From Pseudomonadota bacterium (GTDB lineage Bacteria > Myxococcota_A > UBA796 > GCA-2862545), in assembly GCA_023954855.1 (NCBI GenBank), contig JAGSGY010000060.1, positions 1 to 34,265 on the forward strand: 34,265 nt of DNA. The letters are read 5' to 3'. Shown here piece by piece: positions 1 to 34,265 of this stretch. The notes under the pieces were generated by a model. That model was not told the DNA's origin, did no database searches, and saw only the letters and a list, made by a program, of their open reading frames with translations. The position numbers were made by a program, and so were the translations under genes. Position 1 is the first letter of the stretch. Each line of letters begins with the position of its first letter.

Positions 1-657
1 CACCGCATCGGGCCAGCGCTGCTTCACGCCCGCGCCGAGAACGCCCATGCCAGAGGCGAAGTCCAAGGCCCGACGCACGGGCTTCTCGCCCTTGCTCTGG
101 AGCGCCTTGAGCAGCAGTGCCGTGCCTCGGTCCAGCTCGCCGCGGGCGAACAGCCCTGGCAGATTCGTGAACGACGCCGGCCCAAGGGGCAACTCGAGGG
201 TGACGGACTCGGCGTAAGCGTCGACGGTGCCACGTGCTTCGGCCGCACTCCGCAGACCGCGCAGCAGTCGACCGTGCTTGCGGGCGTCGAGCTTCTCGAC
301 GTCCTCGAACCAGGGCCCCATGCTCTTGTGGGCGGTCTTCACGCCGCCATCGTTGGCGCCGTAGACAAACACCGGCGCGCCAAGGGGCAGCCGGGAGGCC
401 ACCATCTCGAGGGCAAAAGCGAAGGCCGGACGGCCTCTCGGAAGTGCCATCACCGCGCGATCGAAGCTGCCAGACGGCGGCATCGGTGCCGCGGGACGCT
501 CGCCCGAGGCGTAGCGGTTCCAGGAGAGCACCTCCGCACCGCGGTCAGCCAGCGCCTGAGCAACGGTGCCATCGTCACCGACGACGAGCCAGCGCCCGGT
601 GAGTTCGTCAGCGAGCGCATCGAGGAAGAGGACAGAAGAAGTGGTTTGGCGTGCCAT
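1..657 (-). CDS. RsmC/RlmG-like rRNA guanine-N2 methyltransferase (partial, C-terminus off window)
   Basis: The frame runs from an ATG at 657 down to the window edge without a stop, giving 219 codons of the N-terminal part. It begins MARQTTSSVLFLDALADE. The stretch FTNLPGLFARGELDRGTALLL followed by DFASGMGVLGAG resembles the RsmC family, which has a degenerate N-terminal methyltransferase-like domain, a linker of the form PGVFSRxxLDxGSxLLL, and then the SAM-binding motif I of the catalytic domain (DxGCGxGVL). RsmC methylates G1207 of 16S rRNA and RlmG methylates 23S rRNA. Motif I here reads DFASGMGVLG, so the usual DxGCG is modified. The catalytic NPP motif would lie beyond the window, so the exact target cannot be assigned. 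The gene is divergent from the hydrolase at 826. Confidence 0.72.
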   Translation of the reverse strand, partial: MARQTTSSVLFLDALADELTGRWLVVGDDGTVAQALADRGAEVLSWNRYASGERPAAPMPPSGSFDRAVMALPRGRPAFAFALEMVASRLPLGAPVFVYGANDGGVKTAHKSMGPWFEDVEKLDARKHGRLLRGLRSAAEARGTVDAYAESVTLELPLGPASFTNLPGLFARGELDRGTALLLKALQSKGEKPVRRALDFASGMGVLGAGVKQRWPDAV

Positions 658-744
658 GCGCGCGTCTATCCCGTCCGCAGGGGGTCTGGACTATCCCCAG
701 AGGACTGAGGGAGCGGCGAGGCCACAGGACCAAGGAGCAACGCC

Positions 745-791
745 GATAGTTCGCCAGAATAGTTGACACGTCAACCACAACCCTGATTCTT
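745..791. promoter_or_regulatory. Candidate divergent promoter with both -35 boxes inside one palindrome
   Basis: GTTGACACGTCAAC at 762-775 is an inverted repeat with TTGAC on both strands. Plus strand: TTGACA (763-768), 16-nt spacer, GATTCT (785-790), pointing to the hydrolase at 826. Minus strand: TTGACG (774-769), 17-nt spacer, AACTAT (751-746), pointing to the methyltransferase at 657. The -10 boxes match consensus at only about 3 of 6 positions. The palindrome could equally be an operator. Confidence 0.38.
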
Positions 792-825
792 TTCCTCAGG
801 TTTGTCCACAGGGTACGCTCACGAC

Positions 826-1665
826 ATGAGTCTCCTCCGCAAAGCTGGCGTCGCCGTCCTCGTCTTCATCGCGGCCCTTCCAATCGCCCTGTTCACGATG
901 CTCTACCTCACGCAGGAGCAGGCCGTCTTTCCCCGCCACAACCGGGATCCCGCGGTGATCGAGGCCGAGGCCGTGGCACGGGGGGCGACGACTTTCGAGG
1001 TCGAGACCTCGGATGGAGAGCGCCTGCTTGGCTGGCACACTCCCGCGGGCGGCGAGCGGGCGGTGCTCTACTTCCATGGAAACGCCGGCTGGTGCGTTCC
1101 GAATGCGGCGTACACAGACCTGCTCGCGCGAAACGGCTGGGACTACTTGTGCGTGGCCTACCGCGGCTACCCGGGAAGCACCGGCTCCCCGACCGAGCAT
1201 GGCGTTCGCCTCGATGCGCAAGCACTCTGGGAATACGCCACGTCCGAGCTCGAGATCCCACCGGCGCGCATCGTCTTGCACGGTCGCTCTCTCGGTGGCG
1301 GTGTGGCGCTGCCCCTAGCCGCCGAGGTCGATGCGGGCGGATTGGTGCTCGAGTCCACCTTTCGCTCGGTACGGCGCATCGCAGGAGAGCGCTATCCCTT
1401 GGCCATTGTCGACCTTCTCCTAAGGCATCCGTTCGACTCCGAGAGTCGCGCCGCGTCCATCGAAGAACCGACGCTGGTGGTTCACGGAGACGCTGACACG
1501 ACCATCGACGTATCGCACGGCAGATGGCTCGCTGAGAACGTGCCCAACGCGATTTACCGAGAAGCCGCTGGATACGGCCACAATGACTCAATGATCACCC
1601 AAGATCACGGAGTAAACGAGGCCTTCAGCGCCTTCCTCGCCGCGCGTCTGGCGGCCGAGCGCTGA
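826..1665 (+). CDS. Membrane-anchored alpha/beta hydrolase (BEM46/ABHD13-like)
   Basis: A 279-aa serine hydrolase. Residues about 5-28 form one hydrophobic N-terminal membrane anchor (VAVLVFIAALPIALFTMLYL), so the catalytic domain probably faces the periplasm or outer leaflet. The fold is marked by the oxyanion region YFHGNAG (82-88), the nucleophile elbow GRSLGG with Ser155, the acid in HGDADTTID (Asp224), and the base in GYGHND (His252). This is the order and spacing of the BEM46/ABHD13/YfhR group. The substrate cannot be told. The ATG at 826 is preferred over an in-frame TTG at 802 because the membrane segment then starts the protein. It is followed after 29 bp by the hybrid kinase and may be co-transcribed with it. 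Confidence 0.85.
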   Translation: MSLLRKAGVAVLVFIAALPIALFTMLYLTQEQAVFPRHNRDPAVIEAEAVARGATTFEVETSDGERLLGWHTPAGGERAVLYFHGNAGWCVPNAAYTDLLARNGWDYLCVAYRGYPGSTGSPTEHGVRLDAQALWEYATSELEIPPARIVLHGRSLGGGVALPLAAEVDAGGLVLESTFRSVRRIAGERYPLAIVDLLLRHPFDSESRAASIEEPTLVVHGDADTTIDVSHGRWLAENVPNAIYREAAGYGHNDSMITQDHGVNEAFSAFLAARLAAER

Positions 1666-1694
1666 GCCCGCGCAGCCACGCTCGATTTCCGCCC

Positions 1695-3419
1695 ATGGCG
1701 CGCGGTACTCTGCAGGCGATGGACTCCTCGACCCACCTTGAGCGGTTGCTTACGCTTCTTGATCGGCCCCTTCGTCCAGATCTGGACGACCGGACGCGCT
1801 GGAGTGCCCGGCTCGGCGTGCTGATCGCGGTGGTCATCGCCCTTCTACTCCTTGCCGTCTCGCCGCTATTTGCGTATGCCGTCGGCCTGCCGCTGATCGG
1901 CGTCTCATGCATCGTGACGGGTGCGCTCTTTCTTGTGCTGGCGCGGTCATGGGGCACGCTGGGTCACCACGTCGCGCTGCCTGTGCTGCTCGGTCTTTGC
2001 TTCGCCCTCGAGACCGTCGCCTTGCTGACCCATGGCGGTGCGGAATCCCCGTTCATCGCGTTCGTCATCTTTCCGGTGCTCTATGCGGCCCTACTTGGCA
2101 CCCGTCGCCTGGGCATGCTCACCGCCGCCTTTGCCATCGTCTACAGCACGGCGTTCAGCCTGATCCCTGCGAGCGTGGACGTCGGACAGCCCCCCGAGGC
2201 GCAGCTGTTCTGGCTCGTGTCGATCACACCGATGGTCCTACTCGGCGGCACGATTGTCGGCGTGATGGCCGAGCTTCGGGCTGAAGCTGCCGAGAAGGCA
2301 CTTCAGGCTCAGGCCGACGCCGAGGCCGCCCAAGTCCTCGCAGAACAGGCGAGCCACGCCAAAAGCGACTTTCTCGCAGTGGCCTCGCACGAGATGCGCA
2401 GCCCCTTGGCGGGCATTCTCGGCGCGAGCGAACTCCTGCTGCGCGAGACCAACGACCCCGAGTCCGTCACCCACTGGGCCTCGGTGATCGCCGAGTCCGG
2501 ACGCCGCATGGCCGCCCTGGTCGACGACCTACTGGACTTCAAGCGCATCGAGCTCGGGGAGGTGCGCCTCAAGGACGAGCCCTTCTCCCCGGCCGCGCTG
2601 ATCACCGAGGTGGTGGCGCTGCTTCGGGAGACGCCGAAGGGTCAAGCCTCCACGGTGCGGGTGACCCTGGGAGCCGATCTCGCTCGCGGCGTACGAGGAG
2701 ACGCAGATCGCGTGCGCCAGGTGCTGATCAACCTCATCGGCAACGCGCTCAAGTTCAGCGACGGCGAGGAGGTCACGGTGGTCGCGAGCGAGTCGCTCAC
2801 CATCGATGTCTGCGACAAGGGACCGGGTGTCGATCCGCAAATCCGGGCGACCCTCTTCCAACCGTTCGTGCGGGGCGACTCGGGACCGGATCGAAATTCA
2901 GGGGGTACAGGGCTCGGCCTGGCCATCTCACAGCGTCTCGCACATGCCATGGATGGCGAGCTGCACCTACTCGACAGCGAGGTCGGTGCGCACTTTCGAC
3001 TGGAGCTCGACCTCGAATCCGCCGACGTTCCAGAGCTCGAACCGAGCCTCAATGGGGCGAATCGACCCCTCAGCGTGCTGGTGGTGGACGATGAACCCCT
3101 GACTCGCGACATCGCCGTCCGCATGCTCGAGCACTCCGGCCACGCCCCCCTCCAGGCGAACAGCGGGGCCGCAGCGCTCGCCGCGTGCGCCATCGCCCTG
3201 CCGGACCTCGTACTTCTCGACTGGCACATGCCGGGTCTGGATGGCTTCCAGACGGCTACCCAGCTTCTCGAGGCCTATCCGGACCTGCAGGTCGTAGGCT
3301 TCACCGCGAGCACCGCACCCGAGGAACACGAGCGCGCTGCAGAGTCGGGCATGACCACGGTGCTGCAGAAGCCGATGAGCCTCAAGTCCCTGCGGGCGAT
3401 TCTGGCGGACGCGTCCTGA
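1695..3419 (+). CDS. Membrane hybrid sensor histidine kinase with C-terminal receiver
   Basis: A 574-aa protein. Residues about 40-195 are very hydrophobic and can form roughly six membrane helices with little periplasmic loop. A short coiled linker follows (AEAAEKALQAQADAEAAQ). The HisKA dimerisation domain has the H-box ASHEMRSPLAG (phospho-acceptor His232). The HATPase domain has the N-box LINLIGNALKF, G1 DKGPGVD and G2 GTGLGLAIS. A receiver domain spans about 459-574, with acidic residues VVDDE, phospho-acceptor Asp509 (LVLLDWHMPG) and Lys559 (QKP). With no HPt or output domain here, signal is probably passed on to another protein or the receiver tunes the kinase. ATG 1719 is a possible alternative start; neither has a strong ribosome site. 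The stop overlaps the next gene's ATG by one base (TGATG), so coupling to the kinase is likely. Confidence 0.9.
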   Translation: MARGTLQAMDSSTHLERLLTLLDRPLRPDLDDRTRWSARLGVLIAVVIALLLLAVSPLFAYAVGLPLIGVSCIVTGALFLVLARSWGTLGHHVALPVLLGLCFALETVALLTHGGAESPFIAFVIFPVLYAALLGTRRLGMLTAAFAIVYSTAFSLIPASVDVGQPPEAQLFWLVSITPMVLLGGTIVGVMAELRAEAAEKALQAQADAEAAQVLAEQASHAKSDFLAVASHEMRSPLAGILGASELLLRETNDPESVTHWASVIAESGRRMAALVDDLLDFKRIELGEVRLKDEPFSPAALITEVVALLRETPKGQASTVRVTLGADLARGVRGDADRVRQVLINLIGNALKFSDGEEVTVVASESLTIDVCDKGPGVDPQIRATLFQPFVRGDSGPDRNSGGTGLGLAISQRLAHAMDGELHLLDSEVGAHFRLELDLESADVPELEPSLNGANRPLSVLVVDDEPLTRDIAVRMLEHSGHAPLQANSGAAALAACAIALPDLVLLDWHMPGLDGFQTATQLLEAYPDLQVVGFTASTAPEEHERAAESGMTTVLQKPMSLKSLRAILADAS

Positions 3420-5230
3420 TGTCCGAAGAGACCCTCGACGTCTTCAATACCCGCGCGACCATCCGCCCGGACCTCACCCAGAGCACCAGCGGAAACGCCG
3501 CTCTCGATGCCCTGCGCGCGCTCGGAGACCGCAGCAGCGGCCTGATCCTCGGCGACACCCTCGGCAAGGGCGGAATGGGCCTCGTTCGTCTTGGCGAGCA
3601 GCGCTCCGTGGGCCGCGAGGTCGCCATCAAGACGCTGAAGCCGGGCCTGGACAACGAGCAGGCTGCACTCTCCCTGCTCCGTGAGGGCTGGGTCACCGGC
3701 CGACTGGAACACCCCAACGTGGTCCCCGTCTACGACGTCGGCATCGATGCCGCGGGACAGCCGTTTCTCGTGCTCAAGCGTATCGACGGCGATGTGTGGA
3801 CGGGCCTGCTGCGGGAACCAGAGGCCGTTCGCGAGACGCACGACGCCCAAGATGTGCTCGAGTGGCACCTTCGCGTGCTGCTCTCGGTGACGCAGGCCAT
3901 TCGCTTTGCCCACGATCGAGGCATCGTGCATCGCGACCTGAAGCCCGACAACATCATGGTCGGCAAGTTCGGCGAGGTCTACGTGCTCGACTGGGGCATC
4001 GCTGCAGCCCTTGACTCGGACCCGAGCGGTCGTCTGCCCAGCAAGAACACTCTGTGCGGCACCCCCGCGTATATGGCGCCGGAGATGTTTGACCGGGCCC
4101 ACGCCGACCCACAAATGGACGTCTACCTGCTCGGCGGACTGCTGCACGAGGTGCTGGTCGGCGAGGCTCCCCACGACGGCAGCACGCTGAGCGATGCCGA
4201 GGCCGACAGCCGGCGAGAGGTGGGGGTCGACCGGCTCGACGAACCCGAGCTGAGCACCCTGTGCGCCGAGGCCCTTCACCCCGACCCCACCGCACGCCCC
4301 GAGGGTGCCGAGGCCTTCGCGCGCAGGCTACGCGACGCCCTCGACCACCGCGACTCCGGCCGACTTGCGGCCCAGGCCGCGACACGAGCTGCGGCACTTC
4401 GAACCACCGAGGATGCCGCGCAGCGCCGCCGGCTCTTCGCAGAAGCCCGCTTCGCGTGGCAGCAGGCTCTCGAGCGGTGGCCCGAGAATCCGCAGGCGCG
4501 CCAAGGCCTGGCCGAGGCCGCGGAGGAGATGGTGGCCTGGGAACTGGACCAAGGCGAGCTCTCGGCCGCGGCCGCCCTCGTACGGGAGCACCCTGCACTT
4601 CGACCCGAGCTCATCGAGCGCGTCCGAACGGCCGAGGACGAACACAACGCCCTCCAGGCTCATCTGCACGCCCTCGGACGTGACCAAGACGAGAGCATCG
4701 GCCAGCGCACCCGCACCTTCGTCGCCGCGGTGCTGGGGGTGGCCTTCATCGGCATGCCACTCGTGATTTGGACTCAGGAACACCGCTTGGTCGGCTACAG
4801 CGGCGGCGTGCTCGGCCTCGGCTGGAGCGTCGCGATGTTGGTCTCCATTGGGTCGCTGCTGTTCTGGGCTCGCGACTCCCTATCAAAGACCATCGTGAAC
4901 CGAAGCTTCGCGAAGTTGATGCTCGCGGTACCCCTCGGCCAGCTCTTCTTGGCTCTCGTCGCGATCCAGAACGGCACCTCGCTGCACGCCCTCGGTCACG
5001 ACCACATGATCTACTGGAGCGCCATGTGCGCCGCAACGGCCGCCGTGGTCGATGCGCGCATGCTGGTCCCCACGCTCTTCTACGCCGTGTCGTGGGCGGT
5101 GTGCGGCGACCGTCCCGAGTGGACATTCCCCGTCATCGCGGCCGGGGACGCGGTGCTCTGCGCCACCCTTCTCGCAATGTGGCTCCCCGGCCTTACCCTG
5201 CGCCGCCCACCCGAATCGCCCTCGGAGTAG
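3419..5230 (+). CDS. PKN-type Ser/Thr protein kinase with TPR-like linker and multi-pass C-terminal membrane domain
   Basis: A 603-aa kinase. The start is set by the TGATG overlap with the hybrid kinase; the open frame runs further upstream but only inside that gene. The glycine loop is GKGGMG (49-54) and the ATP lysine is in VAIK (Lys71). The catalytic loop is HRDLKPDN (Asp173). The metal-binding motif reads DWG (Asp191) instead of DFG, a variant often seen in myxobacterial and planctomycete PKN kinases, and an APE motif follows. After the kinase domain comes a helical, TPR-like segment (about 340-430, with ARFAWQQALERWPENPQAR). The last third has several membrane helices (from TFVAAVLGVAFIGMPLVIW onward). 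The kinase domain is therefore cytoplasmic and N-terminal to its membrane anchor. No extracellular sensor domain is recognisable. Confidence 0.9.
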   Translation: MSEETLDVFNTRATIRPDLTQSTSGNAALDALRALGDRSSGLILGDTLGKGGMGLVRLGEQRSVGREVAIKTLKPGLDNEQAALSLLREGWVTGRLEHPNVVPVYDVGIDAAGQPFLVLKRIDGDVWTGLLREPEAVRETHDAQDVLEWHLRVLLSVTQAIRFAHDRGIVHRDLKPDNIMVGKFGEVYVLDWGIAAALDSDPSGRLPSKNTLCGTPAYMAPEMFDRAHADPQMDVYLLGGLLHEVLVGEAPHDGSTLSDAEADSRREVGVDRLDEPELSTLCAEALHPDPTARPEGAEAFARRLRDALDHRDSGRLAAQAATRAAALRTTEDAAQRRRLFAEARFAWQQALERWPENPQARQGLAEAAEEMVAWELDQGELSAAAALVREHPALRPELIERVRTAEDEHNALQAHLHALGRDQDESIGQRTRTFVAAVLGVAFIGMPLVIWTQEHRLVGYSGGVLGLGWSVAMLVSIGSLLFWARDSLSKTIVNRSFAKLMLAVPLGQLFLALVAIQNGTSLHALGHDHMIYWSAMCAATAAVVDARMLVPTLFYAVSWAVCGDRPEWTFPVIAAGDAVLCATLLAMWLPGLTLRRPPESPSE

Positions 5231-5254
5231 CAGCAAGGTGTACGCTTGCGGTCC

Positions 5255-5259
5255 GGAGG
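5255..5259 (+). promoter_or_regulatory. Ribosome binding site deciding the start of the 83-aa gene
   Basis: GGAGG lies 7 nt before ATG 5267 but only 1 nt before ATG 5261, so 5267 is the better start. Confidence 0.6.
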
Positions 5260-5266
5260 GATGCAC

Positions 5267-5518
5267 ATGGGCTTCCGACGCTCACTGGACACGCTGATCG
5301 CGGGCCTCGATCCCGAGAAGCACCGGGTCGAGATCAAGACACTGAAGCGCTGCCGCACGCTCGAGCAGCTCGACGCCCTCGGCAACCAATGGCTCACGCC
5401 CGGGAGCCGAGATCCCCGCTTGAAGCTGATTAAGCACCACACCGGCACCTTCCTTGTGCTCGAGTTCGTGGACGGATGGGGCACGACGATGTCGCAAGCG
5501 GATTTCTGGCGCCGATGA
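5267..5518 (+). CDS. 83-aa protein of unknown function between two Ser/Thr kinases
   Basis: I do not recognise a family. The protein starts MGFRRSLDTLIAGLDPEK and ends WGTTMSQADFWRR. It is soluble, basic in its middle (VEIKTLKRCRTLEQLDALG), and has no signal peptide, membrane segment or metal motif. It is likely real because it has a good ribosome site (GGAGG at 5255), the stop-start overlap ATGA (5515-5518) with the downstream kinase, and a matching position inside a signalling operon. It may be a partner or regulator of one of the kinases, but that is inference from position only. Confidence 0.68.
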   Translation: MGFRRSLDTLIAGLDPEKHRVEIKTLKRCRTLEQLDALGNQWLTPGSRDPRLKLIKHHTGTFLVLEFVDGWGTTMSQADFWRR

Positions 5519-7728
5519 AAGTCGATACCCTACGCACCAAGCTCCCCCTGCTCGCCAACTCTCTCGACCAGCGCTGGAAGCAGTGGATAGACGCCGGCGG
5601 GCGTGACGATGTCGCCGACTTCCTGGCCCATCTGGTCGAGCGCGGCGTGGTGGCCGAGGACCAAGCCCGCGGCGCCATCACCAACATGGAAGTGGCGTTC
5701 ACACTGTCCGAGGCCAACGCCGTCCCCCAGGGTCCGCGCTACCACAAGTTCGGCTTGCTCGGCCGAGGCGCCATGGGCGAGGTGCACCTGGCCTGGGACC
5801 GCAGCCTGGGCCGAAACGTCGCCGTGAAGTCGCTGGACCCAAGCCTGGTCTCTGAGCCAGCCCTCGCATCGCGCTTTCATCAAGAAGCCCAGATCACCGC
5901 ACAGCTCGACCACCCCGGCATCGTGCCGATCTACGCCATCGAGACCCGGCAGGACGGCACCCCTGCGTACTCGATGAAGCTCGTCCGCGGCCAGGAGCTC
6001 GCCGATGGCATCAAGGCAGCGCGAGCCGCATGGGATGCCGGCGTCACCGAGCCCGAAGATCTCGAGCTCACTGGGCGCCTGGTGACCTTCCTCTCCGTGT
6101 GCGCGGCCATGTCCTATGCCCACGAGCGTGGCGTGCTTCACCGCGACCTCAAGCCGGCGAACATCATGCTCGGCGCGCACCACGAAGTCCTCGTGATGGA
6201 CTGGGGAATCGCGAAGGTCGTGGGCACCAACGAGGACATCCTGCCCGAGTCCGCCGGTAGCCGAGCGATGCAGACCCAGGTCGGCACCATCCTCGGCACG
6301 CCCAACTACATGTCGCCCGAACAAGCGGCCGGCGACAACCAGGCCCTGACGGTCAAGAGCGACCAATACGCCCTCGGCCTAATCCTGCAAGAACTGGTCA
6401 CCCTCAACCGCGCCATCACTGCAAAGAATGCCGTGCACGCGGTCATGCGCGCCCAGGCGGCCTCTCGCGACGAGATGGTGCACTACGCCGGTCAGCCCGT
6501 GGCCCGCGAGCTCATCGCCATCGTGGGCAAGGCCTGTTCCGGCAATCCCGACGACCGCTACTCCGATGTCGAGGCGCTGGCGGATGACGTGCGCCGCTAC
6601 CTTCGCGACGAGCCCGTTGAGGCCGCTCCCGACACGACTGGACAGAAGCTCCAGCGCTGGGTTGGGCGGCATCGGCAGCTCGCCATCTCGCTCGGCGTCG
6701 GCCTGTTCGGGTTGGTGTTCGCCGTGTCTCTGCTCGGAGTGCTCGGCACCACCCTCGCCGTGCAAGCGGGCCAGGTGCGCACCATGAAGCGCGAGGAGGC
6801 CCTCGCCGACGCCATCATGCAGGTCACCGAGCAAGCCGGCCGCATCGATCGCGAGATGTCTCGCTACGAAGCCCTCGTCACCGGCATCGCCTTCGCTGCG
6901 GAGGAGGAGTTGGCCCGCGACCCCGATCCCAACGCCGAGGTCTACAACTCGAGCAACTTCCTGGCCCCTGACCGCACCCACTCGGCCTTCTACGACTCCG
7001 AGATCAGCGTCACCTACCCGGACATCAACGCCTCGCCCACCACGCCGGCCGAGACGATCGAGCGCGAGTCCAAGCAACTGGCGATGGTCGGCCCGGCGCT
7101 GACTCAGGCCCTGCTTCTCTCAAAGGGCTTTGCGGCCTCGGCCCTGCCCATCGAAGAGCGCCGCGCCCTGATCGGAGCTGGCGGTGTGCCGGCGGTGTGG
7201 ACCTACGTCGGCACCGAGCACGGCATGGTCGCGGGCATGCCCGGCATCTCCGAATACGACGAGGGCTACGATCCCCGTGAGCGGCCCTGGTACAAGGCCG
7301 GGCGCGCCGCAGAAGGCACGTCTTGGACGGCACTCGACCTCGATGAAGGCGGCATGGGCTTGCTGCTGAGCTGCGTGCTCGCCATCCACAATCACGCGGG
7401 CGAGATCGCCGGCGTCGCCGCCCTCGACCTGAGCTTCAACTACGTGGTCGAAGAGATGCTCGCGATCGACCAGTACCCCGAAGCCGAGGTGTTCCTGGTC
7501 AACCGCGAGGGCTTCGTGGTCGCAAGCTCGGACATGGGGGCGACGGCCCGTACGATGGCCAGCTACAAGCCCGAGATGATGGAGTATCCGGAGGTTCTCG
7601 AGCGCATCGAGCAGCCCTCGGGACACCTCGACGTCGACAGCGATCTGTTCCTGTGGCGTCGCCTGCAGACCGTCGACTGGGCCTACGTCGTCCGGGTGCC
7701 TGCGGAGCGGGTCTCCAGGCACGAATAG
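5515..7728 (+). CDS. Ser/Thr protein kinase with extracytoplasmic dCache sensor domain
   Basis: A 737-aa protein with its start fixed by an ATGA overlap with the 83-aa gene. About 75 N-terminal residues precede the kinase domain: glycine loop GRGAMG (83-88), Lys105, catalytic loop HRDLKPAN (Asp211), DWG in place of DFG (Asp229), and a TPNYMSPEQ activation/APE-like region. One membrane helix (about 388-412, LGVGLFGLVFAVSLLGVLG) leads to a large outside domain of about 300 residues. That domain carries the dCache signature YDPRERPWYKAG and a second half with AALDLSFNYVVEEML and VFLVNREGFVVASS. dCache domains usually bind small ligands such as amino acids or carboxylates in chemoreceptors and histidine kinases. 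Here the reading implied is ligand sensing outside and Ser/Thr phosphorylation inside. The ligand cannot be read from sequence. Confidence 0.9.
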   Translation: MKVDTLRTKLPLLANSLDQRWKQWIDAGGRDDVADFLAHLVERGVVAEDQARGAITNMEVAFTLSEANAVPQGPRYHKFGLLGRGAMGEVHLAWDRSLGRNVAVKSLDPSLVSEPALASRFHQEAQITAQLDHPGIVPIYAIETRQDGTPAYSMKLVRGQELADGIKAARAAWDAGVTEPEDLELTGRLVTFLSVCAAMSYAHERGVLHRDLKPANIMLGAHHEVLVMDWGIAKVVGTNEDILPESAGSRAMQTQVGTILGTPNYMSPEQAAGDNQALTVKSDQYALGLILQELVTLNRAITAKNAVHAVMRAQAASRDEMVHYAGQPVARELIAIVGKACSGNPDDRYSDVEALADDVRRYLRDEPVEAAPDTTGQKLQRWVGRHRQLAISLGVGLFGLVFAVSLLGVLGTTLAVQAGQVRTMKREEALADAIMQVTEQAGRIDREMSRYEALVTGIAFAAEEELARDPDPNAEVYNSSNFLAPDRTHSAFYDSEISVTYPDINASPTTPAETIERESKQLAMVGPALTQALLLSKGFAASALPIEERRALIGAGGVPAVWTYVGTEHGMVAGMPGISEYDEGYDPRERPWYKAGRAAEGTSWTALDLDEGGMGLLLSCVLAIHNHAGEIAGVAALDLSFNYVVEEMLAIDQYPEAEVFLVNREGFVVASSDMGATARTMASYKPEMMEYPEVLERIEQPSGHLDVDSDLFLWRRLQTVDWAYVVRVPAERVSRHE

Positions 7729-7758
7729 CGCGGTTTGTTTGTCACAGGTCCGTCGAAG

Positions 7759-7777
7759 TGGCGGCATCAGACCGCCA
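7759..7777. other. Inverted repeat before the PhoU-like gene
   Basis: TGGCGG-CATCAGA-CCGCCA is a perfect 6-bp stem with a 7-nt loop in the 84-bp gap after the dCache kinase. No T-run follows, so it is not a standard intrinsic terminator. It may be an RNA hairpin or an operator. Confidence 0.4.
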
Positions 7778-7802
7778 TGGCTGGGGGATAGCCGCGTGTT
7801 CT

Positions 7803-7808
7803 AGGAGG
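7803..7808 (+). promoter_or_regulatory. Strong ribosome binding site for a GTG start
   Basis: AGGAGG ends 4 nt before GTG 7813 and fixes that non-ATG start. Confidence 0.65.
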
Positions 7809-7812
7809 ACGG

Positions 7813-8853
7813 GTGTCCCTTCCGCTCCACCAGCGACGCGCAGAAGCCGAGCTCACAGCACTGAAGATCCGCATGGGCCGGATTGCAGGAGCGGTGCGCG
7901 CGGCGATCGAGAAGGCCGCTGACGGGGTCATCCATCGCGACGAAGAGCGGCTCTACGAGGTGATGCTCGGCGACCACCCGATCAACCGGGACGTGCGCGA
8001 CCTCGACGCCGCAGCCCACGCCTTCGTAGCCCTTCACCTTCCGGCGGCGACCTCGCTGCGTACGGTCAGCTCGATTCTTCGCCTCAACATCGCGCTCGAG
8101 CGGGTTGGCGACTACGCGGTCACCATCGGTCGAGTCGGTGTGCAGCTCGAGCGCGAGCCGCAAGAGTGGATTCGCGAGGCCATCCAAGAGCTCAGCCTCG
8201 AGACCACCCGCATGCTGGACCTCGCGGTGCGCGCCTTCGTCGCCGACGACACCGAGCTTGCGACCCGCACCATGCACCTCGCCGAGCCCATCGACACGCT
8301 GCACGAGGCCTTCTTCAACCGCCTCACCGCCGGCGACAACCCGCTGCCGACGGCCGAGCAGGTCCGCTGGATCACAGTAGCCGGCCGCCTCGAGCGCGTC
8401 AGCGACCAGGCCTTCAACGTCTGCGAAGAGACGCTGTTCGCCACGACGGGTCGCATCAAGCGCCTCAATCCCTATCGCATCCTGTTCACCGACCCCGGTG
8501 ACGGCTTCACGAGCCGCATTGCCCTCGCCCTCGCCGAGCGGCGCTTTCACGGGAGGGCCGAGTTCGCGGCGGCGTCATGGAGCCCCGAGCCCGCGGCGAG
8601 CGCGCGTCTCGCCGAGGTCACCGATCTCGAGGTCGACCGGTCACCACCACTCGCACTTCCCAACTTCGACGAGGACCGCTACCACGTGGTCATCGCTCTG
8701 GCACCGGGTGTCTCTGCCCTGGGACGGCTGCCGTTCCACACCGTCCGCCAGACCTGGGAGATCGGCGCTGCCGATGTCGAAGACGTCGTTCGGGAACTCG
8801 ACAGCCGCATCGGGGACCTGCTCCAGCTGCTGTGCGGGGACGAGGTCACCTAG
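7813..8853 (+). CDS. PhoU-like protein fused to a degenerate ArsC/LMW-phosphatase-like domain
   Basis: A 346-aa protein with a GTG start behind a strong AGGAGG. Residues 1 to about 215 look like PhoU, a six-helix protein that binds metal through ExxxD motifs: LERVGDYAVTIG (Glu96, Asp100) and LERVSDQAFNVCEE (Glu194, Asp198). PhoU normally links the PstSCAB phosphate transporter to a PhoR-type kinase. Residues about 221-346 resemble the ArsC/low-molecular-weight phosphatase fold, with an N-terminal strand plus P-loop position (YRILFTDPGDGFTSRIA) and the later YHVVIALAPGVSALG and RELDSRIGDLLQLL segments. The family loop reads C-x-G-N-x-x-R-S; here the catalytic Cys is Asp227 and the Arg is Thr233, so phosphatase or arsenate reductase activity is not expected. 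The stop directly abuts the permease start. The PhoU call is firm; the C-terminal call is by eye. Confidence 0.8.
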   Translation: MSLPLHQRRAEAELTALKIRMGRIAGAVRAAIEKAADGVIHRDEERLYEVMLGDHPINRDVRDLDAAAHAFVALHLPAATSLRTVSSILRLNIALERVGDYAVTIGRVGVQLEREPQEWIREAIQELSLETTRMLDLAVRAFVADDTELATRTMHLAEPIDTLHEAFFNRLTAGDNPLPTAEQVRWITVAGRLERVSDQAFNVCEETLFATTGRIKRLNPYRILFTDPGDGFTSRIALALAERRFHGRAEFAAASWSPEPAASARLAEVTDLEVDRSPPLALPNFDEDRYHVVIALAPGVSALGRLPFHTVRQTWEIGAADVEDVVRELDSRIGDLLQLLCGDEVT

Positions 8854-9357
8854 GTGCCCAAGCGCCTCGGCCTGTTGCTTGCTGTGACCGCTCTCGCTGC
8901 GCTCCCTGGCGCCCGAGCTGTGTCTGGACGGTGGAGCGATGCGCCCGTGTTCGTCTCGGTCTTCTGGCTGCTGGCGCTGTGCATCGCCGCGGCAGCGGCT
9001 GTCCGGGGGCTCGAACCCCCTCGCGATGTCCGGGTGGGACCGCTCTCCCCCATCCTCGCCGGAGTGCTCTCCGCCGGGCTGGTGTTCTGGAATCCGAGCG
9101 TGGTCGGCGTCACTCTTGCCGTCGTGCCCCTGGCCTTGGCCACCCACCTGAGGGTTCTGCACGCGGTGCGCCGAAGCTTGCTGGACGTGCCCTTCGAGCA
9201 GTGGGAAGCCGCTTGGCTGCTCGGTGCATCCAGGTCCCAGGCCATCCGGCATGTCGCCCTGCCTGCGGCAAACAAGCTTCGCGGTCGGCTCGCGAAGGCC
9301 GGGGCTGAAGTCGCACTCGGGCTGGCCCCAACCCTGGCCGTGCTGGTGCTGACGTGA
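8854..9357 (+). CDS. Short ABC transporter permease, PstA/PstC-like (BPD_transp_1)
   Basis: A 167-aa hydrophobic protein with a GTG start immediately after the PhoU stop. The EAA loop that docks permeases on their ATPase is clear: QWEAAWLLGASRSQAIRHVALP (EAA 118-120, Gly124, LP 136-137). Three to four membrane helices precede it and one follows (about 148-166). Typical PstA/PstC subunits are about 280-320 aa with six helices, so this one is roughly half size. It has the coupling loop but little room for a full translocation path; a dimer would have about eight to ten helices. Its stop overlaps the next start as GTGA. Given the PhoU and PstB-like neighbours, a phosphate-type origin is inferred. 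Confidence 0.75.
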   Translation: MPKRLGLLLAVTALAALPGARAVSGRWSDAPVFVSVFWLLALCIAAAAAVRGLEPPRDVRVGPLSPILAGVLSAGLVFWNPSVVGVTLAVVPLALATHLRVLHAVRRSLLDVPFEQWEAAWLLGASRSQAIRHVALPAANKLRGRLAKAGAEVALGLAPTLAVLVLT

Positions 9358-10028
9358 ACGCGCTGTCGGTCGATTGCAGCGCGCTCGAGGTGCGCTGGAG
9401 GGGACGCCTGGTCCTCGGACCCTTACAGCTGGCGATCGACGCCGGTGAGCGCGTCTCTCTTCACGGCAGCAGCGGCAGTGGCAAGTCGGGACTCTTTCAG
9501 GCCATCGTCCGAAGAGATGCCTACGACCGTGACCTTCGCGTCACCGGCCGTCTCAGCATCGGAGGGCAGAGTGCCTTTGCCGAGCGCCGCCTCGACCGCC
9601 ATCGACGTCGGGTAGGCATGGTCACCGCCTTTCCGACGATGCTTCCAGGCACCGTCTACGACAACGTGGCCTTCGCGCCTCGCATGGCGGGCCTGCGCGA
9701 CCGAAGCGCCGTTGACGCCAGGGTCGAAGCCGCTCTACGCACTGCGGCGGTCTGGGAAGACGTCAAGGACCGTCTCTCCGAGCCGCCGACTCGCTTCTCG
9801 GCGGGTCAGCAGCAGCGCATCACTATCGCCCGCGCCTTGGCACAGCAGCCTGGGCTGTTGCTTCTCGATCAGCCGTTCACGCTCCTCGACACCGTGACGG
9901 CGCAGACCCTCGAGAGTGCACTCCAGCAGCTTCCGGACACGACCATCATCATGGCCACCCCCGATGAACGCCGCGCCTCCCGCTTCGCTGCACGGGTCGT
10001 CGAGCTTCACGGCGGCAGCCATGCATGA
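9354..10028 (+). CDS. PstB-like ABC ATPase with altered catalytic residues
   Basis: A 224-aa protein with a GTG start in a GTGA overlap. The closest pattern is PstB: MVTAFPTMLPGTVYDNVAFAPR matches the PstB stretch MVFQxPNPFPxSIYDNVAYGPR. The Walker A motif GSSGSGKS (38-45) and the signature RFSAGQQQRITIARAL are kept. Three hydrolysis residues are changed: the Q-loop Gln is Ala92, the Walker B catalytic Glu is Gln173 (LLLLDQP), and the switch His is Pro203 (MATPDE in place of VTHN). Family knowledge says the Glu-to-Gln change alone traps ATP in many ABC ATPases. The protein probably binds ATP but hydrolyses it poorly. It is followed by a second ATPase with the same Glu-to-Gln change. Confidence 0.83.
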   Translation: MNALSVDCSALEVRWRGRLVLGPLQLAIDAGERVSLHGSSGSGKSGLFQAIVRRDAYDRDLRVTGRLSIGGQSAFAERRLDRHRRRVGMVTAFPTMLPGTVYDNVAFAPRMAGLRDRSAVDARVEAALRTAAVWEDVKDRLSEPPTRFSAGQQQRITIARALAQQPGLLLLDQPFTLLDTVTAQTLESALQQLPDTTIIMATPDERRASRFAARVVELHGGSHA

Positions 10029-10680
10029 AGTCACCGCGCGCATCCGCGACCTCTGCGTTGACTACGGCCCCCTGCCGGCGCTGAACGGCGTCAACCTGGA
10101 CCTTCACCACGGGCAGATCACGGCCTTGATTGGCCCCTCTGGAGGCGGCAAGTCGACGCTGCTCCGAGCACTCGCCGGACACCTCCCCGACCACGCATCC
10201 ACACGCGGAGAAGTGGGCACCGAGGAGCCCATTCGCGGCCCCATGGTCACACAGCTTCCGCGGACCGGCTCGCAGCGGCTCGGAACGTGGATTGGTGACG
10301 ACCGCGCCCTCGACGCCGTCGGCCTCTCCTCGGGCACAGCACACGCACGCCTCCGGGACCTGACCCTTCCCGAGCGACAGCTCGCTGCGGTGGCTCGACT
10401 CATCGCCGCGGCCCCACCGCTCTGGCTTCTCGACCAGCCCACTTCCGCGCTGGACGCCGAGGGGACTGCCCGCATCGAAGAGCTGTTGTGGGACGCGCGC
10501 AACCACCACACGCTGCTCTTGGTCACCCACGACCTCGTGCAGGCCCGACGCGCGAGCGATCGCTGTGCCGTGATGCTCAGCGGAGAGGTCATCGAGCACG
10601 CCTCGACCGCCGAGATCTTCGTCACCCCCAAAGACCCCCGCACCGCGGCGTTTGTCGAGGGAAGAAGTGCCGTCCCGTAG
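10021..10680 (+). CDS. Second ABC ATPase of the cassette, with Walker B Glu-to-Gln and weak signature motif
   Basis: A 219-aa protein. ATG 10021 overlaps the preceding gene by 8 bp and starts just before the first conserved strand (VTARIRDLCVDYG). Walker A GPSGGGKST (38-46) and the switch-His segment LLLVTHD are intact. The Walker B motif reads LWLLDQPTSALD, with Gln139 in place of Glu. The ABC signature LSGGQ is replaced by LTLPERQLAAVARL, and the helical domain is short (about 60 residues shorter than PstB). With the upstream ATPase it would form a heterodimer: ATPase 1 brings a good signature motif, ATPase 2 brings an intact switch His, and neither brings a catalytic Glu. The arrangement suits an ATP-binding switch more than a pump. 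Confidence 0.82.
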   Translation: MHEVTARIRDLCVDYGPLPALNGVNLDLHHGQITALIGPSGGGKSTLLRALAGHLPDHASTRGEVGTEEPIRGPMVTQLPRTGSQRLGTWIGDDRALDAVGLSSGTAHARLRDLTLPERQLAAVARLIAAAPPLWLLDQPTSALDAEGTARIEELLWDARNHHTLLLVTHDLVQARRASDRCAVMLSGEVIEHASTAEIFVTPKDPRTAAFVEGRSAVP

Positions 10681-10760
10681 GCTCGACGCGGTCAACCGTT
10701 GCTGAACAGTGGCGAGGCCGAGGTTGGGCGGATACGACCACCGGCCTCAGAGGCAAGCCC

Positions 10761-11636
10761 ATGCTGCGAGTCGTGACCCACAACGGCCCCTTCCACGCCG
10801 ACGACGTTCTGGCGTTCGGCCTACTCCGCGCCTTCGTCGACGCCGACGCAACCGTGGTGCGCAGCCGCAGCCCCGAAGACTGGGCCGCAGGTGACATCGT
10901 CATCGATGTGGGGGGCACCTATGCCCCGGAGCAGGGACGTTTCGACCACCACCAAGCGTCCTACCAGGGCCCTCTCTCGTCGGCGGGCATGGTGGTGCGC
11001 TGGCTCGAGCACGAGGGCCACATCACCGCCGACCTCTGCGACACCCTGAAGAAGCAGGTGGTCGACTACGTCGACGATGTCGACAATGGCCGTCTGCAGC
11101 CCGCGACCGGCGTGCCCTGCTTCGCCAACCAGGTCCAGGCCTTCAACCACGGCAACGACACCCTCGACGACTTCGACGCCGCCTTCTTCCAGGCCGCCGT
11201 GTTCGCTGAGCGCTACGTTCGCGGTATCGAGCAGGGCCTGCGCGCCATCCAAGCGGCCCACTCCAAGGTCGAAGCGGCCATGCAAGCTGCAGTGGCCAGC
11301 GACTCGAACGTGCTCGCGCTCGCGACCTACTGCAAGTGGAAGCCCGCCTACTTCGAGCTCGGCGGCGCCGACCACCCCACTGAGTACGCGCTCTACCCGG
11401 GCATGGACGGAAAGTGGCACGTCGTAGCCATTCCCCCAGCCCTCGGCGACTTCGCACAGAAGCGGTCGCTTCCCGAAGAGTGGGCTGGCCTGACCGGCTC
11501 CTCCCTCGAGAAGGCCACGGGCGTCTCCGGTGCGAAGTTCTGCCACAAGAATCGGTTCATCGCGGTGTTCATCACCCGCGAGGGCGCACTTGAGGCGCTT
11601 GAGAACTCGGGCCGACGGTGGCGAAAGAAAGTTTGA
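10761..11636 (+). CDS. MYG1/UPF0160-family metal-dependent hydrolase (DHH-like)
   Basis: A 291-aa protein of full family length. The N-terminus VVTHNGPFHADDVLAFGLL and the motif GRFDHHQ (about residues 61-66) are hallmarks of the MYG1 family, whose His and Asp residues form a DHH-like metal site. Later conserved pieces include VDYVDDVDNG and the C-terminal GAKFCHKNRFIAVF. Eukaryotic MYG1 is a 3'-5' RNA exonuclease; bacterial members are mostly uncharacterised. It starts 80 bp after the ABC cassette and has no obvious functional tie to it. Confidence 0.88.
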   Translation: MLRVVTHNGPFHADDVLAFGLLRAFVDADATVVRSRSPEDWAAGDIVIDVGGTYAPEQGRFDHHQASYQGPLSSAGMVVRWLEHEGHITADLCDTLKKQVVDYVDDVDNGRLQPATGVPCFANQVQAFNHGNDTLDDFDAAFFQAAVFAERYVRGIEQGLRAIQAAHSKVEAAMQAAVASDSNVLALATYCKWKPAYFELGGADHPTEYALYPGMDGKWHVVAIPPALGDFAQKRSLPEEWAGLTGSSLEKATGVSGAKFCHKNRFIAVFITREGALEALENSGRRWRKKV

Positions 11637-11655
11637 GGTAGCGCTGCCCTTTTTT
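11637..11655 (+). terminator. Weak candidate terminator after the MYG1-family gene
   Basis: GGTA-GCGC-TGCC (11637-11648) can form a 4-bp stem with one G-T pair, and six Ts follow (11650-11655). The T-run is unusual in this GC-rich sequence but the stem is short. Confidence 0.32.
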
Positions 11656-11687
11656 CCCGCTCAAGGTTCAGACGGGTCGGAGGCTCC

Positions 11688-12407
11688 ATGCGCACATCTC
11701 TCATCCTGCTCTTCGCTCTCACGGGCTGCGTCACCGGCGCCGTTGTGTCCGAGGACCCCGCCGAGACGGACACGGACACCGACACCGATGCCGACGCAGA
11801 CACGGACGCCGACGCAGACACGGACGCCGATGCAGACACGGACGCCGACGCAGACACGGACGCCGATGCGGACACGGACGCGGATGCAGACACCGACGCC
11901 GACACCGACACCGACCCGGTAACGACCCACACCCTCTCGCTCGACCTCGACACGCTCTCGATTGACTGGGGTCAGGGCACCCAAGATCAGTGGGGCGTCG
12001 AGGCGTCCATGTACAGCCAAGGCACGGCCGAGCTGGTCATCGCCCGAGGAACGGCAGTCGAGCGCTGCACGGGGACCGTGAACATCCAGTCCGTGGGCGA
12101 CTTCGCGCCGCCATCTGGGGCCACCTACGCGGGATCCGGCGGCTGCCAGGGCGACTGCGACTACCGGTTCGACATCGCGCTAACGACCCAAGATCGCTCA
12201 CTAAACTGGGACTCGAACTGCACGGTCAACGCGATTCCCTCCGTGCGTTGGGGCTTTGTGCTCTACGAGAACGAACTGCTCGCGAACAACGGCGGCTGGC
12301 ACATCGCTTACACCGCTCATGACTGGGACTCGACGTGGGAGTCGGACTTTGGCTGGAACTGGGGCAGCCTCGACGATCCGACCGAAGTCGCCCCACGTAC
12401 CTGGTAG
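11688..12407 (+). CDS. Surface lipoprotein with Asp-rich repeat stalk
   Basis: A 239-aa protein. The signal peptide MRTSLILLFALTGC ends in a lipobox (LTGC), so Cys14 should be lipidated. Residues about 28-76 are an almost pure Asp/Thr/Ala repeat (DADADT units), followed by a folded domain of about 160 residues containing several Cys (ERCTG, GGCQGDCDY, NCTV) that may form disulfides. The acidic stalk probably holds the domain away from the membrane and may bind calcium. Such repeat lipoproteins are common in environmental Myxococcota. I recognise no enzyme motif in the C-terminal domain, which is rich in Trp near its end (WDSTWESDFGWNWG). Confidence 0.85.
   Translation: MRTSLILLFALTGCVTGAVVSEDPAETDTDTDTDADADTDADADTDADADTDADADTDADADTDADADTDADTDTDPVTTHTLSLDLDTLSIDWGQGTQDQWGVEASMYSQGTAELVIARGTAVERCTGTVNIQSVGDFAPPSGATYAGSGGCQGDCDYRFDIALTTQDRSLNWDSNCTVNAIPSVRWGFVLYENELLANNGGWHIAYTAHDWDSTWESDFGWNWGSLDDPTEVAPRTW
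11787..11894 (+). repeat. Six tandem 18-bp repeats encoding DADADT
   Basis: Six in-frame copies close to GACGCCGACGCAGACACG lie inside the lipoprotein gene. Copies differ mainly at third codon positions (GAC/GAT, GCC/GCA/GCG), which suggests selection on the protein as well as slippage. Flanking DTDT units extend the Asp/Thr tract to about 11769-11915. Confidence 0.9.
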
Positions 12408-12408
12408 T

Positions 12409-12957
12409 TCAGCGCGCCGCGAAGACGCGGTCGTCGATCTCATCGCGCTCGAAGCCGAGTGCTTGCTTCGCCGTTCCGTACGAGAATCCGGCGCGCGCGA
12501 GTCGAGCGAGATCACGCTGACGCTCGGTCTCGGCCTTCTCTGGGAGTCGGTAGGGCCCAAGCCGCCGGCGACGCACATACCGGCACGCGGCAAGCAGCTC
12601 GCCGCCGTCAGAGTGTTCAGCGAGGGCACGATCGACCATGTCGCGCTCAGCCCCTTTCTGCGCGAGCTTGCCGCGAATGGCCCGCTCTGAGTCCCCTCGC
12701 CTGCGCAGTGCGTCGACCTTTCCGCGTACGTAGCGCCAGTCATCGAGCAGCTGCGACCGCTCGAGCCGGTCGAGCAGCGCATCGACCGACGCAACGACCT
12801 CATCGCGGTCGCCGCCATGCTCGGCCAGTCCCCGTTCCACGCGTTCCATCAGCTTTCGACGCAGGTGATGACGCGTCGTGAACCAGCGCTCTAGGTACCA
12901 GAGTGCGACGCGCTCGAGGTAGGCGGGGGTGGGTTTACGGGGACGGCGACGACGCAT
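12409..12957 (-). CDS. recX: RecX-family regulator of RecA
   Basis: A 182-aa protein of near-usual RecX length. It is basic at the N-terminus (MRRRRPRKPTPAYLE) and contains the three-helix repeats of the family: RVALWYLERWFTTRHHLRRKL, LLDRLERSQLLDDWRYVRGKV with RRRGDSERAIRGKLAQKG, and the final LARAGFSYGTAKQALGF. RecX binds RecA filaments and limits recombinase and SOS activity. recA is not in the window, so the gene is not in the common recA-recX pair. ATG 12957 is chosen; an in-frame GTG at 12978 is possible. It is divergent from the SRPBCC gene with about 50 bp between. Confidence 0.82.
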   Translation of the reverse strand: MRRRRPRKPTPAYLERVALWYLERWFTTRHHLRRKLMERVERGLAEHGGDRDEVVASVDALLDRLERSQLLDDWRYVRGKVDALRRRGDSERAIRGKLAQKGAERDMVDRALAEHSDGGELLAACRYVRRRRLGPYRLPEKAETERQRDLARLARAGFSYGTAKQALGFERDEIDDRVFAAR

Positions 12958-13009
12958 GCACCGCGCATAATGGCCCACCCAGCCTCGCGCACTCGGTTAC
13001 ACGCGGCCC

Positions 13010-13450
13010 GTGAGCCTCTTCGACCTGGAGCTGTCCTCTTCCGTGACCACCTCGGTCCCGATCGAGGTCGTGCGCGCGACCTTCGAGGACACCGCCAGCT
13101 GGCCAGCCTGGTGTTCGGCCGTGGTGTCCGTGGACGCGGTGCCCTCGGCGTGGAAGAGTGGAGAGCGCCTCAGTTACGTGCTCTCCAGCCTCTCCGAAGT
13201 CGCCTTCGACGTCCGCCTGACCGTGGTCGACCCGAGCCAGATCGCGTGGACCTCGCGCAAAGGACCGATTGTCGGCACCCGCACTTGGCGCTTCGACACC
13301 GATGAGCGCGGTACGCACATCACCGACACCAAGCTCTTCCAGAGCACCTGGCTGCCACTACGCCTGCTGTATCCCCGGCCGGTCATTCGTCGCATGAGCG
13401 CGCAGTGGCTCGCCGACCTCGTGGCCGAAGCCACCCGGAGATCCGCATGA
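13010..13450 (+). CDS. SRPBCC (START/polyketide-cyclase-like) family protein
   Basis: A 146-aa protein with a GTG start. The pattern fits the SRPBCC ligand-binding fold: an opening strand and helix (SVTTSVPIEVVRATFEDTASWPAWCSAVVSV), then beta strands (WKSGERLSYVLS, FDVRLTVVDPSQIAWTSRKG, TRTWRFDTDERGTHITDTKLF), and a long C-terminal helix (MSAQWLADLVAEATRRSA). Members bind lipids or hydrophobic ligands or assist cyclases; the ligand is unknown. The stop overlaps the ABC-F start as ATGA, so translation is coupled. Confidence 0.72.
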   Translation: MSLFDLELSSSVTTSVPIEVVRATFEDTASWPAWCSAVVSVDAVPSAWKSGERLSYVLSSLSEVAFDVRLTVVDPSQIAWTSRKGPIVGTRTWRFDTDERGTHITDTKLFQSTWLPLRLLYPRPVIRRMSAQWLADLVAEATRRSA

Positions 13451-15312
13451 TCCGCCTGCAAGACATCACCGTTGGATTTGCCGGCGTCTCGCTGCTCGAG
13501 GATGCGAGCTGGCACGTTCGTCAGGGCGCCCACCTCGGACTCGTCGGTCGAAACGGCACCGGCAAGACCACCCTATTGCGCGTGATGGCCGGTGAGCTCA
13601 CCCCAGACCACGGCAAGGTGCTACTGCGCGGCAACATGCGCGTCGGCTGGCTTCCACAGCACACCGTCGCTGCCTCCAAGCAGTCGGTCTGGAAGGAGGC
13701 GTCCTCCAAGATGGACCGCCTGCACGCCCTCAAGCGCCGCCTCGACAAGACGCAGGCCGCAGCCGAATCCGGAGACGCCCACGCCGTCGCACGACTTGCA
13801 GAAGACACCGAGGCCTTCGCCCACGCGGGCGGCTACCGCGTCGACGAGAAGATCGGCGAGGTGCTGCACGGGCTCGGCTTTGGCGCCGATACCTGGCACC
13901 GCCCCTGCGACAGCTTCTCGGGTGGATGGCAGATGCGCATCGCGCTCGCTCGGTTGCTGCTGTCCGAGCCCGATGTCGCCCTTCTCGACGAGCCCACAAA
14001 CCACCTGGACCTACCCACGCGGAGCTGGCTGGCGCGGTACCTGGCGCGCGCCGAGTTCGCCTTCGTCGTGGTCAGCCATGACCGCCACCTGCTCGACCAT
14101 GCGGTCAACGGCATCGCCGAGGTCCGACACAAGCAACTCGCCACTTACTCGGGCAACTTCACCAAGTTCCTCGCAGAGCGCGACCTGCGCGATGCACAGC
14201 ACGACGCCGCCTTCGAGAAGCAGAAGGTCGAGATCGCCCGACTCGAGCGCTTCGTCGAGCGCTTCGGCGCCAAGGCCACCAAGGCCGCCCAGGCCCGCAG
14301 CCGAGTGAAGCGACTCGACAAAATGGAGCGCTTGGAGGCGCCGCGGAAGTCCAGGTTGCCCCGCTATAAGCTTCCCCCCGCCCCCGAGGCCGACCACACC
14401 GCCATGAAGCTCGTCGACGCCACGGTCGGCTTCGGGGACGGTCCCGCCATTCTGACCAAGGTCAACTTCCAGCTCGACCGCGGCATGCGCATCGCCCTGC
14501 TCGGCCCGAATGGCTGCGGCAAGTCGACACTGCTGAAGGCCATGGCCGGTCAGCTTCCGCTGCGGGAAGGGCGTCGGGTGCCCGGCGGCCGGCTGCGCAT
14601 GGGCGTGTTCGACCAAGACGTCGCTTCGCGGCTTCCAGAAGAGATGACACCGCTGACCAGTATCGCCGAGGCCGCACCGCTTGTAGAGCCCGAGCGCATC
14701 CGTGCGGTGCTCGGGGCCCTCGGTCTGTCGGGCAACGGCGCCTTGCGACAGATGTCAGAGCTCTCCGGCGGCGAGCGGGCTCGCGTCGTGCTCGCGAGTC
14801 TCTCGATCCGGTCGCATACTGCGCTCCTGCTGGACGAACCCACCAACCACCTCGACGCCGAGACCGTCGAGGTACTGGTCCGCGCCCTCGCCGACTTCGA
14901 AGGCGCGATGCTGTTCGTCTCGCACGACCGCTACGTGGTCGAGGCCCTCGCCACCCACGTCGGTCTCGTTCGCGACGGCGGCGTGGAGCTGTTCGAAGGC
15001 GTTCGTCCCGAGCACTTCGAGTTCCAGAGCCCTGGGGCTGCGAAGAAGGAGAAGAGCGGTGGTGACGACTACGCCGACCGCAAGCGGAAAGCTCGGGAGC
15101 GCGAGCGCCTCGCCAAGAGTGTCACCAAGATCGAGGCCGCCATCGCGTCCGCAGAGGAACGCCTCGCCGTCGCGGAGACTGCACTCGCCGAGGTCGGCCA
15201 CGACTACGCCAAGGCCGCCGAGGCCGATGCAGCCTGCAGGGCCATCAACGAGGAGATCGACGGATTGATGAGCCAGTGGGAAGACGCCAGCGCCGCCCTC
15301 GAAGAGGACTAG
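13447..15312 (+). CDS. ABC-F family ATPase (YheS/Uup-like)
   Basis: A 621-aa protein with two fused ABC ATPase domains and no membrane segments. Domain 1 has Walker A GRNGTGKT (34-41), signature SFSGGWQMR, and Walker B LLDEPTNHLD. The ABC-F interdomain linker follows, a charged helical arm containing ERFVERFGAKATKAAQARSR. Domain 2 has Walker A GPNGCGKST (near residue 355), signature LSGGERARV, and LLDEPTNHLD. The last 80 residues are a coiled coil (AKSVTKIEAAIASAEERLAV), as in Uup and YheS. ABC-F proteins act at the ribosomal E site in translation or antibiotic resistance. All catalytic residues look intact, unlike the ATPases at 9354 and 10021. The start is set by the ATGA overlap. Confidence 0.92.
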   Translation: MIRLQDITVGFAGVSLLEDASWHVRQGAHLGLVGRNGTGKTTLLRVMAGELTPDHGKVLLRGNMRVGWLPQHTVAASKQSVWKEASSKMDRLHALKRRLDKTQAAAESGDAHAVARLAEDTEAFAHAGGYRVDEKIGEVLHGLGFGADTWHRPCDSFSGGWQMRIALARLLLSEPDVALLDEPTNHLDLPTRSWLARYLARAEFAFVVVSHDRHLLDHAVNGIAEVRHKQLATYSGNFTKFLAERDLRDAQHDAAFEKQKVEIARLERFVERFGAKATKAAQARSRVKRLDKMERLEAPRKSRLPRYKLPPAPEADHTAMKLVDATVGFGDGPAILTKVNFQLDRGMRIALLGPNGCGKSTLLKAMAGQLPLREGRRVPGGRLRMGVFDQDVASRLPEEMTPLTSIAEAAPLVEPERIRAVLGALGLSGNGALRQMSELSGGERARVVLASLSIRSHTALLLDEPTNHLDAETVEVLVRALADFEGAMLFVSHDRYVVEALATHVGLVRDGGVELFEGVRPEHFEFQSPGAAKKEKSGGDDYADRKRKARERERLAKSVTKIEAAIASAEERLAVAETALAEVGHDYAKAAEADAACRAINEEIDGLMSQWEDASAALEED

Positions 15313-15365
15313 CGCCAGAACCGCGAGACTGCCGTGATGCCGACACCACAGGCGCCGGCGCCAGA

Positions 15366-16982
15366 CTAGCGGCGGGCCTTCTTCATGGCCGAAGCCAGGA
15401 AGTGGTTGATGCTCGGAAGGTCCTCGTCGAGAGCGCGGGCGCGACCCAGATCATCGACGGCCTTCTTGAAGTCCTTGGTCTGGTAGAAGCACAGACCGCG
15501 GCGGTAGTAGGCCATCGGGTGCTGTGAATCGAGGCGCAAGGCGAGGTCGAGGTAGCTGACCGCCTTCGCGTAGTCCTTCTTGTGCGAGTAGAGCTCGCCC
15601 ATGAGCACCTGGGGCTCGGCACTGCGCGGCATGATCTCCTCACCGATGAGGAAGTCGCTGACGGCGCGGCTGTAGTCGCCCATGTCCATGAACAGGCGTC
15701 CGCGGGCCAAGCGGAGCTCGCCGTTTCGCGAGTCGCCATCGAGCGCATCGGAGTAGTAGGCGGCCGCATCGGAGACGCTGCCTTGGTCAAGCTCGTTCTT
15801 GGCCTGGGCGACAAAGGCGTCGATCACCTCTTGGGAGGGGCCCTCGGGAACCGGGGCGGGAGGCTCAGGGGGAAGCTCGGGCTCGGGCTCGGCTTCTTCC
15901 TCTTCCTCTTCTTCTTCCTCGTACTCTTCGTAGTCGTCTTCTTCGAGGGAGAGGGCAAAGCCACCCTCGGAGTCGTAGTCGTGCTCATCCTCGTCGGGAG
16001 CGGCCTCGACAGCGATCTCTTCTTCTTCTTCGGGAGCCAGGATGCGGGCGCCCCCTTGCTCGGCGTTCAGCTGAACGGCCGCGGAACTCGGCCGCTCGGC
16101 GAACTCCTTGACCTGCGGAGGCGCCGCGGCGGCACGCTCTTCGTAGAAGCGTTCCATCGGGCTCTCGTCGGTGTCTTCGTCGGGCGGAAGCTCACCGGGA
16201 TCCGTCTGTTCGGGCTCTTCTCCTTCCTCGTCATCGAAGGCTTCGGGACCCACGAGGTCGAAGTGGTCCTCTTCGATGTTCGCCATGAGGCGCTGCGCCT
16301 CTTCGGCACCCATCACCAGCGTCGACTCGTCATCGTCGTCGTCGAATCCAACCGGAATCGCACCGCGCTGGAACATCTCGGTGGCGGGCTCATCGTCGTC
16401 GTCCACGAATCCACTGGCGAGTGAATCCGCACCCTCGGACTCATCCTCGAGCGGAACGAGGGAGTCACTGCCGAGCTCGACAAGGCCGTCGTCGACGGGC
16501 TCGAGCTCGACTGGATCGAGCTCCACGGGTTCAATGCTTACGGGCTCGATCTCGACGGGGTCGAGGTCCACGGGCTCGAGCTCGACGGGGTCCAGTTCAA
16601 CCGGCTCCACATCGATCGGCGCGAGGTCCACGGGCTCGACCTCAACGGGATCGGCTTCCACCGGCGCGAGGTCGTCCGCACCGAGCTCGACGGGCGCTGC
16701 CGCTTGACGAGCCGGAGGTGCCGCAGCGGGAGCCGCCGAGGCGGTGCCGAGCGCAAAGGCGAGCAGTTCCTCGGTCGAGGCCCCTGCCGCGCGTCCGGCG
16801 GTCATCACGCCCTCGGAGTAGCCCGAGCGAATCAGCAGTTCATCGGAGCGCTCGCGTGCGCGCAGACCAATGGCCAGGCCATCGCTGAAGCCCAGGGTGA
16901 GACCGATCGCGCCGGCCACGTTGGTCTCGGCGGTGTTCAGCACGACCAGCAGGTCGCGCAGTGCATGCGTCGCGTCACTCAT
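15366..16982 (-). CDS. Acidic repeat protein with C-terminal TPR domain
   Basis: A 538-aa, very acidic protein. Residues 1 to about 80 are a small folded domain (DATHALRDLLVVLNTAETNVAGAIGL) resembling short roadblock-like or dynein-light-chain-like helical/strand proteins, but I cannot place it. A low-complexity tract with 5-residue units (PVELD, PVELE, PVDLD) covers about 98-163. A long disordered acidic stretch follows, including a poly-Glu run. The last 145 residues hold TPR repeats (for example VSDAAAYYSDALDGDSRNGELRLARG and HPMAYYRRGLCFYQTKDFKKAVDDL). The likely role is scaffolding of protein complexes. The start overlaps the stop of the upstream coiled-coil gene as ATGA. Confidence 0.8.
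   Translation of the reverse strand: MSDATHALRDLLVVLNTAETNVAGAIGLTLGFSDGLAIGLRARERSDELLIRSGYSEGVMTAGRAAGASTEELLAFALGTASAAPAAAPPARQAAAPVELGADDLAPVEADPVEVEPVDLAPIDVEPVELDPVELEPVDLDPVEIEPVSIEPVELDPVELEPVDDGLVELGSDSLVPLEDESEGADSLASGFVDDDDEPATEMFQRGAIPVGFDDDDDESTLVMGAEEAQRLMANIEEDHFDLVGPEAFDDEEGEEPEQTDPGELPPDEDTDESPMERFYEERAAAAPPQVKEFAERPSSAAVQLNAEQGGARILAPEEEEEIAVEAAPDEDEHDYDSEGGFALSLEEDDYEEYEEEEEEEEEAEPEPELPPEPPAPVPEGPSQEVIDAFVAQAKNELDQGSVSDAAAYYSDALDGDSRNGELRLARGRLFMDMGDYSRAVSDFLIGEEIMPRSAEPQVLMGELYSHKKDYAKAVSYLDLALRLDSQHPMAYYRRGLCFYQTKDFKKAVDDLGRARALDEDLPSINHFLASAMKKARR
16493..16690 (-). repeat. 15-bp-period repeat encoding PV(E/D)(L/I)(D/E) units
   Basis: The minus-strand coding sequence repeats CCCGTCGAGCTCGAG-like 15-bp units encoding five-residue steps (PVELD, PVELE, PVDLD, PVEIE, PVSIE). 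Copies are imperfect. It lies inside the acidic TPR gene and is expected to encode an extended, negatively charged linker. Confidence 0.8.
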
Positions 16983-17353
16983 CGGGACCTCACTCGGCCG
17001 CTCTTGATGCTTGCCGCCAACCGCTCGAGATTCGAAATCAAGGCGTCGCGTCGCGCGACCGCCACGTTCACACGTGCCTCGACAGCCTGAACCACGCTGT
17101 CATCCTCGCCGCGCGCCTCGAGCTGAAGCATGGCGGCGTGTAGCGCCGTCGCCTCGCGCTCGGCCCCGACGAGGTCCTCGGCAATACGCTTCATGGCAGC
17201 CGCAGTGGCCAGCACCTCGGAGGCGGGCTTCTCGATCGACTCGAAGTCGGCGCCATCGGACAATTCGCCGACCACGCGATCGACGCGACGACCCAACGTC
17301 GCGGCGACTTCCTCGGTGAGAGCAGAGACGCGCTCCGCTGCAGATCCGGACAT
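16979..17353 (-). CDS. Small coiled-coil protein of unknown function
   Basis: A 124-aa protein that is almost all helix, with heptad-like patterns (RVSALTEEVAATLGRRVDRVVGEL, LVGAEREATALHAAMLQLEARG, ARVNVAVARRDALISNLERLAASI). It has no signal peptide or membrane helix. ATG 17353 is preceded by GGGAG seven bases upstream, a good ribosome site. It is translationally coupled (ATGA) to the acidic TPR protein, so the two probably work together. I cannot name a family. Confidence 0.7.
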   Translation of the reverse strand: MSGSAAERVSALTEEVAATLGRRVDRVVGELSDGADFESIEKPASEVLATAAAMKRIAEDLVGAEREATALHAAMLQLEARGEDDSVVQAVEARVNVAVARRDALISNLERLAASIKSGRVRSR

Positions 17354-17499
17354 TCAGAGACTCCCATCCGGTCGAGCCGGCCAAGTGACGGACGACCGTA
17401 CCACCTGCAGAAAAGCGAGGTCAACGCGCCCCAGCTGCAGCTTTCGGAGGCGTCCCAGCCATCCGCGAACGGCGCTGTCATGCGCCCTCGGAGCCGCCC

Positions 17500-17513
17500 T
17501 GCCTCGAAAGGCA
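17500..17513 (-). terminator. Hairpin with TTCG loop downstream of the FHA activator
   Basis: On the minus strand TGCCT-TTCG-AGGCA forms a perfect 5-bp stem with a TTCG tetraloop, about 26 nt after the stop of the FHA activator. There is no T-run, so termination is uncertain. The rest of the 186-bp gap 17354-17539 shows nothing I can name beyond the ribosome site for 17353. Confidence 0.28.
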
Positions 17514-17539
17514 CCCGCGCCGTCTGCAAGACCCCCGTT

Positions 17540-18904
17540 CTAGTCCTTCAGATCGTGGCGCTTAAGCATGCGGGCAACCGTCTTTCGGTCCACACCGGCC
17601 AATCGAGCGGCCTTGGAGAGGTTGTGATCCGAGCGCTCGAGCAGGTCCTCGAGATAGGTCCGTTCGAATGCCTCCATCAGCTGATCCCGAGCGACCTTCA
17701 GGCTCACCTCAGCGGTCGGAATCGAGACCCGAGTGCCTGCAGCCGGAGTCGGCTCCTGTCCGCCGCCCTCACGCAGTGCATGGGGGAGCGCTTCGAGCGC
17801 GATCGAGTCCCCCTCCGAGAACGGAATCGCGCGCAACAGCACATTCTTGAGCTCGCGAATGTTCCCAGGCCAGTGCCACTCCATGAACGCGCGCTCGACC
17901 TCGGGATCGAGGTGACGCACATTGTGCGGAAACGGCGCAACCTCGAGAAGGTGCTTCACGAGTAGCTGAAAGTCCTCTGCGATGCGGTCGCGCAGAGGCG
18001 GCAACGGAACTTCAACCACCGCCAGCCGGTAGTAGAGGTCCTGGCGAAAGCGGCCGGCCTCGACCTCGGCCCGCAGATCGCGGTTGGTAGCCGCGACCAC
18101 GCGTACATCGACAGGTCGCACCTTTCGATCGCCGACCCGGCGAACCTCGCGCTGCTCGAGCACGCGAAGCAGCGCGGGTTGAAGCTCGAGGGGCAGCTCA
18201 CCAAGCTCATCGATGAAGATCGTGCCGCCGTGGGCCTGCTCGAACACCCCCGCCCGTGGGGCAACTGCGCCGGTAAACGCGCCGCGCTCGTGCCCAAACA
18301 GCTCGGACTCCACGAGGTTTCGGGCCACCGCGCCACAGTCGAAGACCACGAACGGACCAGTGCGTCGACGCGAGCGTCCGTGTACCGCGCGGCTGACCAG
18401 TTCCTTCCCGGTGCCCGTCTCGCCCGTGACCAGCACGGTGAGGTCCGTCTGGGCCACACGCTCGAGCACAGAGAACACTTCACGCATCGCGACGGACTCG
18501 CCGACAAGACCCTCGAACTGCGTGTCGTCCGCGGGCACGATGTCCACGACCTCCTCGAGAGGCGTGAACTCGACATCGGTCTTTCCGACCTTGAAGGTGC
18601 GCTGCTCTCCCAGGTAGACCTCACGCACCCGGACCGGGCCCACGAAGGTGCCGTTGGTCGACCCCAGATCGCGAAGCACGATGCCCTCGGGGGCGCGCAC
18701 GATCTCGGCGTGCTTTCGACTGACAGTGTCATCGGTCAGCTGCAGGTGGTTCCCGCTCTGGGCACCGATGCGGAGCACGGGGTGATCACTCTCGACCGAC
18801 CGACCCTTGTCGGGCCCCGAGCTGATGGTCAGGCGAATACGACGAAGGTGCAGCCGCCGCGGGCGGTCGCTGCCTCCGATGACACTGGTGATCTCACTGG
18901 CCAT
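17540..18904 (-). CDS. Sigma-54-dependent transcription activator with N-terminal FHA domain
   Basis: A 454-aa protein. The FHA domain (about 20-115) has the phosphothreonine-binding residues in [19 protein letters not shown] and LGSTNGT. The AAA+ domain has Walker A GETGTGKE (161-168), the sigma-54 contact loop GAFTGA (208-213), Walker [12 protein letters not shown], and the arginine-finger region [10 protein letters not shown] Fis-type helix-turn-helix ends the protein ([25 protein letters not shown]). FHA-type activators are abundant in myxobacteria and are thought to be turned on by Ser/Thr kinases, so the PKN kinases in this window are possible but unproven inputs. ATG 18904 is chosen because GGAGG lies upstream (18920-18916, 11-nt spacing) and the FHA starts soon after; ATG 18946 is an alternative. 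Confidence 0.92.
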
Positions 18905-18975
18905 GCGTGATGAGGCCTCCGGCGCGCAGTCTACTCGATCCGCCATCGTAGCCAGGTGACGATGCCGTCCCGGGG

Positions 18976-19992
18976 CTAGGACTCCTGCGTCGACAAGGCA
19001 CGCAAGCGCTTGAGAATGCGCTGAATCGACCGTCGGTCCATCTGCGACGCTCGTGCCGCCTGCGAGATGTTGCCGTCGTGCTCCTCGAGCAGCTGACTCA
19101 CGTACTTGAGCTGAAAGGCATCGAGCCACTGTCGTCTGGCCTCGATGTACGGCAGGTCGGTGCGCACTTTCGGAGCATCTACCGTGAGCGAGGGCATCAC
19201 CGGCACGGGCCCGCGGAGCTGCGGCGGCAGATCGGCCATCGTCACGCGCGGCCCACTCGACAGCGCGACCAGATAGTGCGCCACGTTCTTCAGCTCACGG
19301 ACATTGCCTGGCCACGGCCAGCGGCGAAGGTGGGCACGCACCGCCGACTCGAGGCGAGGTGGACGACGCCCGATCCGTTCACCTTCTGCTTCGAGGAAGG
19401 CGTCGAGCAGAAGTCCGATGTCTTGGGTGCGCTCGCGAAGCGGCGGAAGGCGCAGCTCCACGACGCCAAGGCGGTGGTAGAGGTCGCGCCGGAAACGCCC
19501 AGCATGGACCTCCTGGGACAGGTCTTTCCAGGTCGCCGCAATCACGCGAATGTCGGCCTTGCGCTGGCCCTGACCGCCGACGGGACGGAAGGTGCCCTCT
19601 TGAAGCAGTCGAAGCAGACGTGTCTGCACCTCGAGTGGAAGCTCGGCGACTTCATCGAGAAAGAAGGTTCCGCCCTGCGCGGCCGCGATCAAGCCGTCGC
19701 GACGACGATCGGCGCCGGTGAACGCCCCGCGTTCGTGACCAAAGAGCTCGCTCTCGACCAAGGTCGGCGAGATTGCCGCGCAGTCGACGGGCACGAACGC
19801 TCCAGCGCGGCCAGACGCCTCGTGAAGCACCTGTGCGGCCACCTCCTTCCCGGTCCCGGTCTCGCCGATCAGCAACACCGGCAGAGGAGTCTGGGCCACC
19901 GCCACCAACCGATCCCGCAGGACACGAACCGCAGGACTTTCGCCTAGAAACTGCACGAACGCACCATACCAGTCGTCAACGCCGCCCCGCAT
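18976..19992 (-). CDS. Sigma-54-dependent activator without a sensor domain (PspF-like layout)
   Basis: A 338-aa protein. After a short lead (MRGGVDDWYGAFVQFLGESP) the AAA+ domain starts at once: Walker A GETGTGKE (43-50), GAFTGA loop (89-94), Walker B TFFLDEVAELP, and RFRRDLYHRL. A Fis-type helix-turn-helix is C-terminal (NISQAARASQMDRRSIQRILKRL). No receiver, GAF, PAS or FHA domain is present, so activity must be set by level or by a partner protein, as PspA does for PspF. ATG 19992 overlaps the upstream cyclotransferase-like gene by 17 bp; the longer start at 20025 would overlap by 50 bp. The neighbour at 18904 is a second sigma-54 activator. Confidence 0.9.
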   Translation of the reverse strand: MRGGVDDWYGAFVQFLGESPAVRVLRDRLVAVAQTPLPVLLIGETGTGKEVAAQVLHEASGRAGAFVPVDCAAISPTLVESELFGHERGAFTGADRRRDGLIAAAQGGTFFLDEVAELPLEVQTRLLRLLQEGTFRPVGGQGQRKADIRVIAATWKDLSQEVHAGRFRRDLYHRLGVVELRLPPLRERTQDIGLLLDAFLEAEGERIGRRPPRLESAVRAHLRRWPWPGNVRELKNVAHYLVALSSGPRVTMADLPPQLRGPVPVMPSLTVDAPKVRTDLPYIEARRQWLDAFQLKYVSQLLEEHDGNISQAARASQMDRRSIQRILKRLRALSTQES

Positions 19993-20344
19993 GACGCCAG
20001 CGTCCGCTGACGATGGGGACGCCACCGTTCGATGCCGGATCTCGCATCACATAGACCCAAGCCGGCACCGGTCTGACGCCGATCGACACGGGGTGCACGG
20101 CCCGTTGATAGAGCCCCTGCCCCACGCCCTCGTAGGCGTCTAGAACCGTGAGCATGGCGGGGTCACGTAGCTCGACCAGCTCACCGTGTACCACCTGGTC
20201 GCCACCCCAACGGAGTGCCGGATATCCTGGTGGCATTCGAAACAGCTCGCCACGGATAGTGGCCTTGCGTCGCGAGCAACCGGCAAGCAAGCCTCCCTGT
20301 CCGCCGCCCTCCATGAGGGTGCCGTAGACGAATAGGGGCCTCAC
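19976..20344 (-). CDS. Gamma-glutamylcyclotransferase-like (AIG2/GGCT) protein
   Basis: A 122-aa protein with a GTG start in a GTGA overlap with the upstream gene. The N-terminal FVYGTLMEGG is the substrate-binding YGTL motif of the GGCT/AIG2 fold. The conserved acid lies in LDAYEGVGQGLYQR, the place of the catalytic Glu, and PVPAWVYVM is the late strand of the barrel. Family enzymes release 5-oxoproline from gamma-glutamyl compounds; many bacterial members are untested. Position in one operon with a sigma-54 activator is noted without a known reason. Confidence 0.82.
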   Translation of the reverse strand: MRPLFVYGTLMEGGGQGGLLAGCSRRKATIRGELFRMPPGYPALRWGGDQVVHGELVELRDPAMLTVLDAYEGVGQGLYQRAVHPVSIGVRPVPAWVYVMRDPASNGGVPIVSGRWRHAGRR

Positions 20345-21981
20345 AGGTCCTCCACCGGCTCGACGGCGGCGATCCAAGTGGCCATCGCTTCAACCAGCGG
20401 CTCGAGGCGCGCGGCGAGCTCCATTTCCTCCGCCTCTCGGCGCAGCTGACCAAAGAAGGCCTCGGCCAAGACGATGTTGTCGCCGGTTCGGGTGCACACC
20501 CCGATGGTCTCGAGCAAGTCGAGGAGGCGCGCCGGCTCGAGTCCACCCGTGCGGCGGCGACACGGCAGCCAGCCCTGGGAGAGGGCGAACGCATCCAAGA
20601 CCCGCAGATAGCCGCCGATCGACTTGCGCTTGCGGCGCACCACCCAGCCGCCGTGCCACTGCGTCACCGACACCGGAACCGACTGACGGCGATGCAGTAG
20701 GAGAATTGCGGTGAGCATGGCCACGTAAGGCGACGAGGCGAGCAGCCGCACCCGCAGGCTGCGCGTGTCCGGAACACTGCGCGGGAGTGCCTCTCCAGGC
20801 GCCAGCAAGCCCGAGTGCACCGACGTCGCGCGCTGGGCAAGGTCGGGCACGCCGACCCGCGACCCCGTGCGGGCTTGGCGAAGCACCTTGTTCACCAGCG
20901 AGATGCCGCCCTGCAGCTGCACCAAGGACGGAGGCAGCGCGACAATCAGCCCTTCCGCCTCCCAGTTGTCGATGAAGTGACCTTCGCGCCGGAGCACACT
21001 CTCTTCACCCGGCCGAGCCACCGGAAAGGACGTGAGCGAGCGGTCCATGAGCACCCGGTCGAGCTCGTCGTGGAGGTCCTCCGGGGCCACGTCCCGACCA
21101 AACAGACGGCGGTCCCAGCGGGTGTACCGGCCGAGCTCGCGGGGTGGTGGCGCATTTCCGTCTTCCAGGCGCGCGAGGATCCATGCGCGATAGCCGACAT
21201 CCGAGAGCAGAATCGACGCGGTGGACTCGACCAGATCGCGACGCGAGATGGCGCTTGGGCTGACGACGAGGCGGTCCCCGACCCGGAGGGCATCCCCGCG
21301 CCGAACGGCGAGGTCGACGTAGCCACCGAGCGGAGCGGACTCGGCACCCGCATGGTCCAGCAGCGCGCGAACCTGGGGAAGCGCCAACTCACCGTAGTCG
21401 AGCAAGGCTCCGAGCACGTAGCGATACACGTCCGGGTCGTACTCCTCGCCGGAGCCAGTCGCGAGCCTTGGCGTCTCGACGAGCCGGGGGGCCATCGGCG
21501 CAAACGGAAGGCCGAGCTGGCGGTCCTTGTCTGAGCGGGTGACGCGCTTTCCAATGGCGGGCGCAATGAGGCTGCGCACCGCGGAGGCCCGTCGGCGCAC
21601 CGTCGAAGCGGCGAGCTCGGGCTCTTCTCGACCCACGAGATGGGTCACATCATCGAGTTCGGGCATGCGTCCACCCGACCGACCCAAGAGCTCGCGAACA
21701 AAGGGATGAGCACGGACGACGCGGGCGTAGACCCGGGGCCGACCACTTCCTGCGTAGACGTACTCGACGCCCTCGCTGGTGAGACCAAGCTCGCCGTTTT
21801 CTTCGGCAAACCCAAGCCACAGCGCCGCTTGGACATAGTAGCGGACCGTTCGGGACTCGAGTCCGAGCGCCTCCGTGAGCCCTCGTGGGCTGCGAACGCC
21901 CTGCGCAACGAGCTCCATCAGCCGCACGAGCAACTCGGGGCTGTTGGCGTTGGGAATGCGGTGGCGCGGCGGGCTGGACAT
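20341..21981 (-). CDS. 546-aa protein of unknown function with N-terminal winged-helix-like region
   Basis: I do not recognise the family. Residues about 12-80 look like a winged helix (VRLMELVAQGVRSPRGLTEALGLESRTVRYYVQAALWLGFAEE), similar in feel to the helix-turn-helix at the end of some AAA-associated or restriction-linked proteins. The remainder is a mostly helical soluble protein with no catalytic motif I can see. Later segments such as TQWHGGWVVRRKRKSIGGYLRVLDAF are basic and may contact nucleic acid. ATG 21981 is chosen because the conserved-looking region begins there, though the frame is open further upstream over the opposite gene. It leads an operon with the cyclotransferase-like gene and the sensorless sigma-54 activator, and is divergent from 22069 with an 87-bp gap. 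Confidence 0.68.
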   Translation of the reverse strand: MSSPPRHRIPNANSPELLVRLMELVAQGVRSPRGLTEALGLESRTVRYYVQAALWLGFAEENGELGLTSEGVEYVYAGSGRPRVYARVVRAHPFVRELLGRSGGRMPELDDVTHLVGREEPELAASTVRRRASAVRSLIAPAIGKRVTRSDKDRQLGLPFAPMAPRLVETPRLATGSGEEYDPDVYRYVLGALLDYGELALPQVRALLDHAGAESAPLGGYVDLAVRRGDALRVGDRLVVSPSAISRRDLVESTASILLSDVGYRAWILARLEDGNAPPPRELGRYTRWDRRLFGRDVAPEDLHDELDRVLMDRSLTSFPVARPGEESVLRREGHFIDNWEAEGLIVALPPSLVQLQGGISLVNKVLRQARTGSRVGVPDLAQRATSVHSGLLAPGEALPRSVPDTRSLRVRLLASSPYVAMLTAILLLHRRQSVPVSVTQWHGGWVVRRKRKSIGGYLRVLDAFALSQGWLPCRRRTGGLEPARLLDLLETIGVCTRTGDNIVLAEAFFGQLRREAEEMELAARLEPLVEAMATWIAAVEPVEDL

Positions 21982-22057
21982 GGCCGGTGCGAGGGTAACC
22001 CAGGCCGAGACGGAACGTCGTGCACGCCCCGCGGGTCTAGGCGTGGTAGTCAGCGCC

Positions 22058-22063
22058 GAGGAG
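22058..22063 (+). promoter_or_regulatory. Ribosome binding site supporting a TTG start
   Basis: GAGGAG ends 5 nt before TTG 22069, and the protein from that codon begins with a proper signal peptide. No ATG or GTG in frame fits as well. Confidence 0.55.
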
Positions 22064-22068
22064 TTCGC

Positions 22069-23202
22069 TTGCACCATCTCGTTCGCCTTGTCCTGTTCGC
22101 GTTTCTCACCCTCGGCTCTGCCCGCGCCGAGGCTCCTCTGCTCTCGAACGAGGACGGAGCGACCGAGCTCGCCACGCTCGTCGACGTGCCGTGGCAGGAC
22201 TTCGAAGAGGCCAAAGGTGCCGACTTCCCCGCGCTGATTGAGCACTGGCAGCGCGTCGGCGCCGCCTTCACCGAGTACTCGGCGCGCATGGCGCAAGGCG
22301 AAGACGTACTCAAGGAGTGGTCGGTGGTCGCCCCGCGCATGCTCAAGATCGGCATGCTGCTGGGACGCTCTGGCGACGCCCTGCTCGACACGCTGCCCGA
22401 AGATGACCCGTCCTTGCCGGTCCGAAAGGAGGGACTCGGCCAGATTCGCACCGGAATCGAGCGCATGTCTCAGGGCTGCTTGATGGTCCTCGTCGAGATG
22501 CCCGCCGATGTGCGCGGACCGTTTGTGCGCGACTTCGGAGAGGTACTCCCCGCCATCATCGAACAGCTCGACCCCACGTCCGCGGTGATGCTCAAGGCCC
22601 AGGCCCGCGGCGCTGCAACCCTCTTGCCCGACGCCGAAGCCGCACAGCTCGCAGGCGGCGTCGGCGAGATCGGGGAAAATCCTCCGGAACCGGGGCTCGC
22701 CGAGGGCGCGCCCGACCGACTCCTCGTCGCGCTCACCGCCGCCGGATGGCCAGGGGCGATGCAGAACGGTTGGAGCAAGCAGGTGCTCGACGTCGACTGG
22801 ACCGCCCACCCCGCCAACCCGCAGACCCAGAAGGCCGACGCCTATGCACTCCTTCTCGCCGCGCATGGCTGGTTCTCAGCGCTGGGTGAGGGCCGCACGA
22901 CTTCCTTGGACGAGCCCGGAGCACTACTCGATGGCGCACTGCGGGCAGGCGTAGGCGCGCTTGCAGCCGAGGATGCGATCGCAGACGTGCCGCTTCTTCG
23001 GACGTCGCTCTCGGAGTTGACGCTCCGCGCGACGGCAGCTGCCGCGCACTACCCGCCAAAAGAACGTGGGCCCCTGGTCGAAGCTCTCGAAGCGCGCCTG
23101 CCCGGCCTACTTGGTGCCCTCCCCGAAGAAGAAGCCGCTGAGCTCCACGCGGCACTCTCGGGTGTCGCAGACAAGAAGCTCGCGAAGCAACTGGGCCTCT
23201 AG
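22069..23202 (+). CDS. Secreted protein of unknown function
   Basis: A 377-aa protein from TTG 22069 with a signal peptide MHHLVRLVLFAFLTLGSARA and a likely cut after ARA or AEA. The mature part is helical, acidic and Ala-rich (for example DFEEAKGADFPALIEHWQRVGAAFTEY and RLPGLLGALPEEEAAELHAAL). No Cys-rich, enzyme or repeat motif is evident and there is no lipobox, so it is probably soluble in the periplasm or outside. The gene is divergent from the winged-helix-like gene and converges on the GbsR-like regulator, sharing the four bases CTAG of both stop codons (23199-23202). Confidence 0.66.
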   Translation: MHHLVRLVLFAFLTLGSARAEAPLLSNEDGATELATLVDVPWQDFEEAKGADFPALIEHWQRVGAAFTEYSARMAQGEDVLKEWSVVAPRMLKIGMLLGRSGDALLDTLPEDDPSLPVRKEGLGQIRTGIERMSQGCLMVLVEMPADVRGPFVRDFGEVLPAIIEQLDPTSAVMLKAQARGAATLLPDAEAAQLAGGVGEIGENPPEPGLAEGAPDRLLVALTAAGWPGAMQNGWSKQVLDVDWTAHPANPQTQKADAYALLLAAHGWFSALGEGRTTSLDEPGALLDGALRAGVGALAAEDAIADVPLLRTSLSELTLRATAAAAHYPPKERGPLVEALEARLPGLLGALPEEEAAELHAALSGVADKKLAKQLGL

Positions 23203-23792
23203 TCTCCCAGGCCGCGCAGCCCCATTGCCAGCTGGGCAGCGCCCTTGAGCCACCCACCGAACCGCTCGGCGGTGCGCGGGGCTCGAATCGAGATCAACAG
23301 CTTGAGAAGGCTCTGAGCGAGCTCGGTCATCTCGAGCAAGGTGCGCATGCGATCCAGGTTCCAGCGGCTGGACTCGCCACCCGCCTGCAAACTCTCGACT
23401 TCTTCGATGGCCCCGTCGAGTGCCATGCGGGACCGCTCGAGAAGCATCCATTCCCGCGAACGCAGCACATCGGTCACCGTGGGCCAGACGTCCATCACAG
23501 CTTCGTAAGGGGCATTTCGGTGATCGTCGACGGGCTTCGCAAGGCCAAACCCAACGAGCTCAGACACCGCCCCGCTCACGAGGGACCGGCTCACGTTGAG
23601 CAGCTGCGCGATCTCGGACTGGGAGAGCGGCTCGCGATGGAGTACGAGCAGCGCCCAGATACGTCCGTGAATCGCCTTGAAGCCCCAGTACTCGATGAAC
23701 CGCCCAACCTCGTCACAGACGCGCGCGATCGAGCGCTCGAGCGGCTGCGTCTTCTTGGCGGGGTTCTCGGTCAGGGACTTGGCGGACGTCAC
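23199..23792 (-). CDS. GbsR/MarR-family transcription regulator, probable menaquinone-operon regulator
   Basis: A 197-aa protein with a GTG start. The winged helix is clear: FIEYWGFKAIHGRIWALLVLH, then LSQSEIAQLLNVSRSLVSGAVSELVGFGLA, the helix-turn-helix with a recognition helix VSRSLVSGAVSELV, then a short wing. A long C-terminal helical part (about 100 residues) is typical of GbsR-like MarR proteins, which include choline- and glycine-betaine-responsive repressors. The effector here is unknown. The gene is divergent from menF. A palindrome begins at the base before its GTG and contains its GGAG ribosome site, and a sister palindrome lies before menF, so it probably represses itself and the men genes. 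Confidence 0.85.
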   Translation of the reverse strand: MTSAKSLTENPAKKTQPLERSIARVCDEVGRFIEYWGFKAIHGRIWALLVLHREPLSQSEIAQLLNVSRSLVSGAVSELVGFGLAKPVDDHRNAPYEAVMDVWPTVTDVLRSREWMLLERSRMALDGAIEEVESLQAGGESSRWNLDRMRTLLEMTELAQSLLKLLISIRAPRTAERFGGWLKGAAQLAMGLRGLGD

Positions 23793-23808
23793 TTCACGGC
23801 TCCGTGAA
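23793..23808. promoter_or_regulatory. Operator palindrome in front of the GbsR-like gene
   Basis: TTCACGG-CT-CCGTGAA is a perfect 7-bp inverted repeat with a 2-nt centre. Read on the minus strand it is TTCACGGAGCCGTGAA, directly before GTG 23792, and it holds the GGAG ribosome site. It shares TTCACGGAGnnGTGAA with the site at 23910-23933. Confidence 0.68.
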
Positions 23809-23826
23809 CAATGAGGAACTGCATCT

Positions 23827-23855
23827 CAGATACCGGGGCACCCGCCTCCTGTCGA
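23827..23855 (-). promoter_or_regulatory. Candidate promoter of the GbsR-like gene
   Basis: Minus strand: TCGACA (23855-23850), 17-nt spacer, TATCTG (23832-23827). It places a start near 23820, just upstream of the palindrome at 23793-23808, so a bound repressor would block initiation or early elongation. Confidence 0.42.
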
Positions 23856-23872
23856 GCCATTCCTCCAGTGAT

Positions 23873-23899
23873 TTGCATCGACGCGCCTGGGGGGATACT
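23873..23899 (+). promoter_or_regulatory. Candidate promoter of the men operon
   Basis: Plus strand: TTGCAT (23873-23878), 15-nt spacer (16 if TTTGCA is used), GATACT (23894-23899). The predicted start near 23906 lies just before the palindrome at 23910-23933. The spacer is short, so this is tentative. Confidence 0.38.
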
Positions 23900-23909
23900 T
23901 CGAGATTCC

Positions 23910-23933
23910 GTTGTTCACGGAGTTGTGAACAAC
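23910..23933. promoter_or_regulatory. Operator palindrome in front of menF
   Basis: GTTGTTCAC-GGAGTT-GTGAACAAC is a perfect 9-bp inverted repeat around a 6-nt centre, 20 bp before the menF ATG. Its core TTCAC-N6-GTGAA and the centre GGAG match the palindrome at the regulator's own start. Symmetry and length fit a MarR/GbsR dimer site. Confidence 0.75.
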
Positions 23934-23953
23934 CCCCGAGGTGAGCGAAGACC

Positions 23954-25246
23954 ATGAGTCGAACGGTCTCCGAGCTGGTCGAGTCCCTGCGCAGCACAGC
24001 CGCCGATTCGGCAGCGTCCTCAAGGTCCGAGAGCAACTTCGACGGTACCCTGTTCGACGAGGTCGCACACACCCTGGAGGCGACCTTCTCAGCGAGTTTT
24101 CGCTGGTCTGACGACGAGACCGGCGAGTGCGTGCTGTGCTTCGGCCAGCGCCTGACGCCCGTCTCCGGGCCAACCCCCACGAAGGCGGGCATCGAGCATG
24201 CCGCTCCGGTCCTGGTGTTCAGCCTTCCGTTCCGAGCCTTCGGGGACGGGGGCGCCGACCTCTTCGCCGCCGGCGAGGCTGCGGGCACCTGCTTCACTCC
24301 TGAGTGGACCATCCGCCTGCACAAACGCGGCGCGGCCACCGCCTCCATCGCCCATCACCGCGGCGTGGCTCTGGCCCATCAGCCGCCGATGCGACAGGCT
24401 TACGTCGAGACGCGCAGCTCGTTTATGGGTCGGGTCGCAAAGGCCGCCGACGCCGCTCGCTTCGTTCTCAGCAAGGTCGTACTCGCGCGGGCCGAGCGCT
24501 GGTCCCGAGCCGGCATCCAGACCGACTCGGCGCTCCACCGGCGGCTGCTGCGCGCCAACCCCGGCACGATCTGCTTCTCGATGGACCTCGGTCACGGCAC
24601 CCGCTTCGTCGGCGCCACCCCAGAGCGGTTGGTCTCCCTCGAAGCGGGCCTCGCCCAGTCGATGGCCTTGGCCGGCACCTCCGCTCGCGGACAGAGCGAA
24701 TCGGATGACCGGGCCATTGCCAAGACCCTGTTGAACGACCCGAAGGAGCGACTCGAGCACCTGCTCGTCGTTCAGCAGGTCGAGTCGCGCCTGGCGGCCA
24801 TTAGCGACAGCGTGCGTGTCGACGAGCAGCCGTCGGTCCGCAGGCTCGCATCGGTGCAGCACCTTCAGACCCGGGTCAACGCCGAGGTGAGCGGCGACCT
24901 CAGTCTCCTCGACCTCGTCGCCCGTCTGCACCCCACCCCAGCGGTGTGCGGACACCCCACCTCCCTCGCTCGGCAGTGGCTCGCCGACAGCTCTCCACTC
25001 GATCGCGGCCCCTACGCCGGCCCCGTCGGCTGGATGGAGCCGAACGGCGACGGCGATGCAGCCGTGGCCCTTCGCTGCGCCGTGATCGACGAAGACACCG
25101 TGACCGCCTTCGCCGGCGTGGGCATCGTCGCCGCCTCGGATCCGGCGCGCGAGTGGCGCGAGACCGAGCTCAAGCTCAGCGCGATGCGCGGGGCCTTGGG
25201 CGGACCGACGTCGACCCGCCGTGTGCAGAGCGCAGCCCATGTCTGA
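23954..25246 (+). CDS. menF: Isochorismate synthase, first step of menaquinone synthesis
   Basis: A 430-aa chorismate-binding enzyme that converts chorismate to isochorismate in the cytoplasm. The catalytic domain shows FVLSKVVLARAERW (the KVVLAR lysine that activates water), FVGATPERLVSLE, LHPTPAVCGHPT, GPYAGPVGW and the metal-binding ETELKLSAM near the end. The N-terminal 160 residues are less conserved, as in other MenF/EntC proteins. The downstream menD, menA, menC and menE point to menaquinone and not to a siderophore. The gene heads the operon 20 bp after the operator palindrome, and menD starts inside its last codons. Confidence 0.93.
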   Translation: MSRTVSELVESLRSTAADSAASSRSESNFDGTLFDEVAHTLEATFSASFRWSDDETGECVLCFGQRLTPVSGPTPTKAGIEHAAPVLVFSLPFRAFGDGGADLFAAGEAAGTCFTPEWTIRLHKRGAATASIAHHRGVALAHQPPMRQAYVETRSSFMGRVAKAADAARFVLSKVVLARAERWSRAGIQTDSALHRRLLRANPGTICFSMDLGHGTRFVGATPERLVSLEAGLAQSMALAGTSARGQSESDDRAIAKTLLNDPKERLEHLLVVQQVESRLAAISDSVRVDEQPSVRRLASVQHLQTRVNAEVSGDLSLLDLVARLHPTPAVCGHPTSLARQWLADSSPLDRGPYAGPVGWMEPNGDGDAAVALRCAVIDEDTVTAFAGVGIVAASDPAREWRETELKLSAMRGALGGPTSTRRVQSAAHV

Positions 25247-26873
25247 GCAAGCCGCCATCAACGTTCAGGCGGCCCGCCGTGCGGCCGATGCCATCGCCGC
25301 GAACGGCGGCAAGATCGTGCTCTCCCCTGGGGGCCGCAGCGGCACCCTCGCGCTGGCCGTCATGGACGCCGACAGCGCATGCACGCCAAAGATGGTGCTT
25401 GACGAGCGGGCTGCAGCCTTCCTCGGGTTGGGCTGGGCCCGAGCTAGCGCTTCTCCGGTCGCCCTGCTGTGTACGTCCGGAAGCGCCGGAGCTCACTACC
25501 TGCCGGCGCTGATCGAGGCCTGGCACAGCCGCATTCCCCTTGTCGCCATCACCGCAGACCGACCGCCCGAGCTGCAAGACCGCGGTGCGCCACAGACCAC
25601 GCGACAGACCTTCTTCGCGGACTTCGTTGCGGAGCGCATCGACCCAGGTCCACCGACCGATGCTGCAGGGTGGGCCGACGCCGTGAACCAGGCCTTCGCC
25701 GCGGCTCGCTCGGCCTCGCGCCCTGTGCAGCTCAACCTCCCCATGCGCGAGCCCCTCTGGCAGGCCGAAAGCACCGCTTTCATCGCGGCTACGCCGAGGA
25801 ACGAACAGGAGGCGGCTCCGAAGCCGGCACACCTGCCGCCCGCATTCCTCGCGGTGGAACGCGGGCTCATCCACTGCGGCAATGACGCCGGCATCGCGCC
25901 AGAGCTGCCAGCCCTCGTGCAGGCGCTCGGCGAGACTCTCGGCTGGCCCGTGCTGACCGAGGCCGCGAGCGGTGCACGTGCCAAGGCTGCAGACGGAGCG
26001 GCGGACATCGTCGCTGCATCCGGCCAACTTCCGCCTCCGCAGGCGGTCCTGCGCTTCGGACGGGCCCCCCTGCATCGCTCCACCCGCGCATGGCTCGCTC
26101 AGGCCGAGCACACGCTGTGCGTCGACCCTCACGGGGACCTGCACCACCCCGAAGAGAACCCGGCGACGCTGCTCGAAGGCGACACCGCGGCCACCGCACG
26201 CGCCCACATCAGCGAAGGCAAGAGCGGGTGGAGAGACGAGTGGCAGGACGCACTCGAAGGCGCCTTCTCAGCCACAGACCGCGCCGCCGACGAGGGCTGG
26301 TGGGAAGGCCGCATCGCCAAGATGACAGCGAGCGCTGCACACCTCGCGGGCGCAGCACTCCAGGTCGCGAACAGCATGCCTATCCGAGACCTCGACATCT
26401 TCGGCGCATGCCAGACCCGGGTTCGTTCGAGTCGCGGGATCAACGGCATCGACGGCACCGTCGCCACGGCCACTGGTGCCGCCATCGTCCATCCGACGTG
26501 GGTGCTCATCGGCGACCTCGCCCTGCTGCACGACGCCTCGAGCCTCTCGCTCGCTCGCCAGCTCGGCGTCAGCGGCCTGCGGGTGATTGTGGTCGACAAC
26601 GGCGGCGGCGGCATCTTCCATCAGCTGCCGTTCGCGGGTGCCGAGCAACAGCACTTCGAGCGCACCTTCATCACCCCGCAGCACGTCGACATCGCCGGCA
26701 TTGCTCGCGCTCGCGGCCTCGAAGTCGCGGTGGTCGAAGACCCGACGGCGCTAGACACCGCCCTTGCGGGTCCCGCAGAGCTGATTCACGTCCGCGTCGA
26801 CCGCGAGGTCAGCGTTCAGACCCGTCGCACCGCACGGGCGAGCGCCGTAGCCGCCATCGGGGAGGCGGCATGA
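25239..26873 (+). CDS. menD: SEPHCHC synthase (MenD)
   Basis: A 544-aa thiamine-diphosphate enzyme that joins 2-oxoglutarate to isochorismate, giving 2-succinyl-5-enolpyruvyl-6-hydroxy-3-cyclohexene-1-carboxylate. Seen: the N-terminal IVLSPGGRSGTLALAV (usually SPGSRSxPL), the ThDP-activating Glu in VLDERAAAFLGLG, CTSGSAGAHYLPALIEA, ITADRPPELQDRGAPQT, and the C-terminal cofactor region IGDLALLHDASSL with VVDNGGGGIFHQLP. Length is normal. ATG 25239 overlaps menF by 8 bp. An upstream in-frame start at 25221 would add only six residues inside menF. Confidence 0.93.
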   Translation: MSEQAAINVQAARRAADAIAANGGKIVLSPGGRSGTLALAVMDADSACTPKMVLDERAAAFLGLGWARASASPVALLCTSGSAGAHYLPALIEAWHSRIPLVAITADRPPELQDRGAPQTTRQTFFADFVAERIDPGPPTDAAGWADAVNQAFAAARSASRPVQLNLPMREPLWQAESTAFIAATPRNEQEAAPKPAHLPPAFLAVERGLIHCGNDAGIAPELPALVQALGETLGWPVLTEAASGARAKAADGAADIVAASGQLPPPQAVLRFGRAPLHRSTRAWLAQAEHTLCVDPHGDLHHPEENPATLLEGDTAATARAHISEGKSGWRDEWQDALEGAFSATDRAADEGWWEGRIAKMTASAAHLAGAALQVANSMPIRDLDIFGACQTRVRSSRGINGIDGTVATATGAAIVHPTWVLIGDLALLHDASSLSLARQLGVSGLRVIVVDNGGGGIFHQLPFAGAEQQHFERTFITPQHVDIAGIARARGLEVAVVEDPTALDTALAGPAELIHVRVDREVSVQTRRTARASAVAAIGEAA

Positions 26874-27778
26874 GCTCGACTGCCCAGCCCACCGGCCGAA
26901 GCGCGGGCCAGACGGTGCGCGCCTGGATCAGCGCCTTGCGGCCCCCCACCCTCCTCGCCGGCGCGGCCCCGATCGCACTCGGCACGGCTCTCGCAGCCTC
27001 CGAAGGCCAGCACCGGTGGGGCATCGCCCTGGTCTGTCTCGGCACCGCACTGTCGCTCCAGATCATCTCGAACCTGGTCAACGACGTCGCCGACTTCGAC
27101 CGTGGCGCCGATGGTCCCGATCGCCTTGGACCTGCCCGAGCCACCGCCACAGGCGCGCTCAGCCGCAGAGAAGTCGTGATCGGAGCTGGCGTCGCGGTCG
27201 CCCTGTCCTTGCTCGGCGGCGGATACCTCATCGCTGTCGGCGGCACGCTGTTCCTCTGGCTGGGTCTCGCCGCCATCGCCGCCGCCATTGCCTACACTGC
27301 CGGCCCGTTTCCGCTCGGCTACCACGGCCTCGGCGAGGTCGCGGTCTTCGCGTTCTTCGGCCCCATCGCCGTCGGCGGCAGCCACGCTCTGCAGGCGGGC
27401 GCCTGGTCGCCTCTCGCGCTGACGGCCGGTGCTGCGCTCGGTTCACTGGCCTCGGCAATCCTCACGGTCAACAACTTGCGCGACCGGGACGGCGATACCC
27501 GCGCCGGAAAGATGACTCTGGCCGCCAGGTTTGGCGCGCGCTTCGCCCGAGCCGAGTATGTCGGGCTCGTGGCCCTCGCCTTCGTGCTCTGCGCCATCGT
27601 CGCCGTCACCCAGCAGCAGTGGGGCTGGCTCGCGCCGCTCCTCTGCACGCCCCTCGCCATCCGCGAGACCCTCGGCGTTCTGCGTGAAGACGGACGGGCA
27701 CTCAATGCCCGCCTCGCCGGGACCGCACGGGTCGAGATGCTCTTTGCCGTGTTGCTCAGCGTGGGGGTGATGCTGTGA
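26870..27778 (+). CDS. menA: 1,4-dihydroxy-2-naphthoate polyprenyltransferase (MenA)
   Basis: A 302-aa UbiA-family membrane enzyme that attaches the polyprenyl tail to DHNA. About eight hydrophobic helices are visible. The two Asp-rich motifs are NLVNDVADFDRGAD (first) and NNLRDRDGDTRAGK (second), which bind Mg and the prenyl diphosphate. PFPLGYHGLGEVAVFAFFGP is the typical central segment. The start lies in an ATGA overlap with menD and is preceded by GGAGG (26861-26865). The prenyl donor is probably made by the polyprenyl diphosphate synthase at 30455. Confidence 0.93.
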   Translation: MSSTAQPTGRSAGQTVRAWISALRPPTLLAGAAPIALGTALAASEGQHRWGIALVCLGTALSLQIISNLVNDVADFDRGADGPDRLGPARATATGALSRREVVIGAGVAVALSLLGGGYLIAVGGTLFLWLGLAAIAAAIAYTAGPFPLGYHGLGEVAVFAFFGPIAVGGSHALQAGAWSPLALTAGAALGSLASAILTVNNLRDRDGDTRAGKMTLAARFGARFARAEYVGLVALAFVLCAIVAVTQQQWGWLAPLLCTPLAIRETLGVLREDGRALNARLAGTARVEMLFAVLLSVGVML

Positions 27779-28677
27779 CCCAGCTCGCCGAACACCGCAC
27801 CACGCCGTGGCGCCTGCCGCTTCAGAGCCCGGTTGGCGGCCGCAAGGAGCGCGAGGGTTGGCACACCCATCTCGTCAGCATGACCGGCGTCGAGGGCATC
27901 GGCGAGCACGCCCCCTGGTCACCGTCGCCTCCCGCACCCTGCCCGATCATGCTCGGCGCGCCGGTGTCCCTCTCCACCGGTGACTCCGCTTGGGACATGG
28001 CAGCCCTCGACCTGATCAGTCGCGAGCGCGGCGTCCCGGCGGCAGCCGCCCTCTGTGAGACGCCCGCGGATCGCGTCGCCGCCCACGCACTCGTGCACGA
28101 TGTGGCCTCGGCCGTCGCGGCGGTGGCGGATGGCTTCACGCTGCTGAAGCTGAAGATCGGCAATCTCGTCCCCGAAGAGCTGCGCCGCGTCGAGCTGATC
28201 GCCGCGGCCGTGCCCGACGCCTACCTCCGTCTCGATGTGAACGGCCAGTGGGACCCATGGGATGCCCACAGCTACGTGCGACAGCTCGCGAGCCCCCAGA
28301 TCGACTGGATTGAGCAGCCCACCGCGAAGCCGATGGATCTACGCGATCTGGGCGTGCGCATCGCCTGGGACGAGAGCCTGCGCTCCGAAGACTGGGCGTG
28401 CGCCCTGCGCGTCGGCGACGTCGCCGTCATCAAGCCAAGCTGGCACGGCGGTCCGGTCACCGCGCGCATCGCCGGAGAAGCGGCACTCTCCGCCGGTCTC
28501 GACGTCTGCGTCACCTCGGTGCTCGGCTCGGCGGTCGACCGGTGGTGCGCCCTACACACTGCGCTGTCCTTGCATGGCGAGGTCTCCGTCGGGCTTGCGG
28601 GTCCGGCCGATGCCCACATTCCCGAGGCCGAGCGAGGCTTCTTCACCTTGCCGACCACGCCGGGGGTGTGCCCATGA
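27775..28677 (+). CDS. menC: o-Succinylbenzoate synthase (MenC)
   Basis: A 300-aa enolase-superfamily enzyme that dehydrates SHCHC to o-succinylbenzoate. The KxK motif is in FTLLKLKIG. Metal ligands fall in YLRLDVNGQW (Asp), DWIEQP (Glu) and RIAWDES (Asp), and the second catalytic lysine is in VAVIKPSWHGG. The start is GTG 27775 in a GTGA overlap with menA. Length is near the usual 320 aa. The enzyme comes before MenE in the pathway, as it does in the gene order. Confidence 0.91.
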   Translation: MTQLAEHRTTPWRLPLQSPVGGRKEREGWHTHLVSMTGVEGIGEHAPWSPSPPAPCPIMLGAPVSLSTGDSAWDMAALDLISRERGVPAAAALCETPADRVAAHALVHDVASAVAAVADGFTLLKLKIGNLVPEELRRVELIAAAVPDAYLRLDVNGQWDPWDAHSYVRQLASPQIDWIEQPTAKPMDLRDLGVRIAWDESLRSEDWACALRVGDVAVIKPSWHGGPVTARIAGEAALSAGLDVCVTSVLGSAVDRWCALHTALSLHGEVSVGLAGPADAHIPEAERGFFTLPTTPGVCP

Positions 28678-30458
28678 CGGCCATTCCCCACCCCATTGCC
28701 AGCGCGGATCGCCAGGATCCTCACCGCACCGCCTTCTTCGACAGCGACGGTCGGCCGCTAGCGACCTGGCGAGAGGTGCGTGAGCAGGTGTCCCGCCGCG
28801 CCGGCTCGATCGCCGACATGGACGACATCGCTGCGATCGACGTGGGACGAGGCTTCGACTCAGTGCTCGACCTGTTCGCCGCCACCTGGGCAGGCGTCCT
28901 CGCAACCCCGACGGTCGAAGGCCCCGAGGCCGCTGCCCGCCGCGCCATCGCCGACGCCGAGCTCTGCACCACGAGCGACGGTCCCGCACTCGCCGAGCCC
29001 ATGCTTCGCCTCGAGGCCTTGCTGTTCCGCGTCCTCAGCAGCGGAAGTACCGGAGAGCCCACCCCTACCGACCTGAGCGTCGCCCAGCTGCTGTTCAGCG
29101 CCATGGGCGCGATGGTTCGCCTCGGCCACGACCCCGAAGACCGCTGGCTCTGCTGCCTTCCCCTGATGCACATCGGCGGACTGAGCATTCTGATGCGGGC
29201 CGCGTGGGCCGGGACCAGTGTCGAGCTGCACCCGCGCTTCGACGTGCAGGCCGTGGCCGCAGCCACCGGGCGCTGCACGCTGCTCTCGCTCACCGCCCCG
29301 ATGCTCTCGGAGCTGCTCGCCGCGGGCGCAAAGCCCGGCAAGCTCCGCGCCGTCCTCGTGGGTGGTGGACCGGTGAGTGAAGACCTTCGACAAGCCGCCT
29401 GGGCCGCAGGATTCCCGGTCTGCACGACCTGGGGCATGACCGAGAGCGCCGCCCAGCTGTGCACCCGGGCACCGCACGACCAACGGGAGGGCCCCGACTG
29501 CGGGCCTCCGCATGTCTTTGCCCGCGTTCGCGTGCAGGATGAGCGGCTGGTGGTCGACGGCCCTATCGTCGGCACCCCACTCGTCACCGCAGACCGCGGT
29601 CGGGTCGACGAGGACGGCAGAATCACCGTGCTCGGCCGCAGCGACCTGACCATCCTCTCCGGCGGGGCGAACATCGACCCCGTCGAGATCGAGGAACGCC
29701 TCGAAGCCCACCCCTCGGTGCGCGAAGCCGCCGTCGTCGCCACGCCCGACCCCAAGTGGGGTGAGCGGCCCGTCGCTTTCATCGTGCTCGAGCGCGACGT
29801 CGACGATGACGCCCTGCGCAGCTGGTGCCGCACGGAGCTCAAGCCCTACAAGACCCCCGACGCCTTCCACCGCATCGGTGCGCTGCCCCGCTCCCCGCTC
29901 GGAAAGGTTCGTCGGACCGCGCTCAGCTCACAGCTCGGGAAGCTCGAGTCCCGCACCGCCGAGGCCGTCGAGGTAGTCGGCAGAGAACTCCGCCGGCCGG
30001 TGGGTTTTCGGGTCGAGGAAGACGTGAACCAGGCGAACGGTGGCCCGAAGAACCCCGTCGTCCACGCCGACGATGGCGGACTCGAAGGTCAAGGACCGCG
30101 CCGAGCGCTCGGCAACGCTGACCTCGACCCGAAGGCGCTCTCCCATCCGCATGGGGCGCTTGAAATCGGCTTCGGCGTGCACGAGCGGGGTGATGAAGCG
30201 AGCGGCCGAGAAGGCCTCCTCGATGTCACCGAACGCGGCGCCGAGCAGCTCCTCGTATCCGACGTGCGCGTAGTCGAACGCACACGCGAAGAAGGCGATG
30301 CCGGCCCGGTCCACATCGCGAAAACGAACCGTCACTTCGGTGTCGAAGCCCATGTCAGCGCCCCCGCATCGTCGGAGAGGGCAGCGGACGTCGGCCGAGC
30401 GACACATCTACATCTGAATGGGGATGCACAGCACTCCCTGGAGGACTTCGAGTCATGA
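28674..30458 (+). CDS. menE: o-Succinylbenzoate-CoA ligase (MenE) with a long antisense-encoded C-terminal extension
   Basis: A 594-aa adenylate-forming enzyme that makes OSB-CoA. The family part is residues 1 to about 425: P-loop region LSSGSTGEPTPTDLS, PLMHIGGLSILMR, TTWGMTESAAQL, hinge region GRSDLTILSGGANIDPVEIEE, and the catalytic-lysine end RSPLGKVRRTALSSQLG. No stop follows there. The frame stays open for about 168 more codons across the opposite-strand thioesterase gene and ends in an ATGA overlap with the prenyl synthase. The extension has no recognisable domain and is charged and Gly-rich. Either MenE really carries this tail or a sequence error hides a stop near 29950. The start is an ATGA overlap with menC. 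Confidence 0.88.
   Translation: MTAIPHPIASADRQDPHRTAFFDSDGRPLATWREVREQVSRRAGSIADMDDIAAIDVGRGFDSVLDLFAATWAGVLATPTVEGPEAAARRAIADAELCTTSDGPALAEPMLRLEALLFRVLSSGSTGEPTPTDLSVAQLLFSAMGAMVRLGHDPEDRWLCCLPLMHIGGLSILMRAAWAGTSVELHPRFDVQAVAAATGRCTLLSLTAPMLSELLAAGAKPGKLRAVLVGGGPVSEDLRQAAWAAGFPVCTTWGMTESAAQLCTRAPHDQREGPDCGPPHVFARVRVQDERLVVDGPIVGTPLVTADRGRVDEDGRITVLGRSDLTILSGGANIDPVEIEERLEAHPSVREAAVVATPDPKWGERPVAFIVLERDVDDDALRSWCRTELKPYKTPDAFHRIGALPRSPLGKVRRTALSSQLGKLESRTAEAVEVVGRELRRPVGFRVEEDVNQANGGPKNPVVHADDGGLEGQGPRRALGNADLDPKALSHPHGALEIGFGVHERGDEASGREGLLDVTERGAEQLLVSDVRVVERTREEGDAGPVHIAKTNRHFGVEAHVSAPASSERAADVGRATHLHLNGDAQHSLEDFES
29928..30353 (-). CDS. 4HBT hot-dog thioesterase, candidate DHNA-CoA thioesterase (MenI-like)
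   Basis: A 141-aa protein that matches the 4-hydroxybenzoyl-CoA thioesterase type: TVRFRDVDRAGIAFFACAFDYAHVGYEELL carries the catalytic Asp of the D-x-(D/A)-G region, followed by PLVHAEADFKRPMRMGERLRVEV, a conserved strand pair, and VRLVHVFLDPKTHRPAEF. In menaquinone synthesis such an enzyme releases DHNA from DHNA-CoA after MenB, just before MenA, so the location inside the men locus fits. It lies wholly antisense to the 3' part of the menE frame with codons in exact register. ATG 30353 is preferred; the frame is open to 30407. Confidence 0.82.
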   Translation of the reverse strand: MGFDTEVTVRFRDVDRAGIAFFACAFDYAHVGYEELLGAAFGDIEEAFSAARFITPLVHAEADFKRPMRMGERLRVEVSVAERSARSLTFESAIVGVDDGVLRATVRLVHVFLDPKTHRPAEFSADYLDGLGGAGLELPEL

Positions 30459-31480
30459 ACGAACCTACCACGGCACCGGTCGTACTCCAGCCGCTTGCTG
30501 CAGCCAGTCGGCGCGCGGGTCTAGGTGAGCTGGCCGACCGCCTTCTCGCGATGCGGGACTGGGTCGGCGACGAGCTGATCGCCCTCGAGCGCACCCTGCT
30601 CGAGCTCGGTGGCGACGATGTGGCTTGGTCCGCCGCTCGCCACCTGCTGCACCAGCCTGGCAAGCGCATCCGCCCCCTCTGCACCCTGCTCGCCTCCCGC
30701 CTGGGATCGCCCAGTGACGGTGTGGTGGGCGTGGCTCTGGCCGGCGAGCTGGTTCACACCGCAACGCTACTGCACGACGATGTGATCGACCTCGGCGAGC
30801 TCCGCCGTGGGGCCCCCGCATCGCGCATGGTCTACGGAAACTCCGCCAGCGTGCTCGCGGGTGACCACCTGCTGGTTCAGGCGCTGAAGGCGGCTCGCAA
30901 GGGTCCGCCGGCCGTCTGCGACGAGCTCATCGACGTCATCGGCAAGATGGTCACCGCCGAAGCCGTCCAGCTCAACCGACGGGGCGTCTTCGACGCGGAC
31001 GCAGACCACTACTGGGGCGTCATCGACGGAAAGACTGCGGCGCTCTTTGAGTGGGCACTGCGGGCTGGAGGCCATCTCGGGGGCCTGAACGCCGAACAGG
31101 TCGACGCACTCGGCACCGCCGGCGTGCACCTCGGCATCTGCTTTCAGCTCGTCGACGACGCCATCGACTTCAGCGCCAGCGACGACCTTGGCAAGCTGCC
31201 CTTCGCCGACCTGCGCGAGGGCAAGTCGACCTACCCGCTGCTCATCGCCTCCGAGCGCGATCCGAGCCTGTTGCCACGCATTCAGGCGGTGGCCAACGGC
31301 GACGAGATCACCGACGACCTGCTCGCCGCCATCGCCGCCACGGACGCCCTGAGCGCGACTCGTGATCGCGCCGCACAGGCCGCCGACCGGGCCCGGGAGG
31401 CCTTGCGCACTCTGCCCGAAGGCCGGGCTCGCCTCGGCCTCATCGATCTCGTCAACGGCGCGGAGAGGAGAACCCGATGA
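30455..31480 (+). CDS. Long-chain all-trans polyprenyl diphosphate synthase
   Basis: A 341-aa prenyltransferase that builds the isoprenoid tail for menaquinone from IPP and an allylic starter. The first Asp-rich motif is [15 protein letters not shown] (Asp108, Asp109, Asp112) and the second is [21 protein letters not shown] is the IPP-binding segment. In the chain-length region before the first Asp motif ([12 protein letters not shown]) residues are small, as in octaprenyl or heptaprenyl types, so a long product is expected but the exact length cannot be read. The start is in an ATGA overlap with menE, so it belongs to the men operon and probably supplies MenA. Confidence 0.9.
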
Positions 31481-32487
31481 ACCCCCGTGAGCTGCAGCTC
31501 GCACCCGATGCGAACGTCCACGCGGTCGAGAGCGCGGCACGGGCGTTCGGGCTGTGGACCACGCGCTTGCAAGGCTCTGACGGGCACACCGCGGCCCTCG
31601 AGATCCAGAGCCACAGCCAGTGGGTCGACCCGAGCGAGCTCGCAACGATCCCCGGCGTCTCGAGAGTGCTTGGCACGACGTCCGGCCACCCGCGCGTCGA
31701 CTCCCTCAAGGGGCAGCAGACCACCATCGGCGATGCCGTGTTTGGCGCGGCGCCGGTTCTGATTGCCGGGCCGTGCAGCGTCGACAGCCCAGAGCAAGTG
31801 CACGCCTGCGCAGCCATGGCCAGGGCCGCTGGAGCGACCGTGCTCCGCGGAGGGGCCTACAAGCCGCGCACGTCGCCATACAGCTTCGATGGCACGGGCC
31901 TCGAGGGCCTCGGCTGGCTGCGCGACGCCGCGGACGCCCACGGTCTCGCCGTCGTCACCGAAGTCATGAGCGAGCGCCGTGTCGACGCGGTCGCCGAGGT
32001 CGCGGATCTGATGCAAGTCGGCTCCCGGAACATGCAGAACTTCGCCCTGCTCGACGAGGTCGGTCGCGCCGCGAAGCCCGTGCTGCTCAAGCGCGGGGTG
32101 GCCTCGTCCGTGAAGGAGTGGCTGCTCTCGGCCGAGCGACTGCTGGTCGCGGGTGCGCCCACGGTGGTGCTCTGTGAGCGCGGCATCCGCGGGGATGATG
32201 GAACGACCCGCAACCTGCTCGATCTTGGCGCGGTGGCCCTGTTGAAGCGGGTCCACGGACTCAACATTGTCGTCGATCCCTCGCATGCGATTGGACGTCG
32301 GGACCTCATCGGCGACCTCGCCGCCGCCGCCCTGGCCTGCGGAGCCGACGGCCTGATGATCGAGATTCATCCGGACCCAGCGTCCGCGCGCTGCGACGGT
32401 CCACAAGCCCTCGGCGATGCCGAGCTCGAGCGCGTCGGTGCGCTGATCGCTGCAGATCCCCGCTCTACCAGCGTCCCGTCGCGGTGA
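31477..32487 (+). CDS. aroF: DAHP synthase, type I-beta with N-terminal regulatory-like domain
   Basis: A 336-aa enzyme that condenses phosphoenolpyruvate and erythrose 4-phosphate, the first step of the shikimate pathway to chorismate. About 85 N-terminal residues form the ferredoxin-like domain found in Thermotoga-type enzymes, where it gives feedback control. The barrel has [54 protein letters not shown] and [11 protein letters not shown]. Its place at the end of the men operon (ATGA overlap with the prenyl synthase) suggests that menaquinone demand pulls chorismate supply. The 3' end overlaps the convergent lipoprotein gene by 23 bp. Confidence 0.92.
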
Positions 32488-32845
32488 CCTCGATGATGAG
32501 GTCGAGCCACACGCTGTAGTGCAGGTTGCCGTCAGTGAGGGTTCCCTCCACGGGGAAGTCGGTGTTTCCCGTGTTCAGCACACCGGTCACCACCTCACCG
32601 TCGACGGTGCCCTCGAAGGTCGCGTACTCGGCGATGCACGGCTCGAGCGTCTCGCCAAACAAGCGGTCGCCCTCGCGCAGGTGCGGCATCGGGACCACGC
32701 ACTGCACGCGACCTGACGCGAGAATCCAAGCGTTCACCGGCATGGCGCCGGCCCAAGGATCGACCGTCACCGGCTCGCTATCCGCCGTGTCCTCGACGAC
32801 ATCGGCCGTGCAGCCGACGAGCAACCCCAGCGCGAGCCACCTCAC
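32465..32845 (-). CDS. Small lipoprotein of unknown function
   Basis: A 126-aa protein with a GTG start in a GTGA overlap with the upstream methyltransferase. The signal peptide is very short ([12 protein letters not shown]) with lipobox LVGC and a following acidic stretch ([13 protein letters not shown]). The mature domain is beta-rich ([54 protein letters not shown]) and resembles no family I know. Frames that start far upstream run inside the methyltransferase gene and are not credible. Confidence 0.72.
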
Positions 32846-33429
32846 GCTTGCACCGGCTCCGTACAGATGTACACGAAGGCGGGCGGCAGGTTCTTCCACG
32901 CCGTGCGCGACATGGTCACCGAGCCAAAGCGCTGGTTCAGCTCTCCGCGAAGCTTCTGTGCCTTGGGCATGAGGTGCGCGCCCAAGTAGTTGAACGTCAC
33001 GAAGCGACCATCCGGCTTGAGCACCTGGACCACCGCATCGAGAGCGGAGCGCTGCACCTCGGGCGGCCAGAGCGTCCATGGAAGGCCGCTGATCACCCGG
33101 TCGACTTCGGGGTGCCCCCACTCTTCGCACAGACGCGGCAGCTCCTGGGCGTAGGCCTCGACCACCCTGACATCGGGCATGGCCTCGCGAAGCGGCCCGG
33201 CCAGATCGGCGTTGGGCTCAAGCGCGAGCAGCGGAACCTCTGGCGCCCACTCCCGAATCGCCCGGGTAATCGGCCCGGTACCCGCGCCAAGCTCAACGAC
33301 TACCTGACCCGCACTCAGGTCGGCGGACTCGCACATGCGGTCCGAGAGGTCCTTGCCGGAGGGTGCGACCGAGCCGGTGCGATTGGGGTCGCGAAAGAAC
33401 TCGCGAAGAAAGACCAAAGAGTCACTCAT
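32842..33429 (-). CDS. Class I SAM-dependent methyltransferase (PmtA/rRNA-dimethylase-like)
   Basis: A 195-aa protein. The N-terminus FLREFFRDPNRTGSVAPSGKDLSDRM is typical of bacterial phospholipid N-methyltransferases (PmtA group) that are often also labelled as rRNA adenine dimethylase relatives. Motif I is VVELGAGTGPITRAI, motif II LLALEPNADL, and the motif IV place is VDRVISGLPWTLWP. PmtA converts phosphatidylethanolamine to phosphatidylcholine; the substrate here is not proven. ATG 33429 overlaps the upstream gene by 8 bp, and the stop overlaps the lipoprotein start. Confidence 0.8.
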   Translation of the reverse strand: MSDSLVFLREFFRDPNRTGSVAPSGKDLSDRMCESADLSAGQVVVELGAGTGPITRAIREWAPEVPLLALEPNADLAGPLREAMPDVRVVEAYAQELPRLCEEWGHPEVDRVISGLPWTLWPPEVQRSALDAVVQVLKPDGRFVTFNYLGAHLMPKAQKLRGELNQRFGSVTMSRTAWKNLPPAFVYICTEPVQA

Positions 33430-34265
33430 GCGGCTCACTAACCGGGTCATCCGCGGTGAACGAGAATCGGTACAGCTCCTCGTCTGCGAACAGCTCGATG
33501 TGCCCCATGCCGCTCACGCGTAGGCGCAGTCCATACGGTCCAGCGGCGGGCTCGATCCACGGTGAGCCCGCGCCCACAATGGCATCCATCACCACATCGT
33601 CGCGGGTTGAGGCGAACACCATGCCGTCGGTGAGTCCCACGAGAAGCGGCGGGCCCTGCAGCGGGCTGATCCGAAGGTGGTTCTCATGAATCTCGGTGTA
33701 CGGGACGTCGATGCGGCGCAGCCCCCGGAACAGGAGGCGCCTCGCCTTCTTCGCGGTTGCAGGACGCTCGAGCGGCACCGCCAACGCCCAGTGCTTGTCC
33801 TTCGAGAAGGCCACGACCGAGCCGCGGGCCACACGCACACGCCGAGGCAGCATGCCGAGCACCGAGAACGCCGTCACAAAGGCCTGCTCGTCGAGGGTCG
33901 CGACCGCGAATGCGCTCTCACGTAGGGTTCCGTGAAGCTGGAAGGCCGAGTCAAAGACATGCACGGAGTGGGCGGCGACGTCGGGGCCCTCCCCTTCACC
34001 GTCGAGCACTGCGCTCACGAGTGGAGAGCTCGCGAGGTCGACGCTGCCGACCATCGGCACGTCCCAGCTCGTGAACTGAAAGCCGACCACCGCGCCTGAG
34101 AGCGCATCGGGGATGCTCGGTACAGCGGAGGCCACCATCGCCCCCGCACAGCCCGCATCGCTCTGCTCTTTGAGGGCTCGGACCGACAAGGTGGTCGCAT
34201 CGCCTCCGACCGCGAACGGCTGAAAAGGCTCGTGTCCACCGACCGTGTCTGTGCCGATGTCCGAC
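33422..34265 (-). CDS. Protein of unknown function (partial, N-terminus off window)
   Basis: The frame is open from its stop at 33422 through the window edge, so at least 281 codons are present and the true start is outside. It does not look like any family I know. It has alternating strands with hydrophobic cores (GAVVGFQFTSWDVPMVGSVDLA, HVFDSAFQLHGTL, HWALAVPLERPATAKKARRLLF, LLVGLTDGMVFASTRDDVV), and ends near HIELFADEELYRF. The style suggests an exported or envelope beta-rich protein. It is the first gene of a minus-strand run with the methyltransferase and the small lipoprotein. Confidence 0.62.
   Translation of the reverse strand, partial: SDIGTDTVGGHEPFQPFAVGGDATTLSVRALKEQSDAGCAGAMVASAVPSIPDALSGAVVGFQFTSWDVPMVGSVDLASSPLVSAVLDGEGEGPDVAAHSVHVFDSAFQLHGTLRESAFAVATLDEQAFVTAFSVLGMLPRRVRVARGSVVAFSKDKHWALAVPLERPATAKKARRLLFRGLRRIDVPYTEIHENHLRISPLQGPPLLVGLTDGMVFASTRDDVVMDAIVGAGSPWIEPAAGPYGLRLRVSGMGHIELFADEELYRFSFTADDPVSEPHE

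Follow-up and report, generated by a model that had tools for sequence, protein, structure and literature searches.

The window analyzed here, a stretch of 34,265 nucleotides, carries a four-gene cassette (7813-10680) which, judged from gene order and phylogeny, is derived by loss from an ordinary, complete six-gene Pst-PhoU operon. The substitution pattern indicates that all four genes are held by purifying selection in the two genomes that have them. The sequences suggest that the cassette very probably does not transport, because PstS and the second permease are lacking, the remaining permease is truncated, and the catalytic Glu of both ATPases is replaced by Gln. The interpretation that we favor, and consider reasonably probable, is that a Pst complex has been retained as a platform for PhoU that binds ATP and does not transport. 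One genus of uncultured Myxococcota would thereby seem to offer a natural example of a transporter that was preserved for signaling after the loss of transport.

Organization of the Cassette

The cassette opens with a gene for a PhoU protein with a C-terminal ArsC/LMW-phosphatase-like domain (7813-8853, + strand; PF01895 and fold matches), followed by those for a half-size permease of 167 residues that stems from PstC or PstA (8854-9357, +; PF00528 and an EAA loop), for ABC1, which stems from PstB1 (9354-10028, +), and for ABC2, which stems from PstB2 (10021-10680, +), the latter two each with PF00005, a Walker A motif, and a Walker B motif reading D-Q. The four genes lie on the same strand without gaps: the permease gene begins on the base directly after the PhoU gene (8853 to 8854), and the permease/ABC1 and ABC1/ABC2 pairs overlap by 4 and 8 bp, respectively. 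Gene calls and Pfam thus agree with the preliminary description, which had read the region as four tightly coupled genes for PhoU, a half-size EAA-loop permease, and two ABC ATPases, and had missed the second domain of PhoU. None of the four genes encodes a PstS-type protein, as was also claimed there; loss of PstS to a contig edge is ruled out by the mid-contig position of the cassette (7.8-10.7 of 34.3 kb). A promoter and terminator scan of the window gave no useful site. Just downstream of the cassette, at 10761-11633, lies a gene for a MYG1-type family protein (PF03690, 184.7 bits).

The PhoU protein matches PF01895 in two stretches (80.7 bits) and keeps the ERVGD and ERVSD motifs, so that both three-helix domains with their ER..D are present. 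In the AlphaFold2 model (pLDDT 92.9), residues 1-214 form the PhoU domain (Z 30 to P. aeruginosa PhoU, 4q25), and residues 218-341, approximately, adopt the ArsC/LMW-phosphatase fold (Z 16, rmsd 1.9, and 120 aligned residues against ArsC, 2cd7). The position of the nucleophilic Cys (CX5R) is occupied by Asp in the window protein and nearly always by Asp, never by Cys, across the PhoU family, which makes this a pseudo-enzyme domain. Such a second domain without the catalytic Cys is common to the whole family; the LMWPc profile matches 32 of 52 members, the window PhoU itself not being among them. No second PhoU was found in the window's genome, and no description of a PhoU-ArsC fusion was found in the open-access literature.

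In place of two full-length permeases, PstC and PstA, the cassette has the single 167-residue fragment, which passes the PF00528 cut-off only just (27.1 vs 26.4 bits). It aligns to the core of PstC, including the EAA loop, with the first and last PstC regions absent, and its EAA loop could be aligned with those of PstC and PstA. The structure model has low confidence scores (pLDDT 77, pTM 0.56) and resembles the E. coli Pst permease 9k3s_A weakly (Z 5.1, rmsd 6.0, 111 aligned residues, 22% identity); in a fold search with this helical model, unrelated helical proteins outscored permeases.

Nucleotide-Binding Sites of ABC1 and ABC2

The best NCBIfam match of both ATPases is TIGR00972 (PstB), with scores of 161 and 140 bits that lie far below the cut-off of 343. 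Walker A is intact in both (GSSGSGKSG, 9465-9491, in ABC1 and GPSGGGKST, 10132-10158, in ABC2), and the D-loop is retained. Walker B, on the other hand, reads D-Q in ABC1 (9867-9872) and ABC2 (10432-10437), the Gln being encoded by CAG at 9870-9872 and 10435-10437, respectively. This Glu-to-Gln change falls at the position corresponding to E179 of E. coli PstB, and Gln is seen there only in the window and its sister genome, all other PstB1 and PstB2 proteins in the tally having Glu, as do 9 of 9 other ABC proteins sampled from the window's genome. The earlier claim that the hydrolysis residues are changed in both ATPases is thus confirmed, with the same change twice in each of two genomes.

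Further changes surround these sites. In ABC1, the Q-loop Gln is replaced by A/P, the LSGGQ signature by FSAGQ, and the switch His by Pro, and the C-terminal tail is missing. ABC2 retains the switch His and has LTLPERQ as its signature, and about 40 residues are gone around the Q-loop and the helical subdomain, the region that contacts the permease in ABC importers. The Q-loop and switch His changes of ABC1 and the signature change of ABC2 predate the cassette, these elements being altered already in the ancestral PstB1 and PstB2. We infer that ABC1 and ABC2 would still bind ATP.

Origin from a Six-Gene Pst Operon

When 84,980 species genomes were searched with the PhoU alignment, 80 loci came up. 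In a genome of the same genus (locus L047, MAG M1803, SBGP01000013.1; the sister genome), the same block is found at 57-71% protein identity with the same Glu-to-Gln changes and truncations, which excludes chance. All 79 other PhoU-type loci (79/79) have the order PstS-PhoU-PstC-PstA-PstB1-PstB2, as far as the sequence reaches, with the catalytic Glu intact; only L107 seems to deviate, its locus being interrupted by a gap in the assembly. Their hosts include Myxococcota, Planctomycetota, Acidobacteriota, Gammaproteobacteria, SAR324, and others. The PhoU proteins of the window and the sister genome nest among the Myxococcota sequences of the PhoU tree (100/98), and their stem is its longest inner branch (1.21), after which the two slow to 0.35-0.49. 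It is the six-gene order of all other loci, together with this nesting, that points to derivation by loss; relative to the ancestral operon, PstS, one permease, the rest of the other permease, and both catalytic Glu residues (now Gln) have been lost.

The PstB1 of the family retains both LSGGQ and the catalytic Glu, but its Q-loop Gln is replaced by Pro and its switch His by Asn; PstB2 keeps Gln, Glu, and His and has LSLEEQ in place of LSGGQ. An asymmetric head-to-tail dimer of the two would, judging from these motifs, have one consensus site. The six-gene Pst operon in which PhoU is fused to an ArsC-like domain without Cys and the two PstB paralogues are asymmetric and complementary (L048-L126) occurs in many phyla, and no description of asymmetric PstB pairs or of this operon was found in the open-access literature.

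The reduced form is rare. Only two of the 63 genomes of the order have it, namely, the window's genome and the one same-genus MAG, both draft assemblies, and the half permease is present in 2 of 379 genomes sampled in the phylum, belonging to one genus (three more weak matches cover the EAA loop only). The four-gene order is conserved in one same-genus MAG, but the other loci have the six-gene Pst order. The preliminary view of a rebuilt Pst/PhoU cassette, very probably non-transporting, stands, with the qualification that relatives of the ancestral type carry a normal PstS and intact ATPases; the complete Pst in relatives means that the cassette is derived, and derivation does not make it ordinary. 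The further proposals of the preliminary description, namely, a sensory role, phosphate as a possible signal, and kinases as partners, are hypothetical. Synteny of the upstream flank with the sister genome is partial. A hybrid histidine kinase/response regulator encoded at 1728-3413 of the window has a partly syntenic counterpart there.

Proposed Mechanism and the Adjacent Kinase

In the mechanism that we propose, ABC1 and ABC2 would bind ATP and remain clamped by it in a long-lived heterodimer, which the permease fragment would hold at the membrane. This platform would bind or free PhoU depending on ATP occupancy or on a ligand, and PhoU would relay the state, with either the neighboring dCache Ser/Thr kinase or the Na/Pi carriers that took the place of Pst as the recipient, so that the signaling half of Pst would outlive the transport half. 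The ATP-clamped state is a guess: the changes in the signature and the helical subdomain could have weakened NBD dimerization. The E179Q variant of E. coli PstB abolishes transport and signals constitutively, locked in the starvation state, and the Q160K variant fixes the opposite signaling state; E. coli PhoU binds both PstB and PhoR (PMC5775613).

The adjacent kinase, kinase 2 (5515-7728, +), consists of a Ser/Thr protein kinase domain (PF00069, 120 bits) and a dCache domain (PF02743, 53.8 bits) that is probably external. Its gene probably starts at 5515 rather than at the previously given 5476, and ends at 7728, 84 bp upstream of PhoU. The preliminary description had placed two Ser/Thr kinases next to the cassette. 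The adjacency of kinase 2 holds, as it is found at the same place in the sister genome (67% identical), but that of kinase 1 is not kept there, its position being occupied by another gene. The conserved adjacency of kinase 2 in two draft genomes, too few for a statistical case for co-selection, may reflect functional linkage or common descent alike. A transport-free Pst-PhoU signaling complex, with Glu-to-Gln fixed in both ATPases much as in the laboratory mutant E179Q, in which the dCache kinase replaces PstS as the external sensor and PhoR as the output is possible, and we put it forward tentatively. As for PhoB as the output, the TIGR02154 cut-off was reached in 0 of 10 genomes, Pst-bearing relatives included, so that this search is uninformative.

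Upstream of kinase 2 lies a gene for an 83-residue protein without a Pfam match (5267-5518, +), whose stop overlaps the kinase 2 start by 4 bp (ATGA) and which is possibly the first gene of the same operon. It shares 80% identity with its counterpart in the sister genome, with a dN/dS of 0.17. Of the 63 genomes of the order, 11 encode relatives; all 11 belong to one family, and the nine outside the genus have other gene contexts; as a partner of the cassette the protein was rejected on these unrelated contexts.

Phosphate Supply and the Na/Pi Carriers

No second Pst or Pit was found in either genome of the genus (no PHO4; PstA never over the cut-off), and no PstA-family match above 47 bits was found in the window's genome. 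Each of the two genomes has two Na_Pi_cotrans genes. Among 18 genomes of the order, Na_Pi genes occur in none of the 10 with PstA over the cut-off and in 5 of the 8 without it (one-sided Fisher 0.0065, a value inflated by kinship, all five being in one family). Across these 18 genomes, Pst and Na/Pi cotransporters thus appear to exclude each other.

In another possible role of the cassette, PhoU and its pseudo-ATPase partners alone would matter, as a regulator of the Na/Pi carriers, and the neighboring kinase would be unrelated. Two Na/Pi genes in both genomes and a cassette PhoU that is the only one found in the window's genome are consistent with such a role, and PhoU-type domains are known to regulate NptA in S. 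aureus (PMC13170248). However, the permease fragment is conserved too (dN/dS 0.38), kinase 2 lies directly upstream in both genomes, and each PhoU clade pairs with its own transporter family (PMC13170248), the cassette PhoU being of the Pst kind. We regard this alternative as rather unlikely.

A PstS-OmpA fusion encoded on a different contig (L046, 9413-10639, -) is the only PBP_like_2 protein found in the window's genome, and no Pst permease genes were found near it. A predicted lipoprotein-like ORF at 11688-12407 of the window contains a long Asp-Thr-Asp-Ala repeat, and a similar Asp-Thr/Ala run is present in an ORF of L046 (10692-11642, -).

Selection on the Cassette Genes

Between the window and the sister genome, dN/dS is 0.41 for PhoU, 0.38 for the permease, 0.21 for ABC1, and 0.19 for ABC2, with upper 95% bootstrap limits of 0.54, 0.56, 0.30, and 0.28, respectively, the NG86 dS of 0.8-1.35 making these ratios approximate. 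Constraint is moderate on PhoU and the permease and strongest on ABC1 and ABC2, despite the missing catalytic residue. Neutral simulation of the ABC genes leads to about 42-43% identity and 4-5 stops each, compared to an observed identity of 67-70% and zero stops.

A decaying Pst remnant, in which the Na/Pi carriers took over transport and the operon is disappearing gene by gene, would account for the PstS and permease already gone, the replaced catalytic residues, and the long stem branch. Against it, the dN/dS limits, all below 0.6, indicate that the cassette is not a dying remnant, all four frames are intact in both species at 55-70% protein identity, the stops expected under neutrality are missing, and the Walker A motifs are retained. 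Decay appears largely refuted by the dN/dS and the intact frames, and we consider it improbable. The case that the preliminary description named as refuting, a decayed remnant in a single genome, does not apply, the four-gene order being present in two with dN/dS well under 1. That the cassette still imports or exports some substrate and hydrolyzes ATP slowly through a non-canonical residue would fit the retained Walker A, D-loop, and one switch His and the presence of the EAA loop, but is very improbable with no binding protein, a single truncated permease, no catalytic Glu at either site, and the helical subdomain of ABC2 cut.

Comparison with Known Systems

Pst might signal via the transport flux or via the shape of the transporter, a long-standing question hitherto approached with laboratory mutants. 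If the platform reading is true, the cassette would provide evidence from evolution for the usefulness of conformation or ATP occupancy by itself, and would constitute a small system for studying PhoU-PstB contacts without transport.

With E. coli PstSCAB-PhoU, the cassette shares the PhoU core fold, the PstB-type ATPases, and an EAA-loop permease, and signaling is separable from transport in the E. coli system, in the PstB E179Q and Q160K mutants (PMC5775613). The cassette differs in lacking PstS and a second permease, in having no PhoR known as a partner, and in its two diverged ATPases, both with a natural Glu-to-Gln change. The tandem pstB1/pstB2 of Enterococcus faecalis is likewise an adjacent PstB pair in a pst-phoU operon, with unequal roles, but each of its two proteins has all four ATPase motifs in canonical form, and the system imports phosphate (PMC12096839). 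Closest in descent, the six-gene Pst operons (79 loci) share the PhoU architecture and the PstB1-then-PstB2 order, and differ in having PstS, PstC, PstA, and an intact catalytic Glu in both ATPases. SUR1 and FtsEX, which belong to families unrelated to the cassette and retain hydrolysis or at least one functional ATP site, are non-transporting ABC proteins in which the ABC modules serve regulation, as they would in the present reading of the cassette.
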